Assembly: GCA_903895845.1 (NCBI GenBank)
Contig: CAITVK010000109.1
Coordinates: 25,080 to 89,079, forward strand
DNA: 64,000 nt
From: an uncultured Chitinophagaceae bacterium
GTDB taxonomy: Bacteria; Bacteroidota; Bacteroidia; Chitinophagales; Chitinophagaceae
Reading direction: 5' to 3'
Shown one piece after another: positions 1-64,000 of the stretch; position 1 is the stretch's first letter; every line of letters begins with the position of its first letter. The translations under genes and the position numbers were made by a program. The notes under the pieces were generated by a model. That model was not told where the DNA came from. It saw only the letters and a list, made by a program, of their open reading frames with translations, and searched no databases.

Positions 1-1112
1 ATATCTATTTTGTCTACCAATTTTCCTAGCAAGCTTTCTATATCGGCAAACAAATTCTGTTCTCTTTCACTCACCAATGTCATCGCAATACCATCAGCTT
101 CTGCACGTGCCGTTCGTCCGATACGGTGCACATAATCTTCGCCGTCGTGCGGAACATCATAGTTGATAACAAGATCTATAGTGTCTACATCAATTCCCCT
201 GCTTAAAATATCTGTTGCAATAATGATTGGAATCCGGCCACTCGTAAAGCCCTGCAATACTTCTTCACGCATACTTTGATCCAAGTCGCTATGAATTTCT
301 GCAACTTTCATCCGGGCATGTTGCAACTCACGGGCTAATTGTTTTACGTCTTGTTTTCTTCCACAAAACACAACAGCACTCCGGTGTGGGGTTGTCTGCA
401 ACAAATGCTTCACCAAAGGAAGCTTTTGGGGTTCGTAAACAATGTATGCTTTCTGAACAATCTTTTCTGGTGGCTTGGAGATTGCAATGTTTATTTCGGC
501 AGGCTCGTGCAGTATTTCTCTTGCCAGTCTTCTTATTTTCTCAGGCATGGTGGCAGAGAATAAAAGGGTCTGTCTCTTCTTGGGCAGATGTGCAATGATG
601 GTGTTGATATCGTCCATAAAGCCCATGTCCAACATACGATCTGCTTCATCGAGTACCAAGAACTGAATGCCATCAAAGTCCACATAGCCCATCTTTAGGT
701 GAGCCAGCAAACGACCTGGTGTACAAACTACGATGTCAGCCCCTGTTTGCAATGCCTTTTTCTCGGCAACAAAGTTCTGTCCGTCGCTACCACCATAGAT
801 AGCAATGGAGCTGATATTTGTAAAATAGGAAAGACCCTCTATCACTTGTCCAATCTGTATAGCCAACTCACGTGTAGGCACCACGATGAGGCCGCTTACC
901 TTGCTATGATGGTTATTTGTAATCAGATGATTCATCATTGGTAATAAGAAAGCAGCTGTCTTGCCAGTACCTGTTTGGGCAGAAGCTATCAGGTCTTTAC
1001 CATCCATGATGAGTGGGATTACTTGTTCCTGAACGGGAGTGGCTGTGTCGTAGCCAGAAGATTCTATACCTTCTAGAAGTGTTGGTTGAAAATTAAACTC
1101 TGTAAAACGCAA
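1..1112 (-). CDS. DEAD/DEAH-box RNA helicase (RhlE-like), 3' part cut by window edge
   Basis: Minus-strand translation gives FNFQPTLLEGIESSGYDTATPVQEQVIPLIMDGKDLIASAQTGTGKTAAFLLP, then VLDEADRMLDMGF, LLFSATMP, ATDILSRGIDVD and YVHRIGRTARA: Q motif, Walker A, DEAD, SAT and HRIGRTAR. Start codon (TTG at 1112) uncertain. Confidence 0.93.
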   Translation of the reverse strand, partial: MRFTEFNFQPTLLEGIESSGYDTATPVQEQVIPLIMDGKDLIASAQTGTGKTAAFLLPMMNHLITNNHHSKVSGLIVVPTRELAIQIGQVIEGLSYFTNISSIAIYGGSDGQNFVAEKKALQTGADIVVCTPGRLLAHLKMGYVDFDGIQFLVLDEADRMLDMGFMDDINTIIAHLPKKRQTLLFSATMPEKIRRLAREILHEPAEINIAISKPPEKIVQKAYIVYEPQKLPLVKHLLQTTPHRSAVVFCGRKQDVKQLARELQHARMKVAEIHSDLDQSMREEVLQGFTSGRIPIIIATDILSRGIDVDTIDLVINYDVPHDGEDYVHRIGRTARAEADGIAMTLVSEREQNLFADIESLLGKLVDKID

Positions 1113-1350
1113 AATGTTTAGTATTTATGAATGCAATAGTACATGATTGCCTTCTTATTATGATTTGAAGTCGGTAAATATAGCTGAAATTAATTTCATC
1201 ATTTAAAAGTATAAGATTTTGGATAGATAAAAGGTTTTCTTTTCTCAAAGAAACAGCAGCCTAAGTTTTGTATGTTTGCAGCGAAAGGCTTGCTACTGAG
1301 ATTTCTTACAAACTAGTATCAGACAAAGTATTTTTTCATTATAAACCTAA

Positions 1351-3003
1351 TTGTTGAGCGTGCATCGAAATAAAATTTATCAAAAAGCTGCTTTAAGTTC
1401 ATTAAATAGCTGTAGGGGATGTTTTCTTGGATGCTTCGCATTTATTTGTTTGTTCTTTTCTACAAACAAAACATTCGCTCAAGTAACTTATTTACCTTAT
1501 TCTTATCAGTTTTATCAAAAACTAAATAAAGAAGTTTATTCCTCTTCGGAAGGTTTTCATACTTCCCTAAAACCTTATCTGTTGATTGATTCGGATGCCC
1601 TGAAACAGAAATATGATTCGTTAATGACTCCTCATCCAGTTGATACTACCAAATGGATTATTTATCAGTTATGGTTGGACAGGCATTTATTGAGAGAAGA
1701 AAATAAAGACTATACTATTTATTTTGACATCTTGCCCGACATAGAACAAGGTCGTCAGATGAATCCAAAAGTAACGACTACACAAAATACACGTGGGGTA
1801 CAAATGGGTGGAACTGTGGGGAAAAAGTTTTTCTTTTACAGCAGCCTTTATGAAAATCAGGCAAGATTTGCCGACTACATCAATACCCACATCAATGTTA
1901 CCAAAATGGTTCCAGGACAAGCTTATGACAGAACCCTTCCAAAAAGCGACTGGGCTTATGTGACTGGATTGATTGGTTATTCCATTAATAAGGACATCAA
2001 TGTAGTGATGGGGGAGGACAAAACTTTTATTGGCGATGGTTACAGATCGGTGCTATTGTCGGATGTTGCAGCACCTTATCCATTACTTAGGTTAAATGCC
2101 AACTTAAGGAAGAATATTCAATACACTGCTATGTGGGCATACCTTGAAGATCAGAAAGCAAAGCAATTTGACCCCTTTGGCAACAACAGACGTAAATGGG
2201 GAACCTTTCATTATATAGACTGGAACATCAACAAAAAAGCTTCTTTAGGATTCTTCAATGCTATCATCTCAGAAGAAGCTAATGATAGTGGGGCTGGGCA
2301 TGGTTTTGACCTCAATTTTATCAATCCCATCTACTTTACTTCGTCTATCCAGCCACCAAAAACAAAGTCTGTTCCAGATCATACTTTACTTGGGTTGAAT
2401 GCCAAGTACAATGTTTTGAACAAGACAACAGTATATGGACAATTATTGATTGACCAGACTTCACAAGTAAGTTTCGGTAAAAGAAATGCCATTCAGTTGG
2501 GTGTAAGAGGCTCTGATTTATTTACACTTAAGCGATTGAATTACCTATTGGAGTTTAATACAGCAAAACCTTACACCTATTCCAATGAGAATACTATCGT
2601 AACCTACACACATTTAAGTGAACCTTTGGGCCATCCTTTTGGAGCAAACTTTAAAGAGTATGTTGTCTTACTTAACTACTCAATCGGGAGATTCGATTTT
2701 CAATTGCAGGGAGATTATGCCTCTTATGGATTGAATACCACAAAAAATTATGGCAAGGATTTGCTGTTGCCTAACAATAAATATCTTCCAAGTGGGGATA
2801 TCAATACAACAGGTCAAGGACTAGCAACAACCTTGCATTATGCAGAAGGGGTGATTGGTTTTATCATCAATCCAAAATATAACTTGAGGTTGGAAGCAAG
2901 TGCGTTGGTAAGAGAGGAAAAGAATTCAACGATGGACAACAAAACGACCCTGATTACATTTGGTTTCAAAGGGAGTTTCAGGAATTTGTATCACGATTTT
3001 TAA
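1351..3003 (+). CDS. Outer-membrane beta-barrel protein, capsule-assembly Wzi / gliding RemB-like
   Basis: 550 aa, hydrophobic N-terminus, motif GEDKTFIGDGYRSVLLSD; tandem paralogue of next ORF. Confidence 0.6.
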   Translation: MLSVHRNKIYQKAALSSLNSCRGCFLGCFAFICLFFSTNKTFAQVTYLPYSYQFYQKLNKEVYSSSEGFHTSLKPYLLIDSDALKQKYDSLMTPHPVDTTKWIIYQLWLDRHLLREENKDYTIYFDILPDIEQGRQMNPKVTTTQNTRGVQMGGTVGKKFFFYSSLYENQARFADYINTHINVTKMVPGQAYDRTLPKSDWAYVTGLIGYSINKDINVVMGEDKTFIGDGYRSVLLSDVAAPYPLLRLNANLRKNIQYTAMWAYLEDQKAKQFDPFGNNRRKWGTFHYIDWNINKKASLGFFNAIISEEANDSGAGHGFDLNFINPIYFTSSIQPPKTKSVPDHTLLGLNAKYNVLNKTTVYGQLLIDQTSQVSFGKRNAIQLGVRGSDLFTLKRLNYLLEFNTAKPYTYSNENTIVTYTHLSEPLGHPFGANFKEYVVLLNYSIGRFDFQLQGDYASYGLNTTKNYGKDLLLPNNKYLPSGDINTTGQGLATTLHYAEGVIGFIINPKYNLRLEASALVREEKNSTMDNKTTLITFGFKGSFRNLYHDF

Positions 3004-3024
3004 TGGGCTTTATCACATTCTTTT

Positions 3025-4638
3025 ATGTACAACAACTATATTTCAAAATACTTTAGGAGTCTGACTGTGCTGATTGTTTTATTAGTTATTCAGGGTACAC
3101 AATTTAGTGTAAAGGCGCAGTCTGTCTATCAGCCTTATTCCTTTTCTTACGATCAAAACTTCAATCAATATCTCTACTCAACCCAAACAAGGGAACATAC
3201 TGCCTTGAAACCTTTGTTGATGGGAGACTCTCTGATTAGAAATCACTTCGACTCGGCATTAAACAATAATCAATTGGTATTGGGTAAAAGCAAATTCTTT
3301 AATGAGCATCAGATCATTAATAAAAAGCCTGCTTCTACTTTTTATGCCGATGTGTTGCCCAATTTTATGGGTAGCAACAATACGTACCTCGCTTCCTTAG
3401 GTGTGCAAGCAGGGGGAACAATCGGGGATAAGTTTTCTTATTATGCCTCTATTTATCAAAATAGCGAAACTGTTCCCGACTATATCAATACTTATATTAA
3501 CCAAACTGGGATTATTCCAGGTCAGGCCACTGCAAATAAAACAGGAACCAATACATACAACTGGACTTATGTTACTGCTCTGGCTTCCTACACGCCTAGT
3601 AAGTATTTGAATATTGCTGTCGGACGCGACAAGAACTTTATTGGGGATGGTTATCGTTCTTTGTTATTGTCGGATTATGCCTCACCTTATCTTTTCCTCC
3701 GGTTAACGGCTACGCTTGGTAATATTCGTTTTATGTCGATGTTGTCTTACATGAACGACCCTGCCTCTACTTCTCAATATGGAATTAACAGAAAGAAGTT
3801 TGGTGTTTTTCATTATTTAGACTGGAATGTGTCTAAACGTATTTCTGTTGGGTTATTTGAAAACGTAATTGGATTCTACACAGATGACAATGGTGCAAAG
3901 CGTCCTTTTGATTTTTATTACCTGAATCCCTTGATCGTAATGAAGCCTATCAATAACTCTAGTAACGACCCCGACAAGTCTTTGCTTGGGCTTACTGGTA
4001 AATTGAAATTGAGTAGTCATCTTACTGTTTATACCCAGTTCTCTTTGAATGAATTTAACTCTAAAGATTTGTTCCCGGATGATGGTAGTTATACCAATAA
4101 ATACGGCTATCAGTTTGGTTTGAGAGGAAACAATTTGTTTGGTGTAAAAGGATTGAACTACCTTGTTGAAAGTAATAATGTGCGTCCGTTTACTTATTCT
4201 GCTAGGTCTGCTATAGAAAATTATTCAGAAAATGGCGAACCTCTTGCACATCCTTGGGGAGCCAACTTTAGGGAAGTAGTTGGCTTGATTAATTATCAGC
4301 ACAATAGGTGGAGCTTTAGTTTTGAAGCAGACTATGCCAAATATGGACTAGATACAAGCGGACTTGATTATGGTAAAAATATATTTATTGTTTATAGCAA
4401 GTACGCCAAATTTTTAGGTAACAATATTGGTCAGGGATTGGGTACTAAAATGTTATTTCTTGAAGGAAAAGTTGCATTTTTACTAAATCCAAAATATAAT
4501 TTGCGATTGGAAATAGATGCTTTGTATCGTTCGGACAAGAATTATCAGTTTGATGATAAAACAAGTCTGCTATCTGTTGGGTTAAAGAGTTCTTTTCGCA
4601 ATTTATACACAGATATAGTGAGTTTCAAGACGCATTAA
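3025..4638 (+). CDS. Outer-membrane beta-barrel protein, Wzi/RemB-like (tandem paralogue)
   Basis: 537 aa with signal peptide, motif GRDKNFIGDGYRSLLLSDYASPYLFLRL shared with upstream ORF. Confidence 0.6.
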   Translation: MYNNYISKYFRSLTVLIVLLVIQGTQFSVKAQSVYQPYSFSYDQNFNQYLYSTQTREHTALKPLLMGDSLIRNHFDSALNNNQLVLGKSKFFNEHQIINKKPASTFYADVLPNFMGSNNTYLASLGVQAGGTIGDKFSYYASIYQNSETVPDYINTYINQTGIIPGQATANKTGTNTYNWTYVTALASYTPSKYLNIAVGRDKNFIGDGYRSLLLSDYASPYLFLRLTATLGNIRFMSMLSYMNDPASTSQYGINRKKFGVFHYLDWNVSKRISVGLFENVIGFYTDDNGAKRPFDFYYLNPLIVMKPINNSSNDPDKSLLGLTGKLKLSSHLTVYTQFSLNEFNSKDLFPDDGSYTNKYGYQFGLRGNNLFGVKGLNYLVESNNVRPFTYSARSAIENYSENGEPLAHPWGANFREVVGLINYQHNRWSFSFEADYAKYGLDTSGLDYGKNIFIVYSKYAKFLGNNIGQGLGTKMLFLEGKVAFLLNPKYNLRLEIDALYRSDKNYQFDDKTSLLSVGLKSSFRNLYTDIVSFKTH

Positions 4639-4731
4639 TATCATTTGTTGCATTTGGAGCAATGATGTGTTTAAATTGATAAATGCAAATCTTTTATTTT
4701 TTTTATCATTGCAGGTATTAAAGGTTGAATT

Positions 4732-5577
4732 ATGGCAAAGAAAGTAGTAAGCGTTTACGGAGATATTTCTATTAAGTCCCCTTTTAATAGCGATCAACTT
4801 ATTATAGAAATTAGCAACTACCATATTGCATGCATGGTTAAGTTGTCCATCAAAGGGGAACTTTCTGCAGTAGAAGTGTACACTTTTAATAGCTATGAAG
4901 AGGAATGGTACGATATATTTCAGGACATCAGGACGAAGTCTAAGATTTTAAACAGGGGCTTTATTGATACACGCGTTTATTTTAATTTGCCTGAAACCGT
5001 ATTGATTCCTGATAATCTGTTTAAGGAATCGACTGCTACGGAATACTTACAATTAATACATGGCGACATCATCAATCAGGTAGTAAAAACTGAAGCAGTA
5101 GATGTAAATCCGGGTATTACTGTTGCCACTAAAGTAAAACGAGGATTGATTGATGCAGTAAATAGTAATCTGATGATGATTACGATGCACAATAGTCACA
5201 GGGCATTTATAGAAAATCTGATGAATCCTAAAAGAACGTACAATCATTCTTTACTCAAAGCCCAGTTGTACAATGATGAGATACTGATTGGGTTGGTTTA
5301 TAATAGTCAGTTGCTGATTGTACAATTATACGAACAACATACCCCCGAAGATATTTTATATCACTTGCTAAATGTGCTGCATCAATATAGTCTGAAGCCC
5401 GAAGAGACCACTTTGGAACTTTCTGGTGATATAGAATTGAAGACACCGCTGTATGAGAATCTTAGAAAGGTTTTCCCAAGAATTACGTTCGATAATCCAA
5501 GTGAGGAACTGATGAAGTTGCATGACTTTACCAAATATCCAAAGCATTATCTCACCCCAATCTTGAATTTGAGTTAA
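4732..5577 (+). CDS. DUF3822 family protein
   Basis: 281 aa; position directly upstream of rsmD is typical of Bacteroidota. Confidence 0.6.
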   Translation: MAKKVVSVYGDISIKSPFNSDQLIIEISNYHIACMVKLSIKGELSAVEVYTFNSYEEEWYDIFQDIRTKSKILNRGFIDTRVYFNLPETVLIPDNLFKESTATEYLQLIHGDIINQVVKTEAVDVNPGITVATKVKRGLIDAVNSNLMMITMHNSHRAFIENLMNPKRTYNHSLLKAQLYNDEILIGLVYNSQLLIVQLYEQHTPEDILYHLLNVLHQYSLKPEETTLELSGDIELKTPLYENLRKVFPRITFDNPSEELMKLHDFTKYPKHYLTPILNLS

Positions 5578-5673
5578 GGCTTTATTTGTGTTAAATTTTG
5601 TATTTTAAATTCTTAATTAAGATACAGATAACGTCATTTAAAACTTAAAATACAAAATTTAAAATAGCAAACA

Positions 5674-6216
5674 ATGCGAATTATTTCTGGCAAATATGGT
5701 GGTCGTCGCATTAGTCCGCCTGCTTCTATGCCACATACAAGACCGACTACGGATATTGCCAAAGAAGGACTTTTCAATATTTTACAACACCGCATAGACT
5801 TCGAAGATGCAAAGACACTCGATTTGTTTGGTGGTACTGGTTGCATTAGTTATGAGTTGGCTTCAAGAGGAGCTAGTTCATTGACTATCTTAGAGAAAGA
5901 CAGCATCATGCAGGCATTCATCAAAAAGAATATCGAGATGCTGAAAATAGAAAATGCCAAGGTTATTCAGATGGATGTGTTTAGTTATATGAATACTTGT
6001 ACAGAAAGCTTCGATTTTATTTTTGCTGGCCCCCCTTATGCGTTGAATACAATTGATGAGATTCCTAAGATTATCATCACTAGAAAGCTGATTGCACCCG
6101 AAGGATTCTTTGTACTAGAACATACCCCCCGCAATAATTATGAAGCATACCCCGGCTTTAGCTTTCAAAGAAATTATGGAACGACGGTTTTCTCTTTTTT
6201 TGAACCAGCAGTTTAA
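5674..6216 (+). CDS. rsmD: 16S rRNA (guanine(966)-N(2))-methyltransferase RsmD
   Basis: MRIISGKYGGRRISPP...RPTTDIAKEGLFNIL...LDLFGGTGCISYELASRGA...IFAGPPYAL. Confidence 0.92.
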   Translation: MRIISGKYGGRRISPPASMPHTRPTTDIAKEGLFNILQHRIDFEDAKTLDLFGGTGCISYELASRGASSLTILEKDSIMQAFIKKNIEMLKIENAKVIQMDVFSYMNTCTESFDFIFAGPPYALNTIDEIPKIIITRKLIAPEGFFVLEHTPRNNYEAYPGFSFQRNYGTTVFSFFEPAV

Positions 6217-6288
6217 TTGATAATTTATAATTGACAATTGATACTTTTTGCTTTCACTCATAACTCATAATTCATAACTCATAATTAA
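6214..6288. repeat. Heptanucleotide repeat tract upstream of bioD (ATTGATA-type followed by CTCATAA-type units)
   Basis: ATTGATA ATTTATA ATTGACA ATTGATA ... CTCATAA CTCATAA TTCATAA CTCATAA. Confidence 0.8.
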
Positions 6289-6291
6289 AAA

Positions 6292-6927
6292 ATGGCTTCC
6301 ATTTTTATTACTGGCATCGGAACAGCAATAGGTAAAACGGTAGTGAGTGCCATCATTACCGAAGCATTGGAAGCTGATTATTGGAAACCTATCCAAGCAG
6401 GCTTTGAGGATGGGACGGATGCGTTGCAGGTAGGTTCGCTAATCTCCAATACAAAAACGATTATTCATCCCGAAGTATATAAGTTGCAGATGCCCGCTTC
6501 TCCACATATTGCTGCAAGGGAGGAGGGGGTTTCTATTAATTTGGGGAAGATAGTGCGTCACTCATCACTCATCACTCATAACTCATCACTTGTTATTGAG
6601 GGTGCCGGCGGCATCCTAGTGCCCTTAAATGACAATGAATTTGTAATAGATTTGATTGAGCAATTGGGGGCAAAAGTCATTTTGGTAAGCAGGAATTATT
6701 TAGGAAGTATCAATCATTCTTTGTTGACGGCAGCTATTTGTAAGCAAAGGAATATTGATGTAATTGGTTGGATATTTAATGATCAATACCTAGATTACGA
6801 AGAAGAGATAGTTCGTTGGACGGGCTATCCCAAGATTGCTTCGATTCCATTGGCTGAAAAAATAGATAAGGCATTTGTTTTGCAGCAGGCGGGTTTGGTA
6901 AGGGAGGGGCTTTTAAAGTGTCTGTAA
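6292..6927 (+). CDS. bioD: Dethiobiotin synthase BioD
   Basis: FITGIGTAIGKTVVSAIITEAL...YWKPIQAGFE...LVIEGAGGILVPLN. Confidence 0.93.
   Translation: MASIFITGIGTAIGKTVVSAIITEALEADYWKPIQAGFEDGTDALQVGSLISNTKTIIHPEVYKLQMPASPHIAAREEGVSINLGKIVRHSSLITHNSSLVIEGAGGILVPLNDNEFVIDLIEQLGAKVILVSRNYLGSINHSLLTAAICKQRNIDVIGWIFNDQYLDYEEEIVRWTGYPKIASIPLAEKIDKAFVLQQAGLVREGLLKCL
6557..6592. repeat. Heptanucleotide repeat tract inside bioD coding sequence
   Basis: CTCATCA CTCATCA CTCATAA CTCATCA CTTGTTA; encodes RHSSLITHNSSL just before VIEGAGG. Confidence 0.8.
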
Positions 6928-6943
6928 GTAGTATCTTGTTCCA

Positions 6944-7140
6944 ATAAGGATATTCTTTCTGTTGAAAAGAATATCTTTCTTGATGAAAAGGATATTCTTT
7001 TTGGGAAAAAGAATATTGTTCTTGGGAAAAAGGATATTGTTTTTAGCAAAAAGAATATTGTTCTTGGTGAAAAGGATATTGTTCTTGGTGAAAAGGATAT
7101 TGTTCTTTGGAAAAAGAATATCCTTCTTGGGAGAAAAGAA
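6944..7140. repeat. 21-bp tandem repeat array (consensus AAAAAGGATATTGTTCTTGGK), about 9-10 units
   Basis: AAG(G/A)ATAT cores recur at exact 21-bp spacing from about 6946 to 7116. Confidence 0.95.
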
Positions 7141-7187
7141 ATAGGGATTTGGAACGATAGCACTCAAATTTGGTAGAAATATACGCG

Positions 7188-7757
7188 ATGACTAAGAAAG
7201 AACTTAGGCAAATTTATAAGCAGAAACGGCTAGGCATCTCTTCGAAAGAAAAGTTGAAACTAGACGATTTACTATTATTGCAATTACAGACATTCAACTT
7301 CGAAGGGGTTAAGTCTGTATTGACTTATTGGCCAATGGCAAATATGGCAGAGCCAAATACGCATTTGTTTACGGGTTATTTGCGTCATTTTGTACCCGAT
7401 TTAAAGATTGCTTATCCTGTCAGCAACTTTAAATACAATACGATGCAGGCTATTTTGATTGATGAAGATACTGTTTATACAACCAACAGCTTTGGTGTGA
7501 CAGAACCAAAAGAGGGAAAACTAATCAGTCCGATAGAGTTGGATTTAGTGTTTGTTCCCAACCTCATCTGTGATAACCAAGGCTTTAGAGTGGGTTATGG
7601 CAAAGGTTTTTATGATAAATATTTGTCCCAATGCAGTGAAAACGTCACTTTGATAGGATTCAATTACTTTGCACCTGTGGAAATAATTGCCGATAAGGAT
7701 GATTTTGACATACCTTTAAATTATTGTATCACGCCCGAAGAGGTATTTGAGTTTTAG
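7188..7757 (+). CDS. 5-formyltetrahydrofolate cyclo-ligase
   Basis: TKKELRQIYKQKRLGIS...DLVFVPNLICDNQGFRVGYGKGFYDKYL. Confidence 0.9.
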   Translation: MTKKELRQIYKQKRLGISSKEKLKLDDLLLLQLQTFNFEGVKSVLTYWPMANMAEPNTHLFTGYLRHFVPDLKIAYPVSNFKYNTMQAILIDEDTVYTTNSFGVTEPKEGKLISPIELDLVFVPNLICDNQGFRVGYGKGFYDKYLSQCSENVTLIGFNYFAPVEIIADKDDFDIPLNYCITPEEVFEF

Positions 7758-7784
7758 TTTGTAAATAATAAATGATAGTATAAA

Positions 7785-8927
7785 ATGCTTAATTCACTTG
7801 AGATAAAAAATTTCTGCAACCTAAAAGAGTTGAAGATAAATTCTTTGGGGAATGTAAATCTTATTACTGGCAAAAACAATACTGGTAAATCAACCTTGTT
7901 GGAAGCAATTGCAATTTATGCAGCGAAAGGTGATTTGAATTTACTTTATCAGCTTCTGAATGAAAGAGGAGAGAATTATAGGCAGACTGATACCAACAAA
8001 GACGCAACAGAAATAAACTTAAAAGCACTATCTTCTTTTTTCCCAAATAGAAATATTGGCTTTGGTGAAAATGATTCAATTTCAATTGGAACAATAGATA
8101 ATACTCTTTTTGGCGAGCAACAGTCGAATGATGATTTTGTAGCTATAAGGTTTCTTAAGTACTTGGATGAGGATAAAAATGAAATTAATAACGAATCAAA
8201 TCGAAGAACAATTCAAACAAAACTATTTAGTACAAATAATCAAGAATCTGTTTTTGTTGATTATAATATTGGATTAGAAATTCGTATTGGTAGTAGTTCT
8301 TATACATTTCCATTAAACCGCGAACGACCTTACAGAATGCTTCTTCGAACTGTTGGATACATTGATAATTTTCAATTCATAAAAACTAAAAATATTGATA
8401 GAGACATTAATGGAAAATTATGGGATAATATCACACTTTCAGATAAAGAAGCTTATGTTATTGATGCGTTAAGAATTATCGAACCAGAAGTAGAGAGGAT
8501 TGCTTTTATTGAAGAAGGAACCCGGGAGAGGGCTGCGGTTGTGAAATCAAAAGCTAATAATTCAGTAGTTCCTCTAAAAAGCATGGGTGATGGTATAAAC
8601 AGGATTCTTACCATCATTTTGGCTTTAGTAAATGCTGATAATGGTTACTTATTAATTGATGAGTTTGAAAATGGGTTGCATCATTCTGTGCAGGAAAAGT
8701 TGTGGGAGATAATTTTTTATCTTTCTAAGAAACTAAATGTTCAAGTATTTGCTACAACCCATAGCGAGGATTGTATAAGAGGTTTTGAAGAGGCATTAAA
8801 TGGGAATAAGGACAAGTTGGACGGGAAGCTCATTCGTCTTGACTTAAAAAAAGGTGTGATAAGACCTGTTGAATTTAATTCAGAGGAATTGAAAATTGTT
8901 AGTGATGGAAATATTGAAATAAGATAG
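7785..8927 (+). CDS. AAA family ATPase (AAA_15/AAA_21, OLD/AriA-like)
   Basis: Walker A GKNNTGKSTLLEAIAIYA; SMGDGINRIL; Walker B GYLLIDEFENGLHHSVQEKLW; ATTHSEDCI. Confidence 0.9.
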   Translation: MLNSLEIKNFCNLKELKINSLGNVNLITGKNNTGKSTLLEAIAIYAAKGDLNLLYQLLNERGENYRQTDTNKDATEINLKALSSFFPNRNIGFGENDSISIGTIDNTLFGEQQSNDDFVAIRFLKYLDEDKNEINNESNRRTIQTKLFSTNNQESVFVDYNIGLEIRIGSSSYTFPLNRERPYRMLLRTVGYIDNFQFIKTKNIDRDINGKLWDNITLSDKEAYVIDALRIIEPEVERIAFIEEGTRERAAVVKSKANNSVVPLKSMGDGINRILTIILALVNADNGYLLIDEFENGLHHSVQEKLWEIIFYLSKKLNVQVFATTHSEDCIRGFEEALNGNKDKLDGKLIRLDLKKGVIRPVEFNSEELKIVSDGNIEIR

Positions 8928-8928
8928 A

Positions 8929-9543
8929 ATGAGCAAAAAAACTAAACAACTTTTAGTAGAAGGGAATGATGATTTTCACACGATTATGGCTCTTAGTCAA
9001 AAATTTAAGATTAATGAGAACTTTGATATAGTTGATTGCAAAGGTATTGATACGCTTTTTGCAGAATTGCCAGTAAGGCTCAGACAACCAGGGATTGATA
9101 CTTTGGCAATAATTGTTGATGCAGATACTGAAATAAACAATCGCTGGAGTACAATAAAATCTATATTCTTTAAAAGTGGAATTGTTATACCTGATGAAAT
9201 AAATGCAGGAGGATTAATAGTAAAGTCAGAAGATATTACTATTGGCGTTTGGATAATGCCAAATAATAAACTCAACGGAATGTTGGAAGATTTTATTTCT
9301 TTTTTAATTCCGAAAGAAGATGAACTTTTGCCCATTGCTCAACAAACTTTGGAGACAATAGAAAGTAGAACTTTGAATAAATATATTACATCTCATAAAT
9401 CAAAAGCTCTAATTCACTCTTGGTTAGCTTGGCAGGAAAGTCCAGGTACACCAATGGGGCAAGCCATTACAAAGAAGTTTCTAACTACTGATGAAGCAAC
9501 CTGTCAAAAACTGATGGGTTGGTTACAGACTGTTTTTCAATAA
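8929..9543 (+). CDS. DUF3226 (Toprim-like) protein, partner of upstream ATPase
   Basis: KQLLVEGNDDFHTI, TLAIIVDADTE, GVWIMPNNKLNGMLEDFI; starts 1 nt after the ATPase stop. Confidence 0.8.
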   Translation: MSKKTKQLLVEGNDDFHTIMALSQKFKINENFDIVDCKGIDTLFAELPVRLRQPGIDTLAIIVDADTEINNRWSTIKSIFFKSGIVIPDEINAGGLIVKSEDITIGVWIMPNNKLNGMLEDFISFLIPKEDELLPIAQQTLETIESRTLNKYITSHKSKALIHSWLAWQESPGTPMGQAITKKFLTTDEATCQKLMGWLQTVFQ

Positions 9544-9554
9544 AGTTTTTTTAC

Positions 9555-10640
9555 ATGAATCTTAATAATGTTTTTCTAAAGTCTTTCAGAATCGTATTGC
9601 TTCCCTTTGCCTTGTTGTATGGGTTGGTGGTTGTGATTAGAAACTGGTTATTCAATAAGAATTATCTTAAATCTGTTCCTTTCAATTTCCCTTTAATCTG
9701 TGTGGGCAACATTGCGGTGGGTGGTACGGGCAAATCACCGATGGTAGAATACCTGATAGACCTATTACATCCAACTTATAAGATTGCAACCGTAAGCAGG
9801 GGCTATAAACGCAAAACAAAGGGCTATGTGTTGGCAAATGATAAGTCTACCGCATTGGATATTGGGGACGAATCGATGCAGTTTCACCTGAAATATCCCG
9901 AAATAGCGGTTGCTGTAGGAGAGGAGCGGATGGATGCAATTCCACAATTGTTACACGATCAACCAGATCTGGATGCCATTATATTAGATGACGCTTTTCA
10001 GCATCGGGACATAAAGCCGGGATTAAATATTGTATTGACAGAATATAGTAACCTATATGTGCACGATTTCTTTTTTCCTACCGGCGATTTAAGAGACCAG
10101 CATGCATCGATGAAAAGGGCAGAAATAATTGTGATTACCAAATGTCCTGCTGATTTATGGGAGGATAATAAACAGAAATTGTTACGTGCCATCAAACCTT
10201 TGCCCCATCAAAAAGTATTCTTCACTACTATAGAATATGGCATTCCATATCATATCCTTAATAAAGATAAAAGAACCATCAAAACAACGGATGAGGTATT
10301 GTTGGTATGTGGTATTGCCAATCCGAAACCCATAAAAGAGTATTTGCACAAGTATGCCTATACCTATTATCAAAAGAATTATAGCGACCACCATATTTTT
10401 AGCATTGATGATCTGAGAGATGTAAAAGAAAAGTACGAAGGCATTGACGCCAAGGAAAAATTTATATTAACTACCGAGAAAGATGCCGTACGTTTGGCAA
10501 AGTTTACGGACGAATTGGCACAATTGCCCATTTATGTATTGCCCATCAAGCACAAATTCCTTTTTAATGAAGGAGAAGATTTTAATAAGTTGGTAATATC
10601 TTTTATCAATAGCATTTCAAAACCCCAGCACAATGAGTAA
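9555..10640 (+). CDS. lpxK: Tetraacyldisaccharide 4'-kinase LpxK
   Basis: VPFNFPLICVGNIAVGGTGKSPMVEYLIDLL...AIILDDAFQHRDIKPGLNIVLTE. Confidence 0.93.
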   Translation: MNLNNVFLKSFRIVLLPFALLYGLVVVIRNWLFNKNYLKSVPFNFPLICVGNIAVGGTGKSPMVEYLIDLLHPTYKIATVSRGYKRKTKGYVLANDKSTALDIGDESMQFHLKYPEIAVAVGEERMDAIPQLLHDQPDLDAIILDDAFQHRDIKPGLNIVLTEYSNLYVHDFFFPTGDLRDQHASMKRAEIIVITKCPADLWEDNKQKLLRAIKPLPHQKVFFTTIEYGIPYHILNKDKRTIKTTDEVLLVCGIANPKPIKEYLHKYAYTYYQKNYSDHHIFSIDDLRDVKEKYEGIDAKEKFILTTEKDAVRLAKFTDELAQLPIYVLPIKHKFLFNEGEDFNKLVISFINSISKPQHNE

Positions 10641-12687
10641 AAGTAGCAGTAGTAAAAAGAAAAATAAAACAACAAAACACACCCATCACATAACTACTGT
10701 GAAAGGGACACTAGAAATTACGCGCAGCGGGATTGGCTATGTATTGATAGAAGATAAAAGCGGAGATGTGTTGGTAAGACCTGGAGATTTTAATACGGCA
10801 TTGAATGGCGACGTTGTTCGGGTGCGTATTGTAAAGGAAAACCTAGCTAGCAAAAGAAAGGAGGGCCGTATTACGGAAGTAGTTACCCGCAAACAGAATG
10901 AGTTTATAGGACATATTCAACTATCTACCAATTTTGCCTTCTTTGTTCCTGATACAGATAAGCCCATGCCCGATTTATTTATTCCATTGGATAAATTAAA
11001 AGGAGCAAAGCATAAAGACAAGGTGGTTGCTCGATTGGTAGAATGGGGCAAAGACGATAAGAAACCGGTTGGTGAGGTTATTAGTTTGTTGAAACCAGAA
11101 GATGAGAATGATGCAGCTATGAAAGAACTGTTGGCAGAAGCAGGCTTCCCACTTTCGTTCAGTGATACCGTAATGGAAGAGGCTTTGAGGTTGCCAGATG
11201 CCATCAGTAGTGCAGAAATAAAGAAACGAAAGGACTGTAGAGAGATACTCACTTTTACCATCGATCCAGTAGATGCCAAAGATTTTGATGATGCCTTATC
11301 TATCCGTAAGCTAAAGAATGGCAACTACGAAATTGGGGTTCATATTGCCGATGTGAGTCACTTTGTAGAACCTGAAACCGCTTTAGATGAAGAAGCATAC
11401 AAACGTTCTACTTCGGTTTATTTACCAGACAGGGTGAATCCGATGTTGCCCGAAAGGATTTCGAATGAGTTGTGTTCCTTACGCCCTAATGAAGATAAAT
11501 GTACCTTCTCGGCTATCTTTCAGTTGACTACCAAAGGAGAAATAAAGCAATATTGGTTGGGGAAGACCGTGATACATTCCAATCATCGGTTTACTTATGA
11601 GGACGTTCAAGAGATTATTGAGAAAGGAGAGGGGATTTATAAAGAAGAAATTTTTGTATTGAATGATATTGCCAAACAATTGCGGAAACAACGTTTTGCA
11701 CAAGGGGCAATCAATTTTTCTTCTCAGGAAGTTCGGTTTACTTTAGATGAAAAAGGAAAACCAATTGGAATCGTGGTAAAAGAAAGTAAAGAGGCACATC
11801 AGTTGATTGAAGAATTTATGTTGCTTGCCAATAAAACGGTGGCAGAAGCGGTGTTTAAGACAGAAGTAAACCATAAACCAGTGCCATTCCCTTATCGGGT
11901 TCACGATCAACCAGATGAAAAGAAGTTGCAACCTTTTATTGAATATGCCAAAAGATATGGGCATCAGTTTAATACGTCTACAGCAGAAAAGATTGCTGAA
12001 AGTTTCAACCAGATGTTAGCAGATGTTCATGGTAAACCAGAGCAACATGTTTTGGAACAATTAGGAATTCGCACGATGGCAAAGGCTGCTTATGCTACTA
12101 AGGATATTGGACACTATGGGTTGGCTTTTGAACACTATTGTCACTTCACTTCCCCTATCCGAAGGTATCCAGATGTGTTGGTGCATCGGGTTTTGGAAAG
12201 CATATTGGCAGGAAAACCCATCATAGACAAGAAGATGGATGAAAAATGCAAACAAACAAGTGAGCGCGAACGTGCTGCCATGGAATGTGAACGTGCAGGT
12301 AATAAGTACAAGCAAGTAGAATTTATGAAGTCCTATGTTGGTCAGGACTTTGAAGGGGTTATTAGTGGTGTAGCAAGCTTTGGTTTCTTTGTAGAGACGG
12401 TAGAACACAAATGCGAAGGCATGGTAAGCATTATCAGCCTTAGTGATGTGGACGAATTTTATTTAGTTGAAGGAGATTATAGTCTTGCAGGTAAAAGAAG
12501 CGGTCGTAAGTTTAAGATGGGAGATAAGGTTTGGATTAAAGTAATCTCTGCTAACCTAGATAAACGTCAATTAGATTATGCTTGGGTAAATAAACCAATA
12601 ACTGTAGGGGCAGAAGGTGAAGTTGAAGTAAAGACAACTGAAAAGAAAGTAGTGAAGAAGAGGAATCCTAAGCCGAAGAAGGGATAA
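10633..12687 (+). CDS. rnr: Ribonuclease R
   Basis: RNB domain DPVDAKDFDDALSIRKL...ADVSHFVEP...HFTSPIRRYPDVLVHR plus C-terminal S1 domain. Confidence 0.95.
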   Translation: MSKSSSSKKKNKTTKHTHHITTVKGTLEITRSGIGYVLIEDKSGDVLVRPGDFNTALNGDVVRVRIVKENLASKRKEGRITEVVTRKQNEFIGHIQLSTNFAFFVPDTDKPMPDLFIPLDKLKGAKHKDKVVARLVEWGKDDKKPVGEVISLLKPEDENDAAMKELLAEAGFPLSFSDTVMEEALRLPDAISSAEIKKRKDCREILTFTIDPVDAKDFDDALSIRKLKNGNYEIGVHIADVSHFVEPETALDEEAYKRSTSVYLPDRVNPMLPERISNELCSLRPNEDKCTFSAIFQLTTKGEIKQYWLGKTVIHSNHRFTYEDVQEIIEKGEGIYKEEIFVLNDIAKQLRKQRFAQGAINFSSQEVRFTLDEKGKPIGIVVKESKEAHQLIEEFMLLANKTVAEAVFKTEVNHKPVPFPYRVHDQPDEKKLQPFIEYAKRYGHQFNTSTAEKIAESFNQMLADVHGKPEQHVLEQLGIRTMAKAAYATKDIGHYGLAFEHYCHFTSPIRRYPDVLVHRVLESILAGKPIIDKKMDEKCKQTSERERAAMECERAGNKYKQVEFMKSYVGQDFEGVISGVASFGFFVETVEHKCEGMVSIISLSDVDEFYLVEGDYSLAGKRSGRKFKMGDKVWIKVISANLDKRQLDYAWVNKPITVGAEGEVEVKTTEKKVVKKRNPKPKKG

Positions 12688-12709
12688 AGTAGGTAAAGGG
12701 GGCATTATT

Positions 12710-12752
12710 AAAAAAGGCTGTTTCAAATGTAAAATTTGAAACAGCCTTTTTT
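12710..12752 (+). terminator. Rho-independent terminator downstream of rnr
   Basis: AAAAAAGGCTGTTTCAAAT-GTAA-AATTTGAAACAGCCTTTTTT. Confidence 0.85.
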
Positions 12753-12754
12753 GT

Positions 12755-12824
12755 TGGGTTACCAGGATTCGAACCTAGACAGACAGAACCAAAAACTGTA
12801 GTGCTACCATTACACAATAACCCA
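12755..12824 (-). tRNA. tRNA-Gln (TTG)
   Basis: Minus strand TGGGTTA...GTGTAATGGTAGCAC...TTTTGGT anticodon loop...GGTTCGAATCC...TAACCCA. Confidence 0.9.
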
Positions 12825-13060
12825 ATCCTCGTTGTTTCTGTTTCCAAAAGCGGAGTGCAAAAATAGGGGAGTGCTAGTGTTATAACAAATTTTTTTTAGG
12901 CTTTAGTGGTAATTTGTTTTTACACGTTAAAGTGTGATTCATGAAATGAAAAGCTTTCTTCTTTTTTCAATGTGATATACAATGGACAACAAAAATTTTA
13001 CTGCCTGTTGCAGATAAACCGAGTCAATTATTATTCCCTCTCTAATTCAATCAATAGCGT

Positions 13061-14260
13061 TTATCCCAATATCTCGTGTCCCATCTTGTCTCTCTTTGTT
13101 TGTAGATATTTTTCATTGTATTGGTTGGGTTTTATCTCTAGTGGAACAATTTCTACAATCTCCAATCCGTATCCTCTAAGTGCAACTCTTTTTTTAGGAT
13201 TATTGCTCATTAGCTTCAGCTTACTTGCCCCTAATAGTTTAAGGATCTGTGCCCCAACACCATAATCTCTTTCATCCATAGCAAAACCAAGATGCAGGTT
13301 CGCTTCTACAGTATCCATTCCTTCCTCCTGAAGTTTGTATGCCCTAAGCTTATTTAATAAACCAATTCCTCTCCCTTCCTGATTCATATACAAGATTACC
13401 CCTTTGCCTTCTGCTTCAATCATTTGCATGGCTTTATGCAATTGTTCTCCACAGTCACACCTGAAACTTGCCAATATATCTCCTGTAAAACAACTACTAT
13501 GCACACGGGTAAGAACAGGTTCATCCTTATTCCATTCTCCTTTTATCATTGCAAGATGTTCTGCATTACTGCTTTTATCTTTGAAAGCTACTAATTTAAA
13601 ATGCCCATATTTCGTAGGCATATCCACGCGTACTTGCTCTTCAACCAAACTATCTATAGACAATCGATACTCGATAAGGTCTTTGATAGAGATTATTTTC
13701 AAGTCAAATTTTTCTGCAATCTTCTTAAGTTCAGGCAATCGGGCCATTGTTCCATCTTCATTCATCACTTCTACTAAAACGCCTGCTGGTTCAAAGCCAG
13801 CAAGTCTGGACAAATCTACTGTAGCTTCTGTATGACCTGTTCTACGAAGTACACCTCCAGATTTTGCTATCAATGGGAAGATATGTCCAGGTCTGCCAAG
13901 GTCAGTTGGTTTTGTATTTGGATTAATTAATGCCTGTATGGTCTTGGATCTATCTGATGCAGATATTCCGGTAGACGTGTCATCAGAAATTAGATCAACA
14001 GAAACAGTGAACGCTGTTTCATGCAAGGAGGTATTTGAACTTACCATTGGTTTTAAATCCAACTCGGCACAGCGCTCTTCAGTAAGGGCTGCGCATATTA
14101 GTCCTCTACCTTCTTTACTCATAAAATTGATGGCTTCGGGTGTTGCAAACCTCGCTGCCATTATAAAGTCACCTTCGTTTTCGCGATCTTCATCATCAAC
14201 TACAATAACCATTTCTCCACGCTTTATCGCCTCAATACCTGCTTCTATCTTGTCTAACAT
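13061..14260 (-). CDS. ribBA: Bifunctional 3,4-dihydroxy-2-butanone-4-phosphate synthase / GTP cyclohydrolase II
   Basis: [15 protein letters not shown]...[14 protein letters not shown]...[22 protein letters not shown]...NQEGRGIGL. Confidence 0.95.
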
Positions 14261-14803
14261 TCAATTAATTTTTTGTAAAAATAAGAGAGGATAATTTATT
14301 AATCCCAATATTCACACTTCTATTACACCATTGCGATAGCAAGTGTTCATAAGGTATTCAAGAAAACATAGTTATTGCTTGCAGTGTAATCGGAAAAGTT
14401 ATAAAAAACATGGTATGTATTATGGCATTCACAGTACTTTATGTAACGATATTAATGTTTGACACATTGTTGGTAAAGAATAACCACAGCAATTATTAGC
14501 TTTTCATCTACTAAAATAGCAGGTGCCCGTCCTCAGCTAATGTCTACTTCTCTCGTTAAAGTCTAGAGGGGAAGTACACGAGTGATGTATGTGTATTCGC
14601 TGAGATCTCTGATAGCAATCATCTTTTATATTCATACGTGATTAACTAATAAAATAATCGAACAAGTTTCCCCAATAAAATCGTTAAAGTTCTCCCATTA
14701 GACAGTTTGAGTACCAATCTCAAATCATTAAGCATTGGTTATCAACTGCTAAAACTAATCTTTAATCACTAAAATTGGTTTACTTTGGGCGAAACTTAGA
14801 AGG

Positions 14804-16360
14804 ATGTTTAAAGAGAGGACGTTTGTAATTGTACTATTTTGTTCGGTGCTCACTGTTTCTACGGTTGTATTGCAATATTTAAACCCCGCCCAAGGCTTTC
14901 TCGATGGCGGACTCATTGCCGCAATACTCCTGACAATGTTCATCAAAGATGATTTATATACCAAGCTTTTTGGCATCGTCAGTCTGATATTTATCATCAT
15001 CGAATCGTTCTTCCCCAGCGAAAATACTTCCAAGTGGCAGGTAATATTGCAACACCTTTTCCCTGCTATAATCGTTGTCATAACAACCCTTTCTGTGATG
15101 TACATCAAACGATTATACTTGTCTATGGAATCGGAGGAGCGACAATTGAATGCCTTGTTCGAGTTTGCCACGGAAGGAATTATATTGACCAATAAAGATG
15201 GAAAAATCGTATTGGCAAACCCGGCAGTTACTAATCTTTTTAAATATGACAAGCAAGATCTCATCGGAAAACCCATCGAAATACTCATACCCACCCGCTT
15301 TCACCACAACCACGGCAGTCATCGTGAAAGTTTTTACAATAATCCCTCCAACAGGTCAATGGGGCGTGGACGCGACCTCTTTGGCATCACTAAAAATGGC
15401 ACTGAAATCCCGTTGGAAGTAAGTCTTAGCTATTACAAGCAAAAAGGAGAGTTTTTTGTAATCGCTTTTGTTGTAGACATTACCCAAAGAAAGCGGCAGG
15501 AAGCAACATTATTAGAACAAAACAATAAATTGGAACAGATATCGGCTACGATTAAGAAACTGAACATCGAGCTTGAAGATAAGGTAGAACAAAGGACGCT
15601 GATACTGAAAGAGGCACTGCAACAACTAGAGGTTTCGCAACAGGAACTAAGTGAGGCATTGCAGAAAGAAAAGGAATTGAGTGAGATAAAATCACGCTTT
15701 GTATCGATGGCTTCCCACGAATTCCGCACACCGCTTAGCACAGTCCTTTCCTCCGCAGCCCTTATTGGGAGATATACCAAAGAAGAGGAACAAATAAATC
15801 GTGATAAACACATAAAAAAGATAAAAGAATCGGTAAAACACCTGAACGACCTCTTGGAAGACTTCCTATCGCTTGGCAAACTCGAAGAAGGACGTGTACA
15901 GGCAGAAATTCTAGACTTTGAAGTGAAGGGATTTGTAGAAGAAATATTAGATGAACTAGGCGCTGTGAAAAAAGAAGGACAATCGATTGTACTAAGCTAC
16001 AATGGAGACGATGAATTTAGGACGGACAAGAGATTACTCAAAAACATTTTATTGAACCTATTGAGCAATGCCATCAAATTCTCTAATGAAAAGGGAATAA
16101 TATTATTGACAATCAATAACAATAGCCATCTGTTAAATATAATTGTAAAAGATAGTGGAATAGGTATTTCTGAAGAAGACCAGACGCACTTGTTCAGTAG
16201 TTTCTATCGTGGAAGTAACGCAACAAACATACAAGGCACTGGCTTGGGACTCCATATCGTAAAGCGCTACACCGATATTTTGCAAGGAAGTATCGAGCTA
16301 AAAAGTAAGATTGGCGAGGGTACAATAATAACGGTAGAACTGCCCAAACTGAGTTTTTAA
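14804..16360 (+). CDS. PAS-domain sensor histidine kinase
   Basis: N-terminal TM segments, PAS (LFEFATEGIILTNKDGKIVLANPA), HisKA SMASHEFRTPLSTV, HATPase motifs NLLSNAIKFS, DSGIGI, GTGLGLHIVKR. Confidence 0.93.
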   Translation: MFKERTFVIVLFCSVLTVSTVVLQYLNPAQGFLDGGLIAAILLTMFIKDDLYTKLFGIVSLIFIIIESFFPSENTSKWQVILQHLFPAIIVVITTLSVMYIKRLYLSMESEERQLNALFEFATEGIILTNKDGKIVLANPAVTNLFKYDKQDLIGKPIEILIPTRFHHNHGSHRESFYNNPSNRSMGRGRDLFGITKNGTEIPLEVSLSYYKQKGEFFVIAFVVDITQRKRQEATLLEQNNKLEQISATIKKLNIELEDKVEQRTLILKEALQQLEVSQQELSEALQKEKELSEIKSRFVSMASHEFRTPLSTVLSSAALIGRYTKEEEQINRDKHIKKIKESVKHLNDLLEDFLSLGKLEEGRVQAEILDFEVKGFVEEILDELGAVKKEGQSIVLSYNGDDEFRTDKRLLKNILLNLLSNAIKFSNEKGIILLTINNNSHLLNIIVKDSGIGISEEDQTHLFSSFYRGSNATNIQGTGLGLHIVKRYTDILQGSIELKSKIGEGTIITVELPKLSF

Positions 16361-16395
16361 TGATTAGGGATTAATGTTTAGTAATTGATACAGCC
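16361..16395. repeat. Degenerate heptanucleotide tract (GATTAAT-type)
   Basis: TAATGATTAGGGATTAATGTTTAGTAATTGATA; near-copy at 36786-36811. Confidence 0.55.
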
Positions 16396-16463
16396 CCGAC
16401 AATAAACCATAAAAAGGCATAGACAAACAGTAAATTAACCAATAGAAAACGTTACAAAAGGCA

Positions 16464-18125
16464 ATGAAGCGGATTTTTATATTAATAATTGGGTTAGTGG
16501 GATTTATCAGTTCCCAAGCACAACTGATGCAGGCAAAGGAGGTATTTACCCACGCAGATACCCTAAGAGGAAGCGACAATGAGAACAGGAATTGGTGGGA
16601 TGTGATGCATTATTATATCATTGTTGCACCAGATTATTCAACTAAAACAATTGAAGGGACTTGTATTATTGAATTTAAAGTATTAAGAGAAGGAAAAACT
16701 ATGCAAATAGACCTTCAAGATTCGTTGGTAATTGACCAAATTGAACTTTTTGAACGTCAAAAAACCAAAAGTTATCGGAATACATATATTCAGTTCAAAA
16801 AAAAAGATGGAGTATATTTATTAACAATGCCAAGTAACCTGGAAAACCCTTCTATAGAAATAAAATATCACGGAAAACCACGAGAAGCGGTTAATCCCCC
16901 TTGGGATGGTGGCTGGGTATGGACAAAAGACAGCTTAGGCAACCCGTGGATGAGTGTTGCAGCCCAAGGATTGGGAGCAAGTAGTTGGTTTCCTTGTAAA
17001 GATATTCAAAGTGATGAACCGGATAGTGGAGCTGCTGTTATGATTGTTTTTCCTGATTCTCTAATGTTTGTTGGAAATGGCACGAAATGGAAGAAGAACG
17101 ATTTCACAAATGTCAACTTTAAAACGTGGAGAGTAACCAATCCCATAAACACCTACGATATTATCCCTTACATCGGCAAATACACCAACTTCGATGATAC
17201 ATACCAAGGAGAGGGTGGAAAATTAGACCTCAGCTATTGGGTAATGCCTTATAATCTGGAAAAAGCCAAGAAACAATTTGCACAAGTGAAGCCGATGCTA
17301 CAATGTTTTGAGTATTGGTTTGGGAAATATCCTTTTTATGAAGATAGCTATAAACTAGTAGAAGCTCCTTACCTGGGAATGGAGAACCAAAGCAATATCG
17401 CCTACGGAAATAAATATATAAATGGTTATCATGGCTCAGATTTAAGCGCAAGTGGCTGGGGATTGAAGTGGGACTTTATCATCATCCACGAAAGCGCACA
17501 TGAATGGTGGGGCAATAGCATCACTTCCAAAGACATTGCCGACATGTGGATACACGAGTCATTTGCCAACTACGCCGAAACACTATATACCGAATGGCTT
17601 TTTGGTAAAGAAGCAGGAAATGAATATTGTATTGGCACCAGAAAGCGCATCTTGAACGACAAACCCATCATCGGTCCTTATGGCGTAAACAAAGAAGGCA
17701 GTGGCGACATGTATTACAAAGGCGGAAACATGATTCACAACATCAGGCACATCATCAACAACGATAGTCTGTTCAGGAATATCCTTCGGGGACTAAATAC
17801 AACTTTCTATCATCAGACAGTAACCACCGAGCAAATAGAAGCTTACATAAATAAACATTCAGGCATTGATTTTCAAAAGGTTTTCGACCAATACCTGCGC
17901 ACAACTCAAATCCCTACACTAACTTTTGTACTGGATAAATCAAAGCAGCAAGTAACGCTCCACTGGACAAACTGCGTTGAGGGGTTCAATATGCCAGTCA
18001 CCATCCCAATAACCTCAAAGCACTTGACAGTCACCACCCAAGAACAGTCATTTCCCCTAACCAAGGAAGAGTTGGACTGGTTTACGACAAAGAACCTGTT
18101 GAATACTTATTATATAAGGCTATAA
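16464..18125 (+). CDS. M1 family metallopeptidase (aminopeptidase)
   Basis: GMENQSNIAYGN and zinc motif HESAHEWWG...HESFANYAE. Confidence 0.93.
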   Translation: MKRIFILIIGLVGFISSQAQLMQAKEVFTHADTLRGSDNENRNWWDVMHYYIIVAPDYSTKTIEGTCIIEFKVLREGKTMQIDLQDSLVIDQIELFERQKTKSYRNTYIQFKKKDGVYLLTMPSNLENPSIEIKYHGKPREAVNPPWDGGWVWTKDSLGNPWMSVAAQGLGASSWFPCKDIQSDEPDSGAAVMIVFPDSLMFVGNGTKWKKNDFTNVNFKTWRVTNPINTYDIIPYIGKYTNFDDTYQGEGGKLDLSYWVMPYNLEKAKKQFAQVKPMLQCFEYWFGKYPFYEDSYKLVEAPYLGMENQSNIAYGNKYINGYHGSDLSASGWGLKWDFIIIHESAHEWWGNSITSKDIADMWIHESFANYAETLYTEWLFGKEAGNEYCIGTRKRILNDKPIIGPYGVNKEGSGDMYYKGGNMIHNIRHIINNDSLFRNILRGLNTTFYHQTVTTEQIEAYINKHSGIDFQKVFDQYLRTTQIPTLTFVLDKSKQQVTLHWTNCVEGFNMPVTIPITSKHLTVTTQEQSFPLTKEELDWFTTKNLLNTYYIRL

Positions 18126-18149
18126 AGAATAAGAAAAAAGTGAGGAGGG

Positions 18150-18280
18150 TAAGTGAGGAAAATAGATAATACCTCATAACCTAATATCTATGACTCTTTG
18201 CCTTACTCCTCATAACTTATTACTCCTTATAACTTATGAAGTATGCCTTATGACTTATAACTTATCAATTACTTTTGCAA
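18150..18280. repeat. Heptanucleotide-type repeat region upstream of serine hydrolase
   Basis: ACTCCTCATAACTTATTACTCCTTATAACTTATGAAGTATGCCTTATGACTTATAACTTATC. Confidence 0.7.
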
Positions 18281-18291
18281 AAACGCTCGGC

Positions 18292-19368
18292 ATGAAAAAT
18301 AGTTATAATATACTTACCGGTAGCAAGATACAAAATGGCCTTAAACTGTTAGTCTTGGTACTTCTCCTCTCCTGCTATAGTCAGTTAAAGGCACAACTTG
18401 ATTTTAGTCCGTTAGACAAAAAGCTAAACACTTATAAGCTAGAGTTGGGCATCAACTACGCCTGCCTCATAGAAAAAGATGGAAAAGTACTTTTTAAGAA
18501 AGAAAGCCCCGATTTTGATGTCAAAACCAGTGGCACTTTAGGCAGCACCAGTCAATGGTTGACCGCGGCGTTGGTAATGAGTTTTGTGGACCAAGGCAAG
18601 TTGTCGCTAGATGACAATATAACTCAATACCTACCCATATTTGCTGAGTATGGCAAGAAATACATAACGCTGCGCCATTGCCTTGCAGGTCAGACAGGAA
18701 TAGAAGCGCCCAAAGGAATAGCTAAACTGTTTGAAAAGAATAGGTTCGAAAGCCTGGAGGAAGAAGTAAATTCTTATGCCAATAAACATGAGATACTATA
18801 TAACCCTGGCACTGCTTTCATGTATAACTCCATCGGATTGAACTTGGCAGCAAGGATAGTAGAAGTTGTTTCTAAGAAGAGCTTCGAACAGATGATGATG
18901 GAAAGGATTGTGCATCCGCTAGCCATGAAATCAACTTCCTTCAGCGACAATGACCGGGTAACTCCTGCAAGTAGTGGAACAGCTAGTGCATTGGACATGA
19001 CAAACTTTATGACCATGATTTTGAATAAGGGAATATTCAATGGTAAACGGATCTTGAGTGAGAAAGCCGTTGTCGACATGGAAACACTACAAATTGATGC
19101 CAGTTTGATGAAAGACCTCCCTCCATCACTTACCGGATTTACTTATGGAGTGGGAGAATGGGTGCTAGACAAAGATGCCAACGGACAAAGCACTGTAATC
19201 GGTTTCCCAAACATGTATGGTTCTCTGTTTTTTGTTGATAAATGCAAGGGATACACCTTCGCCCTGCTAACTAAAAGCTTACAGATGGAAAGTAAAAAGG
19301 AAACATACCTCGCCATCAAGAAGATAGTAGATGGTATCATCCAAGATAACGGATGTGCCACTAAGTAG
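18292..19368 (+). CDS. Serine hydrolase (class C beta-lactamase-like)
   Basis: MYNSIGLNLAARIVEVVSKKSFEQMMMERIVHPLAMKSTSF; GSTSQWLTAALVMSFVDQGKLSLDDNITQYLP. Confidence 0.85.
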   Translation: MKNSYNILTGSKIQNGLKLLVLVLLLSCYSQLKAQLDFSPLDKKLNTYKLELGINYACLIEKDGKVLFKKESPDFDVKTSGTLGSTSQWLTAALVMSFVDQGKLSLDDNITQYLPIFAEYGKKYITLRHCLAGQTGIEAPKGIAKLFEKNRFESLEEEVNSYANKHEILYNPGTAFMYNSIGLNLAARIVEVVSKKSFEQMMMERIVHPLAMKSTSFSDNDRVTPASSGTASALDMTNFMTMILNKGIFNGKRILSEKAVVDMETLQIDASLMKDLPPSLTGFTYGVGEWVLDKDANGQSTVIGFPNMYGSLFFVDKCKGYTFALLTKSLQMESKKETYLAIKKIVDGIIQDNGCATK

Positions 19369-19373
19369 ATTGC

Positions 19374-20048
19374 TTAATCAGCTCGTAATGCCCTTATTTG
19401 TTGTTCAAACTGATCGATACTAAGGGCATCTTCGTTCCTGAAAGTCCCAATACGGGTCCTGCAAAGACTACTCATGTATCCACCTACCCCAAGTGCGGCA
19501 CCAAAATCATTTGCCAGACTTCTGATGTAAGTCCCGGTGGAGCAAACTACTTTAAAATGCACAACAGGCAGTTCAATCTTCGTGATTGTAAACTCTTTTA
19601 TAGTTACGGGACGTGCATCAACCTTCACTTCAATACCTTGCCTTGCGGATAAATACAATGGTTTCCCATCTTTCTTAATAGCTGAATGCTGAGGAGGCAT
19701 CTGCATGATATCTCCGGTAAAAGGAAGTGTGGCAGCAACAATCATCTCTTCGGTTAGATGAGCTGTATCTTTAAAATTAGTGGGTTCTGTTTCCAGATCG
19801 TAGCTTGGCGTGGTACTTCCGAGGGTAAATGTGCCCAGATACTCCTTTTCCATACCCATATAATCATTAATCTTTTTGGTAAACTTACCAGTACACACAA
19901 TCAATAACCCAGTTGCTAAAGGGTCCAGTGTACCAGCATGACCAACTTTCTTTATTCGGATAAGATTACGCACCTTACGCACTAAATCAAAGCTTGTCCA
20001 GCCAATTGTCTTATCAAACAACAAAACTTCTCCTTCTGCAAAATTCAT
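19374..20048 (-). CDS. truB: tRNA pseudouridine(55) synthase TruB
   Basis: FDKTIGWTSFDLVRKVRNLI...KVGHAGTLDPLATGLLIVCTGKFTK. Confidence 0.95.
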   Translation of the reverse strand: MNFAEGEVLLFDKTIGWTSFDLVRKVRNLIRIKKVGHAGTLDPLATGLLIVCTGKFTKKINDYMGMEKEYLGTFTLGSTTPSYDLETEPTNFKDTAHLTEEMIVAATLPFTGDIMQMPPQHSAIKKDGKPLYLSARQGIEVKVDARPVTIKEFTITKIELPVVHFKVVCSTGTYIRSLANDFGAALGVGGYMSSLCRTRIGTFRNEDALSIDQFEQQIRALRAD

Positions 20049-20251
20049 CTACGTTCTTTAATTAGTAGTCAGCAATTAGTAATCTCCTTCAAAATAGACA
20101 ATCATTTCAGCATCTCTCCTACGATTCATTCAAGCCATTACCTCTTTTCAGCACTTCCAGTCACAATTAATAATCACGAAACAAAGTGGCAACAACTCAA
20201 TAAAACCCGGCAAAAAAAGAAGCTAGTTGTATTATATCTAGGAAATAAAAA

Positions 20252-20276
20252 AGCTGCAAACCAATGATTTGCAGCT
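20252..20276 (-). terminator. Rho-independent terminator downstream of tRNA-Lys
   Basis: AGCTGCAAA/TTTGCAGCT stem; T-tract on minus strand. Confidence 0.75.
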
Positions 20277-20305
20277 AAACCGAATATAGCCCAAGCTATA
20301 AGTGT

Positions 20306-20377
20306 GATTCCGCAGAGGCTCGAACTCTGGACCCGATGATTAAGAGTCATCTGCTCTACCAACTGAGCTACGAAATC
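20306..20377 (-). tRNA. tRNA-Lys (CTT)
   Basis: Minus strand GATTTCGTAGCTCAGTTGGTAGAGCAGATGACTCTTAATCATCGGGTCCAGAGTTCGAGCCTCTGCGGAATC. Confidence 0.92.
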
Positions 20378-20480
20378 TTTTTGTTGGGGTGCAAATATAG
20401 CGTTCAATTGTTAAATACCCCAATCATTTTTAAAGAAATTACAATTTATCTCCGTTAGTTTGCATCCTTACAGAAAAACA

Positions 20481-21158
20481 ATGAAGAAAATAGCCGTGAT
20501 AGTTGCAGGTGGTTCAGGACAACGAATGGGCGTATCCCTACCCAAACAATTTTTGTTATTAAAGGGCAAATCGCTTCTGTGGCATACCGTCCGTGCCTTC
20601 CTTGAGGCATACCCCGACTTTCAACTAGTTATTGTTTTACCCGAAGACCATCTTGCCACCGGCAGAGAAATAGCCGACTCCTTCCCTACCGCCAACATTC
20701 ACTTCACAACTGGCGGTGCCACCCGTTTCCATTCTGTAAAGAACGGCTTAGAGTTGTTAGATACCACCCACGCAATTGTTTTTGTGCATGATGGGGTAAG
20801 ATGTTTGCTTACGCCCACCCTCATAAAAAGATGCTATGAACAAGCAGTAATTAAAGGTTCTGCGATCCCTGCTGTGGCCGCTACGGATAGCATCCGAATA
20901 GCAACAGGAAACGACGAAAGCATTGTGGCAGACCGTACACAAGTTCGCATTATTCAAACACCACAGACCTTTAAGGCCGAACTATTGTTACCCGCTTTCA
21001 ATCAGGAATACAAAGATTCCTTTACAGACGAGGCAACCGTGGCAGAAGCTTATGGAAACAAAATATGCTTGATTGAGGGGGAATATAACAACCTAAAAAT
21101 AACCCGACCCATCGACCTGTTGGTAGCAGAGAAGATATTAGAAGAAAGGGGATTGTAG
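20481..21158 (+). CDS. ispD: 2-C-methyl-D-erythritol 4-phosphate cytidylyltransferase IspD
   Basis: AVIVAGGSGQRMGVSLPKQFLLLKGKSLL...VHDGVRCLLTP...TDEATVAEAYG. Confidence 0.93.
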   Translation: MKKIAVIVAGGSGQRMGVSLPKQFLLLKGKSLLWHTVRAFLEAYPDFQLVIVLPEDHLATGREIADSFPTANIHFTTGGATRFHSVKNGLELLDTTHAIVFVHDGVRCLLTPTLIKRCYEQAVIKGSAIPAVAATDSIRIATGNDESIVADRTQVRIIQTPQTFKAELLLPAFNQEYKDSFTDEATVAEAYGNKICLIEGEYNNLKITRPIDLLVAEKILEERGL

Positions 21159-21272
21159 AAAGGCGAACAACTATCTGCTATTGGGTAGCAAACACCTTTC
21201 AAACTTGTGAGCGCAACGGAGTAGAGCGACTCATCCTTTTCTAATCTTTTTGTATTGTTTGTGAAGTATTAC

Positions 21273-22181
21273 TTATTTCTTCACCAACTTCAACGGCCAA
21301 GGGAGTTCATTAAAGTGCCAATGACTGTAAGGCTGCCCAACACCACCCATCGATTCGTAGAAAGCCTTTACGCCTGGCAAGTCGCTTCCTTCAAAGTCAA
21401 AAAGCTTCTTGCTTCCTGCCAACTCCCTAAAAACATGGTCATACAGATAGTAGTTGGCTTCAACCTGTCTCCCTGCTTCAGTGGTATAGTTTATTAGGTT
21501 GTAATATCTTTTAGAATCTGTCAAAAGCAACACAATACTCAACAACTCACCGTGGGCATTGGTAACCTTGCGTATCATTACTTTTCCTGCTGGCTGCCAC
21601 TTTTTACAAAGCTGATTGAAATTGGCAAGAGAAGATTGCTCCACATGACTAATCTTTAGTTTGTTATATTGATAAAACAAAGTAGTTGCTTCATCAATAT
21701 CCAAAGATTCGGTATAAAATAATTCTTGATGATTAGCCCTGTTCACATTCTTTTGGAACGACTTTTTATAAGAAGCTTTTATCTCTTCATAATGTCTATT
21801 CAAATTGGAGATATAGTTATTGCATGGACTGCACCCGAGTGCGTCTGACAAACTAGTATTTGCATCATTAAACAAATAATCCCCATACTTGGCAAAGCTT
21901 GTTAGCTGGTGCTTTATTTCTTGAGGAGAGATTGCTTTAGTGCCGATAAATCCTAATTGTTGGGTAAAAGGCGGGGTATATAAATAAACAATTCCCCACT
22001 TCCTGCGCCAAGGCAAAGGGACAATGGCGGCGTAATCGTCTATAACCAGTCCGCTCCAGTTGTCGGCCATTGCATTGAGGTAGCCGGAAGTAGCGTAAAT
22101 CAATCCATTGGCATTGGCTTCCACACAATTATCCCATTTAGCAGTATCAATCTGATGAGATGGGATAATTTGTAGACGCAT
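21273..22181 (-). CDS. Hypothetical protein, GNAT/FemAB-like fold
   Basis: Start MRLQIIPSHQIDTAKWDNCVEANANGLIYATSGYLNAMADNWSGLV; C-term FDFEGSDLPGVKAFYESMGGVGQPY. Confidence 0.6.
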   Translation of the reverse strand: MRLQIIPSHQIDTAKWDNCVEANANGLIYATSGYLNAMADNWSGLVIDDYAAIVPLPWRRKWGIVYLYTPPFTQQLGFIGTKAISPQEIKHQLTSFAKYGDYLFNDANTSLSDALGCSPCNNYISNLNRHYEEIKASYKKSFQKNVNRANHQELFYTESLDIDEATTLFYQYNKLKISHVEQSSLANFNQLCKKWQPAGKVMIRKVTNAHGELLSIVLLLTDSKRYYNLINYTTEAGRQVEANYYLYDHVFRELAGSKKLFDFEGSDLPGVKAFYESMGGVGQPYSHWHFNELPWPLKLVKK

Positions 22182-22198
22182 ATCTAGAAAGAAAAGGG

Positions 22199-22283
22199 AT
22201 AACCACAAGGGACACAAAGAAGTAAACACAAAGAAGGCCGAAGATAGTCCTTCCCACTCTTTGTGTTTCTTGTCTTTATTACT
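22199..22283. repeat. Palindromic CACAAAG-type element
   Basis: ATAACCACAAGGGACACAAAGAAGTAAACACAAAGAAGG ... CCTTCCCACTCTTTGTGTTTCTTGTCTTTATTACTT. Confidence 0.7.
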
Positions 22284-22704
22284 TTACCACAACATCTTCT
22301 GGTTTTGCCTTACCACGGTGACAAGTATTGCAGGTAACCACTTGCACAGCAGTAGAATCGGTAGCAGGATGATTGATGGTATGAATATATTTTTCATTCA
22401 TCTCGTTGGTCATCAAAATCATTTTGCGTGTAACATCTTTTATTGGATTTGCATCGCTAGCCATATCCAGCTTCTTAGGGTTGGCTTGGGAACCAGCATG
22501 GCAATAACGGCACTTTACATTCAGTGCCACTTTATAATAATCCATCAGATGATCGAGACTATCATACTTAATATCCTTTGCATATACTTTCAGATTTTTA
22601 AATGGCGGATGATCTGAGCTTGGGGAAGTAAACGCGATACTACCGAATGTAACAGCCATCATCAAGGCGATGACAACAACCTTTTTTCTATTGATTAAAC
22701 GCAT
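22279..22704 (-). CDS. Secreted c-type cytochrome (photosynthetic reaction-centre cytochrome c subunit-like fold)
   Basis: N-terminal signal/TM, two haem motifs CRYCH and CNTCH. Confidence 0.8.
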   Translation of the reverse strand: MRLINRKKVVVIALMMAVTFGSIAFTSPSSDHPPFKNLKVYAKDIKYDSLDHLMDYYKVALNVKCRYCHAGSQANPKKLDMASDANPIKDVTRKMILMTNEMNEKYIHTINHPATDSTAVQVVTCNTCHRGKAKPEDVVVK

Positions 22705-22898
22705 AGTTGTTTTATTTAGAGCGGAAAAATAAGGAGTAATGTTTTATCAAGAACTTATTTCGGTGAAATATGTCAATAAATCTTTTACTTCTAGCTCTCC
22801 AAGTACGATTACTTGGTTATTACGGAATTTATTCAGCCATTAAAACAATTATGCTTTCAATTAAATATATTCGCCTTTCAAGTAGTAAGTAATTTTTA

Positions 22899-23879
22899 AT
22901 GATTATAGACAAGCACAATAGGATACACAATTACTTACGCATTTCCCTCACGGACAATTGCAACCTTCGTTGCTTTTACTGTATGCCCGATGCTGATTAT
23001 AGTTTTATGCCGTCATCACAGTTGATGCAGGCCGACGAAATCAATCAAATTGCAAGCACTTTCATTAGTCTCGGTACCAATAAAATACGATTGACTGGTG
23101 GCGAACCTTTGGTGCGTAAGGATGCTGATACCATCATCAAAAACCTATCTGCTTTCCCAATCAAACTTTCTCTTACTACCAATGGAGTTAGGCTGCACGA
23201 TTTCATCGATACCATTCGCGAAGCGCGGATTACGTCTGTCAATATAAGTTTGGATACCCTGCAAGCAAATAAGTTTCAGTTGGTAACTAAACGAAATAAC
23301 TTCAAAAGAGTATGGGATAACATTCAATTATTGCTGGAGAACAATATACATGTAAAAGTGAATGTGGTGGTAATGAAAGGCATTAATGATGGCGAAATAA
23401 ATGAATTTATAGAATGGACCAAACATACACCGGTACATATTCGTTTTATTGAGTTTATGCCATTTACCGGCAACAGATGGATGGATGACAAAGTATTTAC
23501 CTGGCAAGATATTTTGGGAACGATTGAAACCCAATACAGTTGGATCAAGCTGAAGGATGAAACAAACGACACCACAAAAAAGTATATCGTGCCTAGGCAT
23601 AAAGGTACTTTTGCAGTCATTAGCACCATTACTTCACCTTTTTGCAGTACTTGCAACAGGATGCGCCTTACGGCCGATGGAAAAATGAAGAACTGTTTAT
23701 TTTCAAAGGATGAAACAGATTTATTGTCTGCTCTAAGAAAAGGAGAAGACATTGTACCCCTCATTTTGGGCAATGTAAAAGAAAAAGCCGCCGAGAGAGG
23801 CGGACAGTTTGTAAAAGACTTCCATCAACTGCAAGCAGTCGGTATTGAGAACAGAAGTATGATAGCAATTGGAGGATAG
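22899..23879 (+). CDS. moaA: GTP 3',8-cyclase MoaA
   Basis: LRISLTDNCNLRCFYCMP...IRLTGGEPLVRKD...C-terminal CSTCNRMRLTADGKMKNCLF. Confidence 0.95.
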   Translation: MIIDKHNRIHNYLRISLTDNCNLRCFYCMPDADYSFMPSSQLMQADEINQIASTFISLGTNKIRLTGGEPLVRKDADTIIKNLSAFPIKLSLTTNGVRLHDFIDTIREARITSVNISLDTLQANKFQLVTKRNNFKRVWDNIQLLLENNIHVKVNVVVMKGINDGEINEFIEWTKHTPVHIRFIEFMPFTGNRWMDDKVFTWQDILGTIETQYSWIKLKDETNDTTKKYIVPRHKGTFAVISTITSPFCSTCNRMRLTADGKMKNCLFSKDETDLLSALRKGEDIVPLILGNVKEKAAERGGQFVKDFHQLQAVGIENRSMIAIGG

Positions 23880-23881
23880 TA

Positions 23882-23976
23882 TTTAACCACAAGGAACACA
23901 AAGCTATTCCACAGTGTTCACAAAATATTTTACTCCTGGTCCCATTTGTGAAAACCTTAGTGAATTTTGTGGTTAA
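23882..23976. repeat. Palindromic CACAAAG-type element in the moaA-moeA junction
   Basis: TTTAACCACAAGGAACACAAAGC ... TTTGTGAAAACCTTAGTGAATTTTGTGGTTAAG. Confidence 0.8.
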
Positions 23977-23990
23977 GAAAAGATTTAGAT

Positions 23991-25172
23991 ATGATTTCAG
24001 TAGGAGAAGCAAAAAATATACTGGCTAAGGTTTGTAAGCCTTTGACACCTGCTTCCATCCCCTTACAAAAGGCGATGGGATTGGTATTGGCACAAAATGT
24101 TTTTGCTGCCGTAGATGTTCCTGCATTCAATCAATCTTCGATGGATGGCTATGCTTTTCTTTTTGAAGATTGGAGAGGGACGGAGACTTTAATGATAGAA
24201 GGCGTCGTACAAGCAGGCAGTCATTTAGAAAGCCCTGTTCAAGCAAAACAAGCAGTAAGAATTTTTACTGGCGCAGCTGTTCCGAAGAACTTGGATACGG
24301 TGGTGATGCAGGAAAAGGTATTAGTACAAGGTAATCAACTGATAATAAAAGACGACTTATTAAAACAAGGAGGCAATGTCCGCCTAAAAGGAAGTGAGAT
24401 AGAAGTTGGGGATCTGGCATTGGAAAAAGGCACTAAACTATCTCCTGCGGCTATTGGTTTCTTGGCAGGAATAGGTATCAAGGAAGTGTTGGTTTATCCA
24501 AAGCCAAGAGTAAAGTTGATAATTACGGGCAATGAACTGGCACAACCCGGCGAACCTTTAGGTTATGGTCAAGTGTATGAATCTAACTCGTTTGCTGTTT
24601 CAGCCGCTTTGCAACAAATGGGGATTGATGCAGTAATAAGCTTCGCAAAAGATAATATGGAGGAATTAAAAGTTGTGTTGGAAGATGGATTAAAGGACTC
24701 GGATATTCTCTTGATTACTGGCGGTGTTAGTGTTGGGGACTATGACTTTGTAGCGAATACTTTAGCGGATTGTGGCGTTGAAAAGTTATTCCACCGAATA
24801 AAGCAAAGACCGGGTAAACCATTGTTTGCAGGCAGAAAGGGGAATCAAATGGTCTTTGGATTACCAGGCAATCCCTCTTCAGTACTTACTTGTTTCTATG
24901 AGTACGTTGTTCCGTCGCTATCTCAACTAATGAATACAACCACAAGCATCATTCAGTATAAAAGTCTTCCCCTAGCGCATTCATTTGCAAAAGCAAATAA
25001 ATTGACTAACTTTTTAAAAGCTCATTGCACTGATGAAAAGGTCACAATACTCAACGCACAGGAGTCCTACAGATTAAGCTCTTTTGCAACTGCCAATTGT
25101 TTAGTATGTTTGGGCGAAGATGAAATTAATTACAATGAAGGGGATATGGTAGAAGTGCATTTAATAAACTAG
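23991..25172 (+). CDS. moeA: Molybdopterin molybdotransferase MoeA
   Basis: VPAFNQSSMDGYAFLFED...RIFTGAAVPKNLDTVVMQE...ITGGVSVGDYDFV...FGLPGNPSSVLTCF. Confidence 0.95.
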   Translation: MISVGEAKNILAKVCKPLTPASIPLQKAMGLVLAQNVFAAVDVPAFNQSSMDGYAFLFEDWRGTETLMIEGVVQAGSHLESPVQAKQAVRIFTGAAVPKNLDTVVMQEKVLVQGNQLIIKDDLLKQGGNVRLKGSEIEVGDLALEKGTKLSPAAIGFLAGIGIKEVLVYPKPRVKLIITGNELAQPGEPLGYGQVYESNSFAVSAALQQMGIDAVISFAKDNMEELKVVLEDGLKDSDILLITGGVSVGDYDFVANTLADCGVEKLFHRIKQRPGKPLFAGRKGNQMVFGLPGNPSSVLTCFYEYVVPSLSQLMNTTTSIIQYKSLPLAHSFAKANKLTNFLKAHCTDEKVTILNAQESYRLSSFATANCLVCLGEDEINYNEGDMVEVHLIN

Positions 25173-25312
25173 TCGTAAGTGGTAAGTCGAGAGTCATAAG
25201 TAAGCACTTGTTTTTCTTTTTTACTTACTACTTATGACTGACGACTTAATACTTACGACTTACGACTTATGACTTATAACTTATAACTTACGACTTATGA
25301 CTTACGACTTAA
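25173..25312. repeat. Heptanucleotide repeat element, inverted arms GTCGTAA / TTACGAC, overlapping start of tauE-like gene
   Basis: AGTCGTAAGTGGTAAGTCGAGAGTCATAAGTAAG ... CTTACGA CTTACGA CTTATGA CTTATAA CTTATAA CTTACGA CTTATGA CTTACGA CTTAACA. Confidence 0.9.
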
Positions 25313-26037
25313 CACTTTTCTACGGCTTACTCTTGTTGGTAGCCTTCCTTTATGCTTCTGTTGGGCATGGGGGCGCAAGTGGCTATCTGGCATTGATGGC
25401 AATATTCAGCATTGCGCCAAACGTAATGAAGCCCACTGCTTTATTGCTGAATCTCTTCGTGTCTGCAACTTCTTTTATTCAGTTTTATCGGGCCAATCAT
25501 TTCAAATGGAAAATCTTTCTCCCTTTCGCAATAGCGTCTATTCCCATGGCATTCTTGGGTGGGTTGGTAGTGGTAGATGGCACCATTTATAAGAAGTTGC
25601 TAGGCGGATTCTTATTGATTGCCGCCATTAGATTCCTGATATTCCCAAACTTCAAGGTAACAGACATAAAGAAATCGAATATTACATTGTCATTATTGAT
25701 TGGTGCTGTCATTGGTTTATTATCTGGCATGATTGGCATTGGGGGAGGTATCATTCTTTCGCCAGTCTTATTATTATTAAGATGGACAGATCAAAAACAG
25801 ACTGCTGCCATCAGTGCGGCTTTCATTTTCGTGAACTCAGTGGCAGGACTTGCAGGCCAAATAACAAAAGGAATACATTTTAGTGCCGATATGTTTTTAT
25901 ATGTTGCCATTGCATTTGCTGGCGGAATGATGGGTGCTTATTTTGGGGCTCATCGTTTCAAACAGACTGTATTAAAGAATGTATTAGCTGTCGTTTTGAT
26001 GATGGCCGCGTATAAATTAATTCTTCCTCACGCATAA
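25297..26037 (+). CDS. Sulfite exporter TauE/SafE family membrane protein
   Basis: Polytopic; ASVGHGGASGYLALMAI, LLSGMIGIGGGIILSPVLLLL. Confidence 0.88.
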   Translation: MTYDLTLFYGLLLLVAFLYASVGHGGASGYLALMAIFSIAPNVMKPTALLLNLFVSATSFIQFYRANHFKWKIFLPFAIASIPMAFLGGLVVVDGTIYKKLLGGFLLIAAIRFLIFPNFKVTDIKKSNITLSLLIGAVIGLLSGMIGIGGGIILSPVLLLLRWTDQKQTAAISAAFIFVNSVAGLAGQITKGIHFSADMFLYVAIAFAGGMMGAYFGAHRFKQTVLKNVLAVVLMMAAYKLILPHA

Positions 26038-26047
26038 AATTATTTCA

Positions 26048-26560
26048 ATGAAATTCTTGTTATCAATCATGGTTTTACTGTATGCTATCAAGGCATCAGC
26101 ACAAATGGACACAGTATCCACTACACATTTTAGTATTGAAGGAAGAGTAAAAGAGAAGGTAGATTTTGATATCACTAAAATCCAATCCTATTCAACTAAG
26201 ACCATAGACAGTGTGGTTATACTTAATCATTTGAAACAACGTAAGCATGCTATAAAAAATATCACGGGCATCCTGTTAAAAGATGTCTTAAACAAGGCAG
26301 TAATTGATGCTGAGAACCCTAAGGCGCTGAGTGAATACTATATTGAATGTATTGCTACGGATAATTACAAGATTGTGTTCTCCTGGAATGAATTATTCAA
26401 TACAGAAACAGGCAATAATGTGTTGATTATTACCGAGAAGGATGGCAAAAGCGATGTTGGTAGCGATGATGGAATTGCCATAATTACTTCAACCGATTTC
26501 GCTACAGGGCGTAGATATCTAAAGAACTTAAAACAAGTGTTGATTAAAAGAGTTAATTAG
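26048..26560 (+). CDS. Secreted protein resembling oxidoreductase molybdopterin-binding domain (SUOX-like fold)
   Basis: Signal peptide; IKNITGILLKDVLNKAVID...VLIITEKDGKSDVGSDDGIAIITSTDFATGRRYLKNLKQVLIKRVN; sits inside the Moco cluster. Confidence 0.5.
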   Translation: MKFLLSIMVLLYAIKASAQMDTVSTTHFSIEGRVKEKVDFDITKIQSYSTKTIDSVVILNHLKQRKHAIKNITGILLKDVLNKAVIDAENPKALSEYYIECIATDNYKIVFSWNELFNTETGNNVLIITEKDGKSDVGSDDGIAIITSTDFATGRRYLKNLKQVLIKRVN

Positions 26561-26575
26561 TTTTAAACAGAAGTA

Positions 26576-26806
26576 ATGCAATTGAAAGTACAAGCATTTG
26601 GATTATTGGCGGAAATAGTAGGCAATAATATTATAGTCGATAAACAGACTGATACAGATTCATTAAAGAAACAATTAGCTGTACAATTCCCTTCACTTGT
26701 TGATATTAAATATGCCATTGCGGTTGATAAAAAGATTATTGCTGGCAATACACTAATCAATGAAGCATCAATAATCGCCTTGCTTCCACCTTTCTCTGGA
26801 GGGTAA
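26576..26806 (+). CDS. moaD: MoaD/ThiS family molybdopterin synthase small subunit
   Basis: 76 aa, C-terminal ...ALLPPFSGG (GG tail). Confidence 0.9.
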   Translation: MQLKVQAFGLLAEIVGNNIIVDKQTDTDSLKKQLAVQFPSLVDIKYAIAVDKKIIAGNTLINEASIIALLPPFSGG

Positions 26807-26808
26807 GA

Positions 26809-26892
26809 TTTCAACACATAGAAACATAGTTACATAGAGCACATAGACTCGAATACTATGTCTCCTATCTCCCTATGTTTTATGTGTTTAAA
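26809..26892. repeat. Palindromic CATAG-type element in the moaD-moeB junction
   Basis: CAACACATAGAAACATAGTTACATAGAGCACATAGA ... TACTATGTCTCCTATCTCCCTATGTTTTATGTGTTTAAA. Confidence 0.75.
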
Positions 26893-26900
26893 AAAGAAAA

Positions 26901-28010
26901 ATGAAATTGAACAGCAACGATAAAGAGCGGTATAGCAGGCAGATTGGGTTGAAGCAATTTGGCGAATTGGCGCAGCAAAAACTATTACAAGCCAAAGTGT
27001 TAGTGATTGGTGCTGGTGGTTTGGGCTGCCCTGCCTTGCAATATTTGGCGGCTGCGGGTATTGGCAATATTGGCATTGTAGATGATGATACTATTTCACT
27101 TTCCAACCTTCATCGGCAAATATTATACACCACAAATGATTTTGATCTACCCAAAGCGACGATAGCGGCGGGTGCATTGTTGATGTTGAATCCAACTATT
27201 ACTGTTAATGCTTTCCCAGTAAGGCTGGATACCAGCAATGCGTTGGAGCTGATAAGGAACTATGACATCATCATTGATGGTACAGATAATTTTTCTTCGC
27301 GATACCTGATTAATGATGCTTGTGTACTGCTAAAAAAGCCGCTCATCTATGGAAGCGTCTATCAATTTGAAGGGCAGGTAGCAGTTTTTAATGTTGTGAA
27401 TGAAAATAATATCCCATCAGCCAACTACCGTGATTTGTTTCCCCAACAACCAAACAATGAGGAAGTTCCCAATTGCAGTGAGGCTGGTGTAATTGGTGTT
27501 TTACCGGGCATCATTGGCACCATGATGGCTAATGAATGTATCAAACTGATTGCAGGCATTGGCAGTTTATTAACCAATAAATTGCTTATCTATAATGCTT
27601 TGTCCAATCAAACTTATGAGATGGATATTACGCCAAAAGAAGAAACCACCCTGCTTATTCCTCCCAATGAAGCGGCTTTTAAGGCCATGCAATATTCCTT
27701 TTCGTGCGAAGCAGAACATTCTTTTGAAGATGTAGGGATAAAAGACTTTCTTAAATTGATGCAAGAAGAAGATACGATAGTGATTGATGTGCGGGAAGAA
27801 GGCGAAAAGCCAGTTATCACTTCGTTTGAACACATAAATATTCCCATGAGTGTACTAAAAAGGCAAAAGCCAGAGATTAATCAGAAAAATATCCTTGTCT
27901 TTTGCCATGCAGGCATCAGAAGCGTGGACGCTGCCCAATACTTATCCAACGGAAAGAATAAGGTGTATAATTTGAAAGGAGGGATTATTAGATGGATGAG
28001 CTCACTATAA
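26901..28010 (+). CDS. moeB: MoeB/ThiF/HesA family adenylyltransferase with C-terminal rhodanese domain
   Basis: YSRQIGLKQFGELAQQKLLQAKVLVIGAGGLGCPALQYLAAAGIGNIGIVDDD...NLHRQILY; C-term FCHAGIRSVDAAQYL. Confidence 0.92.
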   Translation: MKLNSNDKERYSRQIGLKQFGELAQQKLLQAKVLVIGAGGLGCPALQYLAAAGIGNIGIVDDDTISLSNLHRQILYTTNDFDLPKATIAAGALLMLNPTITVNAFPVRLDTSNALELIRNYDIIIDGTDNFSSRYLINDACVLLKKPLIYGSVYQFEGQVAVFNVVNENNIPSANYRDLFPQQPNNEEVPNCSEAGVIGVLPGIIGTMMANECIKLIAGIGSLLTNKLLIYNALSNQTYEMDITPKEETTLLIPPNEAAFKAMQYSFSCEAEHSFEDVGIKDFLKLMQEEDTIVIDVREEGEKPVITSFEHINIPMSVLKRQKPEINQKNILVFCHAGIRSVDAAQYLSNGKNKVYNLKGGIIRWMSSL

Positions 28011-28013
28011 CCT

Positions 28014-28330
28014 GTTAGTTCTGTGGTAAAACTTATTAGTTTAGCCATAAAAACTTATTAGTTTAGCCATAAAACCTTTAAGTTATGCGACGGAACCTTT
28101 AAGCTTTGCCGCAAAACCTTTAAGTTCTGTGGCAAAACTTATTAGTTTAGCCATAAAACCTTTAAGTTATGCGACGGAACCTTTAAGCTTTGCCGCAAAA
28201 CCTTTAAGTTCTGTGGCAAAACGTATTAGTTTAGCGACAAAACCTTTTAGTTATGCGACGGAACCTTTAAGCTTTGTCGCAAAACCTTTAAGTTCCGCGA
28301 TAAAACTTATTAGTTTTGGGACAAAGTTGG
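28014..28330. repeat. 21-bp tandem array with 84-bp higher-order repeat, about 14-15 units
   Basis: Ordered 21-mers AAAACTTATTAGTTTAGCCAT / AAAACCTTTAAGTTATGCGAC / GGAACCTTTAAGCTTTGCCGC / AAAACCTTTAAGTTCTGTGGC repeated as a block. Confidence 0.95.
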
Positions 28331-28368
28331 TATGAGGTAAGGAAGCCTTTGCAGATAATATAAATACA

Positions 28369-28815
28369 ATGACAGATAAGAAGCACAAACAGATTTTTGT
28401 TAAGGGGGCAATAGGCAGTTCTTTTATTGCAGATAGCATTCAGAAACATAGCACCAAAACTACCATTGGGGCGCACAGTATTTTTCTGGGGCAGGTGCGT
28501 AGCGATAGCAGAGACGATAGAAAAGTGGTGGCAATAGACTATACCACCTACGAAGAGATGGCTCTGGAGAAGATGCACGAGATAAGGGAAGGCATTTTTG
28601 CCAAATATCCGCTTACCTGTATGCACATTTATCACAGCCTGGGAACAGTTGCCGCGGGGGAAATATGTTTGTTTGTATTTACTTCGGCGGTGCATCGGAA
28701 GGAAGCAATAGATGCTTGCGAGGAAGTGGTGGAACTGATAAAAAAGGAATTGCCAATATGGGGGAAGGAAGTTTTTGAGGACGATACACATCAATGGAAA
28801 ATAAATAATGTTTAA
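28369..28815 (+). CDS. moaE: Molybdopterin synthase catalytic subunit MoaE
   Basis: GAHSIFLGQVRSDSRDDRKVVAIDYTTYEEMA...HSLGTVAAGEICLFVFTSAVHRKEAIDAC. Confidence 0.92.
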   Translation: MTDKKHKQIFVKGAIGSSFIADSIQKHSTKTTIGAHSIFLGQVRSDSRDDRKVVAIDYTTYEEMALEKMHEIREGIFAKYPLTCMHIYHSLGTVAAGEICLFVFTSAVHRKEAIDACEEVVELIKKELPIWGKEVFEDDTHQWKINNV

Positions 28816-28915
28816 CCACAAGGGGCACTATGGTTTTCACTAAGAAACACAAGGAAAAAACTATGTCAAACCCCTTGTGTCCCTTGTGAAAAACCTTGTG
28901 TTCTTTGTGGTTAAA
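28811..28915. repeat. Palindromic CACAAGG-type element in the moaE-moaCB junction (arm begins at the moaE stop codon)
   Basis: TTTAACCACAAGGGGCACTATGGTTTTCACTAAGAAACACAAGG ... CCCCTTGTGTCCCTTGTGAAAAACCTTGTGTTCTTTGTGGTTAAA. Confidence 0.85.
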
Positions 28916-28930
28916 CGCCAAAAAATAGCA

Positions 28931-29845
28931 ATGAATAATATTACACAGAAGGTAAGTAGCCTACGACAAGCAGTTGCAACGGCTACGGTTACAGTTTCCA
29001 GACAAGAAACCATTGATGCCATCAATAATAAGTTGGTGCCCAAAGGCGATGTGTTTGAGTTTTCGAGAGCCGCTGGTCTGTTGGCCATCAAAAAAACCAG
29101 TGATGTGATACCCGATTGTCATCCACTGCCAATTGAATTTGCGGCTATCAAACATACTATCGAAGGGTTGGCAATAACCATTTCGGTGGAAGTACATACC
29201 ATCTACAAAACGGGTGTGGAGGTGGAGGCAATGCATGGCGCAAGCGTAACTGCACTAACTATATACGATATGCTGAAACCAATAGACAAATCGGTAGAAA
29301 TATCTAGCATTAAACTGCTGAATAAGAAAGGCGGAAAGTCTGATTACAGAGATAGACCAATCCAAGCCATCCGTTGTGCAGTTATTGTTTGTTCGGATAG
29401 TATTTCTGAAGGTAGCAAACAGGACTTTGCAGGCAAGGCTATCATAGAAAAGCTGCGACAAAACCAGATAGAAACGGCTTTCTACAGTATTATTCCTGAC
29501 GAGTTTGATGTTATACAAGCTAAGGCAAAGCAATTGGCCAATGAAGGGTTTCATCTGGTATTATTTTGTGGCGGAACAGGGCTTTCGCCAAGGGATGTTA
29601 CACCAGAAGCCATTTCTCCGTTGTTCGACAGGGCTATTCCTGGCATAATGGAAGCCGCACGCAACTATGGACAGGAAAGAACGCCTTACGCCATGCTTTC
29701 CCGTGGGGTTGCAGGGTTTGTTTCTAATACATTAATACTCACTTTGCCCGGTTCTACGCGTGGTGCTGTCGAAACCATGGATGCCTTGTTCCCGTATGTA
29801 CTACATATATTCAGGGTGGCTGAGGGTATGCGGCACGAAGGATAG
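28931..29845 (+). CDS. moaCB: Bifunctional MoaC-MoaB (cyclic pyranopterin monophosphate synthase / MogA-MoaB-like)
   Basis: KKTSDVIPDCHPLPIE...VEVHTIYKTGVEVEAMHGASVTALTIYDMLK, then VIVCSDSISEGSKQDFAG...FCGGTGLSPRDVTPEA. Confidence 0.92.
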   Translation: MNNITQKVSSLRQAVATATVTVSRQETIDAINNKLVPKGDVFEFSRAAGLLAIKKTSDVIPDCHPLPIEFAAIKHTIEGLAITISVEVHTIYKTGVEVEAMHGASVTALTIYDMLKPIDKSVEISSIKLLNKKGGKSDYRDRPIQAIRCAVIVCSDSISEGSKQDFAGKAIIEKLRQNQIETAFYSIIPDEFDVIQAKAKQLANEGFHLVLFCGGTGLSPRDVTPEAISPLFDRAIPGIMEAARNYGQERTPYAMLSRGVAGFVSNTLILTLPGSTRGAVETMDALFPYVLHIFRVAEGMRHEG

Positions 29846-29850
29846 TTATG

Positions 29851-29917
29851 AAATATGAGTGATGAATTACGAGTTGTTGTTTGACGGCTAATGGCTCATA
29901 ATTCATCACTCATATTT
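29851..29917. repeat. 23-bp inverted repeat (heptamer-type composition), putative terminator after moaCB
   Basis: AAATATGAGTGATGAATTACGAG (29851-29873) / CTCATAATTCATCACTCATATTT (29895-29917), 22/23 complementary. Confidence 0.9.
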
Positions 29918-29932
29918 ACAAACTAATAGTTA

Positions 29933-30139
29933 TTAAAGCGAATCAAGGTTTAGAAATATATTCAATGAAAGCGACTGGACGGCACTCACCAACCTGTTCA
30001 GCCTACTATAAAATGCCTGATAGGAAGGCAATTTAGGAAACCGATTGCTAAGATCCCTTTGTGCGAATCCGTGGATTTCTCTTATCTTGAAACGACGCTC
30101 CTCACTCACTGCATAAAAGCAAATAGTCAGTGCCTTCAT
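29933..30139 (-). pseudogene. Truncated transposase remnant (N-terminal part only)
   Basis: AVSEERRFKIREIHGFAQRDLSNRFPKLPSYQAFYSRLNRLVSAVQ resembles the N-terminus of Bacteroidota DDE transposases (LPSYQAF-RLNRL); rest of transposase absent. Confidence 0.55.
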
Positions 30140-30363
30140 ATCAGCAAAAACGGCTGAAGCATTATTACTGAAACGTGTACATTAATATTTTAATTCTTTG
30201 CCGTACCTTTCGCAAATATAAAAGTAGAGGGCGATTAGTTTTGCTTCGAACACATTACTAGAACGTCTTTTGCTTTTACTTTCTTATAACTCAATATATA
30301 ATTTTCAACCTTTGATTCGCATTAATAAATAATACATACACCACATAAATTATTCGATGTTAT

Positions 30364-31053
30364 ATGAAAGAAAACAAGAAAGGATGTGATTTAAAAAGCT
30401 GTGTATTCTGCAAGCTATGTTTAAAAGAATGGCTACCTGCTATCAATTTGAACAGGAAAACCATTGATTACAAAAAAGGGGAAGTTATTTTTCGGGAGGG
30501 AGAAAAAGTAGAAGGGATTTATTTTGTCTACTCTGGTACAGTAAAAGTACACAAGAAATGGGGTGAGGAAAAGGAATTAATACTTCGGTTTGCGACCAAA
30601 GGAGATATTTTCGGGCATAGAGGAATGGGCAATAATCCTTATTACCCTATTTCAGCAACGGCACTCGAAAATGTAACTGTTTGCTTTATAGACCTCGAAT
30701 TCTTTATCACTTCTCTAACAGTCAATCATGCTTATGCCTTGCAATTAATGATGTTTTTTGCAGATGAACTGCAAGAGTCCGAAAAGAACATGCGCAACCT
30801 TGCACATATGTCTGTTAAGGGTAGGGTTGCGAGTGCTCTACTTCGTTTAGAGAAAAAATTTGGTACTACTGAGGCAGGAAATATCAATATTTATATGTCT
30901 CGGCAGGATATTGCATCATTCTCTGGCACCACTTACGAAACAGTATTTAGGGTTCTGAGTGATTTCGAGGAAAACGGATTTGTTATTAGCAATGGCAAAA
31001 GCATTACAATTAAAAATGTAGAGGAATTAAAGAAGTTTACCAATCAAAGTTAG
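30364..31053 (+). CDS. Crp/Fnr family transcriptional regulator with N-terminal Cys cluster
   Basis: CDLKSCVFCKLC; cNMP-binding domain YKKGEVIFREGEKVEGIYFVYSGTVKVHK; HTH MSRQDIASFSGTTYETVFRVLSDFEENGFV. Confidence 0.9.
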   Translation: MKENKKGCDLKSCVFCKLCLKEWLPAINLNRKTIDYKKGEVIFREGEKVEGIYFVYSGTVKVHKKWGEEKELILRFATKGDIFGHRGMGNNPYYPISATALENVTVCFIDLEFFITSLTVNHAYALQLMMFFADELQESEKNMRNLAHMSVKGRVASALLRLEKKFGTTEAGNINIYMSRQDIASFSGTTYETVFRVLSDFEENGFVISNGKSITIKNVEELKKFTNQS

Positions 31054-31277
31054 TGTCTCAGAGAGCAACTTTTAGATACAAGTTGCTTATCCTTATCTGT
31101 TCTGCGCTTTGTAACTTTGACTGGTGTCATTCACTTTTTATTGATACATAAGATTGCCAAAAGAAATGGGTGTATGTAATAACAGTTAAGTAAATCTTTT
31201 ACAATTCAGTAGTTCTCAATGGGTTTATTTCTTTTCTATATTAAAGCCTTTAGTAAGAAAGCCTTTACCTTCGCAGC

Positions 31278-32318
31278 ATGTCTACTCAACAAAACATCCG
31301 ACATTTATCGCTGAAAGATCTCGAGAATTATTTTCTTTCCATTGGCGAACCTAAGTTTCGCGTTAAGCAAGTACACGAATGGTTATGGCAAAAGCATGCA
31401 CATAGTTTCGATGATATGAGCAATGTAAGTAAAACTTTACGTGCAAAGCTTGCAACTGAGTTTACATTGCCGGCTTTGGTTGTGGAAACGGCACAGCATA
31501 GTGAGGATGGTACTATTAAAAGTCGTTTCAAAACATTTGATGGTCACTTTATTGAAGGTGTTTTGATTCCTACGGAAGAAAGAAAGACAGCTTGTGTATC
31601 CTCTCAGATTGGTTGTAGCCTCACTTGTAAGTTTTGTGCAACTGGTTACATGGATAGGAAACGTAACCTTACTTTCGATGAAATATATGATCAGGTCGTA
31701 CTTATCAATAAGCAAAGCGAAGCAACTTATCAGCAAAAGCTGACGAATATTGTATTTATGGGCATGGGCGAGCCGCTCCTTAACTACAATAATGTCTTAG
31801 CGGCTATTGAAAGAATCAGTGCTGAGGACGGTTTGTTCATGAGTCCCAAACGAATCACTGTTTCTACAGCGGGTGTTGCGAAGCAGATAAAACATTTGGG
31901 GGGCAACAAAGTAAAGTTCAAACTGGCACTTTCTCTACATGCAGCTACCGACAAGAAACGTAATGAGATTATGCCAATCAATGAAAGCAATAACATCGCT
32001 GCATTGGTAGAAGCATTGAACTACTTTTATAAGGAAACGGGCAATGAAATAACTTTTGAATATATCTTGCTGAAAGGCTTCAATGACTCTCAGAAAGATG
32101 CTGAGGATTTAATAAAACTATATCGCCAGGTACCTGCCGATCTGGTAAATATCATAGAATATAATACTATAGATGCCTTCAAGTTCTACAAACCAGATGA
32201 AGATGTTGTTGAGGATTTCATGACCTTACTAGACAAGAACAGAGTTAATGCACGACTTCGTCGCAGTAGAGGAAAAGACATAGACGCAGCTTGCGGACAA
32301 CTAGCTAATAAGGGATAG
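31278..32318 (+). CDS. rlmN: 23S rRNA (adenine(2503)-C(2))-methyltransferase RlmN
   Basis: TACVSSQIGCSLTCKFCATGYMDRKRNLT...FMGMGEPLLNYNNV...RRSRGKDIDAACGQL. Confidence 0.95.
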   Translation: MSTQQNIRHLSLKDLENYFLSIGEPKFRVKQVHEWLWQKHAHSFDDMSNVSKTLRAKLATEFTLPALVVETAQHSEDGTIKSRFKTFDGHFIEGVLIPTEERKTACVSSQIGCSLTCKFCATGYMDRKRNLTFDEIYDQVVLINKQSEATYQQKLTNIVFMGMGEPLLNYNNVLAAIERISAEDGLFMSPKRITVSTAGVAKQIKHLGGNKVKFKLALSLHAATDKKRNEIMPINESNNIAALVEALNYFYKETGNEITFEYILLKGFNDSQKDAEDLIKLYRQVPADLVNIIEYNTIDAFKFYKPDEDVVEDFMTLLDKNRVNARLRRSRGKDIDAACGQLANKG

Positions 32319-32418
32319 GTTTAATGATTGCTTTGGGTTGTAGCTAAAAAAGTTCCAAAATAATCCTCTATAGGCTTGTAATTTATCAACAGTAAGAATC
32401 ACGTGTAAATTCCCTTTC

Positions 32419-35181
32419 CTATTCCATATTCTGCCTTAACCATCTTTCTACTTCTTCTAAAGTCATGCCTTTTCTCTTGGCATAATCTTCTACTTGGTCG
32501 GGCTGAATTTTGCCTACACCATAATATTGACTCTGAGGATTGGCGAAATACCATCCGCAAACTGATGATGCAGGATACATAGCCAAGCTTTCGGTAAGCG
32601 TGATGCCAATGCTTTCGGTTACATTCAGCAAGTCGAATAACTTATACTTTTCTGTGTGATCTGGACAAGCAGGATAACCAGGTGCCGGACGAATACCTTG
32701 GTACTTTTCATGAATCAATTCATCATTGGTCAAATGCTCATCGGTGGCATAACCCCAATATTCCTTCCTTATTTTTAAATGGAGACACTCTGCAAAAGCC
32801 TCCGCCAATCTATCAGCAAGCGCTTGTAGTATAATCTTGTTGTAATCATCCAAGTTTGCTTCGAAAGCTTTTATGTGCGGCTCAATACCATCAATGGTAA
32901 CGGCGAAAGCACCTATAAAATCAGTCGTAAGTGGTAAGTCGTGAGTCGTAAGTTCTTTAGAAGCTCCAAGTGGTTTTATAAAATCTGCTAGAGAGATGTT
33001 TGGTTGACCCGGGGCTTTTTCTATTTGCTGACGAAGGAACTCAAGATTAATTGTTTCCTTTTCTTGACTTGCGACTAACGACTTATGACTTACGACTACT
33101 GTATCCCCCTCACTTCCTGCTTCCCAGAAACCAATAGTTCCCTTTGCTGTCAACCATTTCTCAGCAATAATTTTATCTAATAAATCATTCGCATCGTTGT
33201 ACAACTTAGTTGCTTCTTTACCTACAATCTCATCAGAAAGAATAGCAGGGAAGTTTCCGTGCATTTCCCAAGCAATGAAGAAAGGCTTCCAGTCAATGTA
33301 TTGTCTTAGTTCGTTCAAATCGAAATCTGCAAACACTTTAGTACCTGTAAACTGAGGTTTCACTGGTTGAAAAGAAGCCCAATCTAAGTTTACTTTATTG
33401 GCTAGAGCCTTGCTGTAAGGCAAATAGTTTTTGTGAGATTTCTTATTGTCAAACCCATGTTTCAGCTTAGTATATTCGCCATAAGTCTGTTCCAAGAAAG
33501 CTGGTTTGCTATCATTGCTCAATAAACTACCCGCAACAGTAACGCTACGGCTAGCATCTAATACATGAATAACGCCATTGCCATACTCAGGCGCAATCTT
33601 CACAGCAGTGTGCATTCGGCTAGTGGTGGCACCACCAATTAGCAATGGTTGTTTCATTCCGCGACGCTTCATTTCTTTAGCCACGTGAACCATTTCATCG
33701 AGCGAAGGTGTAATTAATCCACTCAATCCAATGATATCAGCATTGTGCTGAATGGCGGCATCCAGTATTTTATCGGTAGGAACCATTACACCTAAGTCGA
33801 TAATATCATAGCCATTACAACCCAAAACCACCCCAACGATGTTCTTACCAATATCGTGAACATCACCTTTCACGGTAGCCAATAATATCTTGGCAGCACC
33901 AGCACCTTCTTGATTGATTGTACCAGCGGCAATATGCGCCAAACGACGTTCTTCTTTTTCAGCTTCTATGTATGGAGTTAGCACTGCCACACTTTTTTTC
34001 ATCACCCTAGCACTCTTTACCACTTGTGGCAAGAACATTTTACCAGCACCGAATAAGTCGCCCACAAAGTTCATTCCGTCCATCAATGGCCCTTCTATCA
34101 CATCCAAAGGTTTAGGATATTTCAGCCTAGCCTCTTCTGTATCCGCATCTATATATTCAGTAATACCATTAACCAAGGCGTGTTTCAAGCGCTCTTCCAC
34201 CGAAGCATCACGCCACTTTTCATCTCTTTCCTGCACCTTACCCTTTGCTTTTACTGTCTCGGCGAAGGCAATTAGCTTCTCTGTAGCTTCGTTGTTATCG
34301 TTGTTTCTATTAAGAATTACATCTTCGCAAAGTTCTTTTAAGCTAGGTTCTATCTCATCATACACTACCAACTGACCAGCATTAACAATACCCATATCCA
34401 TACCCGCCTTGATGGCATGGTATAAGAAAACAGAGTGCATTGTTTCGCGCACATGTTCATTGCCACGGAAAGAGAAAGACAGGTTACTAACGCCGCCACT
34501 AATCTTTACCAAAGGATGCCTTTGCTTGATGATGCGTGTGGCTTCAATGAAATCTACACCATAGTTATTGTGTTCTTCTAGACCTGTTGCAATGGCAAAA
34601 ACATTAATATCGAAGATGATATCTTGCGGATCGAAGCCAACTTGCTCGGTCAATATCTTGTAGGCTCTTTCCGATATTTCTACTTTGCGCTCTAGGGTAT
34701 CGGCTTGGCCTTTTTCATCAAAAGTCATTACAATTACCACTGCGCCATACGCTTTACAGATGAAGGCATGCTCAATAAATTTCTCCTCCCCTTCTTTCAT
34801 AGAGATAGAGTTTACGATGCAACGCCCCTGAATACATTTCAATCCTGCTTCAATAATCTCGAACTTAGAGCTATCCACCATGATAGGTATCTTGGCAATA
34901 TCGGGTTCGCTTTGCAATAGATTGATGAAAGTGGTCATGGCTTTTACCCCATCCAACAAGGCATCATCCATGTTTACATCCAATATCTGCGCACCATTCT
35001 CTACTTGTTGACGAGCAACTGAGAGGGCTTCTTCATACTGATTATTCAAGATAAGTCTGGCAAACTTCTTACTACCCGTAACGTTGGTTCGCTCGCCCAC
35101 ATTGACAAAGTTTGTCTCCGGACGAATAATTAAAGGCTCTAAACCACTCAATCTCAAAAAAGGTTTTATCGTTGTACTCAT
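32419..35181 (-). CDS. metH: Methionine synthase, pterin-, B12- and activation-domain subunit (split MetH, C-terminal part)
   Basis: [20 protein letters not shown]...[30 protein letters not shown]...[15 protein letters not shown]. Confidence 0.95.
32923..32953. repeat. Heptanucleotide tract inside metH (GTCGTAA orientation on + strand)
   Basis: GTCGTAA GTGGTAA GTCGTGA GTCGTAA GTT; encodes [12 protein letters not shown]. Confidence 0.85.
33065..33099. repeat. Heptanucleotide tract inside metH (TTACGAC orientation on + strand)
   Basis: GACTTGCGACTAACGACTTATGACTTACGACTAC; encodes [12 protein letters not shown]; inverted relative to 32923-32953. Confidence 0.85.
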
Positions 35182-35191
35182 GTTATTTGTT

Positions 35192-35745
35192 TTTTGCCAC
35201 AAAGACGCAAAGGCTCAAAGTGGCACAAAGAAAAGAAGAAGGAAAGGGAAAAGAAAGAAAGGGAATTAAATAAGAGGATTTATAGAACCATTCTTTTTAT
35301 TCCTTCTTTGATTAATGGGACATTAAAGTTTATTATAAATCCCAGATGCTTCTCTGATAAACGCAAATAACTTAATAATTGTGCTTCCCAGACCTTATGA
35401 TATTCTTCTTGTGCTTTTAATTCAATTATTACTAAATCATCTACTAAAATGTCTAATCTCAATCCTTCGTCAAAAACGACATCATCGTATATTATTGCTA
35501 CCTCTTTTTGCTTTACAAAGGCAATATCCCTTTTATATAATTCGTAACAGAAGCAAGCTTCATACACTTTCTCCAACAATCCTGGCCCTAATGCTTTATG
35601 AATATGATAAGCAATATCTACTACTTGCTTGCCAACCCATTCTCTGCGTTCATCCAGTTCGTCATACATTTCTTATTTTCATTTTCTTCTTTTTTCTTTT
35701 CTTAATTACTTAGTGCATCTTCGAGTCTTTGCGTCTTGGTGGCAA
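35192..35745. mobile_element. Putative element: GxxExxY gene flanked by ~39-bp imperfect inverted repeats
   Basis: Left TTTTGCCACAAAGACGCAAAGGCTCAAAGTGGCACAAAG; right (reverse complement) ATTTGCCACCAAGACGCAAAGACTCGAAGATGCACTAAG; purine/pyrimidine-rich tracts just inside. Confidence 0.65.
35280..35669 (-). CDS. GxxExxY protein (PDDEXK-like nuclease family)
   Basis: AYHIHKALGPGLLEKVYEACFCYELYKRDIAFVKQKEVAIIYDDV...LRLDILVDDLVIIELKAQEE; GLLEKVY is the GxxExxY motif. Confidence 0.93.
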   Translation of the reverse strand: MYDELDERREWVGKQVVDIAYHIHKALGPGLLEKVYEACFCYELYKRDIAFVKQKEVAIIYDDVVFDEGLRLDILVDDLVIIELKAQEEYHKVWEAQLLSYLRLSEKHLGFIINFNVPLIKEGIKRMVL

Positions 35746-35758
35746 ATCTTCCTAGTGG

Positions 35759-36775
35759 TTAAACCAACTCGGATTCCAGTACTGGCAATCTTCTTGGCTC
35801 TATTGTTCTTACGTGGTCTGCTATGTGTTTAATATGATCTGGGGTGGTGCCGCAGCAGCCGCCTACTATGTTTACCCATCCATTCTGTGCCCACTCTTCT
35901 ATGAAGTGTGCTGTTTGGTGTGGTTGCTCATCATATTCTCCCATTGCGTTTGGCAAACCTGCATTCGGATAGGAAGAAGTATAGCAAGCTGCTATGCCAC
36001 TCAACTCCTCAATATGTCCACGCATTTCTTGTGCACCCAAAGCACAGTTCAAGCCAATACTCAATGGATTTGCGTGCTTAACTGATATGTAGAAAGCTTC
36101 TAAAGTTTGTCCAGAGAGTGTTCTTCCGCTAGCATCAGTGATGGTGCCACTAATCATTATTGGCAATTCTTTTTTACCTCTGAAGAATTGTTTTATGGCA
36201 AAAATGGCAGCCTTTGCATTCAATGTATCAAAGATTGTTTCTACCAATAGCACATCTACACCACCTTCTACCAAGCCTTTTATCTGCTCGGTGTAAGCGG
36301 CAACTACTTCATCAAAAGTTACTGCACGATAACCAGGATTATTTACATCGGGCGATAGGCTCAATGTTTTATTCAATGGCCCAATAGCCCCTGCTACAAA
36401 CTTTGGCTTAGTATCTTCTGGGTGAAGCACCTTATATTGCTCAATCGCTTTTCTAGCACATTGGGCAGAAGCTACATTCATTTCGTAAGCCAATGCCTGC
36501 ATATCGTAATCTGCTTGCGCAATAACGGTACTACTAAAAGTATTGGTCTCTACAATGTCAGCACCTGCTTCAAGGTACAAAAGATGTATTCCTATGATTA
36601 CTTCAGGCTTAGTAATGCTCAATAAATCATTATTACCCTTCACATCTAGGTGCCAGTCTTTAAACCTTTCTCCTCTATAATCAGCCTCTTCAAGCTTATG
36701 GCGTTGAATCATTGTGCCCATTGCACCATCAATTACCAATATCCTTTTCTCTAATTCTTCGTGTATCAAACTCAT
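35759..36775 (-). CDS. metH: Homocysteine S-methyltransferase subunit of split MetH (N-terminal part)
   Basis: [12 protein letters not shown]...[20 protein letters not shown]...GLNCALGA...[18 protein letters not shown]. Confidence 0.95.
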
Positions 36776-36810
36776 ATCGTGAACGATTAATGATTAATGT
36801 TTAGTGATTA

Positions 36811-36962
36811 AAATGCCACAAAAGCACAAAGAAAGTAAGAAACACAAAGTATTTATTATAGAAATGAAAAAGAGAAAAAGAAGAAAACCACCGTTTCTTT
36901 TTCTCTTTTTATGCTTGCCTGCTTTGTGTCAATTTAAGCCTTAGCGTCTTTGTGGCGAAACT
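36811..36962. repeat. ORF-less relative of the GxxExxY element (MITE-like inverted repeat)
   Basis: AAATGCCACAAAAGCACAAAGAAAGTAAGAAACACAAAG ... CTTTGTGTCAATTTAAGCCTTAGCGTCTTTGTGGCGAAA with purine-rich interior. Confidence 0.75.
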
Positions 36963-36963
36963 G

Positions 36964-37509
36964 CTAGTCGTATTTAGCAGCTACTTTTATTTCGATGTTA
37001 TTAGAAATAACAGTACCTATATCCTTTCCTGTAATACCATAATCCTGAAGTTTTATTTTAAAACTACTCTCTGCGCTCACTCTGTGCTTCTCAACCAAAA
37101 TAAGACCTGCCGCCTTTACAGGTTTAGTAATCCCCTTTATAGTCATATCGCCACTTACCATTACAGGATAAGCACCGTCCTTTTCCAGATCTACAGTATT
37201 CATGCCATTTACAGTCCCCTTAAACTCAGCTTTAGGAAACTTATCACTCTCCATATATTCCTTGCCATTGAAGTGTTCTTGCATCATCGCATTCTCAAAC
37301 ACAAATCCTTTCATCAACAGGCTGAACATTACTTGTCCTGTTTTGCCGATAAACTTACTTTGAACCTGATTATTGGTCGCATCAATGTCTTCGGCGGCAG
37401 TAGAAGAAGAAAACTTTACTTGAGCTGTCCTAGTAGAATAAACTTTTTGTGCATACGACAATGTACCCACCAACAAAAAAACAAACCCAAATAAAGTTAT
37501 CTTTTTCAT
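36964..37509 (-). CDS. YceI family protein
   Basis: Signal peptide; VKFSSSTAAEDIDATNNQVQSKF...MVSGDMTIKGITKPV. Confidence 0.85.
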   Translation of the reverse strand: MKKITLFGFVFLLVGTLSYAQKVYSTRTAQVKFSSSTAAEDIDATNNQVQSKFIGKTGQVMFSLLMKGFVFENAMMQEHFNGKEYMESDKFPKAEFKGTVNGMNTVDLEKDGAYPVMVSGDMTIKGITKPVKAAGLILVEKHRVSAESSFKIKLQDYGITGKDIGTVISNNIEIKVAAKYD

Positions 37510-37511
37510 AT

Positions 37512-37931
37512 TTATTGTTTTACAACTATACCATCATTTATTACCACATCACTTAAAAAACCAGTTACAACACCTCTGATTGTAATAGTGGCGCCACCCT
37601 TCACTTCCAATTGTTTGTCACCTCTCAATGTTACAAACACATTGGAGAAACTATCATCACTTTTCAGCGTAACAGTTGGTTTACCTGTTTGATCTTTCTT
37701 GGCCTCAACAACCTCTCCACTAATTTCAGCCACTTTATTCAAATATTTCGTATTAGAAGCTGTCTCATTAGTCTGAAACTCTTTTACAATATCTTTCGCA
37801 CTTACTACAATTGCATCCTCACTTGCGATGTCACGAACGTGATGTGTTGGACGATAAAACACAAAATAGTAAACACCAACAAAACTCAGCACCCCAACTA
37901 GAAGCACAGCAATAATTAATTTCTTTTTCAT
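37512..37931 (-). CDS. OB-fold (tRNA_anti-like) membrane-anchored protein
   Basis: N-terminal TM; YLNKVAEISGEVVEAKKDQTGKPTVTLKSDDSFSNVFVTLRG...ITIRGVVTGFLSDVVINDGIV. Confidence 0.7.
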   Translation of the reverse strand: MKKKLIIAVLLVGVLSFVGVYYFVFYRPTHHVRDIASEDAIVVSAKDIVKEFQTNETASNTKYLNKVAEISGEVVEAKKDQTGKPTVTLKSDDSFSNVFVTLRGDKQLEVKGGATITIRGVVTGFLSDVVINDGIVVKQ

Positions 37932-38163
37932 TTTTTTAAAAATTTAGATGCCAAAATTAATGACTTGTCATAATACGAATCAAACTAATTTAAATCCGAA
38001 ACAAATTAGTACAATATGCATTATCATCTTTGTACGCAATAACACTATGAGAAACCTAATATTTATAATTACTTATTGACACTTATGTTTTAACATCGGT
38101 ATATTTAATATTGTTTATTGCTGTTTATAATTGTCTACACAATCTAAGAATCCTTCCAAGGGG

Positions 38164-38390
38164 TATCTAGAGTTTAGAACCATATAAAAGAACCTTAATG
38201 AACCGCCTTATAAATTTAGAACCCTACAAAAGAATCTTATTTAATGACCTACTAAGTTTAGAACCCAATAAAAGAACCTTATTTAACGACCTTTTGAGTT
38301 TAGAACCCTACAAAAGAATGTTCTTTTGTAGGGTTCTAAACTCAAAATCCTGTCAAAGAGTTCCTTTTTATATGCTACTAAGCTCGGTAG
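38164..38390. repeat. 42-bp tandem repeat array with an embedded inverted unit
   Basis: TTTAGAACCCTACAAAAGAATCTTATTTAATGACCTACTAAG and variants at 42-bp spacing. Confidence 0.93.
38292..38347. repeat. Perfect 27-bp inverted repeat, 2-nt spacer, inside the 42-bp array
   Basis: TTTTGAGTTTAGAACCCTACAAAAGAA-TG-TTCTTTTGTAGGGTTCTAAACTCAAAA. Confidence 0.97.
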
Positions 38391-38459
38391 CGTGTCTGTG
38401 GGTTTTTTGATAGCTATTTTAAGATATGAGTAGCTGTAAAATACATTTAATCAATAACC

Positions 38460-39077
38460 TTATCGTACATATTGTTCTATTGGAAGCCTGTTTGTAATGC
38501 TTCTTGCCAAAGTCATCTCATCTGCATATTCCAATTCCCCTCCGAAGGAAATCCCTCTGGCAATGGTTGTTACCTTACAATTGGTCTGTCCCAGTTTTCG
38601 CTGTATATAATAGATGGTAGTATCGCCCTGAATATTTGGGTTCAATGCAAACAGCAACTCCTTGGTCTCCTCTTCCTTTACCCGGCTGATAAGGGTCTCT
38701 ATGTTTAGCTGATCAGGTCCTACCCCATCCAATGGAGAGATAATTCCGCCCAACACATGATAAGTACCATTGTATTGTTGCGTACTTTCTATAGCTATTA
38801 CGTCTCTTATATTTTCCACCACACAAATCAGCTGCTGATTCCTTCCGGTGGTATTACTGCAAATACTGCATACTTGTGTATCACTAATATTACTACAACG
38901 CTTACAAAACTGCACCTCCTTTCTCATCTTAGAAATCGTTTCCCCAAAGTGCGAAACTTCATCTACTTCTTGTTTCAATAGGTGTAATACCAGCCTCAAA
39001 GCAGTCTTCTTACCTATACCGGGCAACTTGGCAAATTCTGCCACTGCATTCTCTAATAACTGGGACGGTAACTGCAT
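38460..39077 (-). CDS. recR: Recombination mediator protein RecR
   Basis: LPGIGKKTALRLVLHLL...FCKRCSNISDTQVCSIC...LICVVENIRDVIAIE. Confidence 0.95.
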   Translation of the reverse strand: MQLPSQLLENAVAEFAKLPGIGKKTALRLVLHLLKQEVDEVSHFGETISKMRKEVQFCKRCSNISDTQVCSICSNTTGRNQQLICVVENIRDVIAIESTQQYNGTYHVLGGIISPLDGVGPDQLNIETLISRVKEEETKELLFALNPNIQGDTTIYYIQRKLGQTNCKVTTIARGISFGGELEYADEMTLARSITNRLPIEQYVR

Positions 39078-39385
39078 AGCTTATAAATGCTGCAAATATT
39101 GCGCTTTTTGTCCATCCTTCAACACTGTGTGTCAACCATTCTGTACACCACTTTCAATCTTTCAGTTTCTCAATGTTTAAGTCCCTGAATCTGTCAGCAG
39201 TTCCCGGCAAAAACTACTGCTTTACAATTCAAATTTTTATACTTAATCACCTTCTACGCAGACCTCTAAAACCCATTAATCATACTACTACAAGCCCCAA
39301 GAATGTAGCTAAATAGAGTTCATCACCTCCTCTACAATACCCCGATTTGGCTTGAGTGACCTTTGAATTAACAAAAAAGAAGGTC

Positions 39386-40420
39386 ATGAAACACTTAATA
39401 ATTCTCCTCTCAATCGCAGTTTTAAGCTTAACAAAAGTAGGTGCCCAATACAATGCTTTACCATTTGGCGTATCTCTTTGCGGTGCAGAATTTGGCACAG
39501 AAAACTTGCCTGGAACTTATGGTGTTAACTATATCTATCCCGACAAAACAGAAATCAAGTACTTCGCAAAAAAAGGGGTTACCGTAATGCAAATGCCTTT
39601 CCGTTGGGAAAGAATCCAAAAAACAATCGGTGGCCCATTAGACATCACTGAACTTTCTTACATGAAGAGATTCCTTAGCGATTGCGCTGCTTCTGGCGTA
39701 ATGGTAGTTTTAAACATGCACAATTTCGCTCGCTACAAAATGAACAATGTAGAATACATCATCGGTAGCCAAGAAGTTCCTGTTGCTGCTTTCAAAGATT
39801 TCTGGAAGAAAATGGCTTTCGCTTTAAGAAGCTTCGATAACATCTACGCTTTAGACATTATGAACGAACCGCACGATATGGGTCAATACTCTTGGTTCAA
39901 TGCCGCTCAAGAAGCAATCAAAGGCATCAGAGAAATGAACAAAGACATATATGTAATGGTAGAAGGAGAAAGCTACTCTAACGCTGCTACCTGGGATGTA
40001 AACAACGACCAACTAAAATATTTGAAAGATCCTGCCGATAACATCATCTACAATGCACATTGCTATTTTGATAATGACTACTCTGGCACTTATGCAAAAA
40101 GCTACGACGAAAGCAACATCAACCCTCAAACTGGTGTAAATTATGTAGCCCCTTTTGTTAACTGGTTGAAAGCAAATGGTAAAAAAGGTTTTGTTGGAGA
40201 ATTTGGTGTTCCAAAAAATGATGGCCGTTGGTTGGTTGTTTTAGATAACTTCCTTCACTATCTTACTACAAACGGCATCAGCGGTTCTTATTGGGCAGCA
40301 GGTCCTTGGTGGAAAAACTATCCACTTTCTTTGCACCCAGTTGCTGGTAACGACCAACCTCAAATGGGCGTTTATGCAAAATACCTACAAGGAACTGGCG
40401 CAGTAGCAAGTGCTAACTAA
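39386..40420 (+). CDS. Secreted glycoside hydrolase family 5 (cellulase-like)
   Basis: Signal peptide; MPFRWERIQ, VVLNMHNFARYK, YALDIMNEPHDM, VGEFGVP. Confidence 0.88.
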   Translation: MKHLIILLSIAVLSLTKVGAQYNALPFGVSLCGAEFGTENLPGTYGVNYIYPDKTEIKYFAKKGVTVMQMPFRWERIQKTIGGPLDITELSYMKRFLSDCAASGVMVVLNMHNFARYKMNNVEYIIGSQEVPVAAFKDFWKKMAFALRSFDNIYALDIMNEPHDMGQYSWFNAAQEAIKGIREMNKDIYVMVEGESYSNAATWDVNNDQLKYLKDPADNIIYNAHCYFDNDYSGTYAKSYDESNINPQTGVNYVAPFVNWLKANGKKGFVGEFGVPKNDGRWLVVLDNFLHYLTTNGISGSYWAAGPWWKNYPLSLHPVAGNDQPQMGVYAKYLQGTGAVASAN

Positions 40421-40566
40421 TTTTGAGCAAATACTGGGCACAAAAGATAAATTCTTGTCTTTTTATAAGTATTTTGATATTGAGGGCTTACAAAGTCTTT
40501 TTTGGAGTGATAAAAGAGTGATTCATGTTGGCAATTATCAAGATTTTATTTGATGGTTGTTATGCC

Positions 40567-40599
40567 AAGGAAGGCTTCGCTCGAAGCGAAGCCTTCCTT
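40567..40599. terminator. Perfect 15-bp hairpin, probable terminator
   Basis: AAGGAAGGCTTCGCT-CGA-AGCGAAGCCTTCCTT. Confidence 0.7.
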
Positions 40600-40733
40600 T
40601 CATGGAGATTTACTAATAATATAGAGGTGATAATATATATTTGTAAAGAGACAAATTAAATAACCATTGTGTTGAATGTTGGGGTAGGTTGTAGAATTGC
40701 GTTGATGGAAACACACGTAAAGACAAAAAGTAT

Positions 40734-41396
40734 ATGAGGCCGCTAATTTTTTTAATTATTATTTTCATTTCTTGTGCGCCCTACACTACTACTTATAGTG
40801 GAAATGATTCTATAAAGCATAGTAATGATGAAATGGAATTATTTAAAAATGAGTACTCTAAGTATGACTTGAAAGATGTAGATACAATATTGGATGTTGG
40901 AAGTGGGAATGGTTATTTCGATGCAGAACTATTTCGATTTTATCCAAAAACATTTTTTATTCTAGAGGATACCTATATTGGATATAAGAAGGAAAATAGA
41001 AGTTTTATTTTAGTTAACGGCAAACCTGTATATTTTAAAAACAATAGTAAATTCGTAGGTGGTAAAGATGATTCAATACCTTTACCCTCTGCTTCATACA
41101 AATTAATTTTATGTCGTAAGTCTGTACACGAGTTTAAAAATCCGGCAAAGATGGTGAATGAACTTAGAAGGGTGTTAGCAGATGATGGGATATTAATAAT
41201 TGAAGACTTAATACCTAAGTTTTCAGGGGAAATAGATCCTTATTGTAAAATGAGACATTTGTCAAAAGAAGAACTATTAAGTTTATTTCCTAAAAAAGAT
41301 TTTAAATTAATTTCTAGTGATACAACGACATATCCAATAAAGAAAAAAGAACACTATAATTGCAACATAATAAAATTTAAAAAGAATATTAGCTAG
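40734..41396 (+). CDS. Class I SAM-dependent methyltransferase domain protein with lipoprotein-like signal
   Basis: MRPLIFLIIIFISCAP N-terminus; VDTILDVGSGNGYFDAELF (motif I), LRRVLADDGILIIEDLIP. Confidence 0.75.
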   Translation: MRPLIFLIIIFISCAPYTTTYSGNDSIKHSNDEMELFKNEYSKYDLKDVDTILDVGSGNGYFDAELFRFYPKTFFILEDTYIGYKKENRSFILVNGKPVYFKNNSKFVGGKDDSIPLPSASYKLILCRKSVHEFKNPAKMVNELRRVLADDGILIIEDLIPKFSGEIDPYCKMRHLSKEELLSLFPKKDFKLISSDTTTYPIKKKEHYNCNIIKFKKNIS

Positions 41397-41500
41397 TCAA
41401 GGTATTTTAATGCTGTTTGTAGATATTAAGCTAACCCATCCCATACTTCCCTATAAAAGAAACCTCCCTATTCATCGCGCATTGGTTATTTTTGTTCACT

Positions 41501-42289
41501 ATGGGATTACAGATAATACCAGTAACGTTGTTGGAGGAATATTCCAAGCAAGTGCCCAACACTTTGCAAGCCCATTTTGATGCATTAAAAGATGCGGAAA
41601 TTTCCACCGATTCCTTTAGCTTCTATACATCGGTTGCTTCTGTTTTTTCTAGTAAGATAGAAGGGGAGGAGATAGAATTGGATAGCTATGTGAAGTATAA
41701 AAGGTTTGGTATCGAGTTTTTGCCAGACTATACCAAGAAGATTGATGACTTATACAACGCTTATTCCTTTGCCAAAACGCATCCATTAAATAAGGAGAAT
41801 ATTGCCGAAATACACAAGATATTGGGCAAGCATATTGTTGCAGTGGGTCAACAGGACAAACTGCGTAACAAGAATATGTATGTGTCGTCCCCCGATGGCA
41901 AGATTGAATATGTGGCGGCAACACCGTTTCAATTGGAAGTGGAAATGGAGAAGTTATATAATGACATCGCCCAACTATTGCAGCAGCCATTATCCATTTG
42001 TGAAACATTCTTTTTTGCTTCGCTGATACATCTGGTATTTGTAAAGATTCATCCTTGGAATGATGGAAATGGAAGAACAGGTAGGCTATTGGAGAAATGG
42101 TTTTTGGCAGAGAAACTTGGCGAGAAAGCATGGTTTGTTAAGAGCGAAAAATATTATTATCAACACCACCAAACTTACTATACAAATCTTAGAGGGCTGG
42201 GATTAGAGTATCCTGAATTGGATTATACCAAGGCATTGCCTTTTCTGTTGATGCTTCCCAATTCTTTAATGATTAGTGAAGAAAGCTGA
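41501..42289 (+). CDS. Fic/DOC family protein with N-terminal inhibitory helix
   Basis: Fic motif HPWNDGNGRTGRLLEKW; inhibitory-like SSKIEGEE. Confidence 0.92.
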   Translation: MGLQIIPVTLLEEYSKQVPNTLQAHFDALKDAEISTDSFSFYTSVASVFSSKIEGEEIELDSYVKYKRFGIEFLPDYTKKIDDLYNAYSFAKTHPLNKENIAEIHKILGKHIVAVGQQDKLRNKNMYVSSPDGKIEYVAATPFQLEVEMEKLYNDIAQLLQQPLSICETFFFASLIHLVFVKIHPWNDGNGRTGRLLEKWFLAEKLGEKAWFVKSEKYYYQHHQTYYTNLRGLGLEYPELDYTKALPFLLMLPNSLMISEES

Positions 42290-42298
42290 GGAAATAAA

Positions 42299-42322
42299 AA
42301 ACCCTTGACGAATCAAGGGTTT
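42299..42322 (-). terminator. Rho-independent terminator for tRNA-Pro (minus strand)
   Basis: AAACCCTTGA-CGAA-TCAAGGGTTT; T-run on minus strand. Confidence 0.7.
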
Positions 42323-42339
42323 AAGAGGGATTTTTTAGT

Positions 42340-42413
42340 CGGGACGACTGGATTCGAACCAGCGACCTCACGCCCCCCAGACGTGTACGCTAACCGGACT
42401 GCGCTACGTCCCG
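42340..42413 (-). tRNA. tRNA-Pro (GGG)
   Basis: Minus strand CGGGACGTAGCGCAGTCCGGTTAGCGTACACGTCTGGGGGGCGTGAGGTCGCTGGTTCGAATCCAGTCGTCCCG. Confidence 0.93.
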
Positions 42414-42488
42414 AACACTTAAAGGATTGCAAATATAAGGTGACGTATCCTTTTTACATTTATCTTGCACCTAAATTGAGAAACGTAG

Positions 42489-43751
42489 ATGAAACTTTTA
42501 ATTAAAAAAGTACTGATTGCTGATAAAAAATCGCCTTTTTCCGGATTAACAAAAGACATATTGGTTATTGATGGAAAGATTAGTTTGATAAGCGATGAAA
42601 TTACTTCTCCAGCAGATGAAACAATAGAAACAGAGGGACTGATTATCTCTCAAGGATGGGTAGATGTTTTTACGGATTTCGCTGATCCCGGTTACGAATA
42701 CCGCGAAAGTTTAGAGTCGGGTGCGGCGGCGGCATTGGCGGGTGGTTTCTCTCACGTATTTGTATTGCCTAATACAAAACCAGCTATTCAAAACAAACCT
42801 CAGGTAAGTTATATCATCGAAAAAGCAAAACAATTACCTGTTGCAGTGTATCCAATCGGAGCTGTCTCAAAGAACTTGGAAGGAAAGGATCTGGCAGAGA
42901 TGTATGAGATGCAACAGGCTGGTGCCATCGCTTTCTCTGATGGAACACATCCTTTGCAGTCGTCGGGATTGCTATTAAAAGCACTACAATATATCATTGC
43001 TTTCGATGGAACAATTATTCAGGTTCCGGTTGATAAAAGCATTGGCGCTTTCGGATTGATGACCGAAGGAGTTGTTTCTACTCAGCTAGGCTTGCCGGGT
43101 AGTCCGGCATTGTCGGAGACACTAATTATTAAAAGAGATTTAGATTTATTAAGATATACCAATAGCAAACTACACATAACAGGTATTTCTACTGCCGAAA
43201 GTGTGGCATTGATTGCTGCTGCCAAAGCAGAAGGGCTATCGGTTTCGTGTAGCGTTACCCCTTATCATCTTTTCTTTTGCGATGAGGATATGGTGAGTTA
43301 TGATACCAACTTGAAAGTGACGCCACCACTAAGAAACAGGAAAGATATGTTGGCTTTGAGGGAAGCCGTAATTGATGGTACAGTAGATTGTATTACCTCA
43401 CATCACCTGCCACAGAACTGGGATAGCAAGACCTGTGAGTTTGAGTATGCTGCCCAAGGAATGATTGGTTTGCAGACAAGCTTTGCTGTTGTGAATAATC
43501 TTTTTAGTGATTTGTCTACTGATAGACTAGCAGATTTGTTTAGTAATAATGCCCGTGAACTCTTTAATATCCCTAGTAACAATATAGAGGTAGGTTCCGA
43601 AGCAGACTTCACATTGTTCACAAAAAATGGTAATCATGTGTTTACAAAAGCAGCCAATAAAAGTAAATCGGTCAATAGTGCCTTCTTTGATGTTCCTTTG
43701 GCGGGTAGCGTAGTAGGGGTTTATACAAAAGGAAAGTGGAATAAGAATTAA
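42489..43751 (+). CDS. Dihydroorotase / amidohydrolase (PyrC-like)
   Basis: Amidohydrolase layout; GWVDVFTDFADPGYEYRESLESGAAAALAGGFSHVFVLPNTKPAIQN...CSVTPYHLFFCDEDM. Confidence 0.85.
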   Translation: MKLLIKKVLIADKKSPFSGLTKDILVIDGKISLISDEITSPADETIETEGLIISQGWVDVFTDFADPGYEYRESLESGAAAALAGGFSHVFVLPNTKPAIQNKPQVSYIIEKAKQLPVAVYPIGAVSKNLEGKDLAEMYEMQQAGAIAFSDGTHPLQSSGLLLKALQYIIAFDGTIIQVPVDKSIGAFGLMTEGVVSTQLGLPGSPALSETLIIKRDLDLLRYTNSKLHITGISTAESVALIAAAKAEGLSVSCSVTPYHLFFCDEDMVSYDTNLKVTPPLRNRKDMLALREAVIDGTVDCITSHHLPQNWDSKTCEFEYAAQGMIGLQTSFAVVNNLFSDLSTDRLADLFSNNARELFNIPSNNIEVGSEADFTLFTKNGNHVFTKAANKSKSVNSAFFDVPLAGSVVGVYTKGKWNKN

Positions 43752-43815
43752 GTCGTAAGTCGTAAGGCATAAGTTGTAAGTAATAAGTCATAAGGCGAAA
43801 GTCATAAGTCAGAAT
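43752..43815. repeat. Heptanucleotide repeat tract (GTCGTAA-type)
   Basis: GTCGTAA GTCGTAA GGCATAA GTTGTAA GTAATAA GTCATAA GGCGAAA GTCATAA GTCAGAA. Confidence 0.92.
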
Positions 43816-43816
43816 A

Positions 43817-44332
43817 ATGGGAACAGAACAAAAGACACATATTAAAAAAGGGTTGATAATTGGATTGATATTGATTCTTTTCGATATAGCCCTACAGCTT
43901 ACGCACAACAAGTTTCAGCCTTGGGTAGCAAATACGAATATTGCGATACTATTGATAGGCGTTATAGTTTTGATGAATATACAGCCTCCAAAAACAGAGG
44001 GCAAGATAGTGTTTAGCAATTTGTTTGGGTATGGATTCAGGGTTTCTGTGGTGGCGGTTTGTGCTTTATTCATCTATAGTGTATTATCTGTCTATCTGGT
44101 TTTTCCTGATTATTTGACGGAATTATATAACCACAATCTAGTTGAAGCCCAGAAGCAACCCAATTTTGATGCTGCAAAAGTGGCTGCAAACAAGGATATG
44201 GCCATGAAAGTAATGCGTACCAGTTTGCTGTCGATGGTGGTTATGTTCAATCTGGCGATAGGCATCACAGGGGCATTGGTAGGTGCGGTGATTGCATTGT
44301 TGAGTGAATCATTTAGCAAAAAGAAAGTTTAA
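43817..44332 (+). CDS. DUF4199 family membrane protein
   Basis: 171 aa polytopic; typical position upstream of GT2 in Bacteroidota. Confidence 0.75.
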   Translation: MGTEQKTHIKKGLIIGLILILFDIALQLTHNKFQPWVANTNIAILLIGVIVLMNIQPPKTEGKIVFSNLFGYGFRVSVVAVCALFIYSVLSVYLVFPDYLTELYNHNLVEAQKQPNFDAAKVAANKDMAMKVMRTSLLSMVVMFNLAIGITGALVGAVIALLSESFSKKKV

Positions 44333-44350
44333 AATTTAAAGAAATCTTTG

Positions 44351-45292
44351 ATGGATATATCTATTGTAGTCCCTTTATTGAATGAAGAAGAGTCCCTTCC
44401 GGAATTGTGTGCTTGGATAGAGCGTGTGGTTACCACAAATGATTATACTTATGAGGTGATATTGGTGGATGATGGCAGTACTGATGATAGCTGGGAAGTG
44501 ATAAAGAAATTGTCGCTACAAAACAATAATATCAAAGGAATCAGGTTTCGACGCAACTATGGAAAGAGTGCTGCATTGAATGAAGGCTTTAAAGCTGCAA
44601 ATGGCAATGTGGTGATTACGATGGATGCGGATATGCAAGATAGCCCCGATGAGATACCCGAACTAAGAAAGATGATTCTGGAGGAGGGCTATGATCTGGT
44701 GAGTGGTTGGAAGCAAAAACGTTTTGACAATACTTTGACCAAGAATCTTCCTTCCAAGTTATTTAATGCCGCTGCAAGGGCAAGCTCTGGTATTAAGCTA
44801 AACGACTTTAATTGTGGATTGAAGGCCTACAAGAAAAAGGTGATAAAGAGTATAGAAGTCTTTGGAGAGATGCACCGCTACATTCCGGTATTAGCCAAGT
44901 GGGCAGGTTTCAGAAAGATAGGGGAGAAGGTGGTAGAACACCGGGCAAGAAAATATGGGACGACTAAGTTTGGTTGGGAGCGTTTTGTAAATGGATTCTT
45001 AGATCTTACCACGATCACTTTTTTGTATAAGTTTGGTAAGCGCCCCATGCACTTTTTTGGTTTGTATGGCACGCTATGCTTCTTGATAGGTTTTGGCGTA
45101 AGTCTTTATCTCAGCGTTAATAAACTGATGGATACAGCGTTTTCGCTTACCAATAAACCTGCTTTCTACATTGGGTTGGCAGTTATGATTATTGGGATAC
45201 AATTATTTTTAACCGGCTTCATTGCAGAACTAATTACTCGCAACAGTAGCGAAAGGAATAGTTATCTGATTGAGGAGAAGTTGGGGGTATAG
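44351..45292 (+). CDS. Glycosyltransferase family 2 (DPM/GtrB-like) with C-terminal TM pair
   Basis: SIVVPLLNEEESLPELCAWIE...VILVDDGSTDDSWEVI...VITMDADMQDSPDEIPEL. Confidence 0.92.
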   Translation: MDISIVVPLLNEEESLPELCAWIERVVTTNDYTYEVILVDDGSTDDSWEVIKKLSLQNNNIKGIRFRRNYGKSAALNEGFKAANGNVVITMDADMQDSPDEIPELRKMILEEGYDLVSGWKQKRFDNTLTKNLPSKLFNAAARASSGIKLNDFNCGLKAYKKKVIKSIEVFGEMHRYIPVLAKWAGFRKIGEKVVEHRARKYGTTKFGWERFVNGFLDLTTITFLYKFGKRPMHFFGLYGTLCFLIGFGVSLYLSVNKLMDTAFSLTNKPAFYIGLAVMIIGIQLFLTGFIAELITRNSSERNSYLIEEKLGV

Positions 45293-45412
45293 CCTGAAGG
45301 GTTTAATGTTATTTAAAAGGTTGCTCAAAACGGGCTATTCAATTTTGTACCTCTCCTGATGTAGTGTTTTCTTAAAAAAACTAAGGATTATTAGTTCTTT
45401 CTTTTGCTTTGC

Positions 45413-45967
45413 TTAAATGCCAAACATTCTTTTAAGGCTCATCCATAGTTTGGTTTTTTCTAATTTTACTTGCTCTGTATTACCCAGCATAACAGACAAG
45501 GTGGGGCATAAAATAAAAATACAATTATTAAATTCCTGTACTTGATAATGAGGGATAGTAAATGGCAAGCCAATCTCTTGGGTGTCTACATCGAAGGCAA
45601 TCAAGAATTTGGGTGTGGTAGCAGACTGTAAGGCTGCAAAGGTGACTGCACCCTGCGCTTGATTGATAATGGCTACATCGCCGATGTTGAGCTTGCAGGC
45701 CGCTAAAATATTTGTTAAGAATTGCAGCCATTCCTCTCTTAAATAAACCGCTTCGGTGTCCTTGACAAGGACGGTGATATTCTTTTTATTGTCTCCCAAG
45801 AATAACTTTTTGATTGGGGCAACAGTTACTTTTTCTGTTGTAGCAGGTGGGGGAGTAGTTGTTTTTTGAGGAACTGGCGACGCTTTTATATAGTCAGTGA
45901 TTACCAATGTTTCGCCAAATAAAGCGGGTAACAGAAAGTCGGGAAGCTGTATTTTATCGAGGCTCAT
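45413..45967 (-). CDS. Conserved hypothetical protein
   Basis: 184 aa, MSLDKIQLPDFLLPALFGETLVITDYIKASPVPQKTTTPPPATTEK. Confidence 0.6.
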   Translation of the reverse strand: MSLDKIQLPDFLLPALFGETLVITDYIKASPVPQKTTTPPPATTEKVTVAPIKKLFLGDNKKNITVLVKDTEAVYLREEWLQFLTNILAACKLNIGDVAIINQAQGAVTFAALQSATTPKFLIAFDVDTQEIGLPFTIPHYQVQEFNNCIFILCPTLSVMLGNTEQVKLEKTKLWMSLKRMFGI

Positions 45968-46035
45968 AATTATTTTACAATATTAGTGACAATTCTTTTT
46001 TCTTTTTTTAGTTAATTTGCAACAAATGAAATGAT

Positions 46036-47100
46036 ATGGTAGACGCGGTAAATATAAACGTAACGAAAACAGCGAGTAGCAAATTAAAAGATTTAGACTT
46101 TAGTAACCTGCCTTTTGGTAAATATTTTACCGACCATATGCTTGTGGCAACTTATGCCGACGGCGAATGGCAACATGTGGAGATAAAACCGTATCAATCC
46201 CTTCAATTGGAACCTTCTTTGGTGGCCATCCACTATGGACAATCTATTTTTGAAGGGATTAAAGCATATCGCTATGAAAATGGTGACGCATTCATTTTCC
46301 GTCCGCACGATAATTTCAAACGTTTCAATACTTCTGCTGAGCGGATGTGTATGCCTCATGTGCCCGAAGAGATTTTTATTGATGGAATGAAGCAACTGAT
46401 AGAACTAGATAAAGAATGGATTCCCACCGAAGCCGATCATTCATTATATATCAGGCCTTTTATGTTTTCTACCGATACTATTATTGGCGTAAAACCTTCC
46501 GAAACTTATCTGTTCATTATTATCTTAAGTCCTACCGGCCCTTATTATTCTGCCCCAATGCGGATAGTGGTTGAAGAAACCTACACCCGTGCAGCTCCAG
46601 GTGGTGTTGGCTTTGCTAAGAATGCGGGAAACTATGCCGCAAGTTTACTGGCCATGCAACTAGCCAAAAAACAAGGTTATGACCAAGTGTTGTGGACCGA
46701 TGCCTTTGAGCATAAATGGCTGCAAGAGGTAGGGACTATGAATGTAATGTTTATCATAAATAATACAGCCGTAACGCCCTCGTTGGACGAAGGAACGATC
46801 CTTGCAGGCGTAACTAGGGATACCGCCTTGACTGTCTTAAAAGAAATGGGACTCACTATTGAAGAAAGAAGGATAAGTATTGATGAGTTGATTGAAGCTT
46901 ACAATAATGGCAGCCTGAGAGAGGTATTTGGTACAGGAACTGCTGCAACTATTTCTCTGATACAAGAACTGAAATATAAGGATACCATACTGAAGTTTGA
47001 TTTGGGCAAGCTAACAGTTGCGCCCGAATTGAAGAATAGATTGGACAATATCAGAACAGGTGTTGCAGCGGATGCACATGGCTGGATGGAGCGCGTATAG
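46036..47100 (+). CDS. ilvE: Branched-chain amino acid aminotransferase
   Basis: IHYGQSIFEGIKAYRYENGDAFIFRPHDNFKRFNTSAERMCMP...GGVGFAKNAGNYAASLLAMQLAKKQGYDQVLWTD. Confidence 0.95.
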   Translation: MVDAVNINVTKTASSKLKDLDFSNLPFGKYFTDHMLVATYADGEWQHVEIKPYQSLQLEPSLVAIHYGQSIFEGIKAYRYENGDAFIFRPHDNFKRFNTSAERMCMPHVPEEIFIDGMKQLIELDKEWIPTEADHSLYIRPFMFSTDTIIGVKPSETYLFIIILSPTGPYYSAPMRIVVEETYTRAAPGGVGFAKNAGNYAASLLAMQLAKKQGYDQVLWTDAFEHKWLQEVGTMNVMFIINNTAVTPSLDEGTILAGVTRDTALTVLKEMGLTIEERRISIDELIEAYNNGSLREVFGTGTAATISLIQELKYKDTILKFDLGKLTVAPELKNRLDNIRTGVAADAHGWMERV

Positions 47101-47171
47101 ATAAAAATTCATTAATTAGTGGTCGCCTTGTGAGAGATTTTAGTTTTATTTTAAAATTAGTAGTTATTTTA

Positions 47172-47203
47172 TTTGGAAGTTCTACTCTACTCTCTTACTT
47201 TTG
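47172..47203 (+). promoter_or_regulatory. Bacteroidota-type sigma-A promoter upstream of rpsL
   Basis: TTTG - ~20 nt - TACTTTTG (TAnnTTTG). Confidence 0.6.
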
Positions 47204-47230
47204 CCGTCCGAAAAAAAATATAGGGTAAGA

Positions 47231-47611
47231 ATGCCTACAATACAACAATTAGTTAGAAAAGGTCGTGATATCATCAGGGCTAAAAGTAAGTCAAGAGCTT
47301 TGGATGCTTGTCCTCAGCGTCGTGGTGTTTGTACGAGAGTGTACACAACTACTCCTAAAAAGCCAAACTCTGCGTTACGTAAGGTAGCAAAGGTACGTTT
47401 GACTAATAAAATAGAAGTAATTGCCTACATTCCAGGTGAAGGTCACAATTTGCAGGAACACTCCATCGTTTTGATACGTGGTGGAAGGGTAAAAGATTTG
47501 CCAGGTGTACGTTATCATATCGTTCGTGGTAGCTTGGATACTGCGGGTGTAAAGGATCGTAAGAAGAGCCGTTCTAAGTATGGTACAAAGAAGGCTAAAG
47601 CGAAAAAATAA
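47231..47611 (+). CDS. rpsL: 30S ribosomal protein S12
   Basis: [59 protein letters not shown]. Confidence 0.98.
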
Positions 47612-47641
47612 TTTTAATTAAAAAGTTTATAATACTAAGTC

Positions 47642-48109
47642 ATGCGTAAAGCACAAGCTAAGAAATTACCTCTTGCACCAGATGGTAGGTTCAACGATAA
47701 GTTGGTTACCCGTTTTATCAATAATTTGATGTGGGACGGCAAGAAAAGTACCGCAATCACTATTTTTTATGATGCTGTAGATAAGGTAAGCAAAATAACT
47801 AATGAGGATGGATATGAAGTTTGGAAGAAAGCTCTTGCAAACATTACTCCTGCTGTAGAAGTAAGAAGCCGCAGAATTGGTGGATCTACTTTTCAGATTC
47901 CTACAGAAGTTCGTGCTGATAGAAAAACTTCTTTAAGCATCAAATGGATGATCCGTTACAGCCGTGAGCGTAATGGTCGTACAATGGCAGATAAATTGGC
48001 CAATGAAATTGTTGCTGCAAGCAAGGGTGAAGGTGCTTCTTTTAAAAAGAAAGAAGATATTCATCGTATGGCTGAAGCTAACAAAGCATTCGCTCACTTC
48101 AAGGTTTAA
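47642..48109 (+). CDS. rpsG: 30S ribosomal protein S7
   Basis: MRKAQAKKLPLAPDGRFNDKLVTRFINNLMWDGKKSTA...VEVRSRRIGGSTFQIP. Confidence 0.98.
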   Translation: MRKAQAKKLPLAPDGRFNDKLVTRFINNLMWDGKKSTAITIFYDAVDKVSKITNEDGYEVWKKALANITPAVEVRSRRIGGSTFQIPTEVRADRKTSLSIKWMIRYSRERNGRTMADKLANEIVAASKGEGASFKKKEDIHRMAEANKAFAHFKV

Positions 48110-48130
48110 TAAGTCTACTTTTTTATATAA

Positions 48131-48168
48131 AAGAGCGGCTACCAAATTGGTAGCCGCTCTTTTTTTTA
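48131..48168 (+). terminator. Rho-independent terminator downstream of rpsG
   Basis: AAGAGCGGCTACCAAATTGGTAGCCGCTCTTTTTTTT. Confidence 0.9.
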
Positions 48169-48249
48169 CTTTGTATTTTTTAATATAAAGGTTTCATAAC
48201 ACCCTTTCTTTTATATTTGGCTAGTTAAACAACGCTAAAAAATAAAAGT

Positions 48250-48774
48250 ATGACAGATCCTCGTTACCCCATTGGGAAATATGAAGCAAAAGAATTTAGT
48301 ATTGAACAGAAAGAAGAATGGTTAAATACAATAAAAAACCTTCCCGAATCATTAAATAAAGCAGTCGCAGGATTGTCGGAAGCACAACTGCAAACACCTT
48401 ACAGAGAGGGAGGTTGGACAGTTGTTCAATTGGTGCATCATATTGCAGATAGTCACATGAATGCTTATATCCGTTTTAAATTGGGGCTTACAGAAGAAAA
48501 TCCTACCATAAAACCTTACGAAGAAAAGGAATGGGCGTTATTGCCAGACAATGAAACGGTACCTATTTCGGTCTCATTAACTTTATTGCAAGCCCTACAT
48601 ACCCGTTGGTATGCAGCTATCAAAGACATAACAGCAGAACAGTTGCAAAGAACAGTCGTGCATCCCGAACATGGCAGACAAATGACACTTTGGTTTCTGT
48701 TGGGTATGTATGCTTGGCACAGTAAGCATCATGTGGCTCACATCACATCATTAAGAGAAAAAAATAACTGGTAA
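48250..48774 (+). CDS. DinB-superfamily YfiT/BstA-like putative metal-dependent hydrolase
   Basis: DPRYPIGKYEAKEFS...REGGWTVVQLVHHIADSHMNAYIRFKLGLTEE...YAWHSKHHVAHI. Confidence 0.88.
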   Translation: MTDPRYPIGKYEAKEFSIEQKEEWLNTIKNLPESLNKAVAGLSEAQLQTPYREGGWTVVQLVHHIADSHMNAYIRFKLGLTEENPTIKPYEEKEWALLPDNETVPISVSLTLLQALHTRWYAAIKDITAEQLQRTVVHPEHGRQMTLWFLLGMYAWHSKHHVAHITSLREKNNW

Positions 48775-48776
48775 TT

Positions 48777-49349
48777 ATGCACGAACACAGAGACTTGACC
48801 TGGAAGAAATTATCCTCCGAATACCTATTGAAAGATACTTGGGCAACTATCCGAATTGATGTTTGCGAAAAACCAGATGGCGTAATCGTAGAACCGTATT
48901 ATGTATATGAATTCCCAGATTGGGTAACTGCTTTGGCATTCACCAAAGAAGGTAAGATAATCTTGGAAAGACAATACCGCCATGCGTTGAATGAAACCAT
49001 CTATGAAATTCCTGGTGGATGTGTGGACAAAAGCGATAAGGATTACGAAGCGGCTATTGCCAGAGAGCTGTTGGAAGAAACGGGTTATAAATTTGAGCGA
49101 TTCGAATATCTGGGAAGAACTTCATCCAATCCTTCCACTAATACCAATATGATGCACATGTTTATTGCCTACGAAGGGGAATTGGTGCAAGGTCAGGAAC
49201 TAGATCATGGTGAAGATTTAGAAGTGTTGTTTGTAACGATGGAAGAGTTGTTGCAACTATTGGATAAGGGGGAATTTGTGCAAGCCATGCATACCACTTG
49301 TATTTATGCGGCACTGAAAAGATTGGGCAAATTAAAGATTTCGTTGTAG
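48777..49349 (+). CDS. NUDIX hydrolase (ADP-ribose pyrophosphatase-like)
   Basis: IPGGCVDKSDKDYEAAIARELLEETGYK. Confidence 0.88.
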   Translation: MHEHRDLTWKKLSSEYLLKDTWATIRIDVCEKPDGVIVEPYYVYEFPDWVTALAFTKEGKIILERQYRHALNETIYEIPGGCVDKSDKDYEAAIARELLEETGYKFERFEYLGRTSSNPSTNTNMMHMFIAYEGELVQGQELDHGEDLEVLFVTMEELLQLLDKGEFVQAMHTTCIYAALKRLGKLKISL

Positions 49350-49466
49350 TAAATCCATTCACAGTTATTCAGTTTAGTACTAAAAGCTAAATCAGGGAGA
49401 GTAGTAAGGCTTATTGGTTTGATGCTATTGCCATTGAGTATAAACCTATCTTTAAATTCAAATAAC

Positions 49467-49504
49467 AATAAAGGCTTTCGCAATCCAATGCGAAAGCCTT
49501 TATT
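49467..49504. terminator. Perfect 16-bp hairpin, bidirectional terminator
   Basis: AATAAAGGCTTTCGCA-ATCCAA-TGCGAAAGCCTTTATT. Confidence 0.85.
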
Positions 49505-49535
49505 ATTTAATCTTAATGTCCTGTTTCTTACCGAA

Positions 49536-49566
49536 CTTATAACTTATAACTCATAACTAATCACTA
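49536..49566. repeat. Heptanucleotide tract (ACTTATA-type)
   Basis: ACTTATA ACTTATA ACTCATA ACTAATC ACTACTT. Confidence 0.75.
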
Positions 49567-49567
49567 C

Positions 49568-50530
49568 TTACAATACTTTCACCGTTATATCTGCCTTCAC
49601 CTTATCATCGGCATTATACGCTTTCAAGAATGTCTCTGTTGTTGGATCTCCAAAGTCCGTCAACAAATGAGTGGAGGTACTCATAGGCAGTATCGTTACA
49701 AATACGGTTCCAATCACACTCATTTTGTTAGCACATAAAAACAGGTGTAGCGTGGTATTGCTGTTGTTAATAATCTGCAATTGCTGCGTGAGCGGATTTG
49801 CAAATGTGCGTTTAAGAATCTTCTTGGTTGTCAGCATTTTTATCTTCAAATTAAAAATTACCTGCAACTTATTACCCATATAGGTTTCATCAAAATACTT
49901 AGCGCCCAATGTTGGTTCATCCTGAAATTCATCTAGTATCAATCCGTAGTTTCCTTCCATCACATTACACATGTCTATGCGTGCTTTTTCGGTTGCTTTA
50001 CTATCTGTTTTTGTGGTTTCTTTCGAAACATCTTTGGTGCCAAATGCCGCCAACATCGTATCATAAAAAGCTTGTACCAATATTTTTACTGCTGCCAAAC
50101 TAGCATCCGTTCCAATAGTTGCCAATAGTGTTGCCACTGCATCCACCCTTTTTTGTTGGCTTCCACTATTAAACGGTTTCTTTCCTTTAGAAAACAACGC
50201 CTTAAACTCTGGCGTATCCGCTTTATAGACCGCTTTTATTTTTGCTTCCCAGTCATCCACATGGGCAGGCATATCCAACAGAATATTGCTCATACTCAGT
50301 ACATTACCACTTTGTTTGCCTGTTTGGCTGGAGTGGGTAATGTTGCCGGCGGAGTAAATTAAATACTTGGGATTTGCCCTGTTGTAGCAAGTCATTGCTA
50401 TTGGGACTGTTGCACTGTCTGCATACAGACTATCTATATGCTGTTTAAACAGGTAGGACGCTACAGTGTTGCTGCCCCTGGTAACTACTTCAAAACGGTT
50501 TACGAACAACCCATACGCTTTCTTTGCCAT
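49568..50530 (-). CDS. Hypothetical protein, no recognised family
   Basis: ~320 aa, MAKKAYGLFVNRFEVVTRGSNTVASYLFKQHIDSLYADSATVPIAMTC...; no signal peptide. Confidence 0.65.
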   Translation of the reverse strand: MAKKAYGLFVNRFEVVTRGSNTVASYLFKQHIDSLYADSATVPIAMTCYNRANPKYLIYSAGNITHSSQTGKQSGNVLSMSNILLDMPAHVDDWEAKIKAVYKADTPEFKALFSKGKKPFNSGSQQKRVDAVATLLATIGTDASLAAVKILVQAFYDTMLAAFGTKDVSKETTKTDSKATEKARIDMCNVMEGNYGLILDEFQDEPTLGAKYFDETYMGNKLQVIFNLKIKMLTTKKILKRTFANPLTQQLQIINNSNTTLHLFLCANKMSVIGTVFVTILPMSTSTHLLTDFGDPTTETFLKAYNADDKVKADITVKVL

Positions 50531-50739
50531 GATCAATGTTTTAAAAAGTGAAAATTCTTTTTGAATAAACTTATGAAACTAGGGAAATGAGGGGCGGATG
50601 ATTAGGTCGTCCTTTATCTAGATAATTTTATTGGGTGAAAGTAGACTATTAAAAGCACAATACAGGATATATCGTGCAATAGTGAAAAATAAATATTTTA
50701 CCAGCCTTTGAAGCCTTTTATTTTACTGAAAGCATTTTC

Positions 50740-50990
50740 TACAGGAGAATGCAACAAACAACATGCTTTGCTACTATGTGCAGTGGGGAATGCACCAAAG
50801 GACATTTATTGCCGCAATGCGCGCTGGAGAATGCCCCAAATAACATGCTTTGTTCTTATGTGCAGTGGGGAATGCAGCAAAGAAGATGCTTTACTATACT
50901 GCGCACAAGAATATACTCCAAATAACATGCTTTACTGCATTCTCCAGCAGGAAATGCGCCCAGTAAAATTATTGGCTGCATTTGCCACCA
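50740..50990. repeat. 41-bp tandem repeat array, about 5-6 degenerate units
   Basis: ACATGC/ACATTT/AGATGC core at 50761, 50802, 50843, 50884, 50925 (exact 41-bp spacing). Confidence 0.92.
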
Positions 50991-51260
50991 GCTATAACCC
51001 CAAACAATCCACATTGGTGCGGATGTATTTGAGTTATTGTTGATTGATTGTAAAATAGAAGGGATATTTGTGGGAGGGAATGGGATTTGGGTGATTGGAA
51101 AAGATGAGGAGAGGGGGATAGGTTGATGATCTCTGGGTTTGATTTGTAACTGTAAAAGTAGAAGTCCTATATTTGGAAAATTAAACTTACTATTTAATGC
51201 ATTGGTCGAAAAAGACTAAACTATGCTAATTGAAGAACTCATAATTAAAATGATATAAAG

Positions 51261-52940
51261 ATGAAAGTTTCACAAGAGCCTATAAAGATTTCGGATATCT
51301 TAAAAGATAAAACTTTTACTGTTCCACTTTATCAGAGAGAATATTCTTGGAATCTAGAACAAGTTTCTGACTTGTTTTACGATATATCTGAGTCCGATGA
51401 TAATGGACATTTTTTAGGTTCTTTACTATTATACCAAACCGAAGGTTCAAATAAGATGGAGATTGTTGATGGACAGCAAAGAATGACTACTCTTTTTTTG
51501 CTCTTATTTAGTATTCTAAAATCACTTAGCAATACTGATAAAACAAAGGCTATTGAAAGAATTAATTCTTTACTCTTTATTATTGACCCGAATGATCTCT
51601 CTGATGATGTCACTTCATCAGAGCCTCGGTTAGAGACAGGAAAAAGAGACAAATATTTGTTTAAAGCAATTATTCGAAATGAAGATTATTCTGCTTACAA
51701 GGATGGCAGAAGGAGGTCTCACAAAAACCTTAATGACACACTTGAGTTTTTTAATCAGCGGGTGCAGGAGGTTATAAAAGAACAGGGATTGAATGGACTT
51801 ACAAAATTTGCGGAAAAAGTAATTAAAAGTGAGTTTATCGTGATGACAGCAGAAAAGTATTCTGATAAATTATTACTATTTAAAACAATAAATGCTAGAG
51901 GGCTAGAATTAACACAAGGAGACTTGATTAAGAATGAGCTTTGTCATGATCTTGGGGCTTATGATATTGATGAAGCAATTGATAACTGGGATGAGATAAG
52001 AAGCAGAATCGAAAAAAATGGCGGTAATCTTGATGTGTTTTTATTTCATTATTTAAATTCAATTGATGGTTGTCAAGATTTGAGACAATTACTAGATAAG
52101 AAAAGGGGGGTCGAGAAATGGGATAAGAAGAACTATCCTCCAGCACCTGAGAAGTATGTATTTGATTTATATGGTGAATTAATCATCAAAATAGGGCCAC
52201 AAAAATTTCTTGAGGACTTACTTAACGCTTCCAATTCTTACTCAATATTTATAAATCCTAGTAACGACAAAGTATCTTTAAATAGCCTTAAGGCAATGGG
52301 GGTTAATAAATGTTTCCCGTTACTATTAACTGCGATTAGAAAATTAAACAATGAAAATTTTGACCGTATATCTAAAGCGATTGACTCACTTACTTTTAGG
52401 CATAGTATACTAAGAAAAGACCCCAAAGAGCTAGAGCGATTTTACTATCAACTAAGCGAAACAATAACTTTAGATTCTGAAGTTGATTCTATTATCTCAA
52501 AAATAAAAGAACATCCGAATTTTAAGGAGGAAGATAAGTTCAAGGCGGAGTTTATAATAGCAAGCCCTAAAGCAGCAGTGTCTAAGATGATTTTAGATAG
52601 AATAGTAAGAAAGCATTCTGAAAGTATTGATTGGACTAATAAGGATGTGCATATTGAACATATAATGCCTCAGAAGCCTATGGGGGAATGGGACAATCTT
52701 TTTGATTCAGATGAATTTGAGTATAAAGATTATTTAAATAGACTTGGAAACCTTACTATTCTTCAAGACAAGAAGAATATTAGAGCTAGAAATAAAGATT
52801 TTAAGGATAAAAAAGAGTTTTACAAAGAGTCAAGATTAACCATCACAAAATCTTTGGTTGAATATAACAAGTGGGACTATAGTGAAATACTAAAAAGGCA
52901 AGAGTATTTATATGAGCAGTCTAAGGATATCTGGAATTAG
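51261..52940 (+). CDS. DUF262 + DUF1524 (GmrSD/SspE-like) protein, putative modification-dependent nuclease
   Basis: N-term FTVPLYQREYSWN...GSLLLYQ...IVDGQQRMTTLFLLL; C-term HIEHIMPQKPMGEWDNL...LNRLGNLTILQDKKNIRARN. Confidence 0.92.
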   Translation: MKVSQEPIKISDILKDKTFTVPLYQREYSWNLEQVSDLFYDISESDDNGHFLGSLLLYQTEGSNKMEIVDGQQRMTTLFLLLFSILKSLSNTDKTKAIERINSLLFIIDPNDLSDDVTSSEPRLETGKRDKYLFKAIIRNEDYSAYKDGRRRSHKNLNDTLEFFNQRVQEVIKEQGLNGLTKFAEKVIKSEFIVMTAEKYSDKLLLFKTINARGLELTQGDLIKNELCHDLGAYDIDEAIDNWDEIRSRIEKNGGNLDVFLFHYLNSIDGCQDLRQLLDKKRGVEKWDKKNYPPAPEKYVFDLYGELIIKIGPQKFLEDLLNASNSYSIFINPSNDKVSLNSLKAMGVNKCFPLLLTAIRKLNNENFDRISKAIDSLTFRHSILRKDPKELERFYYQLSETITLDSEVDSIISKIKEHPNFKEEDKFKAEFIIASPKAAVSKMILDRIVRKHSESIDWTNKDVHIEHIMPQKPMGEWDNLFDSDEFEYKDYLNRLGNLTILQDKKNIRARNKDFKDKKEFYKESRLTITKSLVEYNKWDYSEILKRQEYLYEQSKDIWN

Positions 52941-52942
52941 CT

Positions 52943-53150
52943 CAGCTAGTCCTCGCTACAATCTACTAGGGCTACCGCCCAGCTAGTTCACGTGACTCGT
53001 AAATATCCTAGCTAGTCCGCATCAAGCCCAGCTAGTCCTCGTCAAACTCGCTACAATCTACAAGGGCTAGTGCGCGTGTTTCACGCGTTCATTCGCTAAG
53101 ATTAATTGCCAACATTTTGTAACATTATTACTTTAGTTAGCTAGTTGTTA
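52943..53150. repeat. Degenerate GCTAGTCC / CTCGCTACAATCTAC repeats downstream of DUF262 gene
   Basis: CTCGCTACAATCTACTAGGGCTACCGCCC and CTCGCTACAATCTACAAGGGCTAGTGCGCGTG; AGCTAGTCC recurs 3-4 times. Confidence 0.75.
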
Positions 53151-53315
53151 CGTAGCAAATACACATGACTGCACGTGAAATAGGGTTGCAAGAAAAGGTA
53201 AACGCCTTCTCGCTGAATAACATCAAACTAGTAAAGTACTGCACTAAAAGCATGGTGAGAGTTTAAGAAGCTATTCATTGCATATCTTTGAAAGGTATAA
53301 AATAAAACAACAAGA

Positions 53316-53552
53316 ATGAACCTTCAATATAATTACGATAATTCAGGTAACCCGATTGGTGTATTTATACCGATTGATGAATGGAATAAGCTAAAAAGTA
53401 AATACAAGGAGTTGGCTCAAGAAGAACTTTCATTGTGGCAAGAAGATATTCTGAACAAACGTTTGGAGTTGCTGGCAAATAATCCAACAGAAGTTTGTAG
53501 TCTGGATAGTTTTTTAACCGAGATAGAATCATTCACTAATGAAAACGTATAA
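53316..53552 (+). CDS. Putative antitoxin of ParE-type module
   Basis: 78 aa, overlaps downstream toxin ORF by 14 nt. Confidence 0.7.
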   Translation: MNLQYNYDNSGNPIGVFIPIDEWNKLKSKYKELAQEELSLWQEDILNKRLELLANNPTEVCSLDSFLTEIESFTNENV

Positions 53553-53841
53553 GGTTGTGGTGCTAAACATAGCCAAAGTGGATGTAAAAGAAGCCCATAA
53601 ATGGTATGATACACAACTAAAAGGTTTGGGCAAAAGGTTTGCAGATGATATGAAAACTACTTTACTTGATGTAGCAAATAACCCCACTTCTTTTGCAATA
53701 CGAAGACTAAACTTAAGATTGGCTAACTTTAAAACATTCCCTTATGCAGCCCATTACTTTATAAATACTGAAATTGATACTGTATTTATCATTGCTATAT
53801 TGCACACAAAGAGACATCCTGATACTTCTTCTAATCGATAA
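53539..53841 (+). CDS. RelE/ParE superfamily toxin
   Basis: VVVLNIAKVDVKEAHKWYDTQLKGLGKRFADDMKTTLLDVANNPTSFAIRRLNLRLANFKTFPYAAHYFI...AILHTKRHP. Confidence 0.9.
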   Translation: MKTYKVVVLNIAKVDVKEAHKWYDTQLKGLGKRFADDMKTTLLDVANNPTSFAIRRLNLRLANFKTFPYAAHYFINTEIDTVFIIAILHTKRHPDTSSNR

Positions 53842-53933
53842 CGCATAACATATTGGATACGGTCAACAACCATTTGAGGGTTGTTGACCATATTCATAAA
53901 CTCATTTAATGCTTAAACTCAATCTCCCCCACT

Positions 53934-54035
53934 AGTCCTTTCACTCACAACTATCTACTGAGGCTACCGCACATATTCTCACGTGTGGGTTCGCTAAGGT
54001 TACCTGCAACAGTTTGCAACTCATTTGCTAGAAAG
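53934..54035. repeat. Imperfect direct copy of the repeat at about 53045-53145, on the other side of the TA module
   Basis: CTCACAACTATCTACTGAGGCTACCGCACATATTCTCACGTGTGGGTTCGCTAAGGTTACCTGCAACAGTTTGCAACTCATTTGCTAG. Confidence 0.7.
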
Positions 54036-54059
54036 GGTTAAGTAGGAATATCCTGCAAT

Positions 54060-54210
54060 CGGTAAGGAGGATGGCGTGAGTGACAGCACCACACAACGGT
54101 TTCATCAGTTGGCACTCAATCCTTCTCAAGGAAAACATACACTTACTGTCATTGATGAAGAAGGAAATAGTATCACCCGAAACTTCGAGATACTGGCAAA
54201 GGATAAATAG
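54060..54210 (+). pseudogene. 3' remnant of penicillin-binding protein 1C (PbpC C-terminal domain)
   Basis: Frame ending at TAG 54210 reads ...GVSDSTTQRFHQLALNPSQGKHTLTVIDEEGNSITRNFEILAKDK*. Confidence 0.65.
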
Positions 54211-54447
54211 GAATACATTCGTGCCTCTGATCGAGATAAGCATAGAACAGCTTATTTAGATTGTTCATAAATGATTTATTGGTATGATATCGAAGTAGCA
54301 ATACTCTTTTTAATGGGGAATCTATTTGCCAAAATACTATTTTGCCAGTCACACATAGTTTTTTACCACTAAACCATATTGCTCTTTTTGTTTAATGAGA
54401 TAAACGCAATTTGCACCCATTATTAAAAACAACAAATTATTTAGTGT

Positions 54448-56904
54448 ATGAAACAACGTATTTACTTAATCGCACTCCTCCTCTCTGCGGTATTCTCGCA
54501 GGGGTTTTCTCAGTATAGAAAAACAGTTACAGGTATTGTGAAAGATAATAAGGGCAATGGACTTATTGGCGTGTCCGTATCATTGCTTAAAGCTAAGGAT
54601 AGTAGCCTTGTAAAAGTGGGCGTATCTGAAAAAGATGGCAGCTTCGAAATTAATACCAACGCTGCAGGTAGCTTTTTACTTAGCTACAACACACTTGGCT
54701 TTGCCAAACAGTACTCCAAAGTATTCGACCTCACTACTGCTGATAGCTACACAGCGGCTACTGTTTCGTTGTCTGTGGCTGCCAACAAACTGGAAGAAGT
54801 AACCGTAACAAGCACCAAGAAGCCGATGATTGAGGTGAAGGCCGATAAAATGGTATTTAATGTAGAAAGCAGCATCAATGCAACGGGTAGCGATGCGCTG
54901 GAACTGTTGCAAAAGAGTCCAGGCATACAAGTAGACAACAATGACAACATCAGCATGAAAGGTAAAAATGGGGTGAAGGTTTATGTGGATGGTAAGATGC
55001 TGGAACTGGATACCAAAGACCTTGCTGCCTATCTACGTAGCATCAACAGCAATGATATTGAGGCAATAGAAATGATTAGTAACCCTAGCGCTAAATATGA
55101 TGCAAGTGGCAATGCGGGCATTATTAATATCCGTTTGAAGAAAAATAAGAAGTTTGGAACCAATGGTAGTACTACTCTTGGATTTGTGCAAGGCGTTACC
55201 CCAAAAGGAAATGCTTCTGTAAACCTGAACTATCGTGACAAGAAAGTGAATCTGTTTAGTAATGTAAGTGGCAATATTGGCGACCACCAGAATACGTTGA
55301 ATCTGTATCGGACACAAAAAGATACTATTTATGACGAACATAGTATCAATATCAATGATGGAAAAGGGGTGAATGTGAAAGCTGGTGCCGATTACTTTAT
55401 CGACAGTAAAAATACCTTTGGTGTGATGGGCAGATACAGCTACGATAAATCGAAGTGGGAGAGTAGTAGCAACACGAATATTTATTCGGGTCAGGCTGTG
55501 GCAGATAGCTTTGTGAAGAAACTTGTGGCTACCAACAATGTACCCGGTCATAGAACCAATACTGATTTTAACCTTAACTACCGATTTGCCGATACCAGCG
55601 GTACCGAAGTGAATGCAGATGTAGACTATGGCTCATTCAGGGGGGCAGGTGCCAGTTACCAACCTAACTATTACTATGGTGCTTCTAGCAATGTTAATCC
55701 AATTAGTGTAGCCATCTATGGTAACAATACACCTACCAGCATAGATATATACACGGCTAAAGTGGATGTAGAAAAGAACGCACTGAAAGGTAAACTTGGT
55801 TATGGGGCAAAGTATTCTGACGTAACAACGTCAAATACGTTCGATTTCTTTAATGTAGATCCTTCAACTCAGATAGAAACAAAAGTGCTAAGCAAGAGTA
55901 ATAGCTTTACTTATAAAGAAAAGATTGCAGCGGCTTACCTCAACTATCAACGTCAGCTAAGTACCAAATGGAGTCTTCAGGCAGGATTGCGCTTGGAAAG
56001 AACCAACAGTAATGGGGTTTTGGTAAGGGCAGATGGATTGGTACAGCCAGATAATAGTCATGATACTACTTATGTAGACTTGTTTCCTAGTGGGGCACTT
56101 ACCTGGAATGTAAATAAGAATAATACCCTCAACCTAACCTATAGTCGCAGAATAGACAGGCCTTCTTATCAGGATTTGAATCCTTTTGAGAATAAACTGG
56201 ATGAGTTGACTTATGAAAAGGGTAATGCTTTCCTGAAGCCTCAATACACAGATAATCTGGAGCTTACGCATACGCTTTTCAGTATGATTAATACCACAGT
56301 TGGCTATAGCTATGTTGTTAATTATGCAACACAAGTAACAGATACCATTGGAAATGCAACTTATGTGCAACAACAAAATCTGGCTACTCAGAAGATATAT
56401 AGTTTCAACATCGGGTCTGCATTGCCTATCAGGAAATGGTGGAACGGATATGCCAATGTATGGTACAACTATCAGGTGTTTGATGGTAAAGTAACCAACA
56501 AGCCCGTGCATACCGAGTTGCCAATGTGGGGTGCTTACTTGCAAAACACGTTTACATTAAGCAAAAATTATTCTGCCGAATTGAGTGGCTGGTACAATGG
56601 GTCAAACATTTGGGGTGCAACCTGGATGACCAAACCCCAAGGTGGAATGGATATAGGCTTGCAAAAACAATTCTGGGACAAAAAGGCTTCACTTAAATTG
56701 AGCGTAACAGATATATTCCTGACAGAACCTTGGAAAGCAAATAGCGACTTTGGCGGATTGAAGATTAATGCTGGCGGTTCTTGGGAAAGCAGGACTTTTA
56801 GATTGAATTTTACCTATAGGTTTGGTAACAGCAATGTAAAAGCTTCCAGACAAAGAGAGACGGGTTTGGAAAGTGAAAGTAAGCGTATAAAGGGAGGAAA
56901 CTAA
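54448..56904 (+). CDS. TonB-dependent receptor-like outer-membrane beta-barrel protein
   Basis: Signal peptide, CarboxypepD_reg-like domain, plug (LLQKSPGIQVDNNDNISMKGKNGVKVYVDGKML), OMP_b-brl_3-type barrel. Confidence 0.9.
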   Translation: MKQRIYLIALLLSAVFSQGFSQYRKTVTGIVKDNKGNGLIGVSVSLLKAKDSSLVKVGVSEKDGSFEINTNAAGSFLLSYNTLGFAKQYSKVFDLTTADSYTAATVSLSVAANKLEEVTVTSTKKPMIEVKADKMVFNVESSINATGSDALELLQKSPGIQVDNNDNISMKGKNGVKVYVDGKMLELDTKDLAAYLRSINSNDIEAIEMISNPSAKYDASGNAGIINIRLKKNKKFGTNGSTTLGFVQGVTPKGNASVNLNYRDKKVNLFSNVSGNIGDHQNTLNLYRTQKDTIYDEHSININDGKGVNVKAGADYFIDSKNTFGVMGRYSYDKSKWESSSNTNIYSGQAVADSFVKKLVATNNVPGHRTNTDFNLNYRFADTSGTEVNADVDYGSFRGAGASYQPNYYYGASSNVNPISVAIYGNNTPTSIDIYTAKVDVEKNALKGKLGYGAKYSDVTTSNTFDFFNVDPSTQIETKVLSKSNSFTYKEKIAAAYLNYQRQLSTKWSLQAGLRLERTNSNGVLVRADGLVQPDNSHDTTYVDLFPSGALTWNVNKNNTLNLTYSRRIDRPSYQDLNPFENKLDELTYEKGNAFLKPQYTDNLELTHTLFSMINTTVGYSYVVNYATQVTDTIGNATYVQQQNLATQKIYSFNIGSALPIRKWWNGYANVWYNYQVFDGKVTNKPVHTELPMWGAYLQNTFTLSKNYSAELSGWYNGSNIWGATWMTKPQGGMDIGLQKQFWDKKASLKLSVTDIFLTEPWKANSDFGGLKINAGGSWESRTFRLNFTYRFGNSNVKASRQRETGLESESKRIKGGN

Positions 56905-56913
56905 ACACTTGAT

Positions 56914-56955
56914 AGTGAACCGTTGACTATAAAGGTCAACGGTTCACTTTTTTTT
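56914..56955 (+). terminator. Rho-independent terminator
   Basis: AGTGAACCGTTGAC-TATAAAG-GTCAACGGTTCACTTTTTTTT. Confidence 0.88.
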
Positions 56956-56987
56956 AGATACATTTGTTTGCAATCAAAGAAAAAAGT

Positions 56988-57659
56988 ATGCAAGTAAATC
57001 AGTTTATAGATCACACAATCCTTAAGCCAACAACACTGATAAGTGATATTGAGAAAGTTTGTGCCGAAGCAATAGAGTATCAGTTTGCGGCAGTATGTGT
57101 GCCACCAAACTTTGTGAAGAAAGCAAAGGAACTTACCAAAGACAGTTCCGTGAAGGTGGCTACTGTTATCGGGTTCCCTTTTGGCTACAGTGCCATTGAG
57201 GCTAAATTGGCCGAATCTTTACTGGCTATTGTGGATGGGGCAGATGAACTGGATATTGTAATTAATATATCTGCCATTAAAAATAATGATTGGGAATATC
57301 TGGCCAACGAAATAAACCACCTGATGCCTGTAATTAAGCAAAACAATAAGGTAGTTAAGATTATCATTGAAAGTGGGATTCTGACCGATGATGAAATCAT
57401 TAAATGTTGTCAGTTGTATGGTGCAGCAGGGATAGATTATTTAAAAACATCAACAGGCTATGCCGAAAAAGGGGCTTCTGTACACGCAGTAGAACTTTTT
57501 AGGAAGAATCTGCCTTCTCATATTCAGATAAAAGCTTCAGGAGGAATCAGGGACTACGCTTTTGCAAAACAATTGGTAGATGCTGGTGCCACCCGTTTAG
57601 GTTGTAGTGCAGGTGTAGCAATTGTAAAAGGTGCTGACGCAGGAGTGGGAGGATATTAG
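56988..57659 (+). CDS. deoC: Deoxyribose-phosphate aldolase
   Basis: IDHTILKPTTLISDIEKVCAEAIEYQFAAVCVPPNFV...KTSTGYAEKGASVHAVELF...KASGGIRDY. Confidence 0.95.
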   Translation: MQVNQFIDHTILKPTTLISDIEKVCAEAIEYQFAAVCVPPNFVKKAKELTKDSSVKVATVIGFPFGYSAIEAKLAESLLAIVDGADELDIVINISAIKNNDWEYLANEINHLMPVIKQNNKVVKIIIESGILTDDEIIKCCQLYGAAGIDYLKTSTGYAEKGASVHAVELFRKNLPSHIQIKASGGIRDYAFAKQLVDAGATRLGCSAGVAIVKGADAGVGGY

Positions 57660-57712
57660 TTATAAGTTTTACGTTGTACGTGTTAAGTTAAAACGTACAA
57701 CTTACAGCACAA
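57656..57712. repeat. Heptamer-type inverted repeat between deoC and a NUDIX gene
   Basis: GTTATAA GTTTTAC GTTGTAC GTGTTAA GTTAAAACGTACAACTTAC; GTTGTACGT/ACGTACAAC arms. Confidence 0.7.
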
Positions 57713-58271
57713 TCTCTCCTTTCAATAACATCAGTTCTAGTTTTTGGAGCGGTAATAACGAAAGTGCATCTTTTATTCGCCCATCATTGGCCATTGCAAA
57801 AACTTCTTTCAAGGGTAGTTTTCTAATCATCAACTGCTCCGTTTCTTCTGGTTCGGCGGCGTGTTGAGAGAGTTCTGTTGCCAGAAAATATTCAGCATAT
57901 TCATCAGAAACAGAGTTGGATAAATAAGCATCTCCCAGTTGCAACCAATTGCCAGCCTTCAATCCAGTCTCTTCTAGCAATTCCCTCTTAGCAGCATCAA
58001 GTGAATCTTCCTCCAACGGACATCCTCCTTCTGGTATCTCCCAACTATATTGATTGATAGGAAAACGATATTGTCCCACCAGATACGTATTCATGTCCTT
58101 ATCAACTGCAATTACTCCAATTGCCTTGTTTTTAAAATGTGCCTTCCCGTAAATACCTTTTCCTCCGGATGGATTCAAAACATTATGGTGTATCACAGAC
58201 AACCAATTATTGTCGTAAACAGTTGTGGCATCAATAATTGTCCATGGGTTATGTTGCTCGTCGTGTATCAT
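57702..58271 (-). CDS. NUDIX hydrolase
   Basis: WEIPEGGCPLEEDSLDAAKRELLEETGLKAG. Confidence 0.9.
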   Translation of the reverse strand: MIHDEQHNPWTIIDATTVYDNNWLSVIHHNVLNPSGGKGIYGKAHFKNKAIGVIAVDKDMNTYLVGQYRFPINQYSWEIPEGGCPLEEDSLDAAKRELLEETGLKAGNWLQLGDAYLSNSVSDEYAEYFLATELSQHAAEPEETEQLMIRKLPLKEVFAMANDGRIKDALSLLPLQKLELMLLKGEIVL

Positions 58272-58451
58272 TATGTAGTATGAATTATATTTTTTGTAAA
58301 ATAAAGGGATACATAGCATACGTAATCCTCTAAACCGAAATAAATCAGTCAGAAATTATTTAAACCTGTTACAAAATTTCAAATCAATTCACTAGATTCT
58401 ATTGCTTTTTGCATGAAGATTCTTTTAAATTTATTTAATAATCGACGAAAA

Positions 58452-59621
58452 ATGAAATTATATCCAGGAGTTGTCGTACTTGTTTTAGTTGGAATGATTG
58501 CTTGTGGCAAAAAGAGTTATCCTGCTGTGGATACTAGTAATTCGCCTGTTAAAAGTAATGGATCGATGGAGACCTCCGAGCCATTCAGAACGTACAACTA
58601 CAACACAATGTTTTATCCAACTGTGTTAGATGCGGCAAGAGGCGTTGCACAGCCATTTCTTTTGCAACAAGGTTATCTGAAATTGCCAGGGGTAACGGTA
58701 AATGATACCAATTTAGTGTATCAAGGGGAGTCTTTTCATGTGTTCCAGAAATATTGGAATCCAGCAAAAGACCCTGCCAAGGCCTTCCACAAATACACGA
58801 TCAAAGAAAATGAATATGCAAACTATAATGCGGGCGATTTGGTTGATGTATGGCCAAGAAGTTGCCCCAATGCTTTGTTTGATACGGCCACAAAAACGTT
58901 TAATGCAACAGTAGACTGTGTGGGATATGGGTCCCGCTTATTGGCGGCAGTGGGTGATGGAACGAGCAATAACAACGCTTATCTGGAGTTGATTAATCAA
59001 ATTAAATCTGCGCGTACCGCCATCATTGCTTCTAAAGGATATGTATCTACCGCCTACGCTTTTGCAACAGCCTTCCCTACGTTGAAAACCAATGAGGGAA
59101 AGGGATGGACTTATATTGCAGGTAATGTGGATGCGCCTGCAATAGATGTTTACAATCATACAAAAACAGATAAAGTAGGCAAGTATGACGGCGTGCGTAA
59201 AGGAGGGTTTGCCAATAGTTTGCCTGGCGATGTGATGGATTTTGGAAATGGACCAGGCACTAAGTTTAACGGACATTTTATGGTAATTGCCACTGCACCA
59301 AAGTTGTTGGATGCGGCAGGATTGAGGTATTATTATCCCAATGTTTCTGATGCAGAAATAGAAAAGACACTGAAAACATATAAAATGTATGCGGTACCTG
59401 TTTTTGACGATTCAGGACAGGAAGCACATTTTGATGATAGTCGCCAGCGCACAAGTGGTATTGGTCATGGCACAGTACTCGTTGCCACAAGCCCTGCAGA
59501 TGATGCCCCACTTGGCATTATTACCAAGGCAAGTAGAAAAGATACGCAAATAACAATTCGCTTGGTTTCAGAAAAATCCTCCACAAGTATGTTTGCTCTA
59601 TCGGTGGCACGATACCGATAG
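58452..59621 (+). CDS. Lipoprotein of unknown function, possibly NlpC/P60-like cysteine peptidase fold
   Basis: MKLYPGVVVLVLVGMIACGKK lipobox; VDCVGYGSRLL and SLPGDVMDFGNGPGTKFNGHFMVI resemble NlpC-type Cys/His motifs. Confidence 0.5.
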   Translation: MKLYPGVVVLVLVGMIACGKKSYPAVDTSNSPVKSNGSMETSEPFRTYNYNTMFYPTVLDAARGVAQPFLLQQGYLKLPGVTVNDTNLVYQGESFHVFQKYWNPAKDPAKAFHKYTIKENEYANYNAGDLVDVWPRSCPNALFDTATKTFNATVDCVGYGSRLLAAVGDGTSNNNAYLELINQIKSARTAIIASKGYVSTAYAFATAFPTLKTNEGKGWTYIAGNVDAPAIDVYNHTKTDKVGKYDGVRKGGFANSLPGDVMDFGNGPGTKFNGHFMVIATAPKLLDAAGLRYYYPNVSDAEIEKTLKTYKMYAVPVFDDSGQEAHFDDSRQRTSGIGHGTVLVATSPADDAPLGIITKASRKDTQITIRLVSEKSSTSMFALSVARYR

Positions 59622-59740
59622 CTATCAATGGGATGTAGTTGTTGTTTTATAATGATTTTGGCTGCAAAAATGACTTTTCTTCAAAGAATATATCTTTTTT
59701 GGCGGGTAGACCTTAATTTGCACGGATAAATTTTAATAAT

Positions 59741-60157
59741 ATGCTTTCAATGAAAACGCAGTACGCTTTTAAAGCACTGATGTATTTGGCCCAAAAGGAT
59801 AGTGGAGAACCCATATTAATAGCTGAAATTGCTGAAAAGAAGAATATTCCGCTTAAATTCTTGGAGAACATTCTCTTGGAACTAAAGAAGGCGGGCGTTT
59901 TGGATAGTAAAAAAGGCAAAGGAGGAGGATACTTCTTTAACCAGCGACCTACCGATGTTCGCTTGGCAAAAATAATGAGATTAATAGAGGGGCCCATTGC
60001 GCTATTGCCTTGTGTAAGCTTGAATTTTTATCAGAAATGCAAGAACTGCGACGAGCGTCATTGTGGTCTCAGTACTGTCATGAAAGAGGTGCGGGATGCT
60101 ACTTTGCAGATACTCGAAAATAAAACTGTTGCAGATATTGCACTTCTTAACATTTAA
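59741..60157 (+). CDS. Rrf2 family transcriptional regulator
   Basis: MKTQYAFKALMYLAQ...IAEIAEKKNIPLKFLENILLELKKAGVLDSKKGKGGGYFFNQ; Cys cluster CVSLNFYQKCKNCDERHC. Confidence 0.92.
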   Translation: MLSMKTQYAFKALMYLAQKDSGEPILIAEIAEKKNIPLKFLENILLELKKAGVLDSKKGKGGGYFFNQRPTDVRLAKIMRLIEGPIALLPCVSLNFYQKCKNCDERHCGLSTVMKEVRDATLQILENKTVADIALLNI

Positions 60158-60192
60158 TTAGTATTTTCACGCCCTAAACTAAATAAACAAAA

Positions 60193-60990
60193 ATGAGAAA
60201 ATCAATTTTAGCCCTAGTGCTACTCCCCCTGTTCCTCAGTGTAAATGCCCAATCCTTAATTGGTGGTAAGAACATCGTAAAAGTAAATTTAACTTCATTG
60301 GCCTTAGGAGATTACAATTTTACTTACGAAAGAAAGATTCTTCCACACATTACTGCATCTTTAGGTATCAGTAAATTGCCGACTAGGAATTTGCCATTCA
60401 AAAGTCAAATTCAAGACTATACTAAGTCTTCTTTTATTGATTATGACAATGCAACGGTTGGTAATTTTACCATCACTCCCGAGTTACGTCTTTATTTGAT
60501 TGGTGCTGGTCATGGCCTTTATGTAGCACCTTATGGTCGCTATACTTCAATGGATTTGTTTGTTCCTCTTAAGTATGATGTAGACCTTACAAAGCCTGGT
60601 CAACCTGCTCTAAGTGGTGTGCAACACGAGAAAGCATCTTTCTCTGGAACTGTCCATGCAACAAGTGGAGGGCTAATGGTTGGTACACAGTTTCAATTGC
60701 TTACCAAGGTGGTTTTGGATATCTGGATTGTAGGAGCACATTATGGTAGTTGCGATGGCGACTTAACTGCTACATATACGCCCTTAGATCAAAGTCATCC
60801 AAATTCACAAATCTCAAAAGCTGAAAATAAGGGAATACAAGATGCTTTAAATACCTTGGATCCTTCACCTTTTAAAGTAAAGGGCACCCTTAATCCAAAT
60901 GCACCAACAACAAATACTGCTGATATCAAAGTTAGCGGTCCATGGGTAGGTGTAAGGGCTTTGGGTATCAACGTAGGTATCCGTTTTTAG
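60193..60990 (+). CDS. Secreted outer-membrane protein, DUF3575-like
   Basis: Signal peptide; KNIVKVNLTSLALGDYNFTYERKILPHITASLGI...C-terminal GINVGIRF. Confidence 0.55.
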   Translation: MRKSILALVLLPLFLSVNAQSLIGGKNIVKVNLTSLALGDYNFTYERKILPHITASLGISKLPTRNLPFKSQIQDYTKSSFIDYDNATVGNFTITPELRLYLIGAGHGLYVAPYGRYTSMDLFVPLKYDVDLTKPGQPALSGVQHEKASFSGTVHATSGGLMVGTQFQLLTKVVLDIWIVGAHYGSCDGDLTATYTPLDQSHPNSQISKAENKGIQDALNTLDPSPFKVKGTLNPNAPTTNTADIKVSGPWVGVRALGINVGIRF

Positions 60991-61015
60991 AATCAACTAT
61001 TTTTCATCACATAAT

Positions 61016-61046
61016 AAATGCCTTTGCAATTGTTGCAGAGGCATTT
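61016..61046 (+). terminator. Rho-independent terminator
   Basis: AAATGCCTTTGCAA-TTG-TTGCAGAGGCATTTTTATTT. Confidence 0.75.
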
Positions 61047-61120
61047 TTATTTCAATTAATTTAAGTTAAGCAACAACTCTGCTTTGTTTCAATTAGCTTA
61101 GCAGCCTAAATAAATGATTT

Positions 61121-61945
61121 ATGCTACCTGATTTTTTATCCGATTTATGTAAAAAGCAATCGTATAACCCCGACAACTTCTTCCTCATCGCAGGCCCTTG
61201 TGTGGTGGAAAGCGAAGAGATGGTGATGGAGATTGCCGATAAAGTGTACACAATCTGTAAGCGTCTAGAAATTCCATACATATTTAAAGCTAGTTACAGA
61301 AAGGCCAACAGAACAAGCGCCAACTCTTTTACTGGCTTGGGGGATGATACCGGGTTGGAATTAATTAAAAAGGTTGGGTTAACTTATGGCTTGCCAACCA
61401 CATCTGATGTACATGCTGCCGATGAAACTGCAATTGCTGCTCAATACATTGATGTGCTTCAAATACCAGCTTTTTTGTGCAGACAGACAGACTTGTTGGT
61501 GGCAGCCGCTGAAACCGGAAAGGTTGTTAACGTAAAGAAAGGGCAATTTTTGAGTGGGCCATCTATGAAGTTTGCTGTAGAAAAAATACAGAAAGCGGGT
61601 AACCAGAAAGTAATGCTTACAGAGCGTGGTACAACATTTGGGTATCAGGATCTGGTGGTTGACTATCGTAATATCCCTTGGATGAAAGAACAAAATGTTC
61701 CTGTAATAATGGATTGTACCCACAGTTTGCAGCAACCCAACCAAACTAGTGGCGTTACTGGCGGTAATCCTCAGTTGATTGGGACTATTGCAAAGGCAGC
61801 TATAGCTACAGGAGCTGATGGATTGTTTATTGAAACACATCCCAATCCTGCAGTAGCTAAAAGTGATGGCGCCAATATGCTTCGGTTAGATTTGTTGGAG
61901 CCTTTGCTAGAACAGTTGTTACGTATCAGGAAGGTAGTTTTATAG
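61121..61945 (+). CDS. kdsA: 3-deoxy-8-phosphooctulonate synthase KdsA
   Basis: FFLIAGPCVVESEEM...FKASYRKANRTSANSFTG...DVLQIPAFLCRQTDLL...ERGTTFGYQDLVVDYR. Confidence 0.95.
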   Translation: MLPDFLSDLCKKQSYNPDNFFLIAGPCVVESEEMVMEIADKVYTICKRLEIPYIFKASYRKANRTSANSFTGLGDDTGLELIKKVGLTYGLPTTSDVHAADETAIAAQYIDVLQIPAFLCRQTDLLVAAAETGKVVNVKKGQFLSGPSMKFAVEKIQKAGNQKVMLTERGTTFGYQDLVVDYRNIPWMKEQNVPVIMDCTHSLQQPNQTSGVTGGNPQLIGTIAKAAIATGADGLFIETHPNPAVAKSDGANMLRLDLLEPLLEQLLRIRKVVL

Positions 61946-61968
61946 CGAATGATTTATAAACATAAAAA

Positions 61969-62010
61969 GAAGGCATCAATATCTGATCTGATACTGATGC
62001 CTTCTCTTTT
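61969..62010 (+). terminator. Rho-independent terminator downstream of kdsA
   Basis: AGAAGGCATCA...TGATGCCTTCTCTTTT. Confidence 0.8.
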
Positions 62011-62192
62011 TAAAATATATTGTAGTAATTAAGTCGGTAAAGGAGGGCAAAAAAGAAGGGTCGCATAGACATGCAACCCCGTTTTTAAAATCCAATATCC
62101 TATGAAAACCAAGGCAAATATAGAAAAGCTTTTTGAATTAATTGTAAAGACAACTTTTTTTATTGAAAAAAAAGAAAAAAAATGTGTAAAAC

Positions 62193-63350
62193 TTATTCTT
62201 TCTCCATCAACCAAGTGTAGAAATGAGGGAAAGCTTGCTGCCAAAACTTCTCTTTATGTTCGCCAAGAGGATTCAGTTCACGCTCCACCTCATAGTTTCT
62301 TTTCTTAGTAAGGATGTCATACATTTTCTCTACATCGCTTACCATTGAACCACTTTCTTTTCCTCCAGCATAAAAATAAAAACGAGGCAGGTGAGGGGTA
62401 ACCGCATTGCTAGCATCTGTGTAGATAGTGGGTGCAATCCAAAAGGCAGGCGAAAATATACCTGCCGCACCAAACACATCGGGGTATTGCAGGATGGCAT
62501 ATTCGCTGATGAGCCCGCCCATGCTGCTACCAGCTATGTAAGTAAATTCTCTTCCTTTTTTAGTTCTGTATTTGCTGTCAATAAATGGTTTCAGGTTCTT
62601 AACCAGAAACTCCACATACGCTTTGCCTTCCCCTTTAGTGTCTGGCGTAACGAATGCCCCCTTTGTGGAAAAGTCGTACGGGCAGTATTCACTCATTCTT
62701 TTATCGCCTCCATTATCGATGCCCACCACAATACATTCCCGGTCTAGCTTTTTCTCTAGGGTATCCAGACATTCATCCACTCCCCATTCGCCAAAAGGGG
62801 CAGTCTGGTCATTAAACAGATTCTGACCATCCTGCATGTACAAAACAGGGTAAGTCTTGGCACTGGTAGCATATCCTTTGGGCAAATAAATCCAGATTCT
62901 TCTGGTTCTGTCTAGCTGCGGGATTTTAAAAGCAGTATCTATTATTTTCACTTGCGGACTAGCCGAATAACGTTTGGGTCTTTCCGGATAATCGTCTTTC
63001 CATCCAGCAATGGTTATCTCCTGCGAAATATCCGATGATACGTCCAATACCCTATCGGTAATGTCCCTTCCATCGGCCATGCACTCTACTTTATCAAAAC
63101 TGCCGCGGGTAAACTTAAAGGCATAGTTGCCAATGGCTACATCTTTCAGTACAATACTTTTTCTGCCCCCGGCAAAGGGTTTCAGCTTGTAATTCTCATC
63201 TTTCGGGTTCCAGTTATTGAATGTACCGCTCAGGTAGATGTCGTCATTCTTTTTTGTAGCAACTTCCGTTACCACCAATCTTACAGAAAACTGAGCAATC
63301 ACAGACTCCGCTGCAATAGCCAATAAAGAGAATAATAGTATCTTTTTCAT
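62193..63350 (-). CDS. Secreted esterase (Esterase_PHB/Fes-like alpha/beta hydrolase) with N-terminal CBM48-like domain
   Basis: DDIYLSGTFNNWNPKDENYKL; IWIYLPKGYATSAKTYPVLYMQDGQNLF; nucleophile elbow GSSMGG. Confidence 0.88.
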   Translation of the reverse strand: MKKILLFSLLAIAAESVIAQFSVRLVVTEVATKKNDDIYLSGTFNNWNPKDENYKLKPFAGGRKSIVLKDVAIGNYAFKFTRGSFDKVECMADGRDITDRVLDVSSDISQEITIAGWKDDYPERPKRYSASPQVKIIDTAFKIPQLDRTRRIWIYLPKGYATSAKTYPVLYMQDGQNLFNDQTAPFGEWGVDECLDTLEKKLDRECIVVGIDNGGDKRMSEYCPYDFSTKGAFVTPDTKGEGKAYVEFLVKNLKPFIDSKYRTKKGREFTYIAGSSMGGLISEYAILQYPDVFGAAGIFSPAFWIAPTIYTDASNAVTPHLPRFYFYAGGKESGSMVSDVEKMYDILTKKRNYEVERELNPLGEHKEKFWQQAFPHFYTWLMEKE

Positions 63351-63410
63351 GAATCGAATATAAGTAGTATCAACAAAAAACCACCCTCTGTTGGGAAGGT
63401 GGCTATTATT

Positions 63411-63526
63411 TTTCGCCACAAAGACCCAAAGGCTCAAAGTGGCACAAAAAGGAAAAAGAAGCGTAAGGGAATTCTTTGTGCTACTTTCTGTCTTAGTGCC
63501 TTAGTGGCAAAAGACTTGGTGGCAAG
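63411..63526. repeat. ORF-less relative of the GxxExxY element (MITE-like inverted repeat)
   Basis: TTTCGCCACAAAGACCCAAAGGCTCAAAGTGGCACAAAAAG ... CTTTGTGCTACTTTCTGTCTTAGTGCCTTAGTGGCAAAAG. Confidence 0.8.
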
Positions 63527-63532
63527 AAATTC

Positions 63533-64000
63533 TTAATCCAATACTTCTACGTCAGCAGGATATTTTGCTTTATTAAACTGAAACAAGTTGTCGCCCAATG
63601 TTGCGTTTGTGTTGGTATTGCTGATGGTCAGTTCGATTGTATTGTTACTTTTATCCAACACCTTAGCTTTTGTAATAAAATTCTTTGCCTTGTCTATGAA
63701 GATATTAATCTTCTGAACGTTCTTTCTTTTGTCATTAGGCGATAGCTCAATCTGGTGAAAAGTTCCTACCGAAGAAATCAGTTTATAGGTATAGTCCTTA
63801 TCGTAAAAGTTAGACAACAGAATCTGCGGACTCAAAGTAGAACCTGCATCATCAACCCCTGAGACGGTGATGGTTTTGTTGCCATCATAGTTATAGATTT
63901 TGCTACCGTCGCAAATGATTTCAATTTTGCCTTGCTTCATCACATATTTCTGACCTTTCAGGGAAACAGAACCAATGCGGGTTCCATTATCTTTTCCCTT
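63533..64000 (-). CDS. LolA-like outer-membrane lipoprotein carrier protein, 5' part cut by window edge
   Basis: ...GKDNGTRIGSVSLKGQKYVMKQGKIEIICDGSKIYNYDGNKTITVSGVDDAGSTLSPQILLSNF. Confidence 0.65.
   Translation of the reverse strand, partial: KGKDNGTRIGSVSLKGQKYVMKQGKIEIICDGSKIYNYDGNKTITVSGVDDAGSTLSPQILLSNFYDKDYTYKLISSVGTFHQIELSPNDKRKNVQKINIFIDKAKNFITKAKVLDKSNNTIELTISNTNTNATLGDNLFQFNKAKYPADVEVLD

Follow-up and report, generated by a model that had tools for sequence, protein, structure and literature searches.

The block between the two metH genes of the window (the whole 64,000-nt stretch of DNA analysed here) appears, on balance, to be a palindromic mobile element in its gene-bearing form. 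Its sole protein, a putative GxxExxY nuclease, would act as in RAYT/REP(IN) systems, with a PD-(D/E)XK enzyme replacing the Y1/HUH transposase. The parts of this reading that were observed directly were the unit itself, its gene-less copies, the coupling of protein subtype to arm sequence, the presence, absence or replacement of whole units at orthologous slots, and the purifying selection acting on the protein.

The 129-aa ORF of the block matched the profiles PF13366 (123.9 bits) and TIGR04256 GxxExxY (132.1 bits) and was located, like both bordering metH genes, on the minus strand (Table 1). A repeat search of the window found two 64-nt arms around this ORF, which were 75% complementary and had 426 nt between them; the homopurine/homopyrimidine tracts were included within these arms. 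The initial annotation had described the ORF as bracketed by inverted repeats and had placed the block between the homocysteine-methyltransferase and cobalamin/pterin genes; both points were confirmed. It had also described the element as inserted between the two halves of metH. Division of metH by the insertion was ruled out, since the metH genes were likewise separate, with short gaps only, in G003, G011, G014 and G016. The split is older and is present in relatives without the insert, so the element took a pre-existing gap.

Table 1. Features of the metH slot and gene-less palindromes of the same repeat family (positions in the window).
Feature	Position	Strand	Remarks
GxxExxY gene, predicted PD-(D/E)XK fold	35280..35669	-	129 aa; conserved D73, E83, K85 and GxGxxExxY
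Arm 5' of GxxExxY gene, GCCACCAAGACGCAAAGACTCGAAGATGCACTAAG plus purine tract	35683..35746	-	matching place C109:60787-60825
Arm 3' of GxxExxY gene, GCCACAAAGACGCAAAGGCTCAAAGTGGCACAAAG plus purine tract (read inwards)	35193..35256	+	
Homocysteine S-methyltransferase gene bordering the slot (first half of split metH)	35759..36775	-	PF02574
Pterin/B12/activation-domain gene bordering the slot (second half of split metH)	32419..35181	-	PF00809/B12-binding/Met_synt_B12
TTTAACCACTAGGA directly outside arm, overlapping methyltransferase stop codon	35750..35763	-	sequence comparison
Gene-less palindrome, same repeat family, upstream of methyltransferase gene	36815..36956	.	matching place C109:62001-62038
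Gene-less palindrome, same repeat family, left arm 95% match	63415..63508	.	matching place C109:88491-88527

The flanks of genes were scored by comparing the 300 bp upstream with the reverse-complemented 300 bp downstream and taking the best local match. The score of the window locus (211) was higher than that of all 116 neighbouring-gene controls of the same loci (maximum 166) and exceeded that of 126 of the 127 controls taken from other genomes. When 118 ORFs of the window genome (G000, 4.0 Mb) were scanned blind, four of the five top flank scores belonged to GxxExxY or four-helix-bundle genes, and the fifth belonged to the metH methyltransferase ORF adjoining the GxxExxY element.

The left arm of the element had 38 matches in the window genome. 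Many of these, where the places were read, were arms of gene-less palindromes of approximately 110-130 bp with the same two arms, and the loop often held a purine tract like that of the gene-bearing copy. Therefore, the block was the gene-bearing member of a repeat family and not an isolated gene with ends of its own. The earlier description of the repeats as the terminal inverted repeats of the gene was thus correct as to their inverted arrangement and incorrect in treating them as private to the gene. The pattern CCRCWRAG-N1-4-CRCWRAG was found up to 223 times per genome, versus 0-2 times per genome for the reversed-pattern control. Its counts were higher where GxxExxY was present (p=0.005 overall); outside the genus this tie was weak (p=0.054), which speaks against GxxExxY as the mover. 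Rfam gave no match at the repeats, and tRNAs were the only RNA families found in the window. A gene-less palindrome was also found in the trpG-trpD gap of the window genome (C62:10797-10921, L027), where G012 and G020 carry a GxxExxY gene.

Inverted flanks were studied across gene families and genomes. The window genome contained five PF13366 genes and five PF05635 genes (23S rRNA IVP, four-helix bundle). Inverted repeats were readable around 9 of these 10 genes, the exception starting 43 bases from a contig end, and the repeat sequence varied from gene to gene. The test loci were chosen as best protein matches, and scores were compared with those of neighbouring genes of the same loci (n=116, median 80, 95% level 127, 99% level 165) by one-sided Mann-Whitney tests. 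The median score was 116 for GxxExxY genes of relatives (n=33, p=2.8e-6), 117 for IVP genes (n=32, p=1.5e-8) and 75 for ORF6N genes (n=30, p=0.77). This ORF6N negative control ruled out that flank repeats are a general property of small accessory genes. Replication with 79 GxxExxY loci of other genomes gave a median of 126 versus 79 in 127 controls (p=2e-17). The comparison of GxxExxY flanks suggested in the initial annotation revealed enrichment of inverted flanks. Approximately 45% of GxxExxY loci scored above the 95% control level and some had no recognisable arms; inverted flanks of these genes are common, not universal, which counts against the mobile-element reading. GxxExxY genes of relatives lacking these repeats had been named as an observation that would count against the element; the exact repeat was indeed usually absent, but often another, subtype-specific inverted repeat was found instead. 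The IVP genes (L014-L018 and L106-L134) had inverted repeats of another kind, with units of approximately 7 nt (TTATGAG, TTAGTAA, GGGAAAGA), and were located outside rRNA genes.

The arm motif followed the protein subtype. In the dominant GPGLLESAYEECL subtype, the arms shared AACCRCARAG-NN-CRCARAG in Bacteroidota, and such arms were also found in loci labelled Spirochaetota, Planctomycetota, Ignavibacteriota, Balneolota, Acidobacteriota, Cyanobacteriota and a Methylobacter bin; several of these come from metagenome bins and may have been mis-binned. GFQEVIYQRAL proteins were accompanied by GTCTGAACC...GATTT arms, GFPENIYQRAL proteins by AATGATT units, ESIYESCF proteins by CACATAG units and YKDALE proteins by CACTAATG or CACGAATT units; the EKVYEACF type, to which the window protein belongs, had CCACAAAGACG or CCACAACGG units. 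The CRCWRAG unit pointed inward 558 times and outward 164 times in 162 GxxExxY loci, and only 12 occurrences in total were found in 34 IVP loci. For pairs of less than 65% identity, arm similarity correlated with protein identity (Mantel r=0.42, reached in 0 of 1000 permutations), shared ancestry being not fully separated in this comparison. Joint inheritance of the whole element contributes to this coupling and could explain part of it. That the unit is conserved across phyla points to a constraint that would tie the protein to the arm. The two arms of a locus also co-varied: in 9 of 11 slots, arms matched better within a locus than across species (p=0.021). At the metH slot of G012 (L085 / L272), the GxxExxY arms were expanded on both sides into long tandem series, AACCACAACGGCAGAACGATACAACGG.

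At two orthologous slots of one genus, the element behaved as a unit that was present, absent or replaced by another subtype with its own arms. In a tree of 159 proteins, the GxxExxY proteins of the metH slot within the genus came from at least three separate clades, namely G002/G004/G006/G007, G000/G001 with the nearby G005/G012, and G008. G010 carried a decayed relative, 46% identical to the window protein; this gene (L077 / L263) is a pseudogene with in-frame stops and has near-perfect 40-bp arms on either side, which argues that upkeep of the arms does not require an intact gene in the same copy. Elsewhere, the metH slot held a lone arm (G017), an IVP gene (G033) or an ORF6N-domain gene without clear inverted repeats (G015, L087). 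The second slot, between the membrane-fusion and pump genes of an RND system, contained the GFPENIYQ type with AATGATT arms in G001, G007, G010 and G012, and a relative whose arms were weak or lost in G006 and G011. In G003, G004 and G005, this slot was occupied by the ESIYESCF type with its CACATAG arms. The empty orthologous sites whose search had been proposed in the initial annotation were found at both slots: the metH slot was empty in G003 and G011, and the RND slot was empty in the window genome, where the metH slot is occupied.

On a three-gene species tree, the states of the RND slot were scattered. The sisters G004 and G006 differed, as did G005 and G012, and G000 with its empty slot stood beside the occupied G010 and G001. 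The different elements of G004 and G006 were bordered by flanks that were near-identical up to the stop codon. Outside the present metH element, apparent remnants of an older AACCAC-type arm were found in G000 and G001. As judged by sequence comparison, TTTAACCACTAGGA in the window is probably such a remnant, this arm type being present at the metH slot of G002, G004, G006 and G010. Long residence also occurs: related elements were kept at a hydantoinase-gene slot and, across genera, at an IVP slot. Several slots had one and the same orthologous element in different species or genera and look stable, not freely mobile, which speaks against the mobile-element reading. Comparison of filled and empty slots by eye revealed no clear target-site duplication.

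Residues D73, E83 and K85 and the GxGxxExxY motif were invariant in 44 sequences, and the AlphaFold2 model of the window protein had a pLDDT of 95.7 and a pTM of 0.88. The alignment and the model thus point to a predicted PD-(D/E)XK core fold with putative D...ExK catalytic residues. The solved folds closest to the model were lambda exonuclease, LHK-Exo and Cas4, with weak E-values of 0.011 and above; the homing endonuclease I-Ssp6803I ranked 50th in the fold search. The GxxExxY protein is under strong purifying selection: dN/dS was 0.03-0.11 in most GxxExxY pairs and 0.24 in one very close pair with four changes. For IVP pairs, it was 0.08-0.15. A role as a defence gene was rejected, as PADLOC gave weak matches only (Cas4, E 0.0019). 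Plasmid-borne spread was also rejected, a relative of the window protein being found in just 4 of 72,556 plasmid records.

The closest known systems are compared below. RAYT genes are reported to be always flanked by two inverted REPs, with trees of protein and repeat that match (PMC2817692). As in REP/REPIN and RAYT systems (PMC2817692, PMC3116915), a small gene was found here between two inverted repeat copies, many gene-less repeat copies were dispersed in the genome, repeat and protein diversified together, and palindromicity was kept while the sequence changed. However, RAYT is a Y1/HUH transposase (PF01797), whereas the window unit encodes PF13366/TIGR04256 only, and REP hairpins are short and GC-rich with a GTAG/CGTC-type tag, whereas the arms described here are long and A/G-rich with degenerate units of 7-9 nt. 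Both systems occur side by side in the same genomes. Since the structural features of RAYT/REP were present and its enzyme was not, the element is RAYT/REP-like in its working and not a member of that class. The analogy with RAYT/REP drawn in the initial annotation was accordingly well supported by the flanking inverted repeats, the gene-less copies, the empty sites and the dependence of motif on subtype. The IVP genes of like architecture and the exchange of one element for another at a slot had escaped that annotation.

The IVS of 23S rRNA with its IVP/S23 protein (PF05635; PMC4990558) is similarly a single small ORF between terminal inverted repeats, and PF05635 genes located between other genes in the present genomes have this architecture as well. 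PMC4990558 reports an idea of Ralph and McClelland, according to which IVS elements were mobile. The window element differs in encoding GxxExxY and not the PF05635 IVP, which is carried by sister elements in the genome, and in being located between protein genes, outside rRNA. Pairs of IS and MITE likewise comprise a gene-bearing copy and short gene-less copies with common terminal inverted repeats, but the gene-bearing window copy encodes neither a DDE nor any other known transposase, a target duplication was not seen, and the arms differ among closely related species. PD-(D/E)XK homing endonucleases such as I-Ssp6803I share the nuclease fold, and re-occupation of slots is homing-like; however, there is no intron or intein at the window element. 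Among open-licence PMC papers, a literature search turned up none that connected GxxExxY or intergenic IVP genes with dispersed inverted repeats. The GxxExxY palindromes look like small mobile DNA elements of a kind not yet described, spread across several bacterial phyla.

In the proposed mechanism, the arms of degenerate 7-9-nt units can fold as a long hairpin, and the GxxExxY nuclease would recognise its cognate arm unit and process the hairpin-bearing DNA by cleavage. Copies of the element and, in trans, of its gene-less derivatives would then enter short gaps that separate co-transcribed genes, at times landing on a slot where an element of this kind is already present. A homing-like alternative, considered unlikely, is that the nuclease cuts related-hairpin slots without its gene and that repair from the gene-bearing copy overwrites them; swaps would then prevail over jumps to new sites, and the arms would supply the homology. 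Repeated unit-wise replacement at one slot (the sisters G004 and G006 at the RND slot, with near-identical flanks), the remnants outside the present arm at the metH slot of G000 and G001 and the difference in content of the trpG-trpD gap are consistent with it. However, the elements swapped at the RND slot had unrelated arms (AATGATT and CACATAG), which rules out arm homology as the driver of this swap; allelic exchange through the flanking genes may account for it. Preferred insertion gaps explain no less well than homing why elements whose arms are unrelated replace each other at one slot.

Hitchhiking would mean that another enzyme, such as a Y1/RAYT transposase, moves the palindromes, or that these arise by template switching; GxxExxY and IVP would then be host or cargo genes located inside them by chance. 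Y1_Tnp genes were present in 33 of 41 genomes, including the window genome, and some GxxExxY genes had no arms, as this explanation would allow. However, the Y1_Tnp (RAYT-like) genes examined (L337-L356), which served as a positive control for the flank method, mostly had their own GC-rich REP-like hairpins, unlike the GxxExxY arms; therefore, RAYT was disfavoured as the mover of the GxxExxY palindromes. Moreover, hitchhiking, if random, leaves the specificity for two families, the subtype-arm coupling and the absence of the effect in ORF6N unexplained, and it was judged improbable. The least probable explanation was spread at the RNA level as in the 23S rRNA IVS: the element would be co-transcribed with the host operon, RNase III would cut the arm stem, and an RNA intermediate would spread by means of a host reverse transcriptase. 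It is in line with the shared architecture of the PF05635 IVP genes, with the terminal inverted repeats and RNase III excision of IVS elements (PMC4990558), with the similarity of the PF05635 protein to the retroelement accessory protein Avd (PMC10053308) and with pairing of the arms in the predicted RNA of the window element (z -3.5). In addition, 75% of GxxExxY genes (p=0.0015) and 81% of IVP genes (p=0.011) had the same direction as both neighbours, the share among all genes being 55% where the window genome was sampled, but this bias may reflect selection on operons, and the fold of GxxExxY is exonuclease/Cas4-like.

Returning to the element moved by its own nuclease, a wider proposal can be put forward tentatively: GxxExxY nucleases and, separately, IVP proteins could each be dedicated to moving one of two unrelated superfamilies of palindromic mobile elements, in which each protein subtype would read its own short repeat code and no known transposase chemistry would be involved. 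If true, this would provide a role for two widespread families of unknown function, GxxExxY and the four-helix-bundle IVP, would suggest where a class of short dispersed repeats found in Bacteroidota and other phyla comes from, and would extend the REP/RAYT principle to a different enzyme.
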